A DNA stretch of 64,000 bases from Formosa haliotis (lineage in GTDB: Bacteria > Bacteroidota > Bacteroidia > Flavobacteriales > Flavobacteriaceae): contig NZ_BDEL01000001.1 in the NCBI RefSeq assembly GCF_001685485.1, positions 310,001-374,000 of the forward strand. Direction: 5' to 3'. The notes beneath the pieces were generated by a model. The model did not search any database. It saw nothing but the letters and a program-made list of their open reading frames with translations, and was not told where the DNA came from. The translations under genes and the position numbers were made by a program. Shown here piece after piece: positions 1 to 64,000 of the stretch; within the stretch, counting starts at the first letter, position 1, and each line of letters opens with the position of its first letter.

Positions 1-54
1 GTATTTTTGTGCAAAATAATAATTATGCTTCAATACGCTTCGGCGACCGGTTTA

Positions 55-303
55 ATGCGAACAATATTAATAATTTTACTAATTTGGTTTGGAGGAAAGA
101 TTCTTTTAAGAATGTTTGCACCAGTTATTATGCAGTTTTTTGTAAAAAAAGCAGAGCAAAAATTTGGTTCACAGTTTAATCCTAATCAACAACGTCCGAG
201 ACAAGCACCTCCAGAAGGAGAGGTCATAATTGAAAAAATGCCAAAACAAGAAACTTCAAATAAAAATGTAGGTGAATATGTAGATTACGAAGAAATTGAT
301 TAA
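55..303 (+). CDS. DUF4834 family small membrane protein
   Basis: Short protein of 82 residues from the ATG at 55. The reading frame is open further upstream to base 7, but the sequence from MRTILIILLIWFGGKIL onward looks like the family start. It has one N-terminal hydrophobic segment (about residues 2-25), followed by a basic/polar tail with a proline- and glutamine-rich stretch and an acidic end (YVDYEEID). This architecture matches the Bacteroidota family DUF4834, whose function is unknown to me. It lies 29 bases upstream of the YfhO-like gene on the same strand, so the two are probably co-transcribed. The family call is from recognition of the sequence pattern, not a search. Confidence 0.7.
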   Translation: MRTILIILLIWFGGKILLRMFAPVIMQFFVKKAEQKFGSQFNPNQQRPRQAPPEGEVIIEKMPKQETSNKNVGEYVDYEEID

Positions 304-332
304 TTTTCGCAATCTAAGATTAACACATATTC

Positions 333-2756
333 ATGTCATTTTCAATTAAACGATTTCTACCACATTTATTAGTTTTTATAGGTTTTGTAATTATTTCCTT
401 AGCCTATTTTAGTCCGGTTTTAAAAGGAAAAGAGATTTTTCAGAGCGATATCATGCATTATATTGGCATGTCTAAGCAACAGAAAGATTTTAAAGCCCAA
501 ACAGGGGAGGAAACGTATTGGACAAACAGCGCTTTTGGTGGTATGCCTACCTACCAGTTAGGAGCAAAATACCCTCATAATTACATTAAAAAATTAGATC
601 TTACCTTGCGGTTTTTACCAAGACCAGCAGATTATCTATTCCTTTATTTTATAGGATTCTATATACTATTACTTTCTTTAAAAGTAGATTTTAAACTTGC
701 AGCTTTAGGAGCTCTAGCTTTTGGGTTTTCTACTTATTTAATCATTATTCTAGGGGTTGGGCATAACAGTAAAGCCCACGCTATAGCTTATATGCCACTG
801 GTGTTAAGTGGAATTATTCTCACTTTTCAACGAAAATATATTCTCGGGTTTTTACTAACCACCATTGCTATGGGGCTTGAATTGGTAGCAAATCATTATC
901 AAATGACCTATTACCTTATGCTACTGGTACTAATTTTAGGGATCGCATATTTAATAGATGCCTATAAGAAACAAGAATTGCCAGAGTTTTTTAAAGCCGT
1001 TGGGATTTTAGTGGTTGCTGTAATTTTGTCTATCGGACTAAATGCTACTAATATTTTAGCAACGCAAGAATATGTAAAACAAAGTACGCGCGGACAAAGC
1101 GATTTAACCATTAATGCTGATGGATCGCCTAAAGCAGTGTCTACGGGTTTAGATAAAGATTATATTACCGAATACAGTTACGGTAAATTAGAAGCTTTAA
1201 ATCTGTTTATCCCTAGAATTTTTGGTGGTGGAAGTCATGAAGATGTAGGAACAGATTCTGAATTTTACCAATTTAATTTAAAACGTGGCGCCTCGCCATT
1301 ACAGGCCAGAGAAATTGTAAAACAAACGCCTACATATTGGGGAGTTCAGCCTATTGTAGAAGCTCCAGCTTATGTGGGAGCTGTTATATTGTTCCTTTTT
1401 GTATTGGGATTATTCCTTGTAAAAGGACGTTTAAAATGGTGGCTTGTTGGCGGTACACTGTTATCGTTATTGTTATCATTCGGGAAAAATTTTGGAATCC
1501 TCACCGATTTCTTTATCGATTATGTACCAATGTATAATAAGTTTAGAGCCGTAAGTTCTATTCAGGTCATCTTAGAGTTATGTATTCCAGTTTTAGGTGT
1601 TTTTGCTTTAGTAGAACTCTTTAAACCTACAGCAGACAATGCTGCTAAATTGAAAGCCTTAAAATATTCTATTGGGATAACTGCTGGATTAGCCATTTTA
1701 ATATTATTAGGAAAATCTACAATGTTCGATTTTGTAGGCGGCAATGATGGATACTATGCTCAAAATTATGGTCATGAATTTATTGATGCTATTCGTGCCG
1801 ATCGTGCTTCTCTGTTCACTAAAGATACATTTCGAACTTTAATTCTTGTTCTCTTATCGGGAGGCGTGGTTTTTATGTTTCTGAAAAAGAAATTATCAGA
1901 AACCTTAGTTATTGTATGTTTTGCTGCCTTAATTTTATTCGATTTAATAGGAGTAGATAGACGTTATGTAAATAACGATGACTTTAAATCGGCTATGCAA
2001 GTGAATAAACCATTTCAGCCTAATGCTGCCGATATAGAAATATTAAAAGATACGACACATTTTAGAGTTTTTGATGTGACTTCTGGAGCTGCGCGTGCAT
2101 CTTATTTCCATAATTCTTTAAACGGATATCATGCAGCTAAAATGGGCAGATATAATGAGCTTTTCGACTTTTATATTTCTAAAAACAATATTAACGTATT
2201 GAATATGTTGAATACAAAGTATATTATTGCTCAAAATGAACAAGGCGAATATTTCCCTTATGAAAATACCGATGCTAATGGTAACGCATGGTTTGTGAGC
2301 TCTGTTGATGTTTTAGAAAATGCCAATCAAGAAATTCAAAAATTAGATAGCTTAAATACTAAAAAAGTTGCTGTTACTACCTCTAAATCTATAAAAAATA
2401 CTTCAAATATAGTTGATGAAACGGCGCGTATTAAAGCGATTAATTACAAGCCAAATTATATTAAATACGAGTCTACAAATACGCATGATGGTTTTGCGGT
2501 GTTTTCTGAAATTTATTATGCCGATGGGTGGAATGCGTATATAGATAATACATTGGTGCCTCATGAACGTGTAGATTATGTGCTTAGAGGTTTGGATATT
2601 CCTGCAGGAAATCATATTATAGAATTTAAGTTCGAACCTGCCGTAATTAAAAAGGGGAGTACCATTGCTTTAGCAAGTTCTGTAGTGCTCGGAATTTTAA
2701 TAGTGTTAGGATTATTTTTCGGATTAAAAGAAAAAAATGAACAAAACCTTAAATAA
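333..2756 (+). CDS. YfhO family membrane protein
   Basis: Polytopic inner-membrane protein of 807 residues, roughly a dozen or more hydrophobic segments, with a soluble C-terminal region ending in one last membrane helix (about residues 775-798). The C-terminal segment containing YADGWNAYID and PAGNHIIEFKF is typical of the YfhO/DUF6044-like family, thought to be GT-C-fold glycosyltransferases or related cell-envelope glycan enzymes. Loop residues in the first 100 positions (FQSDIMHYIGMSKQQKDF) correspond to the usual periplasmic catalytic-type loop. Followed by a group 1 glycosyltransferase and a flippase on the same strand, which supports a role in surface polysaccharide or glycolipid assembly. 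The exact substrate cannot be inferred. Confidence 0.85.
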   Translation: MSFSIKRFLPHLLVFIGFVIISLAYFSPVLKGKEIFQSDIMHYIGMSKQQKDFKAQTGEETYWTNSAFGGMPTYQLGAKYPHNYIKKLDLTLRFLPRPADYLFLYFIGFYILLLSLKVDFKLAALGALAFGFSTYLIIILGVGHNSKAHAIAYMPLVLSGIILTFQRKYILGFLLTTIAMGLELVANHYQMTYYLMLLVLILGIAYLIDAYKKQELPEFFKAVGILVVAVILSIGLNATNILATQEYVKQSTRGQSDLTINADGSPKAVSTGLDKDYITEYSYGKLEALNLFIPRIFGGGSHEDVGTDSEFYQFNLKRGASPLQAREIVKQTPTYWGVQPIVEAPAYVGAVILFLFVLGLFLVKGRLKWWLVGGTLLSLLLSFGKNFGILTDFFIDYVPMYNKFRAVSSIQVILELCIPVLGVFALVELFKPTADNAAKLKALKYSIGITAGLAILILLGKSTMFDFVGGNDGYYAQNYGHEFIDAIRADRASLFTKDTFRTLILVLLSGGVVFMFLKKKLSETLVIVCFAALILFDLIGVDRRYVNNDDFKSAMQVNKPFQPNAADIEILKDTTHFRVFDVTSGAARASYFHNSLNGYHAAKMGRYNELFDFYISKNNINVLNMLNTKYIIAQNEQGEYFPYENTDANGNAWFVSSVDVLENANQEIQKLDSLNTKKVAVTTSKSIKNTSNIVDETARIKAINYKPNYIKYESTNTHDGFAVFSEIYYADGWNAYIDNTLVPHERVDYVLRGLDIPAGNHIIEFKFEPAVIKKGSTIALASSVVLGILIVLGLFFGLKEKNEQNLK

Positions 2757-2782
2757 TATGTCGTTTTAAAAGTTGTTTTACA

Positions 2783-4059
2783 ATGAACAAAAATGTCCTC
2801 ATTATTACCTATTATTGGCCACCGGCAGGAGGGCCAGGGGTACAACGATGGCTTAAGTTTGTAAAATATCTACCGGAATTTAATGTAAACCCTATAGTTT
2901 ATATTCCTGAAAATGCTAATTATCCTATACTTGACGATAGTTTAACCACCGATGTTTCTCCAGATTTAACCCTGTTAAAACAGCCTATAAGAGAGCCATA
3001 TAAATTCGCCCAACTGTTGTCTGGTAAAAAGCTTCCACAATAAGTAAAGGCATTATTTCTGAAACTAAAAAGCAGAGTTTTATAGAACGCTTAATGCTTT
3101 ACATTCGCGGAAATTTCTTTATTCCAGATGCTAGAAAATCATGGGTTAAACCTTCTGTTTCGTATTTAAGTAATTATATAAATAAGCATAATATTGATAC
3201 TGTAATTACTACGGGACCCCCGCATAGTGTGCATCTTATTGGTTTAAAGTTAAAAGAAAAATTTCAGGTAAAATGGATTGCCGATTTCAGAGACCCCTGG
3301 ACCACAATAGGATATCATAAAGAGCTAAAATTAAGTGCTTCTTCTGAAATTAAACATAAAAAACTTGAAGCAAAAGTTTTAAATACTGCAGATGATATTA
3401 TTGTGACTAGCAATCCCACAAAATTTGAATTTGAAGCTATTACAAAAAAGCCTATCCATGTCATTACCAATGGATACGATACGATGAAAACCGTTGAATT
3501 TTCGTTAGATAAAAAGTTTACGATATCTCATATTGGATCCTTACTTTCTAAACGTAATCCTAAAATATTGTGGCGGGTTTTAAGCGATTTAATTAAGGCT
3601 AGAAAAGAATTTGCAGAAGATTTTCAGTTAAATATTATTGGAAGTATAGGCGAAGAAGTACTTCAGTCTATAGAAAAATTTGGTTTAAGTGATTATGTAA
3701 ATAATGTTGGTTATGTGTCGCATAAAGAGGCTATTGTGTTTCAGAAACAATCTCAAGTATTGCTGCTTATTGAAATAAATTCTAAAGACACAAAATGTAT
3801 TATTCCAGGAAAATTATTTGAATATATGGTGTCTAATCGTCCTATTATTGCCATGGGACCTCCAGATTCCGATGTGGAGAAAATCATGGTCTCGACTAAT
3901 ACGGGTAGCTACTTTTTATACAACGATTATAAAGGCGTTAAAGCAGAAGTTTTAAGATGTTTCGAGGAGTTTAAGAAAGGAGAATTAGTAGCCCATCCTA
4001 TAGGATTACAAAAATACAGTAGAAAATCGCTTACCGAATCGCTTTCAAAATTAGTGTAA
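2783..4059 (+). pseudogene. Glycosyltransferase (GT4-like), single-base frameshift
   Basis: The first part (2783-3043, 86 residues) begins MNKNVLIITYYWPPAGGPG, the usual N-terminus of a GT4-type glycosyltransferase. It then hits a TAA at 3041. The second part continues without a gap in another frame from about 3040 to 4059: ISKGIISETKKQSFIERL, then RGNFFIPDARKSWVKPS, TTGPPHSVHLIG, WIADFRDPW and a C-terminal nucleotide-sugar binding half (IPGKLFEYMVSNRPIIAMG). Restoring one A in the short A run at 3039-3040 (cca caa ata agt) joins the halves as PQISKG and gives about 425 residues, a normal family length. Either a recent frameshift or a base-call error. It sits between the YfhO-like gene and a flippase gene that starts at the very next base, so it belongs to that polysaccharide operon. 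Confidence 0.85.
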
Positions 4060-5517
4060 ATGGGTATAGTTCTTAATCAATCTATAAAAAACACCATCAT
4101 CACTTACCTTGGTTTTGGTTTAGGTGCTATAAATACCTTGTTTTTATTCACTAGATTTTTAAGCGATGAGTATTTCGGATTAATTACATTTATACTTTCT
4201 ACAGCAAATATTTTAATGCCATTAATGGCTTTTGGTGTAAATAATACCATAATAAAATTTTATTCCGGATTTAAAACGAGGCATTCACAGAATAGCTTTT
4301 TAACACTCATTTTATTTCTACCGCTTATAATTATTCTTCCGTTTGGGGCTATTGGGTATTTGGCTTTTGAAAGCCTTAGCAATTGGATTTCTAATGGAAA
4401 TGTTTTGGTTAAAGACTATGTATGGTTAATTTATATATCGGCCATAGTTTTTGCTTATTTCGAAGTGTATTATTCTTGGGCTAAAGTGCAAATGAAATCT
4501 GTTTTTGGAAATTTTATGAAAGAAGTTTTCCACAGGCTAGGGACGATGGTGTTACTGTTCTTACTATACTTAAAGCTAATTACAGACGACGAACTTATTA
4601 TTTACATCGTGTTGGTGTATGTTATACGTACATGTATTATGATGATTTATGCCTTTGGTATAAGGAAACCTGTTATTAAATTCTCTAAAGTTAGCAACGT
4701 CACCGATATTTTAAAATACACCACATTAATTATAGTTGCTGGTTCTGTGGCGAATATAATTTTAGAGATTGATAAATTCATGATCGGGTATTATAATATA
4801 TTAGAAAACGTGGCCTATTACGGGGTTGCCATATATATTGCTGCTGTAATTGGGGTGCCTTCTAGATCGATGCATCAAATAACAAACCCCTTAACGGCTA
4901 AATATTTAAATGAAAAAAATAAAGAAGGCCTAAAGGAGTTGTATAAAAAATCGTCCTTAAATTTATTTATAATTAGTGGATTCATTTACCTACTAATTAT
5001 TTTGAATATTAGTGAACTTTATAAGTTAATTCCAGAACAATTTAGTCAAGGTATTTTAGTTGTATTTTTAATTGGTTTAGCAAAATTATTCGATAATCTA
5101 TTGGGGAATAATAATGCCATTTTGTTTAATAGCGATTATTACAGAATGGTCTTAATTCAAGGGGCTTTTTTAGCTGTAATTTCGGTATTGCTCAACATTT
5201 GGTTTATTCCTAAATTTGGATTAAACGGGGCTGCTTACGCCACATTTATTTCTGTATTTATTTATAATGTTGTGAAAATTTCATTTGTATATAGGAAATT
5301 TAAAATGCTACCTTTTTCCGAAAACACCATAAACGTAACCATACTCATTTTTTTAACGGCAGTGGTCTTCTACTTTTGGGATTTTCCTTTTCATCCTATT
5401 GTTAATATTGGCTTAAAATCAATGTTAATAGGAGTTGCCTATGGTGGAATCTGTTACTTTTTTAATTTCTCTGAAGATATTACGAAGCTTTTAAATTCTA
5501 TGTTAAAGCGTAAGTGA
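4060..5517 (+). CDS. Polysaccharide flippase (MATE-like/MOP superfamily, Wzx type)
   Basis: Integral membrane protein of 485 residues with about 12-14 hydrophobic segments spread over the whole length and no large soluble domain. Opening residues NTIITYLGFGLGAINTLFL and the middle section with MIGYYNILENVAYYGVA match the oligosaccharide flippase (Wzx/RfbX) arrangement. It would move lipid-linked glycan units across the inner membrane. The ATG at 4060 directly abuts the stop of the glycosyltransferase reading frame, implying translational coupling. Last gene of the YfhO-like/glycosyltransferase/flippase group. The specific glycan is unknown. Confidence 0.85.
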   Translation: MGIVLNQSIKNTIITYLGFGLGAINTLFLFTRFLSDEYFGLITFILSTANILMPLMAFGVNNTIIKFYSGFKTRHSQNSFLTLILFLPLIIILPFGAIGYLAFESLSNWISNGNVLVKDYVWLIYISAIVFAYFEVYYSWAKVQMKSVFGNFMKEVFHRLGTMVLLFLLYLKLITDDELIIYIVLVYVIRTCIMMIYAFGIRKPVIKFSKVSNVTDILKYTTLIIVAGSVANIILEIDKFMIGYYNILENVAYYGVAIYIAAVIGVPSRSMHQITNPLTAKYLNEKNKEGLKELYKKSSLNLFIISGFIYLLIILNISELYKLIPEQFSQGILVVFLIGLAKLFDNLLGNNNAILFNSDYYRMVLIQGAFLAVISVLLNIWFIPKFGLNGAAYATFISVFIYNVVKISFVYRKFKMLPFSENTINVTILIFLTAVVFYFWDFPFHPIVNIGLKSMLIGVAYGGICYFFNFSEDITKLLNSMLKRK

Positions 5518-5535
5518 GGGGAATAAACAAGAAAA

Positions 5536-5576
5536 TCCTGCGAGACGCTTTGGGGCAAACTTTATCGCAGAACCTT
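5536..5576. terminator. Possible bidirectional terminator between convergent genes
   Basis: CTGCGA (5538-5543) pairs with TCGCAG (5565-5570), with a smaller inner stem possible, and T-rich sequence follows on both strands. It lies between the convergent flippase gene and the low-complexity protein gene. The stem is short and the loop large, so this is a weak call. Confidence 0.35.
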
Positions 5577-5596
5577 CTCTTTATAGTATAGAAAAT

Positions 5597-6691
5597 TTAA
5601 CTTCTTTGTCTTGTTGTATTCGATGATCTTGAAGAAGATGAACTCGTGCTTTGTGCGGTCGAACTAGATCGACCTGTATTAGATTTACGAGTAGTTTCTT
5701 GTTTTGGTTGTTTAGACCGCGTAGAAATTGAATTATTTTTTTGAGCAGTCTGATTTGTTCTCGATTGATTTACTCGTGTTGTAGTATTTGTCGAACGAGA
5801 ATTATTAGTTCTGGTCGATGTTGTATTCTGTCTTGTTGTCCCGTTTGTTACACGCGTGTTATTCGTACTCTGATTAACACTTGGTGTTCTAGTCGTACTC
5901 GTTCTATTAGAGTTAACACTGTTAGATCTGCTAGAGTTTGCAACACGCGAATTTGAATTTCCATTAACAGTATTAGGTCGGCTACTATTATAATCTCTAT
6001 TTATAGTAGAAGGTCTAGAACTATTATTTGGTCTGTTATTGTTATTATTGTTCGATTTCGGATATCTACTTACAACAGGTCTTCTGTTATTTTGATAAGG
6101 TTTTGCATAAGGACGTCTAACCGGACGGTAATTTTGTCTGTAAGGGGTTGTATATACTACACAATAATTACGTGGTGGTACGCGGTAATATCTGTGCCAA
6201 GGTCTGTACACATAATGCATATTGTAGGCATTTATATATCCAGAAAAATGCGTGTACACACGGTTATTATAGTAAATATTCATATTACCAATATGAGATA
6301 CTAAACCGTAACCATTGTAGTTTATTACAACATTTCCCACTCGGGCAATTCTACCAAAATTATCGTAGTATAGTGGTACATTCTGAATTTGAATAATTGC
6401 ACCAAATTGATCGTATTGTATATAAGGATTGTAATTATAGCCCGTATTAAAACTAAATTGGGCGTTAGGCGAATTAAACGATATGTTTACATTGTTATTT
6501 ACACCTTGCATATAAAAATCGAATTGTCCATCTTGGAAGATCGAAAACTCTATGCCTTGTTCAACAAATATAAACGACTGAGGATTGTTATACGTAATAT
6601 TAAGTGTTTCTTCAGATGGCCTAAAGGTGTTGGCCTGCATCGCCGGAATGGAAAATGCAAATGCCAGTATTAAGGTGAAAATTGATTTCAT
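5597..6691 (-). CDS. Exported protein with long Ser/Thr/Asn/Arg-rich tail
   Basis: 364 residues starting with a clear signal peptide (MKSIFTLILAFAFSIPAMQA, cleavage near residue 20). Residues about 30-160 form an Asn/Tyr/Phe-rich region with repeated short beta-like units built around the pattern Y-N-N or N-x-N (FDFYMQGVNNNVNISF, NVVINYNGYGLVSHIGN). From about residue 195 to the end the sequence is low complexity: N, S, T and R dominate, with recurring NNRP, SSRP and NTTR units. Tail repeats like this are common in exported flavobacterial proteins. No catalytic motif was seen and I do not recognise a function. Monocistronic, convergent with the flippase gene. Confidence 0.8.
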   Translation of the reverse strand: MKSIFTLILAFAFSIPAMQANTFRPSEETLNITYNNPQSFIFVEQGIEFSIFQDGQFDFYMQGVNNNVNISFNSPNAQFSFNTGYNYNPYIQYDQFGAIIQIQNVPLYYDNFGRIARVGNVVINYNGYGLVSHIGNMNIYYNNRVYTHFSGYINAYNMHYVYRPWHRYYRVPPRNYCVVYTTPYRQNYRPVRRPYAKPYQNNRRPVVSRYPKSNNNNNNRPNNSSRPSTINRDYNSSRPNTVNGNSNSRVANSSRSNSVNSNRTSTTRTPSVNQSTNNTRVTNGTTRQNTTSTRTNNSRSTNTTTRVNQSRTNQTAQKNNSISTRSKQPKQETTRKSNTGRSSSTAQSTSSSSSRSSNTTRQRS

Positions 6692-6852
6692 AATTCATCA
6701 TTTTTAGGTTATCACTGTTTATAATGCAAACAGCATGCCAAGAAATAATGAATTGTTGAATAAAACGCAAAGAAAATTTATTGATACCAATAAAAACGCA
6801 GAATAATCTACTAAATATTTGAATAAACTTCAGCCAATGTATGTAATATTGA

Positions 6853-7428
6853 TTATAATTTATTTAGTAGTAGCCATTGCAATGCTATAATGGTTTTTGC
6901 ATCTTTAAAAGCGTTGGCGTTAAGTTTATTTTTAATTTCGGAAAGCGGAAGTTTAACTAATTGAATATCTTCTTGCTCGGCATCTAGTCCGCCACCTTTA
7001 AAAATTTTGTCGGTTGAGTTTACTTCAGCATAAAAGGCATTGACCTTTTCTGAAGTACCTCCTGGAGAAGCGAAATACTCGCCCATAAATTCCATAGATT
7101 TAACTTCGTATCCAATTTCTTCTTCAACTTCACGTTTAGCACAGTTTATTGGGTCTTCGCCAGCTTCAAGAGAACCGGCAACAATTTCTAACATCCAACC
7201 ATCGCAATTCGGATCGGTTACAATTGGGTATCTAAATTGGTTTATTAATAATAAGGTATCTGTATCTTTTTCAACCAAAACAATGGCAATAGCATTCCCG
7301 CGTTCAAAACTTTGCCTAACCACTTCTATTTGTCCGTTGCCATCAAAAGTATCGTGTAAAACAGTTGCTTTTTTTATTTTAAAATAATCGTCGTAAACGA
7401 TGTCCTCTTTAACTATTTTGTATTTCAT
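6853..7428 (-). CDS. NUDIX hydrolase (ADP-ribose/nucleotide-sugar pyrophosphatase type)
   Basis: 191 residues. A complete Nudix box lies at residues 85-107: G-x5-E-x7-REVEEEIGY, with the metal-binding REVEEE core intact. The upstream ERGNAIAIVLV and NQFRYP and the downstream FFASPGGTSEKVNAFYAEV match the NudF/NudK type that hydrolyses ADP-ribose or GDP-sugars into two phosphorylated products. Size fits this subfamily (about 180-210). Substrate not determinable by reading. It is divergent from the DUF3667 gene with 79 bases between likely starts. Stop codon lies in AT-rich sequence with no clear terminator. Confidence 0.85.
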   Translation of the reverse strand: MKYKIVKEDIVYDDYFKIKKATVLHDTFDGNGQIEVVRQSFERGNAIAIVLVEKDTDTLLLINQFRYPIVTDPNCDGWMLEIVAGSLEAGEDPINCAKREVEEEIGYEVKSMEFMGEYFASPGGTSEKVNAFYAEVNSTDKIFKGGGLDAEQEDIQLVKLPLSEIKNKLNANAFKDAKTIIALQWLLLNKL

Positions 7429-7513
7429 AAGTAGTTTAATATAAAACGAAGGTAATTAATTAAAAGAAATTTTAAAAAGTTAGTTATCTTCACTTTCATA
7501 TATTAAGTTGTAT

Positions 7514-8497
7514 ATGAGTAAGACCTGTAAAAATTGTGAATTTATATTTGATGATACTTTTAATTATTGTCCGAATTGCGGACAAAATTACAATGAGGAT
7601 TTAACCGTAGGTGTTATTTTTAAAAATACAATTCATAATTATTTCTCGGTAGACGCTCGTTTTTTTAAAAGCTTTTTTCCTTTACTTTTTAAACCAGGTT
7701 TTTTACCCTTAAAATTTGTTGAAGGTAAACGGTTAACCTATTTGCATCCAGCTCAGTTTTATTTATTTGCTAGTGTGGTGTTCTTTTTTCTGTTTTCTTT
7801 TGAAATAAGAGAACAAGAGCAACGCGTAGATCAAACTGTATTTAAGACTTGGGATACAGATATAGTTACCAATGAAGCTTCAGATACTTTAGTAAATCAA
7901 CAAAGCAAAACAGATGAACAAGGTGAAATTGAGTTAAAACTAGGCGATAAAAACGAATTAAGGTTAGAGAGTAAGACTTTAGATTCTTTGGTTAGAGTGG
8001 GAGCTACGAGTGAAAATGTACTTAAGGTAATGGGTGTAAGTCCAAACGCCAGTAGGATGGAGAAAAAAATATACACACAATTATTTAAATTTTATAAGCA
8101 TAAAAGTAGCACGCCTTTAATAGATACATTTTATAATTATGTGCCTATATCGCTCTTTGTTTTACTACCTATTTTTGCTTTCTTTTTAAAACTTGCTTTT
8201 CGTAAAAAAGGGGCTTTTGCGCATCATTTGGTATTTAGCTTGTATTATTTTGCTTTTTTATTCGTCATGTTTACTTGTTTTACTTTAGTACATCTATTTA
8301 TTGAATTCCCTTCCAATATTAACCTAATTATAGGTTGTATAGGTTTTGTTTATCTATATATTGCTGTACTTAAATTTTATAAACCAAGAAAATTGTCGGC
8401 ATTACTAAAAACATCATTAGTTACGATATTGTTTATTGCTCTAGTTATACCTGTTGCATTCATTATAATAGGAACCGCGGCTTTTATGTTTTATTAG
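7514..8497 (+). CDS. DUF3667 family membrane protein with N-terminal zinc ribbon
   Basis: 327 residues from the ATG at 7514. An in-frame ATG at 7508 is also possible. The N-terminus has a zinc-ribbon pattern, CKNC at residues 4-7 and CPNCG at about 19-23, then the family motif around FLPLKFVEGKRLTYLHPAQFY. One hydrophobic segment follows, then a charged linker of about 120 residues (rich in K, E and D), and three or four membrane helices towards the C-terminus. This is the DUF3667 layout found widely in Bacteroidota. Function unknown. The stop lies three bases from the uvrA stop on the other strand. Confidence 0.8.
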   Translation: MSKTCKNCEFIFDDTFNYCPNCGQNYNEDLTVGVIFKNTIHNYFSVDARFFKSFFPLLFKPGFLPLKFVEGKRLTYLHPAQFYLFASVVFFFLFSFEIREQEQRVDQTVFKTWDTDIVTNEASDTLVNQQSKTDEQGEIELKLGDKNELRLESKTLDSLVRVGATSENVLKVMGVSPNASRMEKKIYTQLFKFYKHKSSTPLIDTFYNYVPISLFVLLPIFAFFLKLAFRKKGAFAHHLVFSLYYFAFLFVMFTCFTLVHLFIEFPSNINLIIGCIGFVYLYIAVLKFYKPRKLSALLKTSLVTILFIALVIPVAFIIIGTAAFMFY

Positions 8498-8500
8498 TAT

Positions 8501-11284
8501 TTACAGTTTATCTTTAAGATATTTTGCAGTAACACTATTTTTATTGTTTACCAGGTCTTCAGGGGTACCAAAAGCGACAATTTCTCCGCCATATTCACCA
8601 CCTCCTGGACCAAGGTCTATAATATGATCGGCGCATTTTATTAAATCTAAATTGTGCTCAACCACAATAATTGAATGTCCCTTTGCTATAAGAGCAGTAA
8701 ACGATTTTAGTAATTTTTGAATATCGTGAAAATGAAGTCCAGTGGTAGGTTCATCAAAAATAAATAAGGCTTTTTCTTTAGTATTTCCTTTTCCTAAAAA
8801 GGTGGCTAATTTTATACGTTGCGCTTCTCCACCAGATAAAGTAGACGAACTCTGGCCTAAAGTAACATAGCCTAAACCAACATCTTGTAGCGGTTGTAAT
8901 TTGTTTTTTATTTTAGTTTCGCCATGTAAATCGAAAAAAGCAATGGCATCATCAATCGTCATATTTAAAACATCGTCGATAGAATTGTCGTAAAACGTCA
9001 CTTCTAGAACTTCCTTTTTAAAACGTTTTCCATTACAAGTTTCGCATTGTAAATGCACGTCGGCCATAAATTGCATTTCTATGGTAACTTCGCCTTCACC
9101 TTTACAAGTTTCACAACGACCGCCATCTACGTTAAACGAAAAGTGTTTGGCTTTATAATCGCGAATCTTACTTAATTTTTGATTTGCATAAAGGTTTCTA
9201 ATATCGTCGTAAGCCTTAACATAAGTCACCGGATTTGAACGAGACGAGCGACCAATTGGATTCTGATCGATAAATTCAATATGTTTAATTGAGCTGTAAT
9301 TACCTTTTAATTCTGAAAACTGCCCAGGCTTATCTCCGAATCCTGTTAGTTCTTTTTGAATAGCTGGATATAAAATCTTTTTAACTAAAGTACTTTTGCC
9401 ACTTCCTGAAACCCCAGTAATTACGGTTAACATATTTAAAGGAAAGGTTACATTTACATTTTTTAAATTATGTTCTCGAGCCCCTAAAATTTCTATCTGA
9501 TATTTTGAAGTTCGTCTAGTTTTCGGAACTTTTATTTCCATCTCACCATTAAGATATTTAGCTGTTAAGGATTCAGATTTCAATATGTCTTTATACGTTC
9601 CGGTTGCCACAACTTCACCTCCAAAAGTACCTGCTTCAGGACCTATATCTATAATTTCATCGGCGGCTTGCATGATATCTTCATCGTGTTCTACAACAAT
9701 TACCGTGTTTCCTAAATCGCGTAAGGCTTTTAAAACTCCAATTAAGCGTTCGGTATCTTTTGGATGCAATCCTATACTTGGTTCGTCTAAAATATACATA
9801 GAGCCCACTAAACTGCTTCCTAAAGATGTGGCTAAATTTATACGCTGACTTTCACCACCAGACAACGTATTAGAGCGTCTGTTTATAGTTAAATAGTTTA
9901 GCCCAACATTCGATAAAAAAGTTAATCGGTTATTGATTTCTTGTAGTAATCGATTTGAAATTTTGGTGTCGTTAGTATTTAATTCAAGATTCTTGAAAAA
10001 ATCTGCTAATTTATCTAAAGGTAATTCAACCAAATCGGTTAAAGTTTTCCCTCCAATTTTCACATAATTAGCTTCTTGTCTCAAGCGTTTTCCTTGGCAC
10101 GTTTTACATTTCGTTTTGCCACGGTAGCGCGAAAGCATAACTCGGTTTTGTATTTTATAGGCCTTGGCTTCTAACTCTGCAAAGAAACTGTTTAAACCTT
10201 CAAAATATTGATTTCCATCCCAAATTAACTGTTTTTGAGCATCTGATAAATCGTAAAAAGGTTTGTGAATAGGGAAATTAAATTTATGCGAATTATTTAC
10301 TAATTGATCTCTATACCAGCTCATACTTTCCCCTCGCCATGGAAAAATAGCATTTTCATAAACGGAAAGCCCTGTATTTGGAATTACTAAATCGTCATCT
10401 ATACCTACAATATCACCATAACCTTCGCAAGTTGGGCAGGCGCCATAAGGATTATTAAAGCTGAATAAATGTACATTTGGCTCAAGAAAAGTCATGCCGT
10501 CTAAAGCAAACGTGTTACTAAAATCGCGAACTTTATTATCGGCTAAAGATTGAATAGAACAGCGGCCTTTTCCTTCAAAAAAAGCGGTTTGAATGGCATC
10601 TGCTAAACGATTAAAAAAATCTTCTTCATCGCGAAATATGATACGGTCTACAACAAGCTCAATCTGTTCTACCTTTATTTGTTCTTGAGCTTCTTCAATA
10701 CGCATAACCGTATCGTCTACTTTAATCCGGGCGTAACCTTGTTGTTTTAAAGCGTTTAATTTATCTTTTAATTCTCTGCCTTCTTCTAATATAATAGGAG
10801 CGAGCAGAAGTAGTTTATCACCATCTTTAAATGTTTTTAAATAGGAAACGACATCTGTAACGCTGTCCTTTTTTACTTCATGACCAGAAATAGGCGAGTA
10901 GGTACGACCAATTCTAGCAAATAATAATTTAAGGTAATCGTAAATTTCTGTAGTTGTACCTACTGTCGATCTAGGATTGGTTGAATTTACTTTTTGTTCG
11001 ATTGCTATAGCAGGAGCGATGCCTTTTATATAATCTACTTTAGGTTTGTTTAAACGACCTAAAAATTGTCTCGCATAACTAGACAAACTTTCAACATAAC
11101 GGCGTTGACCTTCAGCATATAAAGTATCGAATGCTAAACTTGATTTTCCAGATCCCGAGAGTCCGGTAATGACTACAAGTTTATTTCTAGGAATTATTAC
11201 ATCTATATTTTTAAGGTTGTGCAGTTTTGCGCCTTTTATGATGATGTTTTTCTTTGGATTTACTTCAGAAATAGGAGTACTCAT
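8501..11284 (-). CDS. uvrA: Excinuclease ABC subunit A
   Basis: 927 residues, normal UvrA length. Two ABC ATPase modules: Walker [10 protein letters not shown] at residues 41-49 and GVSGSGKST near residue 620, each with a signature ([10 protein letters not shown] and [10 protein letters not shown]) and a Walker B followed by DEP ([13 protein letters not shown] and [13 protein letters not shown]). The CxxC zinc modules are present ([32 protein letters not shown]). UvrA dimers scan DNA for bulky damage and load UvrB in nucleotide excision repair. Divergent from the sigma-factor gene with about 235 bases between. A TATCTTTG box sits about 22 bases upstream of the start on the minus strand. Confidence 0.98.
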
Positions 11285-11306
11285 AGCTTGTTTCGGGTAT
11301 AATTTA

Positions 11307-11314
11307 CAAAGATA
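11307..11314 (-). promoter_or_regulatory. Putative -7 element for uvrA
   Basis: Reads TATCTTTG on the minus strand, an exact TAnnTTTG match to the Bacteroidota -7 consensus, 22 bases upstream of the uvrA ATG. No convincing TTG -33 element at 17-23 bases. Confidence 0.45.
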
Positions 11315-11383
11315 ACATAAGTATTTCAGCTAAGAAAACAGATTGTTGTCCTTTAAAATGTTAAAAAAAATATAAATAAATTT

Positions 11384-11415
11384 TTGTGTATTGTATAAGA
11401 ATATTTATATATTTG
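11384..11415 (+). promoter_or_regulatory. Putative promoter of the sigma-factor gene
   Basis: TTG at 11384-11386, 21-base spacer, TATATTTG at 11408-11415. Matches the Bacteroidota TTG-N17-23-TAnnTTTG promoter. It predicts a 5' leader of about 100 bases before the ATG at 11520 and argues against any start upstream of the box. Confidence 0.5.
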
Positions 11416-11519
11416 GTTTTCATAATTCATATAAAAAAGATACAGCCTATTCAGCACTATTACTTTTAAAACAATTTAACCCCAATTTTAAGAAGAGAGA
11501 TCTTCTTGGTCTAAAAGTA

Positions 11520-12110
11520 ATGAATATGCAAAACGAACTTATCACCGACGCTGTATTAGTTAGCAATTATATTAGAGGAAACGAACAGGCTTTAGAAACC
11601 CTTATTATAAGGCATAAGCAGAAGATTTATGGCTTTATTTATTCTAAAGTTTACGATAGAGATGTGGCTGAAGATGTTTTTCAAGACACATTTATTAAAG
11701 TTATTAATACCCTAAAAACAGGGAATTATAACGAAGAAGGAAAATTTGTACCATGGGTCATGCGTATCGCTCATAATTTGGTTATCGATTATTTTAGAAA
11801 AAACAACCGAATGCCAAAATTTGATAATTCTGGAGAGTTTAGTATTTTTTCAGTTTTAAGTGACTCGTCTTTAAACGCCGAGAAGCAAATAATAAAAGAC
11901 CAGGTAGAATCTGATGTTAGACGTTTAATAGATGAACTACCCGAAGATCAAAAAGAAGTAATTTTAATGCGTATGTATAACGATATGAGTTTTAAAGAAA
12001 TATCGGATAAGACGGGGGTTAGTATTAATACAGCGTTAGGGAGAATGCGTTATGCTTTAATAAATATGCGCAAGATTATTGAAAAACATAATATTGTTTT
12101 AGTGAATTAA
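11520..12110 (+). CDS. RNA polymerase sigma factor, sigma-70 (ECF-like) family
   Basis: About 196 residues from the ATG at 11520. The frame is open upstream to 11391 but that part crosses the predicted promoter and is not sigma-like. Region 2 is seen in YGFIYSKVYDRDVAEDVFQ and FVPWVMRIAHNLVIDYFRK. Region 4 is a helix-turn-helix (LPEDQKEVILMRMYNDMSF, then KEISDKTGVSINTALGRMR). Sigma factors of this group direct RNA polymerase to alternative promoters. No anti-sigma gene is adjacent. Instead a 46-residue ORF follows 54 bases downstream, then nth on the other strand. As I recall it, this neighbourhood (uvrA, sigma factor, small ORF, nth) is conserved in flavobacteria. Confidence 0.9.
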   Translation: MNMQNELITDAVLVSNYIRGNEQALETLIIRHKQKIYGFIYSKVYDRDVAEDVFQDTFIKVINTLKTGNYNEEGKFVPWVMRIAHNLVIDYFRKNNRMPKFDNSGEFSIFSVLSDSSLNAEKQIIKDQVESDVRRLIDELPEDQKEVILMRMYNDMSFKEISDKTGVSINTALGRMRYALINMRKIIEKHNIVLVN

Positions 12111-12164
12111 TACAATATTTAGAAATAAAGGCCGTTATAATATTAAATTCATAACATATTTTAG

Positions 12165-12305
12165 ATGGCTAAACTTTACTCTAAGACTTCAAGTCAAATT
12201 GATTTAAATCCAAAAAAAGAAACGTTGAAATTTCTTTTAGATTATTCCAAAGCATTAAGTGTTATAGATTGTAAACCGGAAAAGTTTAAAATAATTTTGA
12301 ACTAA
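12165..12305 (+). CDS. Small conserved-looking protein downstream of the sigma factor (46 aa)
   Basis: ATG at 12165, stop TAA at 12303-12305, 46 residues, starting MAKLYSKTSSQIDL and ending KFKIILN. It begins 54 bases after the sigma-factor stop and ends ten bases before a strong hairpin terminator, so it probably shares the sigma transcript. Basic, with a central amphipathic stretch (ETLKFLLDYSKALSVI). No membrane segment. I do not recognise a domain. I believe similar short proteins occur at this position in other Flavobacteriaceae, which makes it a real gene candidate. A role as a sigma-factor partner is only a guess. Confidence 0.65.
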   Translation: MAKLYSKTSSQIDLNPKKETLKFLLDYSKALSVIDCKPEKFKIILN

Positions 12306-12314
12306 TTGGATTAA

Positions 12315-12343
12315 AGTCCTGATAAACATATCAGGACTTTTTT
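12315..12343 (+). terminator. Rho-independent terminator of the sigma-factor transcript
   Basis: AGTCCTGATA (12315-12324), loop aaca, TATCAGGACT (12329-12338), then a run of T. The 10-bp perfect stem overlaps the last codons of nth on the opposite strand. Confidence 0.9.
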
Positions 12344-12990
12344 GTTTTATAATACTTTTCAATTTCAGATTTTCTACCAATCGTTTTGGTAATAATATCT
12401 TTGTCTAAATCCCAACCTCGTGCAGGTGAATATTGGCGCCCATACCAAATAATTTGTAAATGTAAGTCGTTCCATAAGGCTTCGGGGAACAAGCGTTTGG
12501 CATCTTTTTCGGTTTGTACCACATTTTTACCATTACTTAAATTCCAGCGATACATTAAACGTTGTATATGAGTGTCTACAGGAAAAGCTGGTATACCAAA
12601 GGCTTGCGATAGTACAACTGCAGCGGTTTTATGTCCAACAGCAGGAAGAGCTTCAAGAGCTTCATAAGTTCTTGGAACTTCGCCATTATGCTTATCTATT
12701 AAAATTTGTGATAAGCCATGAATGCCTTTACTTTTCATAGGAGATAAGCCCACAGGTCTAATAATATCTCTAATTTCATCGACTGTAAGTTTAACCATGT
12801 CGTAAGGATTGTCTGCCTTTTCAAATAATAAAGGTGTTATTTGGTTTACACGCACATCTGTACTTTGCGCCGACATAAGTACTGCGATAAGTAAGGTGTA
12901 AGGATCTTTATGATCTAACGGAATAGGAATTTCTGGATATAAATCATTTAAGGTATTTATAACAAACTCTACTTTTTCTTGTTTGGTCAT
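12331..12990 (-). CDS. nth: Endonuclease III-like DNA glycosylase, lacking the Fe-S cysteines
   Basis: 219 residues from the ATG at 12990. An upstream in-frame ATG at 13053 would overlap the divergent bcp gene and adds non-family sequence. The helix-hairpin-helix LPAVGHKTAAVVL contains the catalytic Lys, and FPVDTHIQRL holds the catalytic Asp. It removes oxidised pyrimidines and nicks abasic sites in base excision repair. Odd feature: the C-terminal C-x6-C-x2-C-x5-C cluster loop of classical Nth is absent. The matching stretch reads YSPARGWDLDKDII, with no cysteine, and the protein ends about 20 residues later. Likely a cluster-less lineage variant rather than a broken gene. Divergent from bcp, 29 bases apart. 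Confidence 0.92.
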   Translation of the reverse strand: MTKQEKVEFVINTLNDLYPEIPIPLDHKDPYTLLIAVLMSAQSTDVRVNQITPLLFEKADNPYDMVKLTVDEIRDIIRPVGLSPMKSKGIHGLSQILIDKHNGEVPRTYEALEALPAVGHKTAAVVLSQAFGIPAFPVDTHIQRLMYRWNLSNGKNVVQTEKDAKRLFPEALWNDLHLQIIWYGRQYSPARGWDLDKDIITKTIGRKSEIEKYYKTKKS

Positions 12991-12995
12991 TATTG

Positions 12996-13013
12996 TATTT
13001 TTGAACAAATTTA
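12996..13013. promoter_or_regulatory. Overlapping divergent -7 elements of bcp and nth
   Basis: TATTTTTG (12996-13003, plus strand) faces bcp. TAAATTTG (13013-13006, minus strand) faces nth. Both match TAnnTTTG exactly, lie two bases apart in the 29-base gap, and leave only 15-16 bases to each start codon. No clear -33 TTG for either. Confidence 0.5.
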
Positions 13014-13019
13014 ATAAAT

Positions 13020-13472
13020 ATGACGACTTTAAAAATTGGAGATGCTGCTCCAAATTTCACAGCCAAGGATCAAGATGGCAATATAATTTCATTAAACGAT
13101 TATAAAGGAAAAAAACTTGTAATTTTTTTCTATCCTAAAGCAAGTACTCCTGGTTGTACTGTAGAAGCTTGTAATTTGCGCGATAATTTTGAGCGTTTTC
13201 AAGCATTAAATTACGAAATTCTTGGCGTGAGTGCCGATAGTGAAAAACGACAATCTAATTTTAAAACAAAACATGAATTTCAGTATCCTTTATTAGCAGA
13301 TGAAGACAAAACTGTAATTAATGCCTTTGGAGTTTGGGGGGCAAAAAAATTCATGGGTCGCGAATACGACGGTATTCATAGAACCACTTTTGTAATTAAT
13401 GAAGAGGGTATTATTGAGGATGTTATTTCTAAAGTAAAAACAAAAGCCCACGCCGAACAAATTTTAGGCTAA
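13020..13472 (+). CDS. bcp: Thioredoxin-dependent thiol peroxidase (peroxiredoxin Q/Bcp)
   Basis: 150 residues, the normal Bcp length. N-terminus LKIGDAAPNFTAKDQDG is typical, and the peroxidatic cysteine is in the motif YPKASTPGCTVEACNLRD (Cys near residue 46, second Cys five residues later, as in atypical 2-Cys PrxQ). It reduces hydrogen peroxide and organic hydroperoxides using thioredoxin, in the cytoplasm. Divergently arranged with nth, so two oxidative-damage functions share a 29-base promoter region. That pairing suggests joint expression but no regulator site is visible. Confidence 0.95.
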   Translation: MTTLKIGDAAPNFTAKDQDGNIISLNDYKGKKLVIFFYPKASTPGCTVEACNLRDNFERFQALNYEILGVSADSEKRQSNFKTKHEFQYPLLADEDKTVINAFGVWGAKKFMGREYDGIHRTTFVINEEGIIEDVISKVKTKAHAEQILG

Positions 13473-13488
13473 AAAAAATCTTAATAGA

Positions 13489-14439
13489 TTAATCTTGAGG
13501 CCAAAGCGAATCGGGATAATCATTAAAATCTGGTGTCACATAGCGGTCATCGCTTGTGGCACTATCATCTAAAGATCCGAAATAAAACACATCTTGGCTA
13601 ACACCCGGTAATTGTATGTTAGTTAGCACTGTATTTATATCATAGTCTTGCTGGATAGTATGTTGTCTGTATGCTGTAGCAGGAACAGTATTGGCTACAT
13701 CTGGATTTAAATAATCGGCACCTACACTACTAAAAGTAATATCGTTAGTAGGATTTTGGTCTTGAGTTTTATTTTCTTCATCGCGTGTTAAGACGCCATC
13801 GCCATCATCATCGGGATCTAAATAATCGGGAATACCATCGCCATCGGTATCTAAAGAGTCTACAAAACCAACCCCATCAACATAATTTGGAGATTCGCTA
13901 CTTGTTTTTACATTATCACCATCATCATCATCATCCAAATAATCAGGAATACCATCGCCGTCTGTATCTGTTGGATTTGTACTTGGGTCGTTATCGCCAT
14001 CTAAATTCGCATCTTCTACATCGGCAGGGATGCCATCGTTATCATCTTCAGTTAAAATAGTTGTAATGGTTGCTACACCCGATGTACTTTCTAAATCGTT
14101 GGTAACAGTAATATTAGAAGGAGGTACGTCGTTACAGAAAAAATCTGAAGGATCGGCATTATAAGAACGGTAATTAAACGGATTGGTTGAACTTATACTT
14201 ACTGTTGTTGTTAAGGTATTATCATCGCCAACCTCTAAAAGGTCGTCTAGAGTAAGGGCAGGCGAAGTTATTTTTAAAGAAAGGGATTCGTAAGGATCTG
14301 TTTTAATATTGTAAAATACTAAGGCGCCACAGGCTTCATAAGTATCGTCAAAATCAAATTCAACTGTGATAATATCGCCATCGTCGCAGGATAAAAAAGT
14401 AAAAAGACTTAAAAACAATAATAAGGATAACTTACGCAT
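13489..14439 (-). CDS. Lipoprotein with thrombospondin type 3-like calcium repeats
   Basis: 316 residues from the ATG at 14439. An in-frame ATG at 14460 would add seven residues before the signal peptide. The start encodes [20 protein letters not shown], a lipoprotein signal with lipobox FLSC, so the protein is probably an outer-membrane lipoprotein. Residues about 130-235 contain three DxDxDG-type units ([39 protein letters not shown]) resembling thrombospondin type 3 calcium-binding repeats. The N-terminal half is a Thr/Ser-rich beta-like domain with an FFCND patch. Function unknown. Such proteins are usually cell-surface structural or adhesion proteins. Monocistronic and divergent from the cysteine desulfurase gene. 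Confidence 0.85.
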
Positions 14440-14493
14440 AGGGATTTCTTTGGAGTACAAAAATAATGATTTGACAAATTATAATAAGGCATA

Positions 14494-14523
14494 TTGAAAA
14501 TAATTTTATTTAAAGTAATTTTG
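14494..14523 (+). promoter_or_regulatory. Promoter of the cysteine desulfurase gene, near-leaderless
   Basis: TTG at 14494-14496, 19-base spacer, TAATTTTG at 14516-14523. This is an exact match to the Bacteroidota consensus. The ATG begins only five bases after the box, so the predicted transcription start falls at or beside the A of the start codon. Confidence 0.7.
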
Positions 14524-14527
14524 CGGA

Positions 14528-15673
14528 ATGAAAAAGGTGTATTTAGACAGTGCGGCAACTACAAAAATAAGAACAGAAGTTATTGATGATATGACTCGTG
14601 TAATGCAAGAGGTTTACGGGAATCCGTCATCTTCCCATAGCTTTGGACGCTCTGCTAAAACTTTGGTGGAAACAGCTAGAAAAACGATTGCTAAGCGTTT
14701 AAATGTTACGACTTCTGAAATAGTTTTTACTTCGGGTGGGACAGAAGCCGATAATTTAGTGCTATTGAGCGCTGTTAAAGATTTAGGTGTTACTCGAATT
14801 ATTACTTCTAAAATAGAACATCACGCCGTATTACATACCGTAGACTACTTAGAAAAAGCTTATGGTGTTACAGTCGATTATGTAGACTTAGATAACAATG
14901 GAGAAGTAGTTATTTCGAGTTTAGAACAATTGTTATCGACTTCTGAAGCAAAAACACTCGTCAGTTTAATGCATGTAAATAACGAAATAGGAAATCTCCT
15001 AGATCTTAAACACGTTGCACAACTTTGTAAAGCACATAACGCCTATTTTCATAGCGATACCGTACAATCTGTTGGACATTTTGAATTAGATTTACAGGAC
15101 ATTCCTGTGGATTTTATCGCGGTTAGCGCTCATAAATTTCATGGTCCTAAAGGTGTTGGCTTTGCATTTATAAGAAAGCATTCTAATTTAAAACCGATGA
15201 TTCATGGAGGTGAGCAAGAACGTGGACTACGAGCTGGCACCGAAGCGGTACATAATATTGTGGGTTTAGAAACAGCATTTAAACTTGCTTATAAAAACTT
15301 AGAGAAGGAACGTGAATTTGTAAGCCAATTAAAAACATATTTCTGTAACGAAATTATGCAACTATCGCCACTAGTTAAGTTTAACGGGTTTTCTGGGAAT
15401 ATGGAAAAATCTACTTATACTTTAATAAATGTTTGTTTACCGATAGAGGCAAGGAAATCGGATATGTTGTTGTTTCAACTAGATTTAAAAGGGATAGCCT
15501 GTTCTAGAGGAAGTGCTTGCCAAAGCGGTGCTTTGAAAGGTTCTCATGTATTAAACGAAATTTTAAACGAAGCCGATAAAAGAAAAGTTTCTCTTCGGTT
15601 TTCGTTCAGTCATTTTAACACGTTTGAAGATGTAGATTATGCTATCGAGGTTTTAAAAGCATGCATAAACTAA
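14528..15673 (+). CDS. Cysteine desulfurase (NifS/IscS family, class V aminotransferase fold)
   Basis: 381 residues. Begins VYLDSAATTKIRTEV, as in IscS/NifS. The PLP lysine is in AVSAHKFHGPKGVG (about residue 205), the cofactor histidine is in SKIEHHAVLHT, and the catalytic cysteine lies in the mobile loop CSRGSACQSGA near residue 325. It removes sulfur from L-cysteine as a persulfide for Fe-S cluster and thio-cofactor synthesis. No isc or suf partner is adjacent, so its acceptor is unclear. It is nearer to the IscS/NifS type than to SufS. Strong promoter immediately upstream; the mRNA may be leaderless. Confidence 0.93.
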   Translation: MKKVYLDSAATTKIRTEVIDDMTRVMQEVYGNPSSSHSFGRSAKTLVETARKTIAKRLNVTTSEIVFTSGGTEADNLVLLSAVKDLGVTRIITSKIEHHAVLHTVDYLEKAYGVTVDYVDLDNNGEVVISSLEQLLSTSEAKTLVSLMHVNNEIGNLLDLKHVAQLCKAHNAYFHSDTVQSVGHFELDLQDIPVDFIAVSAHKFHGPKGVGFAFIRKHSNLKPMIHGGEQERGLRAGTEAVHNIVGLETAFKLAYKNLEKEREFVSQLKTYFCNEIMQLSPLVKFNGFSGNMEKSTYTLINVCLPIEARKSDMLLFQLDLKGIACSRGSACQSGALKGSHVLNEILNEADKRKVSLRFSFSHFNTFEDVDYAIEVLKACIN

Positions 15674-15685
15674 TAAATAGGTGTA

Positions 15686-16267
15686 CTAGCCATGAATGGT
15701 TTCGCTTTTGCTTAAATCTTTCATGATTTCGGCTTCGAATTCTAATAAATCTTGCCATTTTTTGTCTACCTCTTCGCGGTTTCCATATTGTCTTGCAAAA
15801 CCTAAAAACATCGTGTAATGATTGGCTTCGCTAACCATTAATTTTCTGTAAAACTCGGCGAGGTCTTTATCTTCTAGTTCTTCCGATAATAATCTAAAAC
15901 GCTCGCAACTTCTAGCTTCAATTAAAGCGGCATATAATAATCTGTGAACTAGTTGTGTGGTTCGGCTTCCGCCTTTAGGAAAGAAGGTAATTAATTTTAA
16001 AACATAATCATCTTTTCTATCGCGTCCTAATACCCAACCATTTTCTAAAATTTTGTCGTGTACCATTTTAAAATGACTAATTTCTTCCTTTACTAAAGCC
16101 ACCATTTCTTGAACTAATTCTGTGTATTCTGGAAAACTTACTATTAACGAGATCGCTGTGCTTGTTGCTTTTTGTTCACAATAGGCATGATCGGTTAAAA
16201 TGTCTTCAACATTTTTTTCTACAATATTTACCCATCTTGGGTCTGTTGGTAATTTTAGGCCTAGCAT
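15686..16267 (-). CDS. miaE: tRNA-(ms2io6A)-hydroxylase MiaE
   Basis: 193 residues from the ATG at 16267. The longer frame from 16309 overlaps the upstream lipoprotein gene, while MLGLKLPTDPRWVNIVEKN is the family start. Di-iron ferritin-like residues are visible as DHAYCEQKATS, EEISHFKMVH, EARSCERFRLL and VSEANHYTMF. MiaE hydroxylates the isopentenyl side chain of ms2i6A37 in tRNAs that read UNN codons, using oxygen. Third gene of the dnaX-lipoprotein-miaE operon, starting four bases after the preceding stop. Confidence 0.92.
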   Translation of the reverse strand: MLGLKLPTDPRWVNIVEKNVEDILTDHAYCEQKATSTAISLIVSFPEYTELVQEMVALVKEEISHFKMVHDKILENGWVLGRDRKDDYVLKLITFFPKGGSRTTQLVHRLLYAALIEARSCERFRLLSEELEDKDLAEFYRKLMVSEANHYTMFLGFARQYGNREEVDKKWQDLLEFEAEIMKDLSKSETIHG

Positions 16268-16271
16268 ACGA

Positions 16272-16859
16272 TTATATTTTAGAGTTAATTTCGGAAATTT
16301 GGTATTCACCAGTTTTTGAAATTATAAGTTGAAATGTTTTGTGTTGGGTTTGATTTTCAGGTTCTGCATATAAAATATTTAAAACAATAGACGAGTTAGT
16401 TGCGATATGCTTGTCGTCTAGCCAAATACTTTTTAAAATAAATGGTTTAAGCCATTCTGAAGCGCCTTCAATATTTTTATTTATAAACGATTTTGAAAGT
16501 GTTTGTTTGAAAACTGTGTTTTGTTCATTCTCCACAGAAATATCTGCCAACACATTTCTATAAAACGTTTTTATGTTTAAGCTATCTTTAATTTCAGTTT
16601 TAGAAATATTAGAATTCATATCTGTATAGGTTTTAATATGAATTTTAAATCCAGTACTTAATAGGGTATCGGTTATGGTTTCGGTATAGGTCTCTGGAAG
16701 GTAAACTATACGTTCAGAAAACGAAGATAACATGTTCTTTTCTGCCAAAATTTGCTTCGGATTTTTATGCATTTTACTACTCCCATCGCAACTTGAAAGC
16801 AGTGTAGCGATAGTTAAAATAATAACACTTAAAATCCTGTTTAATAGTGATTTACACAT
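16272..16859 (-). CDS. Uncharacterised lipoprotein between dnaX and miaE
   Basis: 195 residues. N-terminal lipoprotein signal peptide with hydrophobic core IILTIATLLSSC and the lipobox cysteine near residue 24. The rest is a soluble domain of mixed alpha/beta character with conserved-looking aromatic and charged positions (YRNVLADISVENEQ, ILYAEPENQTQHKTFQLIIS). No domain recognised. Its start overlaps the end of dnaX by eight bases, and miaE follows after four bases, so it is translated from the same message. The neighbours are DNA replication and tRNA modification genes and give no functional hint for an envelope lipoprotein. Confidence 0.8.
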   Translation of the reverse strand: MCKSLLNRILSVIILTIATLLSSCDGSSKMHKNPKQILAEKNMLSSFSERIVYLPETYTETITDTLLSTGFKIHIKTYTDMNSNISKTEIKDSLNIKTFYRNVLADISVENEQNTVFKQTLSKSFINKNIEGASEWLKPFILKSIWLDDKHIATNSSIVLNILYAEPENQTQHKTFQLIISKTGEYQISEINSKI

Positions 16860-18582
16860 CTAAATCGAAACTTTTTCTTAAGAGTTCTAGACTTGGGTTT
16901 TTCTCGCACATTTTTTGAAACTTTTCGCGCGTGGTATAAGCGTATTGTTTTTCATTTTCTTCGTTAATTTCGATGTCTAAATTGACATCAAAATTGTTTA
17001 AACGTTTACGAATAAAACTTAATAAGCCGAAAGAATTTCTCTCAACTTCAACCTTATTAGTTTCATTAGGATATACTACTTTAATTGTAGTTTTATCTAT
17101 TAATTTAGGAGTATCTATAGAAAGAATAGAGGCCAAATTATATTTTCCTTCGGTTTCAATTACACTAACATAATCTTTCCAAGCCGTCTGCATGTCTTCT
17201 TCAATGAAATCATCTGTAGGTAAATTAATTTCATCGTAAACAACTTCATTTTGTTTAATTTCATGCTCTTTTTTCGCACGAATACTTTTTAAAGATAGGC
17301 CAGAAGTACGTTTGCTTTCCTGCGATAATACAATTTTTGGAGATTTAGGTTCTTCTGCTTTAGCAAGAATTGTTTTGTTTTCTGCTGATACTGTAGAAGC
17401 GGTACTGGTCTCGTTTTGTTTATTATTAGCGACAGGTTCTGGTTTTGAAACCGGAATGGGCGTAATCCCTTTGGCTCTAAAATAAGATGGCGGAATTATG
17501 AACCGTTTACTATTTTTTTTTTCTCCATCGAAAATGATAGAGGCAAGCTGCATGAGGCAAAGTTCGACCAGGAGTCGCTGATTCTTACTGGATTTGTACT
17601 TTAAGTCGCAGTCGTTAGCGAGTTCAATTCCTTTTAATAAAAAGTCTTGAGGTGATTTATTAGCCTGTTCTAAATACTTTTGTTTGGTTTCTTCACCAAC
17701 TTCTAGAAGTTCTACGGTTTGCGGCGTTTTACATACCAGTAAATCTCTAAAGTGAGAGGCTAAACCAGCAATATAATGTTGTCCGTCGAAGCCTTTAGAT
17801 AACGTTGTATTAAATTGTAATAGGAGTTGCGGAATGTTATTTTCTAAAATTAAATCGGTGCTTGTAAAGAAGGTTTCGTAATCAAGAACGTTTAAGTTTT
17901 CGGTTACCGCTTGTCTCGTTAAATTTTTACCAGAAAAACTAACCACACGATCGAATATTGAAAGCGCATCACGCATAGCACCGTCTGCTTTTTGTGCAAT
18001 AATATGTAAAGCGTCGTCTTCGGCTTCTATACCCTGTTCTTTTGCAATATATTTTAAATAATCTTTAGCGTCTTTTACCGTAATACGTTTAAAATCAAAA
18101 ATCTGACAACGCGATAAAATGGTTGGTATAATTTTATGTTTTTCGGTAGTTGCTAAAATAAAAATACAATGCTTAGGAGGTTCTTCTAAGGTTTTTAAAA
18201 ACGCATTAAAAGCGGCTTGAGACAACATATGAACCTCGTCAATAATATAGACCTTATATTTCCCTATTTGTGGCGGAATTCTAACTTGATCGGTTAGGTT
18301 CCTAATATCGTCTACAGAATTGTTAGACGCCGCATCGAGTTCAAATACATTAAAGGCAAAATCTTCATCAGGATTTTCATTGCCTTGACTGTTAATCATT
18401 TTGGCCAATATACGGGCACAACTGGTTTTACCAACACCTCGAGGTCCTGTAAATAGTAAGGCTTGTGCCAAATGATTATTTTCTATAGCATTTAATAAAG
18501 TATTGGTAATAGCCTGCTGACCTACAACATCTTTAAATGTTTGAGGTCTATATTTACGAGCCGATACTATAAAATGTTCCAT
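16852..18582 (-). CDS. dnaX: DNA polymerase III subunit gamma/tau
   Basis: 576 residues. Clamp-loader ATPase: Walker A GPRGVGKTS at residues 46-54, Walker B IIDEVHMLS, sensor 1 FILATTEKHKI with SRCQ arginine finger. Domain III runs to about residue 350 and ends LLVELCLMQLA. A linker and tau-specific domain follow. The usual four-cysteine zinc module between Walker A and ELDAAS is replaced by a Cys-free, acidic stretch (NSQGNENPDEDFAFNVF). Codons 353-356 contain ten consecutive A bases (17513-17522 on the complement). Losing or gaining one A leads to a stop within about seven codons, a candidate slippage site for a gamma form. First gene of an operon with a lipoprotein gene and miaE. Confidence 0.97.
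   Translation of the reverse strand: MEHFIVSARKYRPQTFKDVVGQQAITNTLLNAIENNHLAQALLFTGPRGVGKTSCARILAKMINSQGNENPDEDFAFNVFELDAASNNSVDDIRNLTDQVRIPPQIGKYKVYIIDEVHMLSQAAFNAFLKTLEEPPKHCIFILATTEKHKIIPTILSRCQIFDFKRITVKDAKDYLKYIAKEQGIEAEDDALHIIAQKADGAMRDALSIFDRVVSFSGKNLTRQAVTENLNVLDYETFFTSTDLILENNIPQLLLQFNTTLSKGFDGQHYIAGLASHFRDLLVCKTPQTVELLEVGEETKQKYLEQANKSPQDFLLKGIELANDCDLKYKSSKNQRLLVELCLMQLASIIFDGEKKNSKRFIIPPSYFRAKGITPIPVSKPEPVANNKQNETSTASTVSAENKTILAKAEEPKSPKIVLSQESKRTSGLSLKSIRAKKEHEIKQNEVVYDEINLPTDDFIEEDMQTAWKDYVSVIETEGKYNLASILSIDTPKLIDKTTIKVVYPNETNKVEVERNSFGLLSFIRKRLNNFDVNLDIEINEENEKQYAYTTREKFQKMCEKNPSLELLRKSFDLDV
17513..17522 (-). promoter_or_regulatory. dnaX: Candidate programmed slippage/frameshift site in dnaX (A10)
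   Basis: On the coding strand the sequence is GGA GAA AAA AAA AAT AGT, ten A in a row directly after clamp-loader domain III. With nine A the frame reads to GGT TCA TAA. With eleven A it reads AAA TAG. Both give a protein of roughly 355-360 residues, the position expected for gamma. Similar A-run transcriptional slippage in dnaX is established for Thermus thermophilus. Confidence 0.6.
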
Positions 18583-18716
18583 AGAAATACTTAGAACAAC
18601 AAAGTTAAAAATTCGGTGTTTATTTTCCTGAAATGAGGACTAAAATTAACGTGAGTTATTAACAATTTTTGAAATTTAATAAAAGCGAGTGTAATAGAAT
18701 AATACGCTATTTGTTG

Positions 18717-18724
18717 TACTTTTG
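18717..18724 (+). promoter_or_regulatory. -7 element of rnpB
   Basis: TACTTTTG, an exact TAnnTTTG match, ends five bases before the first paired base of the RNase P RNA P1 helix, exactly where the transcript should start. No consensus TTG at the normal spacing. Confidence 0.6.
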
Positions 18725-18728
18725 CAGA

Positions 18729-19039
18729 TAAGTAGATTGCCTTATCGCTGTTCTATTTATAGAATGGAGGAAAGTCCGAACACCATAGTGCAACATAGTG
18801 GTTAATGGCCACCAGTCGTGAGATTAGGAAAAGTGCAACAGAAAGTATGTACAGGTAATGCTGTAGTGAAACCAGGTAAACTCTATGTGGTGCAATGCCA
18901 TGTATACCAATGCTTGAGGGCGGCACGCTCGATGTTGGAGGGTGGGCAGCTAAAGTGTGCTGGTAACAGTACACTCAGATAAATGATAGGGGCTTTTTTA
19001 TTTAAAAAAAGTACAGAATTCGGCTTATAGATTTACTTA
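18729..19039 (+). ncRNA. rnpB: RNase P RNA (class A, bacterial)
   Basis: The P1 helix is formed by AAGTAGAT (18730-18737) and ATTTACTT (19031-19038), with one G-U pair. The conserved 5' core GGAGGAAAGTCCGAACACC lies at about 18766-18784. Further conserved blocks are AACAGAAAGTATGTACAGG, GTGAAACCAGGTAAACTC, GAGGGCGGCACGCTCGATG (about 18915), CAGATAAATGATAGGGGC, and the 3' signature ACAGAATTCGGCTTAT before P1 closes. Length of about 310 bases is slightly short for type A but normal for Bacteroidota. It is the catalytic RNA that trims tRNA 5' leaders. Reading frames on either strand across it are spurious. Confidence 0.95.
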
Positions 19040-19046
19040 AATAAAC

Positions 19047-19080
19047 AAGCCCTTTTTTAGTGATAAAAAAGGGCTTTGTT
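19047..19080 (+). terminator. Rho-independent terminator of rnpB
   Basis: AAGCCCTTTTTT (19047-19058), loop agtgat, AAAAAAGGGCTT (19065-19076), then TGTTTT. Twelve-bp perfect stem eight bases after the end of the RNase P RNA. Confidence 0.9.
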
Positions 19081-19124
19081 TTGGTTTAAATTGGTTGGTT
19101 AGTTAAAGATATTGGTTGGTTTTT

Positions 19125-19646
19125 TTATTGTGTCTCGTCTAAAACTTCTTGTAAACCGTCTAGCTTTTCTTCAGCTAAAGATTCAAAAGCACTGTAGGTT
19201 GGTAAATTATCCCAATAACTGTATTCTTTTGCAATTTTACCGTCTTTAAATAAAAAACGAGAGATTATTGGAATTTGTAATTCTTGGTCACTTCCTTTTA
19301 AAGTTCCTACCCAAATGGCCCAACTGTTAACCCATTTTTCTCCGGCATTGTTAGTAATCATTTCACAGTTAACACCGTTTTTATAGTTGTATCCAGATAC
19401 ATGTACGCGACCGTCTTGAGAAACTTTAATCATTTCTGAAACAGAAATAGGATCTAAGGAGTTTTCATAAATTTCGGCATCTTCAGTATATAAGTCTTTT
19501 AAGTCCTCATAATTACTGTCTATAAAATACTGGTGTAGGGTTTTTACGGTTTCAATTTCTGGTGAAGTGGTAGTATATTGCTTTACGGGTTCTTTACAAG
19601 AAACCATTAAAGCTAGTGAAAAAGCAATTAAGATAATTTTTTTCAT
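19125..19646 (-). CDS. SnoaL/NTF2-like lipoprotein
   Basis: 173 residues. Lipoprotein signal MKKIILIAFSLALMVSCKEP with lipobox MVSC, so probably anchored to the outer membrane. The body fits the SnoaL/NTF2 cone fold: TVKTLHQYFIDSNYEDLKDLY followed by TEDAEIYEN, then NSWAIWVGTLKGSDQEL and ISRFLFKDGKIAKEYSYWD. This fold is used by ketosteroid-isomerase-like enzymes and many binding proteins. Here no catalytic residues can be assigned. Monocistronic. Flanked by the rnpB terminator and a 290-base AT-rich gap. Confidence 0.8.
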   Translation of the reverse strand: MKKIILIAFSLALMVSCKEPVKQYTTTSPEIETVKTLHQYFIDSNYEDLKDLYTEDAEIYENSLDPISVSEMIKVSQDGRVHVSGYNYKNGVNCEMITNNAGEKWVNSWAIWVGTLKGSDQELQIPIISRFLFKDGKIAKEYSYWDNLPTYSAFESLAEEKLDGLQEVLDETQ

Positions 19647-19859
19647 AAAAATATAGTTCTTTGTTTTAATTACTCGCTATAATGCTTTAGCGAATTCTAA
19701 AGTACATATTTTATATTAAATTTAACATATAAAATCTGTTTTTTTTGAATTTATTCTTAGCATAAAGTTTTTTATTAGAGCGGATTTAGGAATGTATTAT
19801 CGGTAAATTGTTGTGATTAAGAAAGTTATGAGTTTTGTGTTTCTGCTATAAGTAACCAT

Positions 19860-19904
19860 AAAAAAAAGCCAACTTTCTAAAATTAAGAAGAAAGATGACT
19901 TTTT
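19860..19904 (-). terminator. Terminator of the DUF3822-rsmD operon
   Basis: AAGCCAACTTTCT (19866-19878) pairs with AGAAAGATGACTT (19889-19901) with one mismatch and one wobble. On the minus strand it is followed by eight T. It lies 36 bases after the rsmD stop. Confidence 0.8.
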
Positions 19905-19939
19905 ATTAAGAATTATGTTAAAGAATAGGTGATTCTTTT

Positions 19940-20500
19940 CTATTCGTTTGTGGTTTCGCTTTCAGGATTTTTAAAAAAGCTAAACATATTGCCACCATAT
20001 CCTTTAGAGTAGCTATAATTGTTAAGTTTAGATAAATCGGTATGTTTGGAATGCTCTACAATTAAAACACCATCGGTTTCAAGTAATTGATTTTCGAATA
20101 CCAAATTCGGAATTTTAGCAAATTCTTCGTCAGGGAATGCATAGGGCGGATCTGCAAAAATAACATCGGCCTTTATAGTGCTTTGTTCTAAAAATTTAAA
20201 AACATCACTTTTAATGGTTTGAATTGGCATGTCGAATCCTTCGGCAGTCTCGTTTATAAATTTTATACATCCAAAATCCTGATCTACACAAGTAATTTGT
20301 GTGGTTCCTCTAGAAGCGAACTCATAACTTATACTTCCAGTTCCTGCAAATAAATCAAGCACAGAAATATCGTCAAAATAATAGGAGTTATTTAAGATGT
20401 TAAATAAAGCCTCTTTGGCCATGTCTGTGGTAGGGCGAACGGGTAGCTTTTTTGGAGCTATAATTTTTCTTCCTTTGTATGTTCCAGATATTATTCGCAT
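19940..20500 (-). CDS. rsmD: 16S rRNA (guanine(966)-N2)-methyltransferase RsmD
   Basis: 186 residues, the usual RsmD length. Starts MRIISGTYKGRKI, with VRPTTDMAKEALFNIL typical of the family. SAM-binding motif I is DLFAGTGSISYEFASRG (about residues 64-80), and motif IV, which binds the target base, is FADPPY near residue 115. It methylates N2 of G966 in 16S rRNA during 30S assembly. Its ATG overlaps the stop of the DUF3822 gene by one base (taatg arrangement), so translation is coupled. A hairpin terminator follows. Confidence 0.93.
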   Translation of the reverse strand: MRIISGTYKGRKIIAPKKLPVRPTTDMAKEALFNILNNSYYFDDISVLDLFAGTGSISYEFASRGTTQITCVDQDFGCIKFINETAEGFDMPIQTIKSDVFKFLEQSTIKADVIFADPPYAFPDEEFAKIPNLVFENQLLETDGVLIVEHSKHTDLSKLNNYSYSKGYGGNMFSFFKNPESETTNE

Positions 20501-21321
20501 TAAAAACTATTTAAGATGATAAACTCTGCATGTTGAGTTTGTGGTTGATGACTAAAAGTAAACGGATGGTTTTGTTTCCCGAATGAAATATGACGGACGT
20601 ATTTATAAGCGATAGTATATAAATCGTCATTTTTTAAAATGTCTCCTATGAAAACCAGTTGAATAGTTTCTGGATTTAATTTTAATTGTTCTAAAGTGAA
20701 GAGTAGATAATATATAAAATCTTCCTTACTGTTGTATTCAAAAGTGTTGTAAAACTGTAATTCGCCCGAGTTTACACTAATTAGTTCGAAGTGACGCGAA
20801 CTAACATGAATATAAAGTTTGGGTTGATTTGCATTCTTCTCTAGCTGTAAAATACGTTCAATTAAAATGGTGGAATAATGTTTAAAGGTGAATTCCCCAA
20901 ATTGGTCGTAAATAAAATTGTTCACATTTACGTAAGGTACATACACGTTTACACTATCATTAGCCTCAATAGTATCGTAGGTAATAAAATCTGATTTTAA
21001 AATTTTCGTATTAAACTTTAAATAATCGGCTAAATGATCTTCGCTAAATAGAGGGGAGGGTACCAAGGTAGATAACTCGTTACAATGTACAAGTTGTATG
21101 TTGTTAAAATTCTGCTGAAGACTTTGTTCGGTTTTAAATAAAGACTCTACATGATCTAATAACTGATAAGGTGTTTCAAATTGCTTAAAAGTAATATGTT
21201 TTAAAACTTCAACCTGTTGAGTATTTGAATTTAATATACAAAAAGAAAGTCCACTCAAACTAATTTGAATGGACAATTCTTTATGTGTATTGGTATGAGA
21301 ATTACTATTCGTCGTCGCCAT
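20500..21321 (-). CDS. DUF3822 family protein
   Basis: 273 residues, no signal peptide or membrane segment. The sequence fits DUF3822, a Bacteroidota family usually found just upstream of rsmD. Visible family-like stretches are LSIQISLSGLSFCILN at the N-terminus, TYDTIEANDSVNVYVPYVN in the middle and KLYIHVSSRHFELISVN. I recall a structure of a Bacteroides member with an actin/Hsp70-like ATPase fold, but no nucleotide-binding motif is obvious to me here. It overlaps the upstream membrane protein gene by 17 bases and rsmD by one base, implying one coupled operon. Confidence 0.75.
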   Translation of the reverse strand: MATTNSNSHTNTHKELSIQISLSGLSFCILNSNTQQVEVLKHITFKQFETPYQLLDHVESLFKTEQSLQQNFNNIQLVHCNELSTLVPSPLFSEDHLADYLKFNTKILKSDFITYDTIEANDSVNVYVPYVNVNNFIYDQFGEFTFKHYSTILIERILQLEKNANQPKLYIHVSSRHFELISVNSGELQFYNTFEYNSKEDFIYYLLFTLEQLKLNPETIQLVFIGDILKNDDLYTIAYKYVRHISFGKQNHPFTFSHQPQTQHAEFIILNSF

Positions 21322-22051
21322 ATGTTTTAGGCCAGTTACCGTTTGTTTTAACTTCAGACATAGATCCTACCATTAAAGCATCTCCGTTAACATCGTCTAC
21401 TGCAATTACTTGATTTTCTTGAATTACTAAATCTTTGTCTTGATCGTAAAGAATCACGTTTTTCTTAACAGAAGATTCGAAAACAGGAATTTTAACATCG
21501 TTTTGGTCTAAAGTTCCAGCTTCCATTTTAAATTTAGCGCCTTCTGGACCGATACCTTCAGGAAGGTTCATCATGGTTTTGTAACGTGTAGAGTTTTTAA
21601 ATAAAGAATCTTTTACAGGTACAAATCCTAATGTATCAATAATAATAATATCTTTTGTAGTTTCTACACCACCGTAACGCTTCGTTAATTCTTCATCGAT
21701 AACTGTAGAGTCACGACGTTGTGTAATGGTATATTTTGCTGTATCAATAAATTTAATTAAGTGGTCAAAATCTCCTGCAAATTTCCCTGTAACTTGTTTG
21801 TGCGCTAATTGAGCATCTCTAATGTCGATTAATTTTTCGATTACTTGAGCGTAACGCTTCTTTTTAACTTGGTTAAACTCGATAGGCTTATAAACAGACA
21901 TGAATGTTTGATACCCTAAAAAGGCAATAAGTATCCATAGTCCAATAATTAGAAAAGGTTTTAAACCAGAAGGAAGGAATTTGTCAATTAGCCAAACTAA
22001 ACCAATAGTTATTAAAATAGAGGCCACTGCAATAAGAATTATTGTAAGCAT
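21305..22051 (-). CDS. Uncharacterised membrane-anchored protein, first gene of the rsmD operon
   Basis: 248 residues. Two adjacent hydrophobic segments at the N-terminus (about residues 2-25 and 32-52) followed by a soluble domain of roughly 190 residues with many Lys, Asp and Val (KKKRYAQVIEKLIDIRDAQL, TQRRDSTVIDEELTKRYGG). The KLIDIRDAQLAHKQVTGKFAG stretch looks like a conserved helix. I do not recognise a domain. The gene overlaps DUF3822 by 17 bases, so it is the promoter-proximal member of a three-gene operon with DUF3822 and rsmD. Probable topology: soluble domain in the periplasm. Confidence 0.75.
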   Translation of the reverse strand: MLTIILIAVASILITIGLVWLIDKFLPSGLKPFLIIGLWILIAFLGYQTFMSVYKPIEFNQVKKKRYAQVIEKLIDIRDAQLAHKQVTGKFAGDFDHLIKFIDTAKYTITQRRDSTVIDEELTKRYGGVETTKDIIIIDTLGFVPVKDSLFKNSTRYKTMMNLPEGIGPEGAKFKMEAGTLDQNDVKIPVFESSVKKNVILYDQDKDLVIQENQVIAVDDVNGDALMVGSMSEVKTNGNWPKTYGDDE

Positions 22052-22180
22052 AGTGTTTTTTGTTAATTAAATTTTTTTATAAGGTCTAACGCAAATCTAC
22101 AATTTTTTTTTATTCGTAAAAACCTATCTGCAGAAAATCATTACTATATTTGAATAAAAATATTTGCGAAACCTTCAAAA

Positions 22181-23608
22181 ATGAACGCACCCCAATTTTA
22201 TTCCCTTATAAAACAGCAGTTTCCGTTTAATCCTACCTCAAAACAAGATATTGTATTAATTCAGTTATCAGAATTTATTTTAAGTACAGATAAAAATGTG
22301 TTGTATTTGCTAAAAGGGTATGCCGGAACGGGGAAAACCACGATTATTAGTACGATTGTTAGTAATTTATGGAAAATTAAGAAGAGTGCTGTGCTTATGG
22401 CTCCAACGGGGCGAGCGGCGAAAGTAATCTCAAATTATTCAAAAAAAGAGGCGTTTACCATTCATAAAAAAATATATTTTCCAAAAAAAGAAAAAGGAGG
22501 CGGTGTAAAATTTGTTTTGCAACCCAACAAACATAAAAACACTATTTTTATTGTCGATGAAGCTTCAATGATTCCTGATACACCTGGAGAATCCAAATTA
22601 CAGGAGCATGGATCGCTACTCGACGATTTAATGCAATACGTTTACAGCGGGCATCACTGCAAGCTTCTTTTAATAGGGGATACCGCGCAGTTGCCACCGG
22701 TAAAATTAGATATTAGTCCGGCGTTAGATCCTAAACTTTTAAACATGAATTATGATAAAGAGGTTGTGGGGATTGAATTAGATGAAGTCGTAAGGCAAGA
22801 ACAAGATTCTGGGATTTTATATAATGCAACGCTACTTAGAGAAACTTTGGCAGGCGAATTTTTTGATGCTTTTAAGTTTGATGTTAGGCCCTATAAAGAT
22901 ATTATTCGCTTAATTGACGGACAAGAAATTATGGATGCTATTAACGATGCTTATAGCGAATTGGGTAACGAGGAGACTTCATTTATTGTTAGAAGTAACA
23001 AACGTGCAAATCTTTATAATCAGCAAATTAGGAGTCGGATATTATTTAATGAAAACGAACTTTCTACTGGCGATTATTTAATGGTTGTTAAGAATAATTA
23101 TTTTTGGTTGAAGCCTACTACTGAAGCTGGTTTTATTGCGAATGGAGATATAGTTGAAGTGCTAGAAATTTTTACCATTCAAGATTTATATGGATTTCGT
23201 TTTGCTGAAGTAAAAGTAAGAATGGTCGATTACCCGAACATGAAACCTTTTGAAACCGTTTTGCTTTTAGATACTATTTCGGCTGAATCACCATCTTTAA
23301 GTTACGAAGATTCAAATCGTTTATATCAAGAAGTGATGCTGGATTATCAAGATGAAACTAGTAATTACAAGAAATTCACTAAGGTTAAGGCTAACAAGTA
23401 TTTTAATGCGTTGCAGGTAAAATTTTCTTATGCCATTACCTGTCATAAGTCGCAAGGAGGGCAGTGGAATACAGTTTTTGTTGAGCAGCCTTACTTGCCA
23501 AACGGTATTGATAGGGATTATTTACGCTGGTTATATACAGCGGTTACGCGAGCCAAAGAAAAACTATATTTAATAGGTTTTAAAGATGCTTTCTTTGAAA
23601 ACGAATAA
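22181..23608 (+). CDS. ATP-dependent RecD-like DNA helicase (superfamily 1B)
   Basis: 475 residues. Walker A is GYAGTGKTT at residues 46-54, followed by motif Ia APTGRAAKVI. Walker B is IFIVDEASMIPD, motif III LLLIGDTAQLPPV, and the C-terminal helicase half holds ITCHKSQGGQW and motif VI YTAVTRAKEKLYLIG. This is the RecD/Pif1/Dda arrangement of 5'-3' DNA helicases, here without RecB or RecC beside it. It is shorter than RecD2 and lacks the extra N-terminal domain. Likely acts in replication or repair. Divergent from the operon ending in rsmD. Confidence 0.88.
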   Translation: MNAPQFYSLIKQQFPFNPTSKQDIVLIQLSEFILSTDKNVLYLLKGYAGTGKTTIISTIVSNLWKIKKSAVLMAPTGRAAKVISNYSKKEAFTIHKKIYFPKKEKGGGVKFVLQPNKHKNTIFIVDEASMIPDTPGESKLQEHGSLLDDLMQYVYSGHHCKLLLIGDTAQLPPVKLDISPALDPKLLNMNYDKEVVGIELDEVVRQEQDSGILYNATLLRETLAGEFFDAFKFDVRPYKDIIRLIDGQEIMDAINDAYSELGNEETSFIVRSNKRANLYNQQIRSRILFNENELSTGDYLMVVKNNYFWLKPTTEAGFIANGDIVEVLEIFTIQDLYGFRFAEVKVRMVDYPNMKPFETVLLLDTISAESPSLSYEDSNRLYQEVMLDYQDETSNYKKFTKVKANKYFNALQVKFSYAITCHKSQGGQWNTVFVEQPYLPNGIDRDYLRWLYTAVTRAKEKLYLIGFKDAFFENE

Positions 23609-23718
23609 ATACTTCAGTTCTAAATTTAAAATTCTTAAATAGCCTTATTTTGTAGATTTGCTAATAAGTATTGGGTGGAATATATTGTGTCATTTAAGAT
23701 TTATTCTGCAATTAGGTA

Positions 23719-23752
23719 ATAAAAAAACCGCCTAAAGACATTTAGACGGTTT
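23719..23752 (-). terminator. Terminator of serA
   Basis: AAACCGCCTAAA (23725-23736), loop gaca, TTTAGACGGTTT (23741-23752), one mismatch. Read on the minus strand it is followed by seven T, 25 bases beyond the serA stop. Confidence 0.85.
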
Positions 23753-23776
23753 GTAAAGATTGTTTTTAAAGAACGG

Positions 23777-24727
23777 TTATAATAGAATACTGCTAATTTG
23801 CTGTGCTAATTCTGTACCAATTCTATCTTGAGCTTCGTTTGTTGCTGCACCAGTGTGTGGTGTAAGCGATAAAGACGAGTTCATAAGTAATCCCATTTCT
23901 GGTTTTGGTTCTTTTTCGAAAACATCTAATGCGGCTCTAGAAATTTTTCCGCTTTCGATAGCTTTTACAAGTGCAACTTCGTCTACAACTCCACCACGAG
24001 CGGCGTTAACTAAAATAGCACCATCTTTCATTTCGTTTAATTCTTTAGCACCAATTACATAATCGTCTTGTGCTGGTACGTGAAGTGTAATAAAATCTGC
24101 TTGTTTTAAAACGTCTTCTTTAGAAATGGTTTTAATTTCAAAAGTAACGGTTTGTCCGTCGTAGAAATCTAATACTAAATCTACTTTATCTAAAAATGGG
24201 TCGAAAGCTACTACTTTCATTCCTGCTCCTAAAGCTACTTTAGCTGTTGCTTGGCCAATTCTACCAAATCCTAAAACCCCTAAGGTTTTTCCTTTTAATT
24301 CTGTTCCTTTAGCATAAGCTTTCTTTAAACCTTTAAAGTTTTTATCTCCTTCTAAAGGCATGTCTCTGTTAGAGTTATGTAAGAAACGTGCTAAACCATA
24401 TAAGTGTCCAAATACTAATTCGGCTACAGAGTGTGAAGAGGCTGCAGGAGTATTAATTACATGTAATCCTTTTTCGCGAGCATATTCAACATCAATATTA
24501 TCCATTCCAACACCACCACGACCAATTATTTTTAGGCTAGGGCAGGCGTCTATTAAGTCTTTACGTACCGTAGTTGCGCTTCTAACTAATAGCACAACAA
24601 TTTGGTTTTCGTTTATGTAATTTATTAGTTGTTCTTGAGCTACCGTGGTTGTGATAACTTCAAATCCGTCTTTTTCTAAGGCATCAATTCCACTTTGAGA
24701 AATACCGTCGTTTGCTAATACTTTCAT
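23777..24727 (-). CDS. serA: D-3-phosphoglycerate dehydrogenase
   Basis: 316 residues from MKVLANDGISQSG at 24727. Another in-frame ATG at 24742 adds only five residues. NAD-binding motif is GVLGFGRIGQATAKVAL followed by an acidic residue in VVAFDPF. Catalytic residues of D-2-hydroxyacid dehydrogenases are visible: Arg in NAARGGVVDE, Glu in DVFEKEP, His in LTPHTGAAT. There is no C-terminal ACT domain, so it is the short type without classical serine feedback. It oxidises 3-phosphoglycerate at the start of serine synthesis. It lies 51 bases downstream of serC, giving the first two serine steps in one transcript. Confidence 0.93.
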   Translation of the reverse strand: MKVLANDGISQSGIDALEKDGFEVITTTVAQEQLINYINENQIVVLLVRSATTVRKDLIDACPSLKIIGRGGVGMDNIDVEYAREKGLHVINTPAASSHSVAELVFGHLYGLARFLHNSNRDMPLEGDKNFKGLKKAYAKGTELKGKTLGVLGFGRIGQATAKVALGAGMKVVAFDPFLDKVDLVLDFYDGQTVTFEIKTISKEDVLKQADFITLHVPAQDDYVIGAKELNEMKDGAILVNAARGGVVDEVALVKAIESGKISRAALDVFEKEPKPEMGLLMNSSLSLTPHTGAATNEAQDRIGTELAQQISSILL

Positions 24728-24777
24728 AAGATTATTAGTCATAAAAATGACTCCGATTTTATTAATTAATTTATTGT

Positions 24778-25842
24778 TTAAGCTTTTCTTTCTAGTTCAC
24801 TCATTACTTCAACTAAAGCTGCTACACTGCTTAAAGGTAAAGCGTTATACATAGATGCTCTGTATCCACCAACACTACGGTGACCATTAATTCCATTCAT
24901 GCCAGCTTCTTTTGCCATAGCGTCAAATGTATCTTTTAAACTGTCGTCTACTAAGTTAAAAGTAGCGTTCATAGTTGAACGATCTTCTTTTTTAGCAAAT
25001 CCTTTAAACAACGGGTTTAAGTCGATTTCAGAATACATTAATTGTGCTTTCTTTTCGTTTTCTTTTTCAATAGCTGCAATTCCACCTAAATCTTTTAACC
25101 ATTGTAGTGTTAACATAGAAGTGTACACTGCAAAAACAGGAGGCGTGTTAAACATACTTTCTTTTTCAATAAAGTTTTTGTAGTCTAACATAGATGGGAT
25201 GGCTCGGCTAACTTTTCCTAAAACATCTTCTTTTATAACCACTAAGGTTGTACCTGCAGGACCCATATTTTTTTGAGCTCCAGCATAAATAAGATCAAAT
25301 TTAGAGAAATCTAAACTTCTAGAAAAAATATCGCTACTCATGTCGCATACCAAAGGCACTGGGCTAGTAGGGAATTCTTTTATTTGTGTTCCAAAAATAG
25401 TGTTGTTAGAGGTACAGTGGAAATAATCCAAATCTGAATCTATGCTAAATCCTTTAGGGATGTAGTTATAATTTTGATCTTTAGAAGAAGCAACTTCAAC
25501 AACGTCTCCAAAAAGTTTTGCTTCTTTTATAGATTTTGCTGCCCATGTACCAGTATTTAAGTACCCTGCTTTGTTTTCTAATAAGTTATAAGCAGCCATT
25601 AAAAATTGTGTGCTTGCACCGCCTTGTAAAAATAAGGCTTTATAGCCTTTTCCTTCTAAACCAAGTAGTTCTAGAGCTAAGGCGCTTGCGGTTTCCATAA
25701 CTTCAATAAAAGGTTTACTTCTATGTGATATTTCTATTAAAGATAAGCCGCTATTATTAAAATCGATTACAGCTTCTGAAGCTTTTAGTAAAACTTCTTG
25801 TGGTAGAATACAAGGACCTGCACTAAAATTGTGTTTTTTCAT
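24778..25842 (-). CDS. serC: Phosphoserine aminotransferase
   Basis: 354 residues. Starts KKHNFSAGPCILPQEVL, the SerC signature. PLP lysine lies in DLIYAGAQKNMGPAGTTLV (about residue 190). The C-terminus has GHRSVGGYRASMYNALPL with the phosphate-binding arginines. It transaminates 3-phosphohydroxypyruvate to phosphoserine with glutamate. First gene of the serC-serA pair. A CACCTTTG box (one base off TAnnTTTG) lies within a GCACCTTTGTGC palindrome upstream on the minus strand. No serB phosphatase is nearby. Confidence 0.96.
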   Translation of the reverse strand: MKKHNFSAGPCILPQEVLLKASEAVIDFNNSGLSLIEISHRSKPFIEVMETASALALELLGLEGKGYKALFLQGGASTQFLMAAYNLLENKAGYLNTGTWAAKSIKEAKLFGDVVEVASSKDQNYNYIPKGFSIDSDLDYFHCTSNNTIFGTQIKEFPTSPVPLVCDMSSDIFSRSLDFSKFDLIYAGAQKNMGPAGTTLVVIKEDVLGKVSRAIPSMLDYKNFIEKESMFNTPPVFAVYTSMLTLQWLKDLGGIAAIEKENEKKAQLMYSEIDLNPLFKGFAKKEDRSTMNATFNLVDDSLKDTFDAMAKEAGMNGINGHRSVGGYRASMYNALPLSSVAALVEVMSELERKA

Positions 25843-25920
25843 TATTTCGATAATTTTGTGATAAGCACAAAGGTGCTAATTAATTGATGATTTTATGTTA
25901 TAAAATTAATATTTTTTATG

Positions 25921-26979
25921 CTAAATTTCTAATAAAAATGAGATGGTGTCCACGTTATCGGCATAATCGTAAAGGTTGGGCAATTGGGTGTTTCCGAAAA
26001 CAATTTCGTTACTGTTAAACCCTTTAGAAACAATACATTGTATGTTGTCTTTTTTGGAATTTATAGTGTTTTTTAAGTCAACTATATCGTTGTAATACTC
26101 GTAAAAAACCGTCGCAATTGGCGAAGAAAAACTTTCATCTTCTTTAATCATTAAGAAGCCATTTTCTAGCATGTCAAATTCACTCATCAAATACACGGCT
26201 TTATTGTAGTCGTAATTATTGGCGTATTTATGATCGTGAATTACATCGCCCCATTTAAACATGGCTTTAAAAAAGTTTTGAAAGTCGTACTGCTCTGGCA
26301 CATATAGTTTAGATACATTACGGCAGCCTAAACCGTAATATCTAAAAATATCTTCAGATAAACCTTCTAATTCTTCTGGCGTTTCTTCTCCAGTTAACAC
26401 CGCAATAGAATTTCTGTTTTTTCGAATAATGGAAGGTTTGTCTTTAAAATAAAACTCAAAATAACGTGCTGTGTTGTTGCTACCCGTGGCAATAACGGCA
26501 TCGAAATCCCTTAATTTCTCTTCGGTAAATGTAATTCGGCCTTTAAATTCTGGTTCGACATGTTCTAAATATTTCGCTAAGAAAGGAAGTAAATGTTTGT
26601 CGTTAGACGATTGTTTTACTAATACAGAATGCCCTGTAATTAAAACCGATAAAAAATCGTGAAACCCAACTAAAGGAATGTTTCCTGCCATAATAATGGC
26701 TACTGTTTTTGGAGACTCGGTATGTAGGTTGTAGGGGGTTAGCCAAGCTGTTAATGGTTGTTCTTGCAGTAGTTTAGACCAGCCTTTAAGAGCAAAAACA
26801 AGGTTGTCTTGGTTAAACCAGCCATTGTGTTCTTGAGCTAATTTTAACTGATGTTTAAATCCGTTAAAAAATAAATCATTAAAAAGAACAGTTTCATTTT
26901 TTTGAAATTCTTCAGTACTAAACTGGCTTAAAAAATCTCCTAATTTTACAAAAGCATTAATTCTTTGCTGTAAATTCAT
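25921..26979 (-). CDS. Acyl-CoA reductase (LuxC-like, aldehyde dehydrogenase superfamily)
   Basis: 352 residues. The ALDH-like fold is seen in SPKTVAIIMAGNIPLVGFHD and the NAD-binding ATGSNNTARYFEFYF. The nucleophilic cysteine is in YYGLGCRNVSKLYVP (about residue 237). This matches the LuxC family, which reduces fatty acyl-CoA to aldehydes, although many Bacteroidota members are of unknown role. It is shorter than LuxC of luminous bacteria (about 480), lacking part of the N-terminal region. It is divergent from a dicluster ferredoxin gene, with interlocked promoters, and sits next to serC. A redox link with the ferredoxin is an inference from position. Confidence 0.8.
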   Translation of the reverse strand: MNLQQRINAFVKLGDFLSQFSTEEFQKNETVLFNDLFFNGFKHQLKLAQEHNGWFNQDNLVFALKGWSKLLQEQPLTAWLTPYNLHTESPKTVAIIMAGNIPLVGFHDFLSVLITGHSVLVKQSSNDKHLLPFLAKYLEHVEPEFKGRITFTEEKLRDFDAVIATGSNNTARYFEFYFKDKPSIIRKNRNSIAVLTGEETPEELEGLSEDIFRYYGLGCRNVSKLYVPEQYDFQNFFKAMFKWGDVIHDHKYANNYDYNKAVYLMSEFDMLENGFLMIKEDESFSSPIATVFYEYYNDIVDLKNTINSKKDNIQCIVSKGFNSNEIVFGNTQLPNLYDYADNVDTISFLLEI

Positions 26980-26987
26980 TTTCTAAT

Positions 26988-27018
26988 TTGGTTATGAAAG
27001 GTTTTGGCTTTATTTTTG
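26988..27018 (+). promoter_or_regulatory. Promoter of the ferredoxin gene
   Basis: TTG at 26988-26990, 20-base spacer, TATTTTTG at 27011-27018. Exact Bacteroidota consensus, 28 bases upstream of the ferredoxin ATG. Confidence 0.65.
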
Positions 27019-27023
27019 TCCAA

Positions 27024-27053
27024 CAAAGTTAGAAAAAGAAAATGCTATGGCAA
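27024..27053 (-). promoter_or_regulatory. Promoter of the acyl-CoA reductase gene
   Basis: On the minus strand, TTG (27053-27051), 19-base spacer, TAACTTTG (27031-27024). Exact consensus. Its -33 element lies inside the first codons of the ferredoxin gene, so the two promoters face each other. Confidence 0.65.
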
Positions 27054-27400
27054 TTATAATAACAGATGAATGTATAAATTGTGGCGCTTGTGAACCAGAG
27101 TGCCCAAACACTGCTATATATGAAGGTGCTGATGATTGGAGATACAAAGATGGTACTAGTTTAGATGGTACTGTTGTATTACCAAGCGGTAAGGAAGTAG
27201 ACGCGGACGAGGCTCAAGAGCCTGTTAGTGATGAAATTTACTATATCGTACCAGATAAATGTACAGAATGTAAAGGATTTCATGAAGAACCTCAATGTGC
27301 GGCAGTTTGTCCAGTAGATTGTTGTGTTCCAGATGATGATCATGAAGAAACCGAAGATGAGTTATTAGCGAAACAGCGCTTTATGCACCCTGATGGTTAA
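27047..27400 (+). CDS. 4Fe-4S dicluster ferredoxin
   Basis: 117 residues. First cluster motif CINCGACEPECPNTAI (residues about 9-24), second CTECKGFHEEPQCAAVCP (about 72-89), the extended form with eight residues between the second and third cysteines seen in Alvin/Allochromatium-type ferredoxins. An acidic insertion lies between them and the C-terminus is acidic (DDDHEETEDELLAK). It carries electrons at low potential in the cytoplasm. Divergent from the acyl-CoA reductase gene, so it may supply or accept electrons for that enzyme, but this is inference. Followed by a strong terminator. Confidence 0.93.
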   Translation: MAIIITDECINCGACEPECPNTAIYEGADDWRYKDGTSLDGTVVLPSGKEVDADEAQEPVSDEIYYIVPDKCTECKGFHEEPQCAAVCPVDCCVPDDDHEETEDELLAKQRFMHPDG

Positions 27401-27425
27401 TTAATTATTTTAAATTACGATATTG

Positions 27426-27453
27426 AATCCTGAGTTTTTACTCGGGATTTTTT
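27426..27453 (+). terminator. Terminator of the ferredoxin gene
   Basis: AATCCTGAGT (27426-27435), loop tttt, ACTCGGGATT (27440-27449), then T run. Ten-bp stem with one G-U pair. Confidence 0.9.
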
Positions 27454-27599
27454 ATGCGATTAATCTAAAAACAATATATTTAACATGAATTCGATTTAGT
27501 TAAGTTAAAACCAACTAGACCTAGATAATTAGAAAAGTCTGGTAATTGCCAATTTAATAACGAATTCACATTAACTAATGTATTTAATAATTATTTAGA

Positions 27600-28397
27600 A
27601 TGAAACAAATCACCGTTAAACAACTTGTTTTGGTAGCCGCACTTTGGGCTTTTTTTACCTTTATCTTTTCAAAATTATTATTTCCGCATCATGATGATCG
27701 GGAATTAAAAGAGTTGGTTAGTACAGGCCTATCTTACAATATAGCTATAGCAGCCTTAATGTGCTTGGTGTTTAGCTATTTCAAACAAGTAAATATTAGA
27801 GTGGGTTTGAATAAAATTCGAACTAAAAAAAATTGGATACTCTATTACCCAGTGTTTGTTATTATGTTCGCAATTATTGTAAATGCAGCACAAGGTATTT
27901 ATTCGGATATTGGTGCTTTTGGTTGGATTTTTATTAATTGTTTTTTTGTAGGTATTTCCGAAGAACTGATGTTTCGCGGTGTATTATTGAGTGGACTTGT
28001 TAATAAAATTGGCTTTATTATGGCTGCAGTTTGCGTTGTAGTTTTGTTTGGACTCATTCACGTATTCAATGTTTTTGTGACAGGAAATCTACTTCAAGGA
28101 ATTGCACAAGCCTTTATGGCTATGAGCTCTGGTATTTTGTTTTTAGCAATACGCGTAAAAACGCAAAGTATAGTATCTGCAATTATTATTCACTGGTTAT
28201 GGGATTTTATAGCATTTAGTAGCAGTAGCTCTTTTAATGAAGAAAAATTTACTGGATTAGTAGACTATTTAGCACTTTTAGTAAGCATATTACTTATTTT
28301 GAGTCCAGTAATTTTTGGTATTTTAGGTCTTGTTCAACTTAGAAAAAAACAAGTGGTTGCGGATTTTATGGAAACACAGCAACCAGAAATTCAATAA
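27600..28397 (+). CDS. CPBP family intramembrane (CAAX-like) protease
   Basis: 265 residues with about seven or eight hydrophobic segments. The Abi/CPBP motifs are present: EE-x3-R in SEELMFRGVLL (about residue 121), H in FGLIHVFNVF (about 151), and H in IIHWLWDF (about 197). These form the metal- or glutamate-dependent active site of intramembrane CAAX-type peptidases. In bacteria such proteins are linked to bacteriocin self-immunity or envelope protein processing. No bacteriocin gene is visible beside it, so the substrate is open. Monocistronic. Confidence 0.88.
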   Translation: MKQITVKQLVLVAALWAFFTFIFSKLLFPHHDDRELKELVSTGLSYNIAIAALMCLVFSYFKQVNIRVGLNKIRTKKNWILYYPVFVIMFAIIVNAAQGIYSDIGAFGWIFINCFFVGISEELMFRGVLLSGLVNKIGFIMAAVCVVVLFGLIHVFNVFVTGNLLQGIAQAFMAMSSGILFLAIRVKTQSIVSAIIIHWLWDFIAFSSSSSFNEEKFTGLVDYLALLVSILLILSPVIFGILGLVQLRKKQVVADFMETQQPEIQ

Positions 28398-28430
28398 AAA
28401 TATTTATCGGTATAACTTAATAGAATTACT

Positions 28431-28438
28431 TACATTTG
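28431..28438 (+). promoter_or_regulatory. -7 element of ychF
   Basis: TACATTTG, exact TAnnTTTG match, 58 bases before the ychF start. No TTG -33 element at the right spacing. Confidence 0.4.
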
Positions 28439-28496
28439 CACGCGCTAAATCTAGTTAATAAAGTTTAGCACTTTAATTTAATTATTTATAAAAATC

Positions 28497-29591
28497 ATGA
28501 AAGCTGGAATTGTAGGATTACCAAATGTAGGGAAATCAACCTTATTCAACTGTTTGTCTAATGCAAAAGCGCAAAGTGCAAACTTTCCGTTTTGTACTAT
28601 CGAGCCTAATATAGGTGTGGTAAATGTGCCGGACCCAAGATTAGAAAAGTTAGAAGAATTAGTAAATCCAGAGCGTGTAATCCCTGCAACTGTAGAGATT
28701 GTAGATATTGCTGGTTTAGTAAAAGGAGCAAGTAAAGGAGAGGGGTTAGGAAATCAATTCTTGGCAAACATTCGCGAAACAGATGCTATTCTTCATGTGT
28801 TGCGTTGTTTTGATAATGATAATATTGTGCATGTTGACGGGAATGTAAATCCGATACGCGATAAGGAAACGATCGATATGGAATTGCAATTGAAAGATTT
28901 AGAAACCGTAGATAAAAAACTTGAAAAGGTTAAACGTGCTGCTAAAACTGGAAATAAAGAGGCTCAAAAAGAAGAAGCTGTTTTGCTAAACATAAAATCT
29001 AGTTTAGAGGCTGGTGTTTCTGTGCGTGCTATAGAATTTAGTGAAGATGATTACGAGGAATTTGTAGCGCCATCGCAATTTATTACAGCAAAACCAGTAA
29101 TGTACGTGTGTAATGTAGATGAAAATGCTGCTAATACTGGTAATGCATATGTTGATTTGGTAAAAGAAGCTGTAAAAGATGAAAACGCAGAAGTGTTAGT
29201 TTTAGCGGTAGGTACTGAAGCCGATATTAACGAACTAGATGATTTCGAAGAACGCCAAATGTTTTTACAAGACATAGGATTAGACGAGCCTGGATCTTCT
29301 AAATTAATACGTTCAGCTTATAAGTTATTAAATCAGCAAACATATTTTACCGCAGGAGTAAAAGAAGTTCGAGCTTGGACTATAGACATAGGAGCAACTG
29401 CGCCGCAAGCAGCCGGAGTTATACATACCGATTTTGAAAAAGGTTTTATTAGAGCGGAAGTAATTGGTTACGACGATTTTGTTTCTTATGGTAGTGAAGC
29501 CAAAGTAAAAGAGGCAGGAAAAATGCGTGTAGAAGGAAAAAATTACGTGGTTAAAGATGGCGATGTTATGCATTTCTTATTTAATGTATAA
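28497..29591 (+). CDS. ychF: Redox-regulated ATPase YchF (Obg-related P-loop ATPase)
   Basis: 364 residues, normal length. P-loop GLPNVGKST at residues 6-14, switch region [15 protein letters not shown]3 [14 protein letters not shown]. The usual NKxD of GTPases is replaced by CNVDE, as in YchF, which prefers ATP. A coiled-coil segment (residues about 130-165) and the C-terminal TGS domain ([14 protein letters not shown] to [11 protein letters not shown]) follow. It binds ribosomes and influences stress responses. The next gene begins three bases after its stop. Confidence 0.97.
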
Positions 29592-29594
29592 TTC

Positions 29595-31025
29595 ATGTTT
29601 AAATTAGAAGCACCATACCGAAATTGCTTTGTTTTAATTTCGGTATTATGTGTGTTCGAGTTTTTTATATTTAGAGATTTACCTTTTTTTTGGGATGCAA
29701 TATCTAAATCGTCGCGAGCAAATTGGATATATTCTAATCATTTTAGCGATTTAATATTGCCAACCGACAGAAGCTCAGGGCATCCGCAATTATGGACAAC
29801 CCTAATTGCTTTATTCTGGACAGTCTTTGGTAAAACAATTGCATCGGCAAGATTTTTATTATTACTTATAAATATTGGGGTTGGCTATCAAGTTATTTTA
29901 CTTTTTAAATATTTTTTTAAAAAAGAATTATCTCCATATTTAATTTTCTTAGTTTTTTTAGACCCTACATTTTTGGCTCAAACAACAAGTTTAAATAACG
30001 ATATGTTATTGTTATTTTTTACCCTGTTGGGATTGAATGCAGTATTAAGACAGCGCCAATTATTGTTGTTATTAGCTCTAACAGGTGCTTTGTTTACCAA
30101 TTTGAGAGGGATTTATATTGTTGTTGCCTTGGCTATAATTCAGTTAGTGTATTATAAACAAGGAGTGTTAATCAAAAGTAAAAAGCTATGGTTGCCATTT
30201 ATATGTTCTGCGACAGTTTTTCTTGTGTTTTGTGTTTATCATTATACTAAATTAGGTTGGGTAATTGTTACTCCTAATCCGGCATATAACTCGCATAGAG
30301 AACTTACTACACTTAAAAATATTGGTATTAACACTATAGTGTATATTAAAAATTTCTTAGAATACGGGCGTCTAGTGTTGTATGGAATAATGTTGTTTTT
30401 GGGGTATAGATATTTTGAAAATCATATAAAAACTACAGGAATAACTAAGGAGTTTAAATGTATTTTTATACCAATTTTGGTTTTTAGCGTTGTATTTTTT
30501 TTAGGCATGGTACCTTTTAGTAACCCAATAGGAACTCGGTACTTTATGATTGTATATATCTTGCTTACCTTATTGCTATTTCATTTTATTCAAGTGCTAA
30601 AAATTAAGTATGATTCTGCGTTGTATGGAGTTGTCGCTATTGCACTTATTAGTGGAAATTTCTGGGTGTATCCGGCAACTATTTCTCAGAGTTGGGATAG
30701 TAGTTTAGCGTATTTAAATTATTATCCAGTTGAAAGGAAAATGGAAGACTTTTTAGAATCATCAGATATTGAAAGACAAAGTATAGGAACTCGAGTTCGA
30801 TTTAATAACAGAAATGACGCTGAACTTATTGAATTAAAAGACGAGATGAAATATTCAGATTTTAATATGGAATCTAATCCATACATCATGCTTTCCAATA
30901 TTGAAAACTACACTAAAGATGAAGAATTTTTGAATATATCCCAAAATTGGGAACTCGTAAAATCCTTTAATCAGTGTGGTATTTTTTTATCACTTTATAA
31001 AAACCCAAAGTTTAATCAGAATTAA
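29595..31025 (+). CDS. GT-C-like membrane glycosyltransferase/mannosyltransferase-type protein
   Basis: 476 residues with about ten hydrophobic segments in the first 370 positions and a soluble C-terminal tail of about 100. The first periplasmic loop has FWDAISKSSRANWIYSNHFSD and SGHPQLWTTLIALFW, resembling the acidic catalytic loop and HPPL-like motif of GT39/ArnT-type enzymes. The helix-loop TNLRGIYIVVALAII fits the same fold. Probably uses a polyprenyl-phosphate sugar donor, but the acceptor is unknown. It begins three bases after ychF, so it is in the same transcript despite no obvious functional link. Confidence in a GT-C role is moderate. Confidence 0.65.
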   Translation: MFKLEAPYRNCFVLISVLCVFEFFIFRDLPFFWDAISKSSRANWIYSNHFSDLILPTDRSSGHPQLWTTLIALFWTVFGKTIASARFLLLLINIGVGYQVILLFKYFFKKELSPYLIFLVFLDPTFLAQTTSLNNDMLLLFFTLLGLNAVLRQRQLLLLLALTGALFTNLRGIYIVVALAIIQLVYYKQGVLIKSKKLWLPFICSATVFLVFCVYHYTKLGWVIVTPNPAYNSHRELTTLKNIGINTIVYIKNFLEYGRLVLYGIMLFLGYRYFENHIKTTGITKEFKCIFIPILVFSVVFFLGMVPFSNPIGTRYFMIVYILLTLLLFHFIQVLKIKYDSALYGVVAIALISGNFWVYPATISQSWDSSLAYLNYYPVERKMEDFLESSDIERQSIGTRVRFNNRNDAELIELKDEMKYSDFNMESNPYIMLSNIENYTKDEEFLNISQNWELVKSFNQCGIFLSLYKNPKFNQN

Positions 31026-31138
31026 GAAATAAGATTGTGTTTATTTAAGAAAACCGTCTTATTTGTTAATAAATTGTAGTATTCCAGTTTCATTTTTACA
31101 TCCGAAATGTTATATTAGCAACTCATCATGAAAAACCT

Positions 31139-33007
31139 ATGTTAGATCAATCCAATTATACCGAAGATAATATACGTTCATTAGACTGGAAAGAACATAT
31201 TCGCATGCGACCAGGGATGTATATTGGTAAACTGGGAGATGGATCTTCTCCAGACGACGGTATTTATATCCTACTTAAAGAAGTGTTAGACAACTCTATA
31301 GACGAGTATGTTATGGGCGCTGGAAAAACTATAGAAATTTCTATCCAGGGTAGTAAAGTTATAGTTCGCGATTATGGTCGTGGAATTCCTTTAGGAAAAG
31401 TTGTAGATGTTGTATCTAAAATGAATACCGGAGGGAAGTACGATTCGCGAGCTTTTAAAAAATCGGTCGGATTAAATGGTGTAGGTACAAAAGCGGTAAA
31501 CGCGCTATCTTCATATTTTAGAGTAGAATCTTCTCGAGAAGGAAAATCTGCTTCGGCAGAATTTGAACAAGGAAATTTAACCGATCAAGAATTTCTAGAA
31601 GAAACGACGAGACGTAAAGGAACTAAGGTGTCTTTTGTGCCCGATGAGCTTATTTTTAAAAATTATAAGTTTAGAAATGAGTATGTCGAAAAAATGCTTA
31701 AAAATTATGTGTATTTAAATCCTGGTTTAACCATAGTTTTTAACGGGGAAAAGTATTATAGCGAGCATGGTTTAAAAGATTTATTGGCCGAAAATATCAA
31801 TGAAAATGATATGGTGTATCCAATAATTCACTTAAAGGGAGATGATATAGAAGTCGCTTTAACACACAGTAAAACACAGTATTCCGAAGAATATCATTCT
31901 TTTGTAAACGGTCAGAACACAACTCAGGGGGGTACTCATTTAGCAGCGTTTAGAGAAGCCTTGGTAAAAACACTTCGTGAGTTTTATGGTAAAAATTACG
32001 ATGCTTCAGATGTTAGAAAATCTGTGGTATCTGCCATTGCAATAAAGGTAATGGAGCCTGTATTTGAGAGTCAGACTAAAACAAAATTAGGATCTACAGA
32101 TATGGGTGGCGATTTGCCAACGGTGCGTACCTATGTAAATGATTTTGTTAAAACATATTTAGATAATTTTCTTCATAAGAATCCAGATACTGCCGATAAA
32201 ATTCAGCGTAAAATTCTTCAGGCAGAGCGTGAGCGTAAAGAATTGTCTGGAATTAGAAAGCTTGCAAAAGATCGAGCCAAAAAAGCAAGTCTTCATAATA
32301 AAAAATTACGCGATTGCCGCGTACATTTTGGAGATATTAAAAACGAACGCAATTTAGAATCCACCTTGTTTATTACCGAGGGAGATTCTGCATCGGGAAG
32401 TATTACCAAATCACGCGATGTAAATACTCAAGCTGTTTTTAGTTTAAAAGGAAAGCCTTTAAATTGTTATGGTTTAAGTAAGAAAATTGTTTACGAAAAC
32501 GAAGAATTTAACTTGCTACAAGCGGCATTAAATATAGAGGAGTCCATGGAAGATTTACGATATAACAATGTCGTAATTGCCACAGATGCCGATGTAGATG
32601 GTATGCACATTAGACTGTTGCTTATAACATTCTTTTTGCAATTTTTCCCGGAAATTATAAAAGAAGGGCATTTGTATATTTTGCAAACTCCGCTATTTCG
32701 GGTGCGAAACAAAAAGAAAACCATTTACTGCTATACAGATCAAGAGCGTGTTAATGCTATAGATGAATTGAAGCCAAAACCTGAAATTACGCGATTTAAA
32801 GGGTTAGGTGAAATTTCTCCAGATGAGTTTAAACATTTTATTGGCGATAATATTAGATTAGAACCGATAATGTTAGATAAAGACATGTCTATAGAAGAGT
32901 TGTTGGAATTCTATATGGGTAAAAATACACCTACACGTCAGAAATTTATTATTAATAATTTAAAAGTTGAAATAGATTTAGTAGCCGATAAAAATGAGAA
33001 CGGATAA
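31139..33007 (+). CDS. parE: DNA topoisomerase IV subunit B
   Basis: 622 residues. GHKL ATPase motifs: [32 protein letters not shown] with the Mg-binding Asn, DYGRGIPLG, and [15 protein letters not shown]. The TOPRIM domain has [10 protein letters not shown] (about residue 413) and the metal-binding [10 protein letters not shown]. Length fits ParE rather than the longer GyrB. With ParC it decatenates replicated chromosomes. It overlaps the next gene by 14 bases, and parC follows, so all three form one operon. Confidence 0.95.
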
Positions 33008-33476
33008 CGGAAAGGTAAAAAATATTATAATTTCGATCTATTTCATTTTAGTCGTGATTGCTATAATTATGGCTACTGTTTTTAGTGCTTTTAGTCATTT
33101 AACAGATAATGCAGAATTAACTTTCGTAATAATTGTTTTTGTTTTTTTGGGGTTGTTTTTAGCTGTATATTTAATAGCAAAATATTTTGAATACGATAGC
33201 GACGGGGTACAAGTTATAGTTTTAAATAAAGGGCTTTTCTTTTCAGATAAATTTAAATATAGAACACACGAAATTGAATTTAAAAAAGAAGAATTAATCG
33301 GTTATAAATTCCGTAATTATATCTTTTATAGAAGCTTAACTCTATTTATTAAAAGTGAAAATAAAGGTCCTATAAAAGAGCGATTCAATATTACTCTAGT
33401 GAATTATAGAAAGCGAAAATACATTAGACAGTCGCTAAGTAAAATGGTAAAAAAAAATATATCAAATAAAGTATAA
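32994..33476 (+). CDS. Small membrane protein between parE and parC
   Basis: 160 residues. Two hydrophobic helices (about residues 10-30 and 41-62) followed by a basic beta-rich soluble part ([20 protein letters not shown] and [16 protein letters not shown]) resembling a small PH-like or bPH domain. The start overlaps parE by 14 bases and the stop is six bases before parC, so it is embedded in the topoisomerase IV operon. Function unknown. I recall small membrane proteins at this position in related flavobacteria. The segment GTAAAAAAAAATATA near its C-terminus has nine A in a row. Confidence 0.8.
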
Positions 33477-33482
33477 CTATTA

Positions 33483-36092
33483 ATGGTTGAAAACGATAAC
33501 GACGAATTAAATACAAATCTTCCAGAAGAGCAAGAAACAATTACCAGGGTTAATGGTATGTTTAAAGATTGGTTTTTAGATTATGCCTCTTATGTTATTT
33601 TAGAACGTGCCGTTCCTGCAATTGAAGATGGTTTTAAACCGGTTCAGCGTAGGATTATGCATTCTATGAAAGATTTAGACGATGGCCGTTATAACAAGGT
33701 TGCCAATATTGTGGGGCATACCATGCAGTATCATCCACACGGAGATGCCAGTATCGCTGATGCCATGGTGCAAATCGGTCAGAAAGATTTACTTATTGAT
33801 ACCCAAGGAAACTGGGGAAATATTTTAACAGGAGATAGTGCAGCGGCTTCACGTTATATCGAAGCACGTTTGTCTAAATTCGCTTTAGATGTTGTTTATA
33901 ACCCTAAAATTACAGAGTGGCAAGCCTCTTATGATGGTAGACGAAAAGAGCCCGTAAATTTACCTGTAATGTTTCCGTTGCTTTTAGCACAAGGAGGTGA
34001 AGGAATTGCTGTTGGTTTATCTACTAAAATACTACCGCACAATTTTATTGAATTAATAGATGCTTCCATAAAACACTTAAAAGGAAAGCGTTTTACACTT
34101 TTTCCAGATTTTCCAACATCAGGAATTGCAGATTTTACAAATTACAATGACGGATTACGAGGTGGTCGTGTACGTGTACGTGCTAAAATCTCTCAATTAG
34201 ATAAAAATACTTTAGTTATTACTGAAATTCCTTTCGGAACAAATACTTCATCTTTAATTGATTCTATATTAAAAGCCAATGATAAAGGCAAAATTAAAAT
34301 TAAAAAGATTGAAGATAATACGGCTTCCGATGTTGAAATATTGGTGCATTTACCTGGCGGAATTTCTCCAGATAAAACTATAGATGCGCTTTATGCCTTT
34401 ACAAGCTGTGAAATTTCAATAGCACCTTTAGGTTGTGTTATAGAAGATAACAAACCATTGTTTGTTGGAGTCACCGAAATGCTTCGTCGTTCTACAGATA
34501 ATACGGTAGAATTATTAAAAAGTGAACTAGAAATTAAACTAGGAGAACTTGAAGAGCTATGGCATTTTGCTTCTTTAGAGCGAATTTTTATTGAAAATAG
34601 AATTTACCGCGATATCGAAGAAGAAGAAACATGGGAAGGTGTTATTCAAGCTATCGATAACGGTTTAAAGCCATATACCACACATTTAAAAAGAGTTGTT
34701 ACCGAAGACGATATTGTTCGCTTAACAGAAATTAGAATTAAACGTATTTCTAAATTTGACATCGATAAAGCGCAACAAAAAATTGATGCTTTAGATGAGC
34801 AGATTGCTGAAGTAAAACATCATTTAGCACATCTAATCGATTATGCCATAGCGTATTTCGCGCGTCTTAAAAAGGAATATGGAGAAGGACGCGAGCGTAA
34901 AACAGAAATCAGAATTTTTGATGATGTAGATGCTACAAAAGTTGTTATAAGAAACACCAAGCTCTATGTAAATCGAGCAGAAGGTTTTGTTGGAACTTCT
35001 TTAAAGCGCGATGAATATGTGGGGGATTGTAGCGATATAGACGATATTATTGTATTTACTAAAAGTGGTAAAATGATGGTAACTAAAGTCGATACTAAAA
35101 CTTTTGTAGGTAAAGATATTATTCATGCCGCCATCTTTAAAAAGAAAGATAAGCGTACCATTTATAATATGATTTATCGCGACGGAGCTAAAGGGCCGTC
35201 GTATGTAAAAAGATTTGCTGTAACGTCTATTACAAGAGATAAGGAATACGATTTAACTAATGGTGCCAAAGGGTCTACAAGTTTGTATTTTTCGGCTAAT
35301 CCTAACGGCGAGGCAGAAGTTATTACTATTTTACTTAGACAAGTTGGTAGTATTAAAAAATTGAAATGGGATTTAGACTTTTCAGATATCCTAATCAAAG
35401 GACGAGCTTCTAAAGGTAATTTGGTAACCAAATATCCTATCAAAAAAATAGAACTAAAAGAAAAAGGAGTCTCTACTTTAAAACCAAGAAAAATTTGGTT
35501 CGACGATACCGTACAGCGTTTAAATGTAGACGGTCGCGGCGAGTTGTTAGGAGAGTTTAGAGGTGAAGATCGTTTGTTAATAATTACACAATCTGGTTTG
35601 GTAAAAACCATTTTGCCTGAATTGTCTACGCATTTTGATAGCGATATGATTGTTCTAGAGAAATGGACGCCAAACAAGCCTATTTCGGCAATTTATTTTG
35701 ATGGTGAAAAAGAACGATATTATGTGAAGCGTTTTTTAATTGAAAACGAGAATAAAGAGGAAGTATTCATTTCTGAACATGAAAAATCGCAATTAGAAAT
35801 TGTATCTACAGATTGGTTACCGGTAGCCGAAATTGTATTCGGAAAAGAACGGGGAAAAGATCAGAAAGAAAACAGTACTGTTAATCTTGAAGAATTTATA
35901 GCGGTTAAAGGTATTAAGGCCTTAGGAAACCAATTAACTACAGATAAAGTGAAGCAAATAAATCTGTTAGATCCAATTCCTTTTGAGTCGCCTGAAGAGG
36001 TGCATGCAGACGAATTAGATGTGGTAGATGATGAAATTGTGGAAGCTAAAAAAGAAGCGTCTGATGATGATGCTCAGCCCACTTTATTTTAA
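33483..36092 (+). CDS. parC: DNA topoisomerase IV subunit A
   Basis: 869 residues. Breakage-reunion domain: ERAVPAIEDGFKPVQRR, YHPHGDASIADAMV (the quinolone-resistance region) and the catalytic tyrosine in AAASRYIEARL (about residue 125). The C-terminal part has beta-pinwheel blades (DDIIVFTKSGKMMVTKVD, LLIITQSGLVKTI) and ends in an acidic tail (EEVHADELDVVDDEIVE). The canonical GyrA-box is not evident, supporting ParC over GyrA. Last gene of parE-(membrane protein)-parC, followed by a strong terminator. Confidence 0.94.
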   Translation: MVENDNDELNTNLPEEQETITRVNGMFKDWFLDYASYVILERAVPAIEDGFKPVQRRIMHSMKDLDDGRYNKVANIVGHTMQYHPHGDASIADAMVQIGQKDLLIDTQGNWGNILTGDSAAASRYIEARLSKFALDVVYNPKITEWQASYDGRRKEPVNLPVMFPLLLAQGGEGIAVGLSTKILPHNFIELIDASIKHLKGKRFTLFPDFPTSGIADFTNYNDGLRGGRVRVRAKISQLDKNTLVITEIPFGTNTSSLIDSILKANDKGKIKIKKIEDNTASDVEILVHLPGGISPDKTIDALYAFTSCEISIAPLGCVIEDNKPLFVGVTEMLRRSTDNTVELLKSELEIKLGELEELWHFASLERIFIENRIYRDIEEEETWEGVIQAIDNGLKPYTTHLKRVVTEDDIVRLTEIRIKRISKFDIDKAQQKIDALDEQIAEVKHHLAHLIDYAIAYFARLKKEYGEGRERKTEIRIFDDVDATKVVIRNTKLYVNRAEGFVGTSLKRDEYVGDCSDIDDIIVFTKSGKMMVTKVDTKTFVGKDIIHAAIFKKKDKRTIYNMIYRDGAKGPSYVKRFAVTSITRDKEYDLTNGAKGSTSLYFSANPNGEAEVITILLRQVGSIKKLKWDLDFSDILIKGRASKGNLVTKYPIKKIELKEKGVSTLKPRKIWFDDTVQRLNVDGRGELLGEFRGEDRLLIITQSGLVKTILPELSTHFDSDMIVLEKWTPNKPISAIYFDGEKERYYVKRFLIENENKEEVFISEHEKSQLEIVSTDWLPVAEIVFGKERGKDQKENSTVNLEEFIAVKGIKALGNQLTTDKVKQINLLDPIPFESPEEVHADELDVVDDEIVEAKKEASDDDAQPTLF

Positions 36093-36112
36093 AAAATAAC
36101 ATATTTATTTAT

Positions 36113-36159
36113 AAAAGTATCGTATTAAAAACATTAGGTTTTTGATACGATACTTTTTT
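36113..36159 (+). terminator. Terminator of the parE-parC operon
   Basis: AAAAGTATCGTAT continuing to AAAAAC (36113-36132) pairs with the complementary arm at 36138-36157, loop about five bases, ending in a run of T. The longest perfect hairpin of its kind in the window. Confidence 0.92.
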
Positions 36160-36344
36160 GCTTTACTATATTTCAATTTATAAGTCTTACCATAATTTGA
36201 ATACGTAAAACTAGTTGTTTACACCTAAGCCGTGAGAAAACATTTATTGAAGCTATTTAAATGAAGATTCAAAGTTAATGCAGCTGTCTGCGAATGACTT
36301 AAAATTTAAAATCTCAGACACTGTAATCCAGATCGAAATTCTAA

Positions 36345-36716
36345 TTATTCAGCACGTTTAGCCATGCCTTTTTGTTTTAAATCTTCGCCTACATAAGAAT
36401 ACTCAAAAGTATAAGAATCTGCTGTTGTGGTTAGTATTTTTAAATGGATATCTTTTCGTTCAACCCGATTTTTCGGATTAATAGTTTTAAAAATAACTTC
36501 GCAATCATTAATCCATCGTACTTCAGAAGAGTCTTTCTTACCTTGATAAGTTTCTATTTGTAAATCGTCTGTTCTGTTAAATTCAGACTTATAGATTTTT
36601 CCATCAATTTCAATCTCGCTATAAAAATGACCAGTTTTAAAGTCAGAGCAATTGCGCTCAACTTCGTAACAACTTACCATAGATGCAGCCAAAAGAAAAA
36701 GAATGAAGTATTTCAT
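36345..36716 (-). CDS. Small lipoprotein (parC-adjacent family)
   Basis: 123 residues. Lipoprotein signal MKYFILFLLAASMVSCYEVE with lipobox MVSC. The mature part has a second Cys at CSDFKTGHF and a third at WINDCEVIF, possibly a disulfide, then a short basic tail (KGMAKRAE). Beta-rich, about 105 mature residues. I recall related flavobacterial proteins carrying a misleading topoisomerase IV annotation because they sit beside parC. Nothing in this sequence is topoisomerase-like. Function unknown. Convergent with parC, 250 bases away. Confidence 0.75.
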   Translation of the reverse strand: MKYFILFLLAASMVSCYEVERNCSDFKTGHFYSEIEIDGKIYKSEFNRTDDLQIETYQGKKDSSEVRWINDCEVIFKTINPKNRVERKDIHLKILTTTADSYTFEYSYVGEDLKQKGMAKRAE

Positions 36717-36870
36717 AGAGAGAATTAATTTGGCGTAAAAATACTAAAGTTATATCAATTAGATTTTAAAATATATTAGAATTAAACCGGAATAGTTGGA
36801 GTAATTCGAAATTCAATTGAAAGGGGTTTTGTGTTCCGTATTTTATTAGAAAATAGTGTCCGGTTTAAAA

Positions 36871-37290
36871 TTACTTCGCATTTTCAAAATTTTTAAAGCT
36901 ACCATCGGTATAAAAAATAACTATACGTTCTATTTGCTTAGATTCGTCTGTATTTAAAATCTGATTCGGAATTTGATTTGAGGGCGTTTCTTGGGGGTTA
37001 CTCAATTTAGAAATAGGCTCGGAGGGATTAGAAAATAAATCTGGAGAATTCACTTTTTTCGATTCAGCAGGGAAGTTGCCTTTCCCATTTAGCAACCAAT
37101 ATAATTCTACTTCAGGAAAAGTAGATAATACTTTCATAACAAAATCTAAACTCGGTTTATTTCTTCCAGATAAAATGTGTGAGATAGATGAGCGCTGTAC
37201 ACCAATTTTTTCAGAGAAAGAAGAGGCTGATTCTCCGTAAAAATCGATAACCTTTTGTAGGCGTTTTGAGAATTCATCACTGTTTATCAT
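36871..37290 (-). CDS. XRE-family helix-turn-helix regulator
   Basis: 139 residues. Cro/CI-type helix-turn-helix at about residues 6-62: FSKRLQKVIDFYGESASSF, then SEKIGVQRSSISHILSGRNK and PSLDFVMKVLSTFPEVE. A Ser/Pro/Asn-rich linker (about residues 75-115) leads to a short C-terminal element IERIVIFYTDGSFKNFE, which I believe recurs in related Bacteroidota regulators. Divergent from an M14 carboxypeptidase gene. A TACATTTGTA sequence overlaps its own -7 box and recurs twice at the carboxypeptidase promoter, suggesting autoregulation and control of the neighbour. That is inference from shared sites. Confidence 0.85.
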   Translation of the reverse strand: MINSDEFSKRLQKVIDFYGESASSFSEKIGVQRSSISHILSGRNKPSLDFVMKVLSTFPEVELYWLLNGKGNFPAESKKVNSPDLFSNPSEPISKLSNPQETPSNQIPNQILNTDESKQIERIVIFYTDGSFKNFENAK

Positions 37291-37319
37291 TGTAAACTTA
37301 GTTTTAAATATTTATTGAT

Positions 37320-37354
37320 TACAAATGTAACAAAAAGTACGATACATTTAACAA
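37320..37354 (-). promoter_or_regulatory. Promoter and putative operator of the XRE regulator
   Basis: On the minus strand, TTG (37354-37352), 22-base spacer, TACATTTG at 37329-37322. The -7 box is embedded in TACATTTGTA, a TACAnnTGTA dyad (reads TACAAATGTA on the plus strand, 37320-37329). Confidence 0.5.
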
Positions 37355-37502
37355 TTAGTATGAAATTAACCAATAATTATATAATTTTAAGCTTTATATA
37401 ATACTATTTAATGTACTGAAAACTTGTTATTTAAGCATTTTATATTTGGATTTGGATTAAACCCTAATTTTAAGAGTCATTTTTGATACAAAAGACTTAA
37501 TG

Positions 37503-37577
37503 AATGTATATAAATGTATACAACTTTGTTGTAAAACCTTGTTTACATTTGTAAATATATAATTGTTTACATTTGTA
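37503..37577 (+). promoter_or_regulatory. Repeated operator-like sites at the M14 carboxypeptidase promoter
   Basis: Direct repeats TTGTTTACATTTGTA are spaced 24 bases apart, with TACATTTGTA at 37544-37553 and 37568-37577. Each includes a TAnnTTTG -7 box. Upstream are TGTATACA (37515-37522), the inverted repeat ACAAC-TTT-GTTGT (37520-37532), and a tandem AATGTATA pair (37503-37520). The start codon is at 37594. Confidence 0.5.
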
Positions 37578-37593
37578 TCATAATAAAAAAAGC

Positions 37594-38748
37594 ATGAATA
37601 TTACAGATATTACTCAGCTCTATAATCGTAATAAGGAGCCATTATTAAACGGTCGTTATATAACCAATTCTCATATTAAACCTCTTCTAGAAAATTTAGA
37701 AGCGCCATTTGAAGTTTCAGAAATCGGAACTTCTGTTTTAGGGAAACCAATTTCTGCTATTAAAATTGGTCAAGGACAGAAACGGATCTTATTGTGGTCT
37801 CAAATGCACGGTAACGAATCGACAACAACCAAAGCTCTTTTCGATTTTATAAACGTTCTTAAAGATTCGAGTCAATCTTTGGCCTATATTACAGAAGTTT
37901 GTACGTTTTATATTATACCTATCTTAAATCCAGACGGTGCAGAAGCTTATACTAGATTAAATGCAACGCCTGTAGATTTAAATCGTGATGCTCAAACTTT
38001 ATCTCAGCCAGAAAGTAAAGTGCTGAGAGCAGTTTATAACGACTTTAAACCTCATTATTGTTTTAATTTACATGGACAACGTACAATTTTTAGTGCGGGT
38101 TCTACAAACAAAACGGCTACCGTGTCGTTTTTATCGCCTGCACAAGACGAAAATAGATCGATTACCGATTCTAGAAAAATTGGAATGGATATTATTGCCG
38201 AAATGAATTCTACGCTTCAGCAGTTAATTCCAGGTAAGGTTGGGAGGTACGATGATTCTTTTAATATAAATTGTGTAGGAGACAGTTTTCAGTCCTTTAA
38301 TGTGCCAACTATATTATTTGAAGCGGGACATTTTGAAAATGATTACGATAGAGATATTACCCGATTCTATATTTTTAGTTCGTATGTAACAGCTTTTAAT
38401 TATATCGCAACATCAGATGTTTCTGGGGCTAATTACAATGAATATTTTAAAATTCCAGAAAACGATAAGTGCTTTTACGACATCATAATTCGTGATGCAA
38501 ATGTAGGTACAGAAGAAAATCCGGAGATTTTAGATGTAGGTATCCTGTTTGTTGAAAAATTAATTAACAAAACTATTGCGTTTTCTGCAAAGGTTGAAAC
38601 CATTGCATTATTATCAAAATTTTATGGTCATAAAGAGATTAATGCTAATAAAATGAGGGTGTTAGCACCTCATGAAGAAGCAGTGGTAGCAGGTGCCGAA
38701 ATCGATTTCGTTACAATTGGGAATGGTAAATTTTTATTAAAATTGTGA
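37594..38748 (+). CDS. M14 family zinc carboxypeptidase
   Basis: 384 residues from the ATG at 37594. An in-frame TTG at 37573 overlaps the -7 box and is unlikely. Zinc ligands are seen as WSQMHGNESTTTKA (H-x-x-E) and FNLHGQRTIF (the later His). Further M14 features are IIPILNPDGAEAYTR, VDLNRDAQTLSQPES with the substrate-binding NR, and a glutamate in PTILFEAGHFENDYDRD. No signal peptide is evident, so it may be cytoplasmic. It removes C-terminal residues from peptides or acts on peptidoglycan-like amides. Faces an XRE regulator with shared putative operators. Confidence 0.85.
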   Translation: MNITDITQLYNRNKEPLLNGRYITNSHIKPLLENLEAPFEVSEIGTSVLGKPISAIKIGQGQKRILLWSQMHGNESTTTKALFDFINVLKDSSQSLAYITEVCTFYIIPILNPDGAEAYTRLNATPVDLNRDAQTLSQPESKVLRAVYNDFKPHYCFNLHGQRTIFSAGSTNKTATVSFLSPAQDENRSITDSRKIGMDIIAEMNSTLQQLIPGKVGRYDDSFNINCVGDSFQSFNVPTILFEAGHFENDYDRDITRFYIFSSYVTAFNYIATSDVSGANYNEYFKIPENDKCFYDIIIRDANVGTEENPEILDVGILFVEKLINKTIAFSAKVETIALLSKFYGHKEINANKMRVLAPHEEAVVAGAEIDFVTIGNGKFLLKL

Positions 38749-38789
38749 AAACGTTAATAATTTGATAAGAATATTATATAAAAATGTAT

Positions 38790-38797
38790 TATTTTTG
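38790..38797 (+). promoter_or_regulatory. -7 element of the Lrp-type regulator
   Basis: TATTTTTG, exact TAnnTTTG match, 24 bases before the ATG. The nearest TTTG upstream (38761-38764) is 25 bases away, slightly beyond the usual spacing. Confidence 0.4.
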
Positions 38798-38821
38798 CTG
38801 TAAAGAACAAAAAGTACAGAT

Positions 38822-39301
38822 ATGGCAAAATTTAAATTAGACGAAATAGATCATCAAATTCTTGATATGTTAATCGACAATACGAGAGTTCCTTTTACAG
38901 ATATCGCAAAAAAATTATTGATTTCGGCGGGTACTGTGCATGTTAGAGTTAAGAAAATGGAAGATGCAGGTATTATACAAGGGTCTTCTTTAACTTTAGA
39001 TTATAAGAAATTAGGATACTCTTTTATTGCTTATATAGGAGTGTATTTAAACAACACATCGCAAACAACATTTGTTTTAGAGCGTATAAACGAATTACCT
39101 TTTGTAACAGTAGCACATATTACTACTGGCAAATTTAATATTTTCTGTAAAATTAGAGCACGTAATACTGCACATGCCAAAGATGTTATCTTTATGATTG
39201 ATGATATTGAAGGTGTTTACAGAACAGAAACAATGATTTCTTTAGAAGAAAGTATTAACGATAAAAAGCGTTTAATGCATTACATTTTTAAAGAACTTTA
39301 A
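38822..39301 (+). CDS. Lrp/AsnC family transcriptional regulator
   Basis: 159 residues. N-terminal winged helix-turn-helix (LDEIDHQILDMLIDNTRVPF, then TDIAKKLLISAGTVHVRVKK) and C-terminal RAM ligand-sensing domain (YIGVYLNNTSQTTFVLERIN, AHITTGKFNIFCKI). Length is typical. These proteins form octamers that respond to amino acids and regulate metabolism. It sits 73 bases downstream of the carboxypeptidase gene with its own -7 box, so probably is transcribed alone. Followed by a strong bidirectional terminator. Confidence 0.93.
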   Translation: MAKFKLDEIDHQILDMLIDNTRVPFTDIAKKLLISAGTVHVRVKKMEDAGIIQGSSLTLDYKKLGYSFIAYIGVYLNNTSQTTFVLERINELPFVTVAHITTGKFNIFCKIRARNTAHAKDVIFMIDDIEGVYRTETMISLEESINDKKRLMHYIFKEL

Positions 39302-39321
39302 TGAGATCTTTATAGTTTATA

Positions 39322-39358
39322 AAAAAAGAGCCAATTGTTTAACAATTGGCTCTTTTTT
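39322..39358. terminator. Bidirectional terminator
   Basis: GAGCCAATTG (39328-39337), loop tttaa, CAATTGGCTC (39343-39352), flanked by A6 and T6 runs that extend the stem. Serves the Lrp gene and the convergent minus-strand gene ending at 39357. Confidence 0.92.
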
Positions 39359-39680
39359 ATTCATCATCATCGGTACAAACTACATCTGCACTTAATGTGG
39401 TGTCTTCGTTATCTGGGTAATCTATAATGACGTGACCAAGACTATTAATTTCTAAATCTTCAGTATTGTCGAATTTCGCCATGGTGTAATGGAGTTTGCA
39501 ACTCACTTTAACCAAATAAATGGCATCATCTGTTTTTACTTCTACAGCTTCAATGGTTTCATTTCTGTGGTTATCAAACTTTATAATATCATTATCACTA
39601 TAACCATCAGGGAATTTTTCTGTTAGTGTAGATAGAATTTCTGGCGTTAGTTTTTTGTAATCAACAATAATTTTTTTCAT
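39357..39680 (-). CDS. Conserved acidic protein of unknown function
   Basis: 107 residues, no signal peptide or membrane segment. Begins MKKIIVDYKKLTPEILSTL, then EKFPDGYSDNDIIKFDNHRN. The C-terminal third is strongly acidic (YPDNEDTTLSADVVCTDDDE). Probably a compact alpha/beta protein. I believe similar proteins are found in many flavobacteria but I do not recognise a characterised family. Monocistronic between the Lrp and aroB genes, with a shared terminator at its 3' end. Confidence 0.75.
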   Translation of the reverse strand: MKKIIVDYKKLTPEILSTLTEKFPDGYSDNDIIKFDNHRNETIEAVEVKTDDAIYLVKVSCKLHYTMAKFDNTEDLEINSLGHVIIDYPDNEDTTLSADVVCTDDDE

Positions 39681-39760
39681 CTTAAATAGATTTAGATGTT
39701 AAATAGTATTGCTAAAATTTGCTTTATTTTGGGTGTTTTAAATTTACAAATTATTTTTAT

Positions 39761-40834
39761 TTAAAGCATCTCGTTATAATAATTTAACGCTTCAATTATT
39801 AAATCGTTAGGCACTAAACAATCGATTTGAGTATCTCCTATAGATTTTAGTAGTACAAAATTTACGTTACCGTGAGAATTCTTCTTGTCGTATTTTAAAA
39901 GTTCAATAATAGGTTCGTAATCCTCTTCATTAATCCTTACATCGTCGTATATGTTATTAATTACATCTTTAATTTCTGTGTTCTCGGCTTCACTTAAACC
40001 AGAAAGTTTAGAAGATATATAAGATTCTAAAATCATACCAATAGCAATCGCTTCGCCATGAAGTAAATCTTTTTTGTGAGGATGGCTTAAAAAATAAGAT
40101 TCAACGGCATGCCCAAGGGTGTGTCCGTAATTTAAGGTTTTTCTTAAGCCATTTTCGTGAGGATCAATATCTACAACGTGTTTTTTAATTTGAATAGATT
40201 CGTAGATTAACTCGTCTAAATGTTCAACATTTAAATCGGACATTGATTTAAACTTGTCCCAATACAATTTATCTTGTATTAACCCGTGTTTAAGCATCTC
40301 TGCAAGCCCCGAACGCATTTCGGTTTGCGGTAATGTTTTTAAATATTCAGGATCTATAATAACCATTTGTGGCGTGTTAATAACTCCAATTTGGTTTTTT
40401 AATGCACCTAAATCTACACCGGTTTTTCCTCCAACAGAAGCATCAACCATGGATAATAGAGTAGTAGGTACGTTTATAAAAGCAATACCTCGTTTAAATG
40501 TAGAAGCTACAAAACCACCTAAATCTGTAATTACTCCACCTCCTAAATTAATAACTAAACTTTTTCTATCTGCACCTAGCTCGGAAAGTACATTCCAAAC
40601 ACCTACACAAGTTTCAATTGTTTTGTTTATTTCGCCAGATTCAATTTCAATAATTTCTATTGTAGCCGATGTATTTATCGATTCTAATAAATGTGGTAAG
40701 CAAAGTTCGTGTGTGTTTTCGTCTACGATTATAAAAATGCGAGAAGGATTGTTTTCTTTTATATACTCGTTTACAGCATGATATGCGCTTGAATTAAAGT
40801 GGATTTTATAGGTTTTCGTTTCGATAGTTTTCAT
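39761..40834 (-). CDS. aroB: 3-dehydroquinate synthase
   Basis: 357 residues from the ATG at 40834. The open frame extends to 40975 but that part overlaps the divergent gene and is not family-like. NAD-binding GGGVITDLGGFVASTFKRG, PTTLLSMVDASVGGKTGVD, and the zinc ligands in GLAEMLKHGLI, KTLNYGHTLGHAVES and LHGEAIAIGM are all present. It converts DAHP into 3-dehydroquinate, the second shikimate step. Normal length. Divergent from proline dehydrogenase with 95 bases between starts. No other aro gene is nearby. Confidence 0.97.
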   Translation of the reverse strand: MKTIETKTYKIHFNSSAYHAVNEYIKENNPSRIFIIVDENTHELCLPHLLESINTSATIEIIEIESGEINKTIETCVGVWNVLSELGADRKSLVINLGGGVITDLGGFVASTFKRGIAFINVPTTLLSMVDASVGGKTGVDLGALKNQIGVINTPQMVIIDPEYLKTLPQTEMRSGLAEMLKHGLIQDKLYWDKFKSMSDLNVEHLDELIYESIQIKKHVVDIDPHENGLRKTLNYGHTLGHAVESYFLSHPHKKDLLHGEAIAIGMILESYISSKLSGLSEAENTEIKDVINNIYDDVRINEEDYEPIIELLKYDKKNSHGNVNFVLLKSIGDTQIDCLVPNDLIIEALNYYNEML

Positions 40835-40877
40835 AAAAAAAGTGTCATAAAAAATAGCCGTGAAAATAAGGAGATTT

Positions 40878-40911
40878 TTGGGAAAAAGTAAGTTTAGCTT
40901 GATTATATTTG
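40878..40911 (+). promoter_or_regulatory. Promoter of the proline dehydrogenase gene
   Basis: TTG at 40878-40880, 23-base spacer, TATATTTG at 40904-40911. The ATG follows 18 bases after the box, giving a very short leader. Confidence 0.55.
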
Positions 40912-40929
40912 CAAAAATTTTCAGATTTA

Positions 40930-42108
40930 ATGATAGAGAACTCCATTTTTGATAATACTGAAATTGCTTTTGCATTAAAAAGCGATTCTGAATTGGAAAG
41001 AGCCTATTTTCTTTTCAAAATGATTTCAATAGAGCCTTTAGTGCGTATTGGAACGGCCGCGACTAATTTTGCTATTAAAGCAAAGTTACCTGTAGAAGGG
41101 TTAATAAGGGCAACAGTATTCGATCATTTTTGTGGTGGCGTTAATGAAGAGAATTGCTTGCCAGTTATCGATAAAATGTTCGAAAAAGGTGTAAGTTCTG
41201 TTTTAGATTATTCTGTTGAAGGAAAAGAAACTGAAGCCGAATTTGATAAAGCCCTAAACATTACTTTAAAAATTATAAGTTTTGTAGACGAACGTAAATC
41301 TATGCCTATTGCGGTTTTTAAACCGTCGGGATTTGGTAGAATTGCCTTGTACGAAAAGATTGGAAATAAAGAGACTTTAACGGCAAAAGAGGCAGAAGAG
41401 TGGGCTCGTGTTTTAAATCGATTTGAAACCGTTTGTGCAGCAGCAAAAAAGCATGATATAGAATTATTAATTGACGCCGAAGAGAGCTGGATGCAAGATG
41501 CTGCCGATGATTTAATTACCGATTTAATGCGAAAATTTAACACCGAAAAACCGGTGGTTTATAATACCCTACAAATGTATCGTCATGATCGGTTAGACTT
41601 TTTAAAGCAACAACATGCTTTAGCGAAAGCAGAAGGTTTTTATTTAGGATATAAGTTGGTTCGTGGAGCCTATATGGAGAAAGAAAATGAACGTGCTGAG
41701 AAATTGGGTTACCCAAGTCCGATTTGCGAAAGTAAAGAAGCAACCGATAATAATTTTAATGCAGCCGTTGTTTATATGTTAGATCATTTAGAAGATATGT
41801 CGCTCTTTAATGGTACGCATAATGAATACAGTTCATATTTATTAATGGATTTAATGAAACAAAAAGGAATTGCTAATTCCGATAATCGTGTTTGGTTTGG
41901 TCAGCTTTACGGGATGAGCGATCATATCAGTTTTAATTTATCTCATTTAGGTTATAATGTCGCTAAGTATGTGCCTTTTGGCCCCGTTAAAGATGTGATG
42001 CCATATCTTATTAGACGGGCAGAAGAAAACACTTCTGTAGCCGGGCAAACCGGACGTGAGTTGGCCTTGTTATCTAAAGAGAAAAAGAGAAGGAAAGCGG
42101 AACATTAA
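40930..42108 (+). CDS. Proline dehydrogenase (stand-alone PutA PRODH domain)
   Basis: 392 residues from the ATG at 40930. A TTG seven codons upstream overlaps the -7 box. TIM-barrel FAD enzyme: LVRGAYMEKENERA holds the conserved Arg and Glu, YGMSDHISFNL the active-site region, and PYLIRRAEENTS the two substrate-binding arginines. It oxidises proline to pyrroline-5-carboxylate and passes electrons to quinone. Unlike enterobacterial PutA it is not fused to P5C dehydrogenase, which is not in this window. The middle helical region (about residues 85-150) is the long form seen in Bacteroidota and eukaryotes. Confidence 0.93.
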   Translation: MIENSIFDNTEIAFALKSDSELERAYFLFKMISIEPLVRIGTAATNFAIKAKLPVEGLIRATVFDHFCGGVNEENCLPVIDKMFEKGVSSVLDYSVEGKETEAEFDKALNITLKIISFVDERKSMPIAVFKPSGFGRIALYEKIGNKETLTAKEAEEWARVLNRFETVCAAAKKHDIELLIDAEESWMQDAADDLITDLMRKFNTEKPVVYNTLQMYRHDRLDFLKQQHALAKAEGFYLGYKLVRGAYMEKENERAEKLGYPSPICESKEATDNNFNAAVVYMLDHLEDMSLFNGTHNEYSSYLLMDLMKQKGIANSDNRVWFGQLYGMSDHISFNLSHLGYNVAKYVPFGPVKDVMPYLIRRAEENTSVAGQTGRELALLSKEKKRRKAEH

Positions 42109-42136
42109 TTTCTGCTTTTTCTATATTGATATTTAT

Positions 42137-42180
42137 AAGAACGTCCCACATTTATATTAAAATGTGGGACGTTCTTCTTC
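42137..42180 (+). terminator. Terminator of the proline dehydrogenase gene
   Basis: A 17-bp perfect stem (42137-42153 with 42160-42176; core ACGTCCCACATTT/AAATGTGGGACGT), six-base loop, then a T/C-rich tail. Confidence 0.88.
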
Positions 42181-42266
42181 TTATAAAATTTCAAACCTTT
42201 CTTTATGCTAGTGAATTATACGTAAAGTAAATAGTATTGGTCCGGTATTGATATTTCATAATCAGC

Positions 42267-42274
42267 TATATTTG
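42267..42274 (+). promoter_or_regulatory. -7 element upstream of the 42.3-kb membrane protein gene
   Basis: TATATTTG, exact match, 24 bases before the TTG start codon at 42299. A TTG at 42248-42250 gives a 16-base spacer, one short of the usual range. Confidence 0.4.
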
Positions 42275-42298
42275 TTTTTATTAACCAAATGAGTTGTT

Positions 42299-42943
42299 TT
42301 GAATATTATAATTATTCTGGGTATTATTTTTTTTCCACTAGTTTTTGCTCTATACTACTCTAAGAAGGAGAAAAAGCGAGATGAAAAAAAGATTATAAGA
42401 ATAAGGCCTCATAGAGGGTACATGCTATTATTAATATTAGTCCAATTTTGTTGGTTTGCTATAGGAATGACTATTTTATTTTTTTCAGTAAAAGGAATAA
42501 TTAAAATAGTACTTTATGATTACTCTTTGCCAACATTATTTGGGTTAATTATTCTGTCAATTCTGGCTTTCTTTAGTGTTTTTATGATTCCATTTTTTTT
42601 AGTGCTTGTAAATCATTTATGGGTCGATTTGAATAAAAATATGTATTACAACGTAGAAGAAAAAATACTAAACATTGATGGAAATGCAATTAATTTATTG
42701 TCGGACACTCTAAGAATTACTATTTACAAACCAACACTTTGGATTATTAATCCAATTGTATCCAATAATTTGCGATGGAAAAATTATGATCTGAATAGAA
42801 AAATTGAATTTTCAGATCATTTTAAAACTTTTGAAATATCAAAACTGAATTATATTCCTAATGACTTAAATCAAATGATTCTAAAGAATAAAAATTTGAA
42901 AATTATCCGAAAAAAATTTAATTGGATGAAGCCTGGACTTTAG
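42299..42943 (+). CDS. Uncharacterised membrane protein (TTG start)
   Basis: 214 residues. The likely start is TTG at 42299, because the first encoded segment (MNIIIILGIIFFPLVFALYY) is a membrane helix and no ATG lies in frame before residue 42. Two more hydrophobic helices are at about residues 42-70 and 80-110, then a soluble, Lys/Asn-rich C-terminal domain of about 95 residues. AT-rich codon use. No domain recognised. Its last four bases overlap the end of the convergent phosphodiesterase gene, so the two transcripts must run into one another. Confidence 0.6.
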   Translation: MNIIIILGIIFFPLVFALYYSKKEKKRDEKKIIRIRPHRGYMLLLILVQFCWFAIGMTILFFSVKGIIKIVLYDYSLPTLFGLIILSILAFFSVFMIPFFLVLVNHLWVDLNKNMYYNVEEKILNIDGNAINLLSDTLRITIYKPTLWIINPIVSNNLRWKNYDLNRKIEFSDHFKTFEISKLNYIPNDLNQMILKNKNLKIIRKKFNWMKPGL

Positions 42944-43893
42944 AACTCCAATTTCTCACCCTGTTCAGGGAAAATTAAATTTAAACCCAAATCGTTTTGA
43001 TCTTGTAATTGCTTTTTTATCGCTGTCATATTTTCAACAGGAAGTTTTAAATGCGTAATTATAGTATTAAAACCAGTTAGCGCTTTTTTACCTGTTAAAT
43101 CCTGTAAGACTTTGAGTTCTTTATAAAACCAATTTGGGGTTAAGTGCCCAAATAAAGCGGTGTCTGCTTGATGATTCGGGAAAGAAACTTCAATAAACAT
43201 GGCACGTAATTTTTTGCTTTTTATTAGTGGAGCAATCACTTTCCAAAGATTTTTAAGGTCGGCGCTTTTTTCAATGGCATCAGGGCCAGTATCTCCTAAA
43301 TATAAAATATAATCCTCGTTTTTTCGAATTAAGAAAGCTGTGCTTCTAAACGGATTAACATGACTAAGAGGAAATGGGGTTACCCACATATCGGTATTTG
43401 AAATCGGAATTTCTTCTAAAAGATTTAAGGTTTTAAAATGATAGCGTTTAATTTGAAATCCAGGACCTTCATCTCCAAAATTAGCCCAAGTTTCGCCATT
43501 AAAATAATGATTTTGCATCATGGCCATGCATTCTTGTGTAGCATATATTGTTTTGGGTGAATCGGCAGGAGAATTAATAATAAGGCCAGACACATGATCT
43601 AAATGCGCATGTGAGATTAAATAACCTTTTATATAATCTTGTAAAACTGTAGATGTTGGAACATTGAAAACCTTGTTAGCAACCGACTTTTCAATGCCAG
43701 CATGAATTGTACCGGCATCTAAACATACATATTTTGAGGATTGAATAGGGGCGACTAAATATGCAGATAAATTACTCTCATCCACACCTCCTTTTACACC
43801 TAAAGGAACAACTTGAAATACTGGTGATTGTTGAGCGAAAAGGGTGTTGCAGCCAATAAAAAAACAACATAGGTAGTAAACAAAAGATTTCAT
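42940..43893 (-). CDS. Exported class II cyclic-nucleotide phosphodiesterase (MBL fold)
   Basis: 317 residues. A signal peptide covers about residues 1-20 (SFVYYLCCFFIGCNTLFA/QQ). The PDE class II pattern is clear: VVPLGVKGGVDESNLSAYL, CLDAGT, then the metal-binding LISHAHLDHVSGLIINSP, TPFPLSHVNP, and LYLGDTGPD. This is the CpdP/PDE1 metallo-beta-lactamase family that hydrolyses cAMP or cGMP. Export to the periplasm, as in Vibrio CpdP, would mean it degrades extracellular cyclic nucleotides or acts on another phosphodiester. It ends by overlapping a convergent gene by four bases. Confidence 0.85.
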   Translation of the reverse strand: MKSFVYYLCCFFIGCNTLFAQQSPVFQVVPLGVKGGVDESNLSAYLVAPIQSSKYVCLDAGTIHAGIEKSVANKVFNVPTSTVLQDYIKGYLISHAHLDHVSGLIINSPADSPKTIYATQECMAMMQNHYFNGETWANFGDEGPGFQIKRYHFKTLNLLEEIPISNTDMWVTPFPLSHVNPFRSTAFLIRKNEDYILYLGDTGPDAIEKSADLKNLWKVIAPLIKSKKLRAMFIEVSFPNHQADTALFGHLTPNWFYKELKVLQDLTGKKALTGFNTIITHLKLPVENMTAIKKQLQDQNDLGLNLIFPEQGEKLEF

Positions 43894-43936
43894 TTAAGAA
43901 TAAGTTTATAGTTTATCAATCCCTTAAACGGTACAT

Positions 43937-44311
43937 TTAATCAAGTAGCTTAATATCTTCGATAGTAGCCGTTTCATCGCAGTTTTTTACAATTAATGCA
44001 ATGGTTTTTTTGTTTAAAGTACCATCTAAATAATATGTTTTACATGGTGTAGTGTGTGTTTCACTTTTAGAGAAATTAACATCACCTTTTCTTAAAACAT
44101 GATTAATTATAATAGTATCCAGCTGTTTTTCCTGAATTATGTGTTTAGCTGTCTCACTGTACTCAATATGTTTTGTGTTGATGTTTTTAATTACGCGAGC
44201 ATCGAGACCATAACTACAGGAGGTTTTTTTTCCACTTAAAAAAAATGCTAATACTATAAATCCTATCGAAAATCCACCAAGGTAATATCCAAATCGTTGT
44301 AAAACTGTCAT
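43937..44311 (-). CDS. Small membrane-anchored protein downstream of ald (possibly DUF4258)
   Basis: 124 residues. One N-terminal membrane helix (about residues 7-26, YYLGGFSIGFIVLAFFL), then a periplasmic domain with three cysteines (KKTSCSYG, TTPCKTY, VKNCDETA) and the stretch KHIIQEKQLDTIIINHVL followed by RKGDVNFSKSET. I recall flavobacterial homologues labelled DUF4258, but this assignment is uncertain. It starts one base after the ald stop, so it is translated with alanine dehydrogenase. Function unknown. Confidence 0.7.
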   Translation of the reverse strand: MTVLQRFGYYLGGFSIGFIVLAFFLSGKKTSCSYGLDARVIKNINTKHIEYSETAKHIIQEKQLDTIIINHVLRKGDVNFSKSETHTTPCKTYYLDGTLNKKTIALIVKNCDETATIEDIKLLD

Positions 44312-45511
44312 TTAAAAGATTAAAAGATTAATATCACTGTGTTTTAAGTTAAACCATTCTCCAACGGAGCGGTTTGTTAAAATACCGTGGTAAAAGTACA
44401 ATCCATTTTTCAATCCTTTCTCAAATCTTAAAGAATTTTCTAATCCGCCTTCTTCGGCAATTTTTAATAGGTATGGAGTAAATATATTACTAATTGATAC
44501 CGAGGCTGTTCTAGAAAATCGTGCTGGAATATTAGGGACACAATAATGTATAACCCCGTGTTTATTAAAGGTAGGAATTTTATGAGAAGTGACTTCGCTC
44601 GTTTCAAAACATCCGCCCATATCGATACTAACATCCATAATTACAGAGCCTTTTTTCATAGATTCTACCATGGTTTCGGTTACTATAATTGGAGATCTCG
44701 ATTTTCCACGAACGGCACCAATAGCTACGTCGCAACGTTTTAAAGCTTTAGTTAAGTTTTTGGGCTGAAAAGTAGATGTATAAATGGGACGCCCCAAGTT
44801 GGTTTGAATCCTTCTTAATTTTGAAATAGAATTATCGAATACCTTAACATTGGCTCCAAGACCAATAGCACTTCGAGCAGCGAATTCTCCAACAGTTCCA
44901 GCTCCTAAAATCACAACTTCTACTGGTGGAACACCGCAAATATTACCAAACAATAAACCATTTCCTTGATTTATATTAGATAGCAATTCTGCTGCAATAA
45001 TCACAGCTCCTGTACCTGCTATTTCACTTAAAGAACGTACAGCTGGGTAATGCCCGTCGTCGTCTCTAATAAATTCGAAAGCTAGGGCTGTGATACGTTT
45101 TGCTGCTAATGCTTCAAAATATTTTTTATGTTGCGTTTTTAATTGTAGCGCAGAAATTAAGATGGTTTGCGGGTTAATAAGATTGATTTGGTCTAGAGTA
45201 GGAGGTTCTACTTTTAATATCATAGGGCACGAAAAAACCTTTGCGGTATCTTTAGTGATTTCGGCACCTGCTTCGCTGTAATCGCGGTCCGTAAAATTAG
45301 ATCCTAATCCAGCACCCGACTCCATTAAGACTCTGTGTCCGTTACTTATTAAGGCCGAAACAGCATCTGGCGTTAAACAAACACGTTTTTCTTGATATGC
45401 GGTTTCTTTAGGAATACCAATAAATAAATTGCCTTTATTTTTTAGAATCTCTAGTGTTTCTTCTTGTGGAATTAACTGCTGATACGTAAACGGAGAAAAT
45501 GATTTAGACAT
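44312..45511 (-). CDS. ald: Alanine dehydrogenase
   Basis: 399 residues. N-terminal substrate domain: FIGIPKETAYQEKRVCLTPD, then HRVLMESGAGLGSNFTDRDY with conserved Lys and His positions. NAD-binding Rossmann motif VVILGAGTVGEFAARSAIGLG (about residues 195-215), and MDVSIDMGGCFETSE with the catalytic Asp. It interconverts L-alanine and pyruvate plus ammonia with NAD. Slightly longer than the usual 370 owing to the N-terminal extension (SFSPFTYQQLIPQEETLEIL), typical of the Bacteroidota form. First gene of a pair with the small membrane protein. Confidence 0.92.
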   Translation of the reverse strand: MSKSFSPFTYQQLIPQEETLEILKNKGNLFIGIPKETAYQEKRVCLTPDAVSALISNGHRVLMESGAGLGSNFTDRDYSEAGAEITKDTAKVFSCPMILKVEPPTLDQINLINPQTILISALQLKTQHKKYFEALAAKRITALAFEFIRDDDGHYPAVRSLSEIAGTGAVIIAAELLSNINQGNGLLFGNICGVPPVEVVILGAGTVGEFAARSAIGLGANVKVFDNSISKLRRIQTNLGRPIYTSTFQPKNLTKALKRCDVAIGAVRGKSRSPIIVTETMVESMKKGSVIMDVSIDMGGCFETSEVTSHKIPTFNKHGVIHYCVPNIPARFSRTASVSISNIFTPYLLKIAEEGGLENSLRFEKGLKNGLYFYHGILTNRSVGEWFNLKHSDINLLIF

Positions 45512-45574
45512 ATTTTAGACCCTCTTAGAAAGTAGTCAAATTACAAATAATATTTTGATTGCTTAAAAGTAATT

Positions 45575-46117
45575 TTAAAAATAATCTTTTAGTCTTTCCA
45601 TAAATCCTTTAGGCGAAATTTTGAATTCATCTTCTAATTCTTGAAGAGATTGATCTACAGTATTTACTTTGTCAAAAATTTTAGCTCGTATTAAATAAAT
45701 AGATGGAATGATTATCGCCATAATAGGAATTAAGTAAAAAATTTGATTACTATCGACATATTGTAAATCGTCATTTAATATGGTAAATATTTGAAAGCTG
45801 AACATAGCTATTGGAACAAGTAATACATGGTACCACCAATGACGGCACGTAAAAAACCAAACGAAAAATAATAATAATGGAATTATTTTACTTGTCAATG
45901 TCCACGCTACGACATAAATACTGCCATAAAATTTACTGTCATATGTAAATAAAAAAGTGTTCCAAACCTTAATGTCTGGAACACTTTCGTATAAATAAAA
46001 GAAATATGGAGTAGCAGCTATAAAAGTTGCAATAATACTCCCTATTATTAAACTTTTATTATCCGTGCGTTGGAACTTTGATTCTCCATCTTTCGATTTG
46101 TGGCGCTTGTTGGTCAT
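45575..46117 (-). CDS. Four-helix membrane protein overlapping a micropeptide gene
   Basis: 180 residues. Charged N-terminus (TNKRHKSKDGESKFQRTDNK), then about four hydrophobic helices (residues about 24-42, 62-80, 88-110, 122-145) and a soluble acidic/basic tail (SLQELEDEFKISPKGFMERL). The start overlaps by 59 bases, in another frame, the end of a 47-codon exported peptide gene at 46059-46202. No other in-frame ATG exists before the first helix, so the overlap looks genuine. No domain recognised. The pairing suggests the membrane protein may handle or respond to the peptide, but that is inference. Confidence 0.7.
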   Translation of the reverse strand: MTNKRHKSKDGESKFQRTDNKSLIIGSIIATFIAATPYFFYLYESVPDIKVWNTFLFTYDSKFYGSIYVVAWTLTSKIIPLLLFFVWFFTCRHWWYHVLLVPIAMFSFQIFTILNDDLQYVDSNQIFYLIPIMAIIIPSIYLIRAKIFDKVNTVDQSLQELEDEFKISPKGFMERLKDYF

Positions 46118-46202
46118 CTAAATTAATAAGGTTTGATGCTTGAGCTGTAAATAACATGCCTCCAAAAATCGCCATGGCGATAACGTACTTTTTAGTTTTC
46201 AT
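46059..46202 (-). CDS. Short exported peptide (47 aa) overlapping the next gene
   Basis: 47 codons, ATG at 46202, TAA at 46059-46061. The start encodes MKTKKYVIAMAIFGG and the product ends WRIKVPTHG. The first 20 or so residues form a signal peptide (basic n-region, hydrophobic core, AQA before the predicted cleavage), leaving a mature peptide of about 26 residues, SNLINLDDQQAPQIERWRI and a short tail, with a Gln/Asp-rich middle and basic end. No cysteines and no lipobox. Its last 59 bases also encode the beginning of the membrane protein in another frame, and it lies in the same transcript. Not recognised; too short for routine gene calling. Confidence 0.6.
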   Translation of the reverse strand: MKTKKYVIAMAIFGGMLFTAQASNLINLDDQQAPQIERWRIKVPTHG

Positions 46203-46384
46203 AATTTTAAGGGATTTAATTAATTAATGATTCAAATATATAGAATGCATTTATAAAAAAACGACCCAAATGTTAAAATTATGTTAAAATTAACTATTTT
46301 GGTGCAAGTGCATTACGGGAAAACCGTACTTCTTTAAGTTTTAGACTAAAAAGTCAACTTAAATACTGCTCAAGCGCTATATTT

Positions 46385-46804
46385 TCAATTTTTATTAAAT
46401 GTTATTTTTCTAGTTTCAGTATCTAAACTTTCAATTTTTAAACGATTACAAGGCTCGTTAGATAATATATTTTTAACCTGATCTGGCCATTCTATAAATA
46501 TCCATTCTTTAGAATCTAAATAATCTTCAATTCCAAAGTTGTATGCCTCTTCTTCATCCTTCAATCGGTAAAAGTCAAAATGATATACCAAACCTTCATT
46601 AATACTATATTCATTTACAATAGAAAAAGTAGGGCTACTAACATCGTCCTTGCAGCCTAGTAATTTAACTAAAGCTTTAATCAAGGTTGTTTTACCAGCT
46701 CCCATGTCTCCATAAAATAATATGGTTTTAGATGTTGCTGTTTCAAGTATTTGTTTGGCAACAACTTCTAAATCATTTATATGGTATTCTCGAGTATTTA
46801 ACAT
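46385..46804 (-). CDS. tsaE: tRNA threonylcarbamoyladenosine biosynthesis ATPase TsaE
   Basis: 139 residues. P-loop LFYGDMGAGKTTLIKAL (about residues 30-46), then the family motif SSPTFSIVNEY and the HFDFYRLKDEEEAYNFGIED region with the second conserved acidic patch, ending IEWPDQ. TsaE energises the TsaBD complex that makes t6A37 in ANN-reading tRNAs. Length is usual. It lies 86 bases downstream of porX on the same strand, an arrangement I recall in other flavobacteria. Confidence 0.94.
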   Translation of the reverse strand: MLNTREYHINDLEVVAKQILETATSKTILFYGDMGAGKTTLIKALVKLLGCKDDVSSPTFSIVNEYSINEGLVYHFDFYRLKDEEEAYNFGIEDYLDSKEWIFIEWPDQVKNILSNEPCNRLKIESLDTETRKITFNKN

Positions 46805-46890
46805 AGTATATATGCAATTATAAGTAATAAAAACTAAAATTACTAATGATTTATTTAGATGATAATTGTATTAATAATTTCGCAAAGTAA

Positions 46891-48444
46891 TTATTTTGGG
46901 TTTAAAACTACAAATGGAATTATCATTTCTTCTAATGAAACACCTCCATGCTGATAGGTGTTTCTGAAATAACTCACGTAGTGATTGTAGTTATTAGGAT
47001 AAGCAAAAAACAAATCATTTTTAGCAAATATAAAAGAACTACTCATAGTTATACTTGGTAAATGTACCGATTTAGGATTTTTTATTTCCAAAACATCTTT
47101 AGATTCGTAAGTTAGGCTTCGTCCTGTTTTATAACGAAGATTTAAACTCGTATCGCGATCGCCAACCACCTTAGAAGGGTTTTTTACGTTTATTGTTCCG
47201 TGATCTGTAGTTAATATCAATTTAAATCCGAGTTGCTGCGCTTGTTGAATGATTTCGAATAATGGTGAGTTTTTAAACCAGCTTTGCGTTAAGGAACGGT
47301 AAGCCTTATCGTTCGAAGCCAATTCTTTTACAACATCCATTTCGGTTTTGGCGTGAGAAAGCATATCTACAAAATTATAAACAACCACAGTAAGATCGTT
47401 ATCTTTCATCGATCTAAAATTATCTACAAGCTTTTTCCCAGTTTTTAAATTCGTGATTTTGTGATACTCTGTGACCAGATTTTGTAAGCCTAGACGTTTC
47501 ATTTGGGCCTGTAAAAATTCGGCTTCAAATAAATTCTTTCCACCATCGTCGGTATCGTTTTTCCAATATTCAGGATGAAGTTTCTCCATATCACTTGGCA
47601 TAAGCCCTGAGAAAATAGCATTTCTTGCGTATTGTGTTGCTGTTGGTAAAATGCTATAAAACGGAATTTCGGCTTCCTTTTTATAATGGTTTAATATAAA
47701 AGGTTCGAAGGCTTTCCATTGGTCGTACCTTAAATTATCTATAACAACGAGTAAGGTTGGCTGCTCTTTACTTAGTTGTGGAACAACTTTTTCTTTAAAT
47801 AAGGTATGCGACATTATTGGAGCATCTGTACCAGCTTCGAACCAATTTTGATATTGTTTACCTATAAATTTGCCAAACAGAGCGTTGGCTTCGGTTTTTT
47901 GAGATTCTAAAATTTCGAACATGCCTGCATCTTCAATATTTTCAAGCTGAATTTCCCAATACACTAATTTTTGATAGAGGTTTGCCCAGTCTTCAAAAGT
48001 ATTAACCATGGCTAAATCCATCGCAATTTTTCTGAATTCTTGCTGGTAGTTCGATGTGGTTTTTTCTGAAATTAATCGTGAATGATCTAAATTCTTTTTT
48101 AAACTTAAAAGAATCTGATTTGGGTTTACAGGCTTTATAAGGTAATCGGCAATTTTGTTACCAATAGCTTCTTCCATGATATATTCTTCCTCACTTTTAG
48201 TAATCATAACCACAGGTAAGGTATTGTCTAGCTCCTTAATTTCATTTAAAGTTTCTAAACCTGTTAAGCCTGGCATATTTTCATCAAGAAAAACAATGTC
48301 GAATTTTTTAGTTTCTAATACCTCAAGTGCTTCAGATCCGCTAGTACATTTTGTAACCGAATAATTTTTTTTCTCTAAAAATAGAATGTGTGGTTTAAGT
48401 AAATCAATTTCATCATCAACCCAAAGTATATTTATGTTATTCAT
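46891..48444 (-). CDS. porX: PorX-type response regulator with PglZ phosphodiesterase domain
   Basis: 517 residues. The N-terminal receiver domain has the acidic pair DDE at 10-12, phospho-acceptor Asp54 in FLDENMPG, Thr in MITKS and Lys in LIKPVNP. A helical linker follows (about residues 125-215). The rest is a PglZ/alkaline-phosphatase-like domain with VVIDNLRYDQWKAF (first metal Asp), TATQYARNAIFSG (the Thr nucleophile position), YNFVDMLSHAKTE and LTTDHGTINVKNPS. This matches PorX, which with the sensor PorY controls the type IX secretion system, and whose PglZ domain has phosphodiesterase activity. porY is not in this window. Divergent from the HD hydrolase gene. Confidence 0.93.
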   Translation of the reverse strand: MNNINILWVDDEIDLLKPHILFLEKKNYSVTKCTSGSEALEVLETKKFDIVFLDENMPGLTGLETLNEIKELDNTLPVVMITKSEEEYIMEEAIGNKIADYLIKPVNPNQILLSLKKNLDHSRLISEKTTSNYQQEFRKIAMDLAMVNTFEDWANLYQKLVYWEIQLENIEDAGMFEILESQKTEANALFGKFIGKQYQNWFEAGTDAPIMSHTLFKEKVVPQLSKEQPTLLVVIDNLRYDQWKAFEPFILNHYKKEAEIPFYSILPTATQYARNAIFSGLMPSDMEKLHPEYWKNDTDDGGKNLFEAEFLQAQMKRLGLQNLVTEYHKITNLKTGKKLVDNFRSMKDNDLTVVVYNFVDMLSHAKTEMDVVKELASNDKAYRSLTQSWFKNSPLFEIIQQAQQLGFKLILTTDHGTINVKNPSKVVGDRDTSLNLRYKTGRSLTYESKDVLEIKNPKSVHLPSITMSSSFIFAKNDLFFAYPNNYNHYVSYFRNTYQHGGVSLEEMIIPFVVLNPK

Positions 48445-48522
48445 ATCGTTATATTTGTAATGTTTTTGTGATTTTTTAATATGTTTTTAGAAAATTATCT
48501 CAAGCAATTTTAAACTTACTAG

Positions 48523-49743
48523 ATGAATAAACTTAAAATATTAAACGATCCAATTTACGGATTTATTACCATACCAAATTCGTTAATTTTCGATTTAATT
48601 GAACATAAATATTTTCAGCGTTTAAGACGAATCACCCAAATGGGAATGTCTTATTTGGTTTATCCAGGCGCCCATCACACACGATTTCATCACGCAATAG
48701 GTTGTATGCATTTAATGCAGAAGGCTATTAATGTACTTCGTTTTAAAGGTGTTAGCATTTCAGATGAAGAAGAAACGGCTTTAAATATAGCCATCCTTTT
48801 ACACGATATTGGTCATGGTCCGTTTTCGCATGCCATGGAGCACAGTATAGTAAACAGTGTGTCTCACGAGCAGATTTCGCTGTTGTTTATGGAGCAATTA
48901 AACGATGAATTTAACGGAAGTTTAACGCTGGCCATTTCGATTTTTAAGGGTGAATACCACAGAAAATTTATGTATCAGTTAATTTCGTCACAATTAGATA
49001 TGGATCGCGCCGATTATTTAAAACGCGATAGTTTTTATACAGGAGTTGCAGAAGGAAATATTAATAGTGAGCGTTTAATAACCATGTTAAGTGTGGTGAA
49101 CGATGAATTGGTGGTGGAGTATAAAGGTATTTATAGCGTAGAAAAATTTCTTGTAGCCAGACGTTTAATGTATTGGCAAGTGTATTTACATAAAACGAGT
49201 GTGGTTGCCGAGCAATTGGTAATTCGTGTTTTAAAACGCGCTAAGGAATTATCGCATGATAAGGTAGAATTAAAAGCTAGTAGGGCATTATCATATTTTT
49301 TGACACACGAAATTAATGCTTCAAATTTTACTACAGAAACTTTAGACACCTTTTCTAAGTTAGATGATTACGATATTGTTTCGGCTATGAAAGAGTGGCA
49401 ATATCACGACGATTTTGTATTGCGTAACCTGTGCGAAATGATTTTAAATCGCGATTTGTTGAAAATCAAGTTAAAAAAGAAAAAAATAGGAAAAGATATT
49501 TTAAAGTCGCACCTCACAGATTTAATCTCTAGATGTGATATTAGTCAAGAAGAAGCCGAATATTTTGTATTTACGGGCGAATTAACCAATCAGGCTTATC
49601 AGCAAAAAGGTAAACAAATAAAAATAGTTTATAAATCGGGAAAGATAGAGGATATCGTTAAGGCTTCAGATCAATTAAATTTGAAAGCACTTTCAAAACC
49701 AGTGACTAAATATTATATATGTTATCCTAAAGCTAAACTTTAG
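48523..49743 (+). CDS. HD domain phosphohydrolase (dNTPase-like)
   Basis: 406 residues. HD superfamily motifs: RFHHAIGCMHLM (first His), LLHDIGHGPFSHAME (the HD pair plus following His), and the later Asp in QLDMDRADYLKRD. The start DPIYGFITIPNSLIFDLIEH and FQRLRRITQMG are typical of the COG1078/SAMHD1-like group, which hydrolyses dNTPs or related nucleotides. The substrate here is not determined. 24 bases before lpxD, so probably first gene of the lipid A operon. A TATATTTG box lies at 48450-48457. Confidence 0.9.
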   Translation: MNKLKILNDPIYGFITIPNSLIFDLIEHKYFQRLRRITQMGMSYLVYPGAHHTRFHHAIGCMHLMQKAINVLRFKGVSISDEEETALNIAILLHDIGHGPFSHAMEHSIVNSVSHEQISLLFMEQLNDEFNGSLTLAISIFKGEYHRKFMYQLISSQLDMDRADYLKRDSFYTGVAEGNINSERLITMLSVVNDELVVEYKGIYSVEKFLVARRLMYWQVYLHKTSVVAEQLVIRVLKRAKELSHDKVELKASRALSYFLTHEINASNFTTETLDTFSKLDDYDIVSAMKEWQYHDDFVLRNLCEMILNRDLLKIKLKKKKIGKDILKSHLTDLISRCDISQEEAEYFVFTGELTNQAYQQKGKQIKIVYKSGKIEDIVKASDQLNLKALSKPVTKYYICYPKAKL

Positions 49744-49754
49744 GACATTTTTCC

Positions 49755-49762
49755 TATTTTTG
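49755..49762 (+). promoter_or_regulatory. Near-leaderless -7 element before lpxD
   Basis: TATTTTTG, exact TAnnTTTG match, ending five bases before the lpxD ATG at 49768. It could let the lipid A genes be transcribed independently of the HD hydrolase gene. Confidence 0.4.
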
Positions 49763-49767
49763 CGACG

Positions 49768-50793
49768 ATGAAATTTACAGCAGAACAAATAGCAGGGATT
49801 TTAGAAGGAGAAGTGGTTGGTAATCCCAACGTAGAAGTTTCTACTTTATCTAAAATCGAAGAGGGTATTGAAGGTGCACTAACGTTTTTAGCAAATCCGA
49901 AATATACTTCATATATATATACAACAAAGGCATCTATTACGATTGTAAATAATACATTTAAGCCAGAACACGATATAAATACAACTCTAATAAAAGTGAA
50001 TGATGCATACAAAGCATTTTCAAAATTATTAGAATTTTATAACTCTGTGAAATTAAGTAAAGAAGGGATAGAACAACCTTCGTTTATTTCAAATTCTGCT
50101 AAACATGGTGAACACATATATATAGGAGCATTTACATATATAGGAGAAAATGTAAAGTTAGGGGATAACGTAAAGTTGTTTCCAAACACCTATATAGGCG
50201 ACAATGTAACGATAGGAAATAATACTACCATTTTTGCGGGATCTAAAGTGTATTCGGATTGTATTATAGGAAACGATTGTGTAATTCATTCCGGTTGCGT
50301 TATAGGTGCAGATGGTTTTGGATTTGCTCCAAATGAATTAGGTGAATATGAAAAAGTACCACAAATAGGAAATGTTATCTTAGAAGATTTCGTAGATATT
50401 GGTGCTGGTACAACTATAGATAGAGCTACATTAGGCTCTACAATTGTTAGACGTGGTGTGAAATTGGATAATCAAATTCAAATAGCACATAATGTTGAAA
50501 TTGGAAAAAACACCGTTATTGCTGCACAAACGGGAATAGCAGGTTCTACCAAAATAGGCGAAAATTGTCAAATTGGTGGACAAGTTGGAATTGTTGGACA
50601 TATTACAATTGGTAATCATGTTAAAATTCAGGCCCAATCTGGTATCAATAGAAATATAAAAGATTACGAAGTGCTTCAAGGCTCGCCCGCATTTAATTTG
50701 GGAGATTTTAGTAAATCTTATGTGCACTTTAAAAATTTGCCTAAACTAGTTAAAGAATTAAACGAAATAGAAAAAAATAATGGCGATAGTTAG
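49768..50793 (+). CDS. lpxD: UDP-3-O-(3-hydroxyacyl)glucosamine N-acyltransferase
   Basis: 341 residues. N-terminal UDP-binding domain (residues about 1-100, with [18 protein letters not shown]), then a left-handed beta-helix of hexapeptide repeats ([20 protein letters not shown] and further) containing the catalytic His in [14 protein letters not shown], then the C-terminal helix. It adds the second 3-hydroxyacyl chain to the lipid A precursor. Its end overlaps the LpxC/FabZ gene by 14 bases. A second lpxD-like gene lies at 53563. Confidence 0.93.
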
Positions 50794-52186
50794 TACAGAA
50801 ATTAAACAAAAAACCATTAAAAACGATGTGTCTTTAAATGGCGTTGGACTGCATACAGGTAATAATGTGTCCTTAACTTTTAAGTCTGCACCTGATAATT
50901 TCGGTTTCGCTTTTAAACGATTGGATTTAGAAGGTACACCTATAATAGAAGCAGATGCAAACTATGTTACAAATACCGAACGAGGTACTTGTTTAGAAAA
51001 AAATGGTGTTATTATTCAAACCTGCGAGCATGTACTAGCTGCTTTAGTAGGTTTAGATTTAGATAATGTTTTAATCGAATTAAGCGCTGCAGAACCACCA
51101 ATTATGGATGGGTCTTCAAAGTTTTTTGTTGAAGCTTTAGAGAAAGCAGGTATTGTAGAACAAGACGAATGTAGAGAAGAATATGTCGTTACCGACGTTA
51201 TTTCGTATATGAATGAAGAAACGGGAAGCGAAATTCTATTAATGCCAGCCAAAGAATATCAAGTAACTACCATGGTAGATTTTGGTACTAAAGTATTAGG
51301 TACTCAAAATGCAACCTTGAATCAGATTTCCGATTTTAAGACAACCATTGCAGATTCTAGAACATTTAGTTTTTTACACGAAATAGAAACGCTTTTAGAG
51401 CATGGCCTAATAAAAGGAGGCGATTTAAATAATGCTATTGTTTATGTAGATAAAGAATTATCTCCAGAAACTATGGAGAAATTAAAAGTCGCATTTAAAA
51501 AGGATAAGATTGCTGTGAAGCCAAATGGAATTTTAGACAATCTTACTTTGCATCATCCTAATGAAGCAGCTAGACATAAATTATTAGATGTAATTGGAGA
51601 TTTAGCTTTAATAGGAACTCGTATTAGAGGTAAAATTATAGCAAATAAACCAGGACATTTTGTAAACACGCAGTTTGCTAAAAAAATGTCTAAAATTATT
51701 AAAAACGAAAGACGTACTAACGTTCCTAATGTCGATTTAAATCAGGAGCCTTTAATGGATGTTAATCAAATAATGAATATGTTGCCGCACAGACAACCGT
51801 TCTTATTAATTGACAAAATTTTCGAATTATCTGCTACAGGTGTAATTGGTATGAAAAACGTTACCATGAACGAACCTTTCTTTGCAGGTCACTTTCCAGG
51901 AGCACCTGTAATGCCAGGTGTGTTAATTGTAGAAGCAATGGCACAAACTGGAGGGATTATGGTATTAAGTACAGTTCCAGATCCTGAAAATTATTTAACT
52001 TTTTTCATGAAAATTGATAAAGTTAAGTTTAAGCAAAAAGTGGTTCCTGGCGATACCTTAATTTTTAAATGTGATTTAATAACACCAATCCGAAGAGGGA
52101 TTTGCCATATGCAAGGGTATGCCTACGCTAATGGAAAATTATGTGCAGAAGCCGAATTAATGGCGCAAATTTCAAAAGTAAAATAA
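50780..52186 (+). CDS. lpxC: Bifunctional LpxC deacetylase / FabZ dehydratase
   Basis: 468 residues, two joined enzymes. Residues about 1-310 are LpxC, the zinc deacetylase committed to lipid [24 protein letters not shown] (first zinc His), [30 protein letters not shown] with the second zinc ligand and Asp. Residues about 330-468 are Fab[34 protein letters not shown] with the His/Glu catalytic pair. FabZ dehydrates beta-hydroxyacyl-ACP. This fusion is characteristic of Bacteroidota and balances lipid A and fatty acid demand. Overlaps lpxD by 14 bases; lpxA follows after 10. Confidence 0.96.
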
Positions 52187-52196
52187 TACACATCAC

Positions 52197-52982
52197 ATGA
52201 ATCAACCATTAGCATACGTTCATCCTGGAGCTAAAATTGCAAAAAATGTAGTTATAGACCCATTTACAACTATTCATAATAATGTAGTAATAGGTGAGGG
52301 AACCTGGATAGGAAGTAACGTAACCATTATGGAAGGTGCTCGTATTGGAAAAAATTGTAATATTTTTCCAGGTGCCGTAATTTCTGCCGTTCCACAAGAC
52401 CTTAAATATAACGACGAAGATACCTTAACACTTATTGGCGACAATGTTACTATTAGAGAATGTGTTACCATAAATAGAGGAACCACAGACCGGATGAAAA
52501 CGGTAATTGGCGATAATTGTTTAATTATGGCCTATTGTCATATTGCACACGATTGTATTGTAGGGAGAAATTGTATTTTTTCTAACAACAGTACTTTAGC
52601 AGGACATATAACGGTTGGCGATTATGTTGTTTTAGCAGGAATGACAGCAGTGCATCAATTTTGTTCTATAGGGAACCATGCGTTTGTAACGGGTGGATCT
52701 TTAGTACGAAAAGATGTTCCGCCTTTTGTAAAAGCAGCTAGAGAACCATTATCGTATGTAGGAATCAATTCGGTAGGATTACGTAGACGTGGATTTTCAA
52801 CAGACAAAATAAGAGAAGTGCAGGATATTTATCGTGTATTGTATCAAAAAAATTATAATAATACCCAAGCTGTAGAAATTATTGAAGCAGAATGGGAAGC
52901 AACTCCAGAACGCGATGAAATTCTTCAATTTATAAGAGATTCACAACGCGGAATTATGAAAGGATATTTCAAATCAAACTAA
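52197..52982 (+). CDS. lpxA: Acyl-ACP--UDP-N-acetylglucosamine O-acyltransferase
   Basis: 261 residues, normal length. Hexapeptide left-handed beta-helix from the start (HPGAKIAKNVVIDPFTTIHN), the catalytic His in MAYCHIAHDCIVG (about residue 120), and GMTAVHQFCSIGNHAFV. The C-terminal helical domain has GLRRRGFSTDKIREVQDIYR. First enzyme of lipid A synthesis, placing a 3-hydroxyacyl chain on UDP-GlcNAc. Between LpxC/FabZ (10 bases) and efp (7 bases). Confidence 0.96.
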   Translation: MNQPLAYVHPGAKIAKNVVIDPFTTIHNNVVIGEGTWIGSNVTIMEGARIGKNCNIFPGAVISAVPQDLKYNDEDTLTLIGDNVTIRECVTINRGTTDRMKTVIGDNCLIMAYCHIAHDCIVGRNCIFSNNSTLAGHITVGDYVVLAGMTAVHQFCSIGNHAFVTGGSLVRKDVPPFVKAAREPLSYVGINSVGLRRRGFSTDKIREVQDIYRVLYQKNYNNTQAVEIIEAEWEATPERDEILQFIRDSQRGIMKGYFKSN

Positions 52983-52989
52983 AAATATA

Positions 52990-53556
52990 ATGGCAACAAC
53001 ATCAGATATTAGAAACGGATTATGTATAAGATATAATCATGATATTTTTAAAGTAATTGAATTTTTACACGTTAAACCAGGAAAAGGGCCAGCGTTTGTA
53101 AGAACAAAATTAAAGAGTGTAACTACTGGTAAAGTTATAGATAATACATTTTCAGCAGGTCATAAATTAGAAGATGTACGTGTAGAAACGCATAAATTTC
53201 AATATTTATATCCAGAAGGTGATTTATATCACTTTATGAATGTAGAAGATTACAATCAAATTACTCTAAACGTAAACGCTTTAGATAATCCTGGCTTATT
53301 AAAAGAAGGTGAAGTGGTTACGGTTTTAATCAACTCTGAAGATAATGCACCACTTTCTGTAGATATGCCTGCAAGTGTTATTTTAGAAGTAACTGCTACA
53401 GAACCAGGAGTGAAAGGAAATACGGCGACAAATGCCACTAAACCTGCAACTGTAGAAACTGGAGCAACTATAAATGTACCTTTATTTATTAATGAAGGAG
53501 ACAAAATTAAAGTTGAAACAGATAAAGGGACTTACAAAGAAAGAGTTAAAGAATAG
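52990..53556 (+). CDS. efp: Elongation factor P
   Basis: 188 residues, three OB-like domains. The N-terminal KOW-like domain carries the tip loop FLHVKPGKGPAFVRTKLKS, where the Lys between Gly residues is the usual modification position (about residue 34). The C-terminal signature is ATINVPLFINEGDKIKV. EF-P relieves ribosome stalling at polyproline stretches. No epmA, epmB or deoxyhypusine-type modification gene is nearby. It sits inside the lipid A operon between lpxA and a second lpxD-like gene, six bases from the latter. Confidence 0.96.
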   Translation: MATTSDIRNGLCIRYNHDIFKVIEFLHVKPGKGPAFVRTKLKSVTTGKVIDNTFSAGHKLEDVRVETHKFQYLYPEGDLYHFMNVEDYNQITLNVNALDNPGLLKEGEVVTVLINSEDNAPLSVDMPASVILEVTATEPGVKGNTATNATKPATVETGATINVPLFINEGDKIKVETDKGTYKERVKE

Positions 53557-53562
53557 GTTCTT

Positions 53563-54498
53563 GTGAAATTTCCAAACCCTTATACTTTAAAACAAATAGC
53601 CAATCTTATTGATTGCAAATTTGTGGGACAAGACGATTTTCCTGTTTTAGGCATGAATGAAATACATGTGGTAGAATCGGGAGATATTGTTTTTGTAGAC
53701 CATCCAAAATATTACGACAAAGCTTTACAGTCTGCGGCAACTATTGTTTTAATTAATAAAGAAGTTGACTGTCCAGAAGGTAAAGCCTTGTTAATTTCCG
53801 ACGATCCATTTCGAGATTTTAATAAGCTTACGCAGCATTTTAAGCCATTTCAAAGTGCATCCAAAAGTATTTCAGATTCAGTAACAGTTGGAGATAATAC
53901 TATAATTCAGCCAAACTGTTTTATTGGACATAATGTAACCATTGGTGCCAATTGCATTATTCATTCTAATGTAAGTATTTACGATGATGCTGTCATTGGA
54001 GATAATGTAGTTATACATGCAGGAAGTGTTTTAGGCGCATCGGCTTTTTATTATAAAAATAGACCAGAAGGATTCGATCAGTTAAAATCTGGTGGTCGTG
54101 TTGTAATCGAAGATAATGTTCATATAGGTGCCTTATGTACCATAGATAAAGGTGTTACTGCCGATACTATAATTGGAGCAGGTTCTAAATTAGATAACCA
54201 AATTCAAGTTGGACACGATACAGTAATAGGTAAAAAATGTTTAATAGCTTCTCAAGTAGGTATTGCTGGTTGTGTAGTTATAGGAGACGAAGTTACCATT
54301 TGGGGACAAGCTGGAACAGCTAGTGGAATCACTATAGGAGCAAAAGCAATTATTTTAGGACAGACTGGGGTAACAAAATCTGTAGCCGGTGGAAAGACTT
54401 ATTTTGGAACACCTATAGACGAATCTAGGAACAAACTTAAAGAGTTTGCAATGCTTAGGCAGCTTCCTAAATTAATCGAGAAATTAAAGGAACTTTAA
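53563..54498 (+). CDS. Second LpxD-like hexapeptide acyltransferase
   Basis: 311 residues from a GTG start at 53563, six bases after efp. N-terminal part [20 protein letters not shown] is a short UDP-binding domain like LpxD. The beta-helix repeats follow ([20 protein letters not shown]), with the His in [14 protein letters not shown] at the catalytic position of LpxD. It ends with a short helix, [19 protein letters not shown]. Only partly similar to the lpxD at 49768, so it is a divergent paralogue rather than a recent copy. Probably a second N-acyltransferase with other acyl preference, or a sugar acyltransferase; this is inference. Confidence 0.85.
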
Positions 54499-54578
54499 GA
54501 AATTAACAGTAACCTTACTGAGAAAGAAAATAGTAGAATAAAAGTTAAAAAAATCTTTATAAATACTTGTTAAAACTT

Positions 54579-54586
54579 TACTTTTG
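54579..54586 (+). promoter_or_regulatory. -7 element of sucD
   Basis: TACTTTTG, exact TAnnTTTG match, 30 bases before the sucD ATG, in a 118-base gap after the lipid A operon. No TTG at the normal spacing. Confidence 0.4.
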
Positions 54587-54616
54587 TGAAGCTTTAAAAA
54601 AATAAACCATACATAA

Positions 54617-55489
54617 ATGAGCGTTTTAGTAAACAAAAATTCAAAAATAATAGTTCAAGGATTTACTGGTAGTGAAGGGACTTTTCACGCCGGACAAATG
54701 ATTGAATACGGAACAAATGTAGTAGGTGGAGTAACCCCTGGAAAAGGTGGTCAAACACATTTAGACAAACCAGTTTTCAATACAGTAAAAGATGCTGTAG
54801 AACAAGTAGGGGCAGATACCACTATCATTTTTGTACCACCAGCTTTTGCTGCTGATGCTATTATGGAAGCTGCAGATGCGGGTATAAAAGTAATTATTAC
54901 AATTACAGAAGGTATTCCAGTTGCAGATATGATTAAAGCTTCAGATTATATTAAAGGTAAAGATTGCCGTTTAATTGGTCCTAACTGCCCAGGTGTAATT
55001 ACGCCAGGTGAAGCTAAGGTTGGAATTATGCCAGGATTTGTATTTAAAAAAGGGAATGTAGGTATTGTTTCTAAATCGGGTACATTAACTTACGAAGCTG
55101 CAGACCAAGTTGTAAAACAAGGTTTAGGTATTACTACAGCTATTGGTATTGGAGGAGATCCAATTATTGGAACAACTACTAAAGAAGCTGTAGAACTTTT
55201 AATTAACGACCCAGAAACTGAAGCTGTTGTAATGATAGGTGAAATTGGAGGTCAGTTAGAAGCAGATGCTGCAAAATGGTATAAAGAAAGTGGTTCTAAA
55301 AAACCAGTTATTGGATTTATTGCTGGTGAAACAGCTCCTGCTGGACGTACTATGGGACATGCTGGTGCTATTGTTGGTGGAAGTGATGATACGGCTCAAG
55401 CTAAAAAAGCAATCATGAAAGAGTGCGGTATTCACGTTGTAGATTCTCCTGCAGAAATTGGTAAAAAAGTTGCTGAAGTATTAGGGTAA
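54617..55489 (+). CDS. sucD: Succinate--CoA ligase, alpha subunit
   Basis: 290 residues. Rossmann CoA-binding domain: [65 protein letters not shown]. The phosphohistidine is in [12 protein letters not shown] (about residue 248). Partner of SucC in the TCA cycle step that makes ATP or GTP from succinyl-CoA. The sucC gene is not adjacent, as is usual in Bacteroidota. Followed by a repeat element that can fold as a terminator. Confidence 0.97.
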
Positions 55490-55514
55490 TTCTTAATTGC
55501 TTTTAAAATATTAG

Positions 55515-55653
55515 AAAGAGGCTGTACAAAAGGTTTTAAATTCGTCATTCTGAATTTATTTCAGAATTTCATTATATAGATAACAAATATGTGAAAACCT
55601 GAATCAAGTTCAGGTTGACGAAAACTCAACTTTTTTGGGACAGCCTCTTTTTT
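55515..55653. repeat. MITE/REP-like cruciform repeat downstream of sucD
   Basis: An outer imperfect stem of about 33 bp pairs AAAGAGGCTGT...TTCGTCA (55515-55547) with TGACGAAAA...ACAGCCTCTTT (55616-55650). Inside are two hairpins: ATTCTGAA/TTCAGAAT (55547-55567) and AACCTGAA/TTCAGGTT (55596-55616). Sequences such as CGTCATTCTGAATTTATTTC resemble dispersed repeats I recall in flavobacteria. Followed by a T run on the plus strand, so it may also end sucD transcription. Confidence 0.75.
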
Positions 55654-55667
55654 ATGCTTAATTTCCT

Positions 55668-56030
55668 TTATAATTTTATTTTGTGTTTTAAATGGTCGTC
55701 TAAAAATGTTATCATGGCTTTGTAAAAGTCGAAACGATTTTCTTCATTTCTAAAACCATGACCTTCATCTTCCTTAAGCATATATTCAACAGTTATTCCG
55801 TTTTTTCTAAGTGCTTCTACCATTTGATCGGATTCCGCCTGAGCAACACGTGGGTCGTTTGCACCTTGTGCGATAAATAGAGCAGATTTTATTTTGTCTA
55901 CATGATACACCGGACTGTTGGCACGCATCATTATGCTATCATTAGTATTAGGGTTATTAGTGAAGCCATCTCTAGATATATTAGTAATAGGCAGCATAAG
56001 AGCCCTGTACCCTGGATTGATTCACGGACT
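55668..56030 (-). pseudogene. Remnant of an S9-family (prolyl oligopeptidase-like) peptidase
   Basis: Only the last 110-120 residues of an S9 alpha/beta-hydrolase remain. It has SPVYHVDKIKSALFIAQGAN, DPRVAQAESDQMVEALRK with the catalytic Asp, and EDEGHGFRNEENRFDFYKAM with the catalytic His. The Ser-containing GxSxGG segment and the beta-propeller are missing, and a TGA closes the frame a few codons upstream of GYRALMLP. Between this and the next gene (56031-56136) I see no coding sequence. Interpreted as a decaying fragment after a deletion. Confidence 0.75.
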
Positions 56031-56136
56031 TAAACCGGCCAAATGTTTTAGAGTTTCTGTGTCTTGGTCTAATATATAATAAGTCCTCTTGATTTGTCGT
56101 TCCCAAACCAAATAGATCATTAATATTTAAAAATTT

Positions 56137-56310
56137 ATGCTATTTTACAATGAACTAAAAACCAATATTATGGTAAATAAAATTATGAAAGAATTTGAGA
56201 TTGTAGAGTTGGAAGAGAGACTTAAAATGAAAGCTGAATGGAGAACCTCCTTGATTGCTTCAAATCAAAATGAAAGAACTGTTTCTGGAGAAGTTTTGGT
56301 TAATTTTTAA
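56137..56310 (+). CDS. Small orphan ORF with ELEERL-type leader-like start
   Basis: 57 codons from ATG at 56137, or 46 from the in-frame ATG at 56170, ending TAA at 56308-56310. The later start gives MVNKIMKEFEIVELEERLKM followed by KAEWRTSLIASNQNERTVSG and EVLVNF. The charged EFEIVELEERL helix resembles leader regions of some precursor peptides, but there is no Cys, Ser/Thr-rich or Gly-Gly core and no modification enzyme nearby, so I do not call it a precursor. It lies 17 bases before the split outer-membrane-type gene. Confidence 0.4.
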   Translation: MLFYNELKTNIMVNKIMKEFEIVELEERLKMKAEWRTSLIASNQNERTVSGEVLVNF

Positions 56311-56327
56311 GCAATAATTTAATAGAA

Positions 56328-57550
56328 ATGAAAATAATCAAATTCAAATTTTTTTGTTTTTTACTTCTGTTCTTTAATTTAATACACTCCCAAAATAGTA
56401 TTAAAGGCATAGTGCAGGATTCTATAAGTAAAGAACGGATACCGTACGTTTCAATTAAGATTTCTGGAACGAATACAGGTACAATTACTAATGAAAATGG
56501 TGAGTTTTTTATTTCCAATTTACAATCTGAACAAAATCTAGGGTTAAATCATATCTCTTATAAGTTTAAAAATTTAAATTTTAACAATACAAGCGTAGAT
56601 ACTTCCTTTGTGATTAATTTAAGTCCCAGTATTGTAGAACTCCCAGAAGTTTATTTAAATTCGTTGGATATAAATGAAATCATTAATAAATCGTATGTAA
56701 ATGGATTTAAAAACTCTAATTCTAAATATAAATCAGATTTATTTTATCGACAATTGACCACTACAAATAATTTGCCATCAGAATTTATTGAAGTATTTTA
56801 TCATGGGGAAATTTCTACTATTAGAGTTGAACAAATGAAATTAATTCAAGGCAGATTTGCTCAGAAAGATAGGGAAGATAAACAATCCACTCCAAGTATA
56901 ACAAATTTCTATTATTTTTCAACTGTTCCAATATTTCAAGAAGAAATTTATGACGTTATTTTTCCTCTCAACCAGAATTATGAAAATATTATAATTGCAC
57001 TTTGAAAAAAATTATAAAAAAGGAAAATGAAAGTGGGGATATAGCAGTTATTCAATTCGAATCTAAAAACACTTTGGATAAAGCGATTTTTGAAGGCGAA
57101 TTATATTTTAATCTAAAAAATTATAACCTTATAAAAATGAAAGGATATATAAAAAGTCTTCTCGGGTTAAATTTTAAGAATAAAGAATTTCGGCTATTAA
57201 ATGCTATATATCATTATGACATAACATTTCAGAATAGTGTAGGTGATTACTCATTAATTAATAATATTGAAGTTGTACTTAATTTTGATTTAGTCAATAA
57301 AGACAATGTAAGTTCCAAAATAATGGTAAAGTCAAATTTAACGTCATACAATCTTAATGACAAATTCACTAGTAATACTACCAAAAAAGTAAAAGATAAT
57401 TATAATTTAATTTCTCAAATAAATAAGAAGCACTATGATGCTGAATTTTGGGAAAACAATTCAGTAATTAAAAGATCTGCAGAAGATAAATTAGTAATTG
57501 ATTCATTTAACAAACAAAGTCTTTTTATAATCAATCCAGAATCAAATTAA
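56328..57550 (+). pseudogene. Carboxypeptidase-regulatory-like domain protein, frameshifted
   Basis: The first part (56328-57005, 225 residues) has a signal peptide (FKFFCFLLLFFNLIHS) and a CarboxypepD_reg-like beta domain, IKGIVQDSISKERIPYVSIK and NENGEFFISNLQSE, then a Tyr/Asn-rich region. It stops at TGA just after NYENIIIAL. The second part (57002-57550, 182 residues) continues in another frame from KKIIKKENESGDIAVIQFES to the end with the same composition and a typical ending. One added T near 56999-57002 would join them. Together about 405 residues, a normal size for such exported proteins. Function unknown. Either decay or a base-call error. Confidence 0.65.
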
Positions 57551-57875
57551 ATATGAGTAGAAAGAAGTAAATGACATATAGATAACATGCTAAAAAATGG
57601 GAGATATAGATTCTATAATTTTTAAATGTAATAAAAAATGCCTTTATGGGATTATAAGCTTTTCAGAAACCCGAACTATTTAAATATACGAAATAATTTA
57701 GGATGGGTTTAATTGTGAAAGTTGAATATTTTTTGTGATAAAAATCAATCATTTTGTAGCTAAGAGCTCTTAAATTTTTGTAAGTTAAACTGTTAAAATT
57801 TATATAATACTAGTTTTATATTTAGTAGTAGCTATTATTTTGTTGAAAGATTTTTAAATCACTAAACTTATCCCT
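57551..57875. other. 325-base AT-rich gap
   Basis: No convincing gene. A 28-codon frame at 57597 has no supporting features. No exact TTG-N17-23-TAnnTTTG promoter seen; TATATTTA at 57817-57824 is one base off. The promoter of the M16 peptidase gene must be here but cannot be fixed by eye. Confidence 0.5.
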
Positions 57876-60847
57876 ATGAAAAAACTAAAATTGCTCGGCG
57901 TGTTTTGCTTAATAGCCACGTTACATTCAAGTTGTAAAGAAGAACAAGCAGAAGTTGCTGAAGTTAAAACAGAAGAGAAGTCAGATGCTAACGGCTTTAG
58001 TTATCAAACGGTAACTAACGATCCAACAGGTTTGCGATTATACACTTTAGACAACGGATTGCAAGTGTATTTAAGTAAAAATACCGACGAACCTAAAATT
58101 CAAACTTATATTGCTGTTCGTGCGGGTTCTAATTACGATCCTAGTAATTCTACAGGATTGGCTCATTATTTAGAACATATGTTATTTAAAGGAACCGATA
58201 AAATAGGAACTTTAGATTGGGAAAAAGAACAAGCCTATATTAAAGAAATTTCAGATTTATATGAAGCACATCGTGCAGAAACAGATGCAGATAAAAAAGA
58301 TGAAATTTACAAGAAAATAGATGAAGTGTCGCTGGAAGCTTCAAATTATGCTGTTGCCAACGAATATGATAAGTTGGTTAGCGGAATGGGAGCCACGGGC
58401 ACAAATGCACATACTTGGTTTGAAGAAACCGTGTATAAAAACAAAATTCCAACCAACGAGTTAAATAAATGGTTAAACTTAGAGAGTGAGCGGTTTAGTA
58501 AATTAGTGCTTCGATTATTTCATACCGAATTGGAAGCCGTTTTCGAAGAATTCAATAGAAGCCAAGATAACGATGGTAGAAAAGTATATACGGCTATGTT
58601 GGATGGCTTATTTCCTAATCATCCATACGGTCAGCAACAAACTATTGGAACTGCAGATCATTTAAAAAATCCGTCATTAGTAGATATTAATAACTATTTC
58701 GATAAATATTACGTGCCTAATAATATGGCTATGGTGTTGGTGGGAGATATCGATTTTGATAAAACAATTAAGGAAGTTAATGACACCTTTGGAAAATTAA
58801 AAAATAAAGAAGTTACACATCCTACATTGCCAAAAGAAACCGCAATAACTTCGCCAATTGTAAAGGAGGTATTTGGTCCAACATCAGAAAGTGTGAGCAT
58901 AGCATTTAGAAGTGAAGGCATTAATTCTGAAGAAGAAAAATATGTAACGCTTGCAGATATGATTTTTTCTAACGGAAAAGCGGGGTTAATAGATTTAAAT
59001 CTTAATCAGAAACAAGAAGTGCAAGGTGCAGGAAGTTCTGTAATGTTTTTAAACGATTATGGATTACAGCAATTTTCTGGAAAACCTAGAGAAGGGCAGA
59101 GCCTGGACCAAGTGAAAGATTTATTATTTGGTGAAATTGAAAAATTAAAAAGTGGAGCTTTTGACGAGTGGATGATCGATGCTGTAATTAACGATTTAAA
59201 GTTAAAGCAAATTAAGCAGTACGAAAGCAGTACAGGTTTAGCCTCAGCGTATTATAATGCTTTTATTCATCATGAAAATTGGGCCGATAAAGTGAAGTTT
59301 ATAGACGATTTAAAAAAGATTTCTAAACAAGAATTAGTCGATTTTGCAAATCGTTTTTATAAAGATAATTACGTTGTGGTTTATAAGCGAAAAGGTACAG
59401 ATAGTACTATTGTTAAAGTACAAAACCCAGGCATAACACCTGTAAATTTAAACCGCGATAAAAGTTCGCAATATTTTAAAGATTTCAGTGCAGTAGAAGC
59501 AGAAGCCTTACAACCAAAATATGTAGATTATAAAGCAGCGATAAAAGAGCGCACTTTAGATAATGGCATTAAAGTATCTTATATAGAAAATGAAACCAAC
59601 GATCTTTTTAATTTAAATTTCATTTTCGACATGGGAAGCGATAACGATAAAAAATTAAGTTTAGCTGTTGGGTACTTAGAGTATTTGGGTACAGAGACAT
59701 TATCTGCCGAAGACGTTAAAAAGGAATTCTATAAATTAGGTATAAATTATAATGTAAGTGCTGGAAGCGATGTGTCTTACGTAGGTTTAAGTGGTTTAAA
59801 AGAAAACCTACCTAAGGGTTTAGAATTACTTGAAGACTTATGGAGCCATGCACAATCTAATCCAGAGGCTTATGCTAAATATGTCGATCAAATTTTAAAA
59901 TCTAGACAAGATGGTAAAACTCAAAAAGGGAATATTTTATGGAGAGGTTTAGTTAGTTACGGACAGTATGGCGAGAATTCTCGTATGCGAAATATCATTA
60001 AAGCATCAGAATTAAAAGCTCAAGACCCTCAGGAGTTGGTAGATATTATTAAAGATTTAAAAGATTATAAGCAGCGTATTTTTTACTACGGAAAAGATGT
60101 AGATCAAGCCGTTGCTGCTCTAAATAAAGATCACAAATTAATAGATCAATTAAAAGATTACCCAGAAGAAACAACCTATATTGAAAAGGAAACAGGGGGC
60201 ATGTGTATTTTGTAGACTACGATATGGTGCAATCTGAAATGGTGTTTTTAGCAAAAGGAAAACCATTCGATCCGGAAAACCTTGCGGCAGCAAGTTTATT
60301 TAACGCTTATTTTGGTAGTGGCTTATCTTCTATTGTATTTCAGGAAATTAGGGAATCTAAATCTTTGGCGTATTCGGCCTATTCTAAATACGACACTCCA
60401 GCAAGAAAAGACGAGTCTAATTACATTACTGCTTATATTGGTACCCAAGCAAATAAAATGGAGCAAGCTGTAAATGCCATGATGAGTTTAATGAGCGATA
60501 TGCCAGAAGCAGAAAGACAATTTGAAGCGGCTAAAGATGCAGCTTTAAAGAAAATAGCTGCACAACGCATTACTAAATCTAATATCTTTTGGAGCTACGA
60601 ACGTTTAAAGAAATTAGGTATCGATAACGATAATCGTGAAGCGATGTATAATACCATCAAAAATATGACGATGAGTGATTTACGTGATTTCTTTAACGAA
60701 AATATTAAAGGCGAAAACTATAATATTATGGTTGTGGGAAATAAAAAAGATATCGATTTTAAAGCTTTAAGCAAACTAGGAGAAATTCAAGAAATGGATA
60801 TCGATTATTTATTTAATTATGATACAACAGACCAAGTTAAGATGTAA
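57876..60847 (+). pseudogene. M16 family metallopeptidase (insulinase/pitrilysin type), frameshifted
   Basis: The first 779 codons start with a lipoprotein-like signal (LGVFCLIATLHSSCKEEQ) and contain the inverted zinc motif HYLEHMLFKGT with the downstream Glu in LESERFSKLVL and a second M16 domain. The frame ends at TAG at 60213-60215. The next 214 codons (from about 60197 to 60847) continue in another frame: VYFVDYDMVQSEMVFLAKG and FGSGLSSIVFQEIRESKS, the normal C-terminal domain. Adding one G to the G5 run at 60195-60199 (aca ggg ggg cat gtg) restores one frame of about 990 residues. Probably an exported peptide-degrading protease. Decay and base-call error cannot be told apart here. Confidence 0.85.
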
Positions 60848-60874
60848 TTCGCTTAATTTCTATAGTATATCACT

Positions 60875-60903
60875 AAAACCTCACAAATATGTGAGGTTTT
60901 TTT
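60875..60903 (+). terminator. Terminator of the M16 peptidase gene
   Basis: AAAACCTCAC (60875-60884), loop aaatat, GTGAGGTTTT (60891-60900), then T run. Confidence 0.9.
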
Positions 60904-60925
60904 ATATCGTCAGATTTGGAATTAC

Positions 60926-60933
60926 TATCTTTG
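60926..60933 (+). promoter_or_regulatory. -7 element of fabG
   Basis: TATCTTTG, exact TAnnTTTG match, 26 bases before the fabG ATG. No clear TTG upstream, since that position lies in the preceding terminator. Confidence 0.4.
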
Positions 60934-60959
60934 ATGTTCAAAATTTTATTTAATTACAC

Positions 60960-61706
60960 ATGAAATTATTACAAGGAAAAACAGCAATTATTACAGGTGC
61001 AAGCCGTGGAATTGGTAAAGGAATTGCTCAAGTTTTTGCACAACATGGTGCAAATGTAGCATTTACTTATAGTTCGTCTGTAGAAGCTGCAAACGCTCTA
61101 GAAGCAGAATTACAAGGCTTAGGAATAAAAGCTAAAGGATACCAAAGTAATGCTGCCAATTTTAGTGAAGCTCAAACTCTAGCAGACGATGTAGTAAAAG
61201 AATTTGGTAGTATCGATATATTAGTAAATAACGCAGGAATAACTAAAGATAATTTATTAATGCGTATTAGTGAAGAAGATTTTGATTCGGTTATAGAAGT
61301 GAATTTAAAATCGGTTTTTAATATGACCAAAGCTGTACAACGAACCATGCTTAAACAACGTAAAGGCTCTATTATTAATATGAGTTCTGTAGTTGGGGTT
61401 AAGGGTAATGCTGGTCAAACAAATTATGCTGCTTCTAAAGCAGGTATTATCGGATTTTCAAAATCTGTTGCTTTAGAATTAGGTTCTAGAAACATTAGAA
61501 GCAACGTTGTTGCTCCAGGTTTTATAGAGACTGAAATGACTGCAAAATTAGACGAAAACACAGTAAAAGGATGGCGCGATGGTATTCCGTTAAAACGTGG
61601 AGGTACACCAAGTGATGTTGCCAATGTTTGTGTGTTTTTAGCAAGCGATATGAGTGCGTATGTTACAGGACAAACGCTAAATGTAGATGGCGGAATGTTA
61701 ACATAA
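60960..61706 (+). CDS. fabG: 3-oxoacyl-[acyl-carrier-protein] reductase
   Basis: 248 residues, normal length for FabG. NADP motif TGASRGIGKGIAQ (residues 12-24), NNAGITKDNLLMR, catalytic Ser in INMSSVVGVKGNAG and YxxxK in NYAASKAG, then VAPGFIETEMT, a FabG-like hallmark, and GQTLNVDGGM at the end. It reduces the beta-keto group in fatty acid elongation. It lies three bases before the VWA-domain gene, so the two are co-transcribed though functionally unrelated at first sight. Confidence 0.94.
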   Translation: MKLLQGKTAIITGASRGIGKGIAQVFAQHGANVAFTYSSSVEAANALEAELQGLGIKAKGYQSNAANFSEAQTLADDVVKEFGSIDILVNNAGITKDNLLMRISEEDFDSVIEVNLKSVFNMTKAVQRTMLKQRKGSIINMSSVVGVKGNAGQTNYAASKAGIIGFSKSVALELGSRNIRSNVVAPGFIETEMTAKLDENTVKGWRDGIPLKRGGTPSDVANVCVFLASDMSAYVTGQTLNVDGGMLT

Positions 61707-61709
61707 TAT

Positions 61710-63737
61710 ATGCATACACAAACCGTATTATATATTATTCTAGCTGGAATTATAGCGCTTTTATTAGCTTTATTTCAGTATAAATATAAAGTGAAAAGCA
61801 TGTCTAAATTGTACATGCTTTTCGCTTTTTTAAGGTTTGTAATACTTTTTTCTGTACTACTTCTATTAATTAACCCGAAGTTTGAACAATTACATTTAAC
61901 TACAGAAAAGCCTAAACTTTTAGTGGCTATAGATAATTCCAATTCTATAGTGCAATTAGAGCAAAATGAAAAAGCTTTAAGCGCTATTAAAGCTTTTAAA
62001 TCTAATACCGAACTAAACAATAAATTCGACATTGAATTTTATAATTTTGGTGCGGCTTTAAATAGCTCAGATACAATTACCTTTTCAGAAAAACAAACCG
62101 ATATTTCTGCAGCTCTAGACGGGTTACAGGATATTTATAAAGACGCCATCGCACCAACCGTTTTAATTACAGATGGAAATCAGACTTTTGGTAATGATTA
62201 TGAGTTTACACCTTATAAGCAGCCAGTATATCCTATTATTTTAGGAGACACCACGAGTTATTCCGACTTAAGTATTAGGCAACTTAATGTAAATAAGTAT
62301 GCCTATTTAAAAAATAAATTTCCAGTAGAAACCATAGTTGTTTATAACGGAAAGAAAACCGTAAATACCACATTTACGATAACTTCAGGGAAACAAATGG
62401 TATATACCAAAAATATAACCTTTAATGCCGCTCATAATTCCGAAGTTATTCAGATTAATTTATCTGCAAACCATGTGGGTTTATCTACCTATAAAGCACA
62501 TTTAACACCTCTAAATTCAGAAAAAAATACGGTTAATAACACGAAAAATTTTGCTGTTGAAGTGATCGATGAAAAGATGAAAATAGCGATTGTTTCAAGT
62601 TTTTATCATCCAGATTTAGGCGCTTTTAAAAAGAGTATCGAAAGTAATGAGCAACGCGAGGTATCTATTTTAAAACCTAATGAAATAAAATCAAAACTAA
62701 ATGATTTTCATTTGATTATCTTATATCAACCAAATAATCAGTTTAAGTTTTTATTTGATGTAATACATTCCGAAAACCGCAATACTTTTATTGTTTCTGG
62801 TCCTAAAACAGATTGGTTTTTTCTAAACGAACAATCTAAAGTTTATGAACACGATATTACGACGCAAACCGAAATGTATCAAGGTGAGTTTAATTCTAAT
62901 TTTTCAACATTTATAGTCGATGATTTAAATTTTGAATCCTTTCCACCATTACAATCTACTTTTGGAGAAATCACTTTTTTTGGCCCTTATGAAACCTTGC
63001 TGTATAAAAAGCTTGGAAGCCTAACTACAAAGCAACCACTATTGGCTACTTTCGAAACAAACGGAAGGCGAGAAGCGCTGCTTTTGGGAGAAAATATATG
63101 GCAATGGCGTGCTCAAAGTTTTTTAAATGAAAAGTCTTTTAACACCTTCGATAATTTTATTGGGAAGCTCGTGCAATATCTAGCCTCTACAAAACGAAAA
63201 ACCCGATTGGTAGTCGATTTCGAATCCTTTTACGAAGGTGTAAATTCGGTGCTTATTAAGGCCCAATTTTTTAATAAAAACTACGAATTTGACGCTCGAG
63301 AAACACTGCAAATCAGTTTAAAAAATAAGGAAACTGGAGTAGTTACAGAAGTGCCTTTAGTTTTAAAAAACAACAATTATCAAGTCGATTTAAGTCATTT
63401 ACCAGCCTCAAGTTACGATTTTACAGTACAGGCACTCGGAGAAAATATTTCGAAATCAGGAAGCTTTACTATTTTGGAATATAATGTGGAGCAACAATTT
63501 TTAAATGCCAATATAGATAAGATAAATACATTGGCTGCAAAAACAAATGGAACGTCTTATTTGATAGATGATTATGAGCCAATTTTTGAAGCATTAATTT
63601 CGGACAAATCATTTGCTACCATTCAAAAAAGCACCAAGACTACCAAAGGGTTAATAGATTGGAAATATGTGCTTGGATTGATAGTTTTCTGCCTATCTTT
63701 GGAATGGTTATTGAGAAAGTATAACGGATTAACTTAA
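61710..63737 (+). CDS. VWA-domain-like membrane protein
   Basis: 675 residues. Two N-terminal membrane helices (about residues 5-22 and 35-58), then a von Willebrand A-like domain with LLVAIDNSNSIVQLE (a MIDAS-like DxSxS, here DNSNS) and PTVLITDGNQTFGNDY. Further beta-rich domains follow and a last helix near the C-terminus (about 650-668). The layout resembles BatA/BatB-linked or DUF58-linked VWA proteins, with the large domain in the periplasm. Conserved next to fabG and a prohibitin-like gene in flavobacteria as far as I recall. Function not known. Ten bases separate it from the next gene. Confidence 0.75.
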   Translation: MHTQTVLYIILAGIIALLLALFQYKYKVKSMSKLYMLFAFLRFVILFSVLLLLINPKFEQLHLTTEKPKLLVAIDNSNSIVQLEQNEKALSAIKAFKSNTELNNKFDIEFYNFGAALNSSDTITFSEKQTDISAALDGLQDIYKDAIAPTVLITDGNQTFGNDYEFTPYKQPVYPIILGDTTSYSDLSIRQLNVNKYAYLKNKFPVETIVVYNGKKTVNTTFTITSGKQMVYTKNITFNAAHNSEVIQINLSANHVGLSTYKAHLTPLNSEKNTVNNTKNFAVEVIDEKMKIAIVSSFYHPDLGAFKKSIESNEQREVSILKPNEIKSKLNDFHLIILYQPNNQFKFLFDVIHSENRNTFIVSGPKTDWFFLNEQSKVYEHDITTQTEMYQGEFNSNFSTFIVDDLNFESFPPLQSTFGEITFFGPYETLLYKKLGSLTTKQPLLATFETNGRREALLLGENIWQWRAQSFLNEKSFNTFDNFIGKLVQYLASTKRKTRLVVDFESFYEGVNSVLIKAQFFNKNYEFDARETLQISLKNKETGVVTEVPLVLKNNNYQVDLSHLPASSYDFTVQALGENISKSGSFTILEYNVEQQFLNANIDKINTLAAKTNGTSYLIDDYEPIFEALISDKSFATIQKSTKTTKGLIDWKYVLGLIVFCLSLEWLLRKYNGLT

Positions 63738-63747
63738 TAAATAAATA

Positions 63748-64000
63748 ATGGATAAATTACCTAAAATTGCATTGCCTTTTATAATCGCTATTATAGCTTT
63801 AATAATTATTGTTTCTAAATCTGCTATAACCATCAATTCGGGTGAAGCCGGTGTGCTTTATAAGACTTTTGGTGGCGGGGTTGTTACAGACGAACCACCA
63901 CTTGGTGAAGGGTTTCATATTGTAGCTCCTTGGAATAAAGTGTTTGTTTACGAAGTGAGACAACAAGAGCTTTACGAAAAAATGAATGTGTTATCTTCTA
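63748..64000 (+). CDS. Prohibitin/SPFH-domain protein, partial
   Basis: Starts at the ATG at 63748 and runs off the window after 84 codons. One N-terminal membrane helix (PFIIAIIALIIIVSKSA), then the start of an SPFH/Band 7 domain: NSGEAGVLYKTFGGGVV, LGEGFHIVAPWNKVFVYEVR. This matches prohibitin-family proteins of Bacteroidota that form large membrane rings and organise membrane proteases. The C-terminal coiled coil is outside the window. Translated with the upstream VWA gene (10-base gap). Confidence 0.85.
   Translation, partial: MDKLPKIALPFIIAIIALIIIVSKSAITINSGEAGVLYKTFGGGVVTDEPPLGEGFHIVAPWNKVFVYEVRQQELYEKMNVLSS

Follow-up and report, generated by a model that had tools for sequence, protein, structure and literature searches.

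A run of ten adenines in dnaX of Formosa haliotis as a probable RNA polymerase slippage site, and its changing reading frame among Bacteroidota

The dnaX gene of Formosa haliotis contains ten consecutive A behind the region coding for the clamp-loader core, and it is probable, judging from the comparison of sequences, that this run is a programmed slippage site at which RNA polymerase gives rise to both tau and gamma. The run, the stops behind it, the conservation of both, the biased codons and the many relatives in which tau cannot be joined without a slip are observed directly. The polymerase, and not the ribosome, would be the slipping machine, and both proteins are presumably made and used. 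Coordinates refer to the whole 64,000-nucleotide stretch of DNA that was analysed, called here the window.

The full tau frame of dnaX (16852..18582, minus strand) encodes 576 amino acids. A profile search of this open reading frame identified it as DnaX: the match to NF011531 reached 699.9 bits against a cut-off of 685, and TIGR02397, the model of the N-terminal part of DnaX, matched residues 6-346, also above its cut-off. The domain III model PF12169 matched residues 222-348 with 21.9 bits, which is under its cut-off of 24.4, and solved clamp-loader structures matched residues 5-275. From these models and structures, the clamp-loader core common to tau and the inferred gamma was placed at residues 1-348 (17539..18582, minus strand). 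The A10 run (17513..17522, minus strand; T10 on the plus strand) covers residues 354-357. Since the N-terminal model ends at residue 346, this candidate slippage site lies just behind the core. The coding strand at the run reads GGA GAA AAA AAA AAT AGT, with the word GGAG (17523..17526, minus strand) immediately 5' of it. When one A is added, the frame becomes GAA AAA AAA AAA TAG; the TAG (17510..17512, minus strand), a stop that is conserved in relatives, follows the run at a distance of 0 nt and ends a gamma of 357 amino acids. When one A is removed, the frame becomes GAA AAA AAA ATA GTA AAC GGT TCA TAA, and the TAA (17496..17498, minus strand), which overlaps the Ile-Ile codons ATA ATT and stands 14 nt behind the run, ends a product of 361 amino acids. 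Residues 358-576 (16855..17511, minus strand) are unique to tau, as read from the open frame. The sequence-only reading had described ten A just after clamp-loader domain III, a TAG at once with one A more and a stop after about five codons with one fewer, a tau of 576 residues and a truncated form of about 355-360. All of this was borne out by the models, which end at 346 and 348, and by the three frames.

In the mechanism that we propose, RNA polymerase would slip on A10/T10 and produce dnaX mRNAs with varied numbers of A. Transcripts with 10 or 10+3n A would be translated into tau, the full clamp-loader subunit of 576 residues, in which the C-terminal part is included. Transcripts with 11 or 9 A would lead the ribosome to the TAG or TAA just behind the run, and would give gamma (357 or 361 residues), that is, the clamp-loader core alone.

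We read the corresponding site in related genomes. The dnaX gene was obtained from 6 of 6 genomes of the window's genus, from 58 of 60 genomes of the family sample (all 58 were read) and from 7 of 7 genomes of a genus designated g30. In the phylum sample 116 of 118 genomes matched, and 90 of them were read (30 came with loci, 60 were hand-picked across families), leaving 26 unread. In the genus g20, 18 of 22 genomes matched and all were read; in the genus g60, 100 of 101 matched and 30 were read at the DNA level. The GTDB contig sample consisted of the best 80 of 594 stretches. After the exclusion of duplicates (L198, L303), a fragment (L010) and the pattern loci (L162-L191), 283 loci were analysed, the run being searched for in the 220 nt downstream of the codon that matches residue 334 in the alignment. 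The loci were divided into those with tau in frame (T), those with the tau part in a frame that requires an additional A (G1) or the loss of one A (G2), and those with no run (N). Because these classes were set by open frames of more than 300 nt, it is partly a matter of definition that the other frames contain a stop at all; how close the stop lies to the run is not. Relatives with at least 66% N-terminal identity to the window are called near. All counts are of related genomes and not of independent events.

A run of A9-A13 was present at the site in 228 of the 283 related loci (147 T, 75 G1 and 6 G2), with A9 in 25, A10 in 175, A11 in 24, and A12 and A13 in two each. In the window's family it was found in 106 of 124 loci, and all of the other 18 belong to g20. 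The check put forward by the sequence-only reading, whether Flavobacteriaceae keep an A run of at least nine where synonymous codons would allow its loss, was thus passed. A10 was found in 6 of 6 genomes of the window's genus and in 27 of 29 newly read species of g60. The synonymous-codon comparisons in relatives show that the run is kept beyond the demands of the protein and of codon usage. A run of at least nine A is kept in 147 of 147 T genes, against 58.4 expected under each gene's own synonymous codon usage, a null that is conditional on the T class, in which the run is already there, and that is applied to loci which are not independent. Outside the site, these 147 genes hold a single run of this length in 257,466 nt. 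Twenty-three run-bearing loci have a GC content of at least 50%, the highest being 67%. Counted along the window's DnaX, the run of distant relatives moves between about residues 349 and 384, and it encodes varying peptides (EKKN, EKKK, LKKK, KKKT, VKKN and others). Since the peptide and the place vary while the run stays, it is the nucleotide run, and not a peptide, that is conserved. The synonymous-codon nulls led us to reject the idea that constraint on the protein alone explains the run.

Neither a run nor a split of the g20 type was found in 37 of the 283 loci, so that parts of the phylum manage without the slip site. These N loci comprise 26 of the 61 loci from other taxonomic classes, a single one of the 16 from the same class, and 10 among the best 80 (out of 594) GTDB contigs; they include Bacteroides-like and other Bacteroidales. 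Two of them have a run beyond the 220-nt zone (A10 in L097, A9 in L090). In the Bacteroides-like loci L081, L104, L106 and L121, no A run stands behind the core; inspection by eye revealed GGGG CGT AGC at that place in three of the four, where the -1 frame would give TAG. In L127 (Bacteroidales contig CAMZFW010000113.1), an in-frame TAG stands just behind the core and homology continues in the same frame, which could be read-through, an unusual code or an error.

Stops stand close behind the run more often than expected from the same genes. In the frame of T genes reached by one more A, a stop occurs within 9 nt in 74 of 75 near relatives (25.0 expected) and in 61 of 72 far ones (19.9 expected). 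In the frame reached by one A fewer, a stop occurs within 18 nt in 70 of 75 near (29.1 expected) and 61 of 72 far relatives (24.4 expected). In near T genes, a stop within 9 nt is rarer in this second frame than expected (3 of 75 vs 17.8), the stop coming at about 14 nt. This stop is held by codon choice. In near relatives, the TAA is formed with the final A of the codon that opens an Ile-Ile-Pro-like motif; this codon ends in A in 56 of the 57 genes bearing the motif, and in 50 of them it is ATA, a codon used for 436 of 1980 Ile elsewhere in the same genes. All G1 genes, 45 of 45 near (16.7 expected) and 30 of 30 far ones (9.5 expected), have the gamma stop within 18 nt of the run; a stop in the third frame falls within this distance in 44 of 45 near (22.8 expected) and 23 of 30 far ones (12.1 expected).

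It turned out that 81 of the 228 run-bearing loci change frame exactly at the run: 75 need one more A, and 6 need one fewer. In these loci a slip is therefore needed to make tau, unless the two halves are made separately. Their C-terminal frame is open for at least 300 nt by the definition of the class, and in most loci, among those fetched by the time of the alignments, it aligns with the tau-only part of the window's DnaX, the counterpart of which thus lies in another frame. Together with the retention of the run in the family, this frame change at the run supports the slippage interpretation, as far as sequence comparison goes. Changes between the T and split states, with g20 counted as split, numbered 33 on the FastTree tree and 17 when branches with support under 95 were collapsed. 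Switching occurs inside single genera too: g30 (n = 7) contains 4 T and 3 G1 loci, and the 29 newly read loci of g60 comprise 6 T and 23 G1. The G2 locus L069 carries A9 in a Flavobacterium, and its class differs only by nine A in place of ten; this may be a sequencing or strain difference.

The genus g20, which belongs to the window's family, is split without a run. None of its 18 loci (L158, L302, L304-L319) has an A run at the site, and in all 18 the gene is split: one added base, equivalent to a ribosomal -1 shift, would lead into the frame of the tau part. A Lys codon (AAG in 10, AAA in 8) stands right before the in-frame stop (TAA in 17, TAG in 1). In nearly all of these loci, an ATG in the C-terminal frame lies 40 nt ahead of the stop, and the junction TTA|TG occurs in 15 of 15 motif-matched g20 loci vs 30 of 108 others. 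The run is gone from g20, while both the frame of gamma length and the open C-terminal frame persist; a ribosomal shift at the Lys-stop site, or else initiation at an internal start, may have taken the place of the slip site.

The run could in principle be a phase-variable tract at the DNA level, or a hot spot of indels or sequencing errors, with the split copies being errors or pseudogenes. Homopolymers do mutate and are misread, and L069 may be such a case. However, the length of the run is held in g60, where 23 of 29 loci share the same split state, the split C-terminal frames stay open and mostly align with the tau part, and g20 is split throughout with no run at all. We therefore consider this explanation extremely improbable. 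It is also very improbable that the split halves are separate proteins made from an internal start, and that the run in the window has no role beyond its lysines. The ATG and the TTA|TG junction of g20 would suit such proteins, and some ATG, GTG or TTG stands at or before +60 in 22 of the 81 run-bearing split loci; but 76 of the 81 have no ATG near the junction in the C-terminal frame, which makes internal initiation unlikely for most of these genes, and lysines cannot explain codon-level selection on the run and the stops.

A rival of more weight, though still an unlikely one, is a -1 ribosomal frameshift of the E. coli dnaX type on A_AAA_AAA, perhaps aided by GGAG, that would give gamma at the TAG or would act jointly with polymerase slippage. 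The heptamer A_AAA_AAA lies within the window's run, as it does in any run of at least nine A, with TAG next to it in the -1 frame. The direction needed by 75 of the 81 split loci is the one that a -1 shift also gives. In near relatives, the Gly codon before the run is GGA in 93 of 103 cases vs 488 of 1330 (37%) elsewhere, and this preference makes GGAG adjoin the run; a Shine-Dalgarno-like word lies within 8 nt in 102 of 124 near loci, vs 50.9 expected under the synonymous null. The adjoining GGAG could be a ribosomal signal. The usual spacing of a Shine-Dalgarno-like stimulator of -1 frameshifting is about 10 nt, and such words at 5-20 nt upstream were not enriched (near, 1 of 124 with 11.0 expected; far, 12 of 104 with 10.2 expected). 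The word next to the run exceeds the synonymous null only a little in far relatives (27 of 104 vs 18.7). No RNA structure above background was found downstream of the run, either over 227 sites (mean z -0.23, vs -0.24 for 454 control windows) or in the window by itself (z -0.77, with an equally good fold in 44 of 200 shuffles). For a ribosomal shift seven A would suffice, yet no locus outside g20 has A8 at the site. The runs occur in all three codon phases, six loci need the opposite direction, and the stop in the frame with one A fewer is kept though a -1 shift never enters that frame. On the ribosomal side, PMC5009743 also refers to an unpublished candidate from a Chlorobium, and among the split genes reported in PMC3711429 are Chlorobium ones with A8 and A7. 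On balance, RNA polymerase slippage is likely to fit the sequence patterns better than ribosomal frameshifting.

If polymerase slippage is extended to Bacteroidota, taken as broadly as in the genome collection used, an old and widespread slip site would supply both tau and gamma, no matter which of the two the gene encodes in frame. Since the output of slippage would yield both products either way, the templated frame would be free to drift near-neutrally and flip, 17-33 times, while run length and stops are held. One genus of the family would have lost the run, and a ribosomal shift at the Lys codon or an internal start would have taken over, so that the mechanism was replaced and the two-part arrangement kept. 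We find this broader reading neither favoured nor disfavoured.

Among known systems, the closest is Thermus thermophilus. Thermus-type slippage yields mRNAs with a varying number of A, and tau and gamma are present in the cell at about 1:1. As in Thermus dnaX, tau is encoded in a single frame, the coding strand has a run of at least nine A, close stops stand in both other frames, and gamma would be expected from mRNAs with an altered number of A. Unlike Thermus, the window comes from a different phylum, has A10 in place of A9, and has GGAG adjoining the run. The transcriptional slippage in Thermus was reported by Larsen et al. (2000), as summarised in PMC1088944 and in PMC5009743. In the portion devoted to dnaX, Antonov et al. 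(2013; PMC3711429) list 17 split dnaX genes from 12 genera and propose slippage; poly-A is present in 12 of the genes, and in nine it is A10. The 81 split loci found here are of that kind, with poly-A at the frame change, and some of the A10 cases in that portion may be relatives of the loci analysed here. The window gene differs from them in being one open frame, with tau not divided between two frames. The in-frame majority of 147 loci, the flipping of states and the selected stops go beyond what that portion of the paper describes.

The E. coli dnaX heptamer is A_AAA_AAG. The pair of products (inferred here), the A-rich shift site and the adjoining stop in the -1 frame are shared with E. 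coli; the downstream stem-loop signal and the distant Shine-Dalgarno-like word are not, the run is longer, and both directions occur among relatives. The sections of PMC3711429 and PMC5009743 on E. coli attribute its shorter product to a -1 programmed ribosomal frameshift. A search of the open PMC literature found no paper on in-frame dnaX runs in Bacteroidota or Flavobacteriaceae or on their flipping. Slippage in Thermus dnaX and split dnaX genes are already published; what is notable here is the breadth, the flipping and the run-less split genus of 18 loci. The setting is wider and more fluid than in the published descriptions, as far as the parts of them cited here extend.

The role of the shorter DnaX form, and the need for it, have long been debated, according to the discussion of this form in PMC5009743. 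A two-product arrangement across much of a phylum, with either tau or gamma templated, argues that both matter. Natural experiments are offered by congeneric species whose templated frames are opposite, and by one genus whose mechanism seems to have changed. In automatic annotation, many dnaX genes of the phylum may be shortened or called pseudogenes.

The A10 of dnaX is more than a chance tract. A9 words are scarce in the window, with 4 overlapping matches at 3 sites vs 27.4 expected from dinucleotide shuffles. Of the 25 distinct A/T tracts of at least ten in the genome, 4 are well within an open frame of 90 codons or more, namely in a carbohydrate esterase, a 2TM-DHFR fusion, a doubtful frame of 94 codons and dnaX itself; another 4 are at the edge of such a frame. 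The fusion of a 2TM domain with dihydrofolate reductase has A11 in its linker (region of G000:C1:3223142; L296, 541-1446, minus strand), and A9-A11 stands within 75 nt before the reductase in 12 of 30 fetched relatives (L349-L378), fused or unfused. This linker run is a second slippage candidate on sequence grounds, far less conserved than the run of dnaX. A sialate-esterase gene whose product has a C-terminal secretion domain carries A11 close to its end (region of G000:C1:2643312; L293, 892-2157, minus strand). In the window itself, the open frame 32985-33473 carries a coding-sense A9 (33449-33457, plus strand) close to its 3' end.

Three neighbours of dnaX in the window were also recognised. 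An RNase P RNA of bacterial class A (18729-19043, plus strand; 205.1 bits) is divergent from dnaX and begins 147 nt past the start of that gene. A MiaE-type tRNA hydroxylase gene (15686-16309, minus strand) adjoins dnaX, and a class-V aminotransferase-fold protein is encoded in the same neighbourhood (14528-15673, plus strand).
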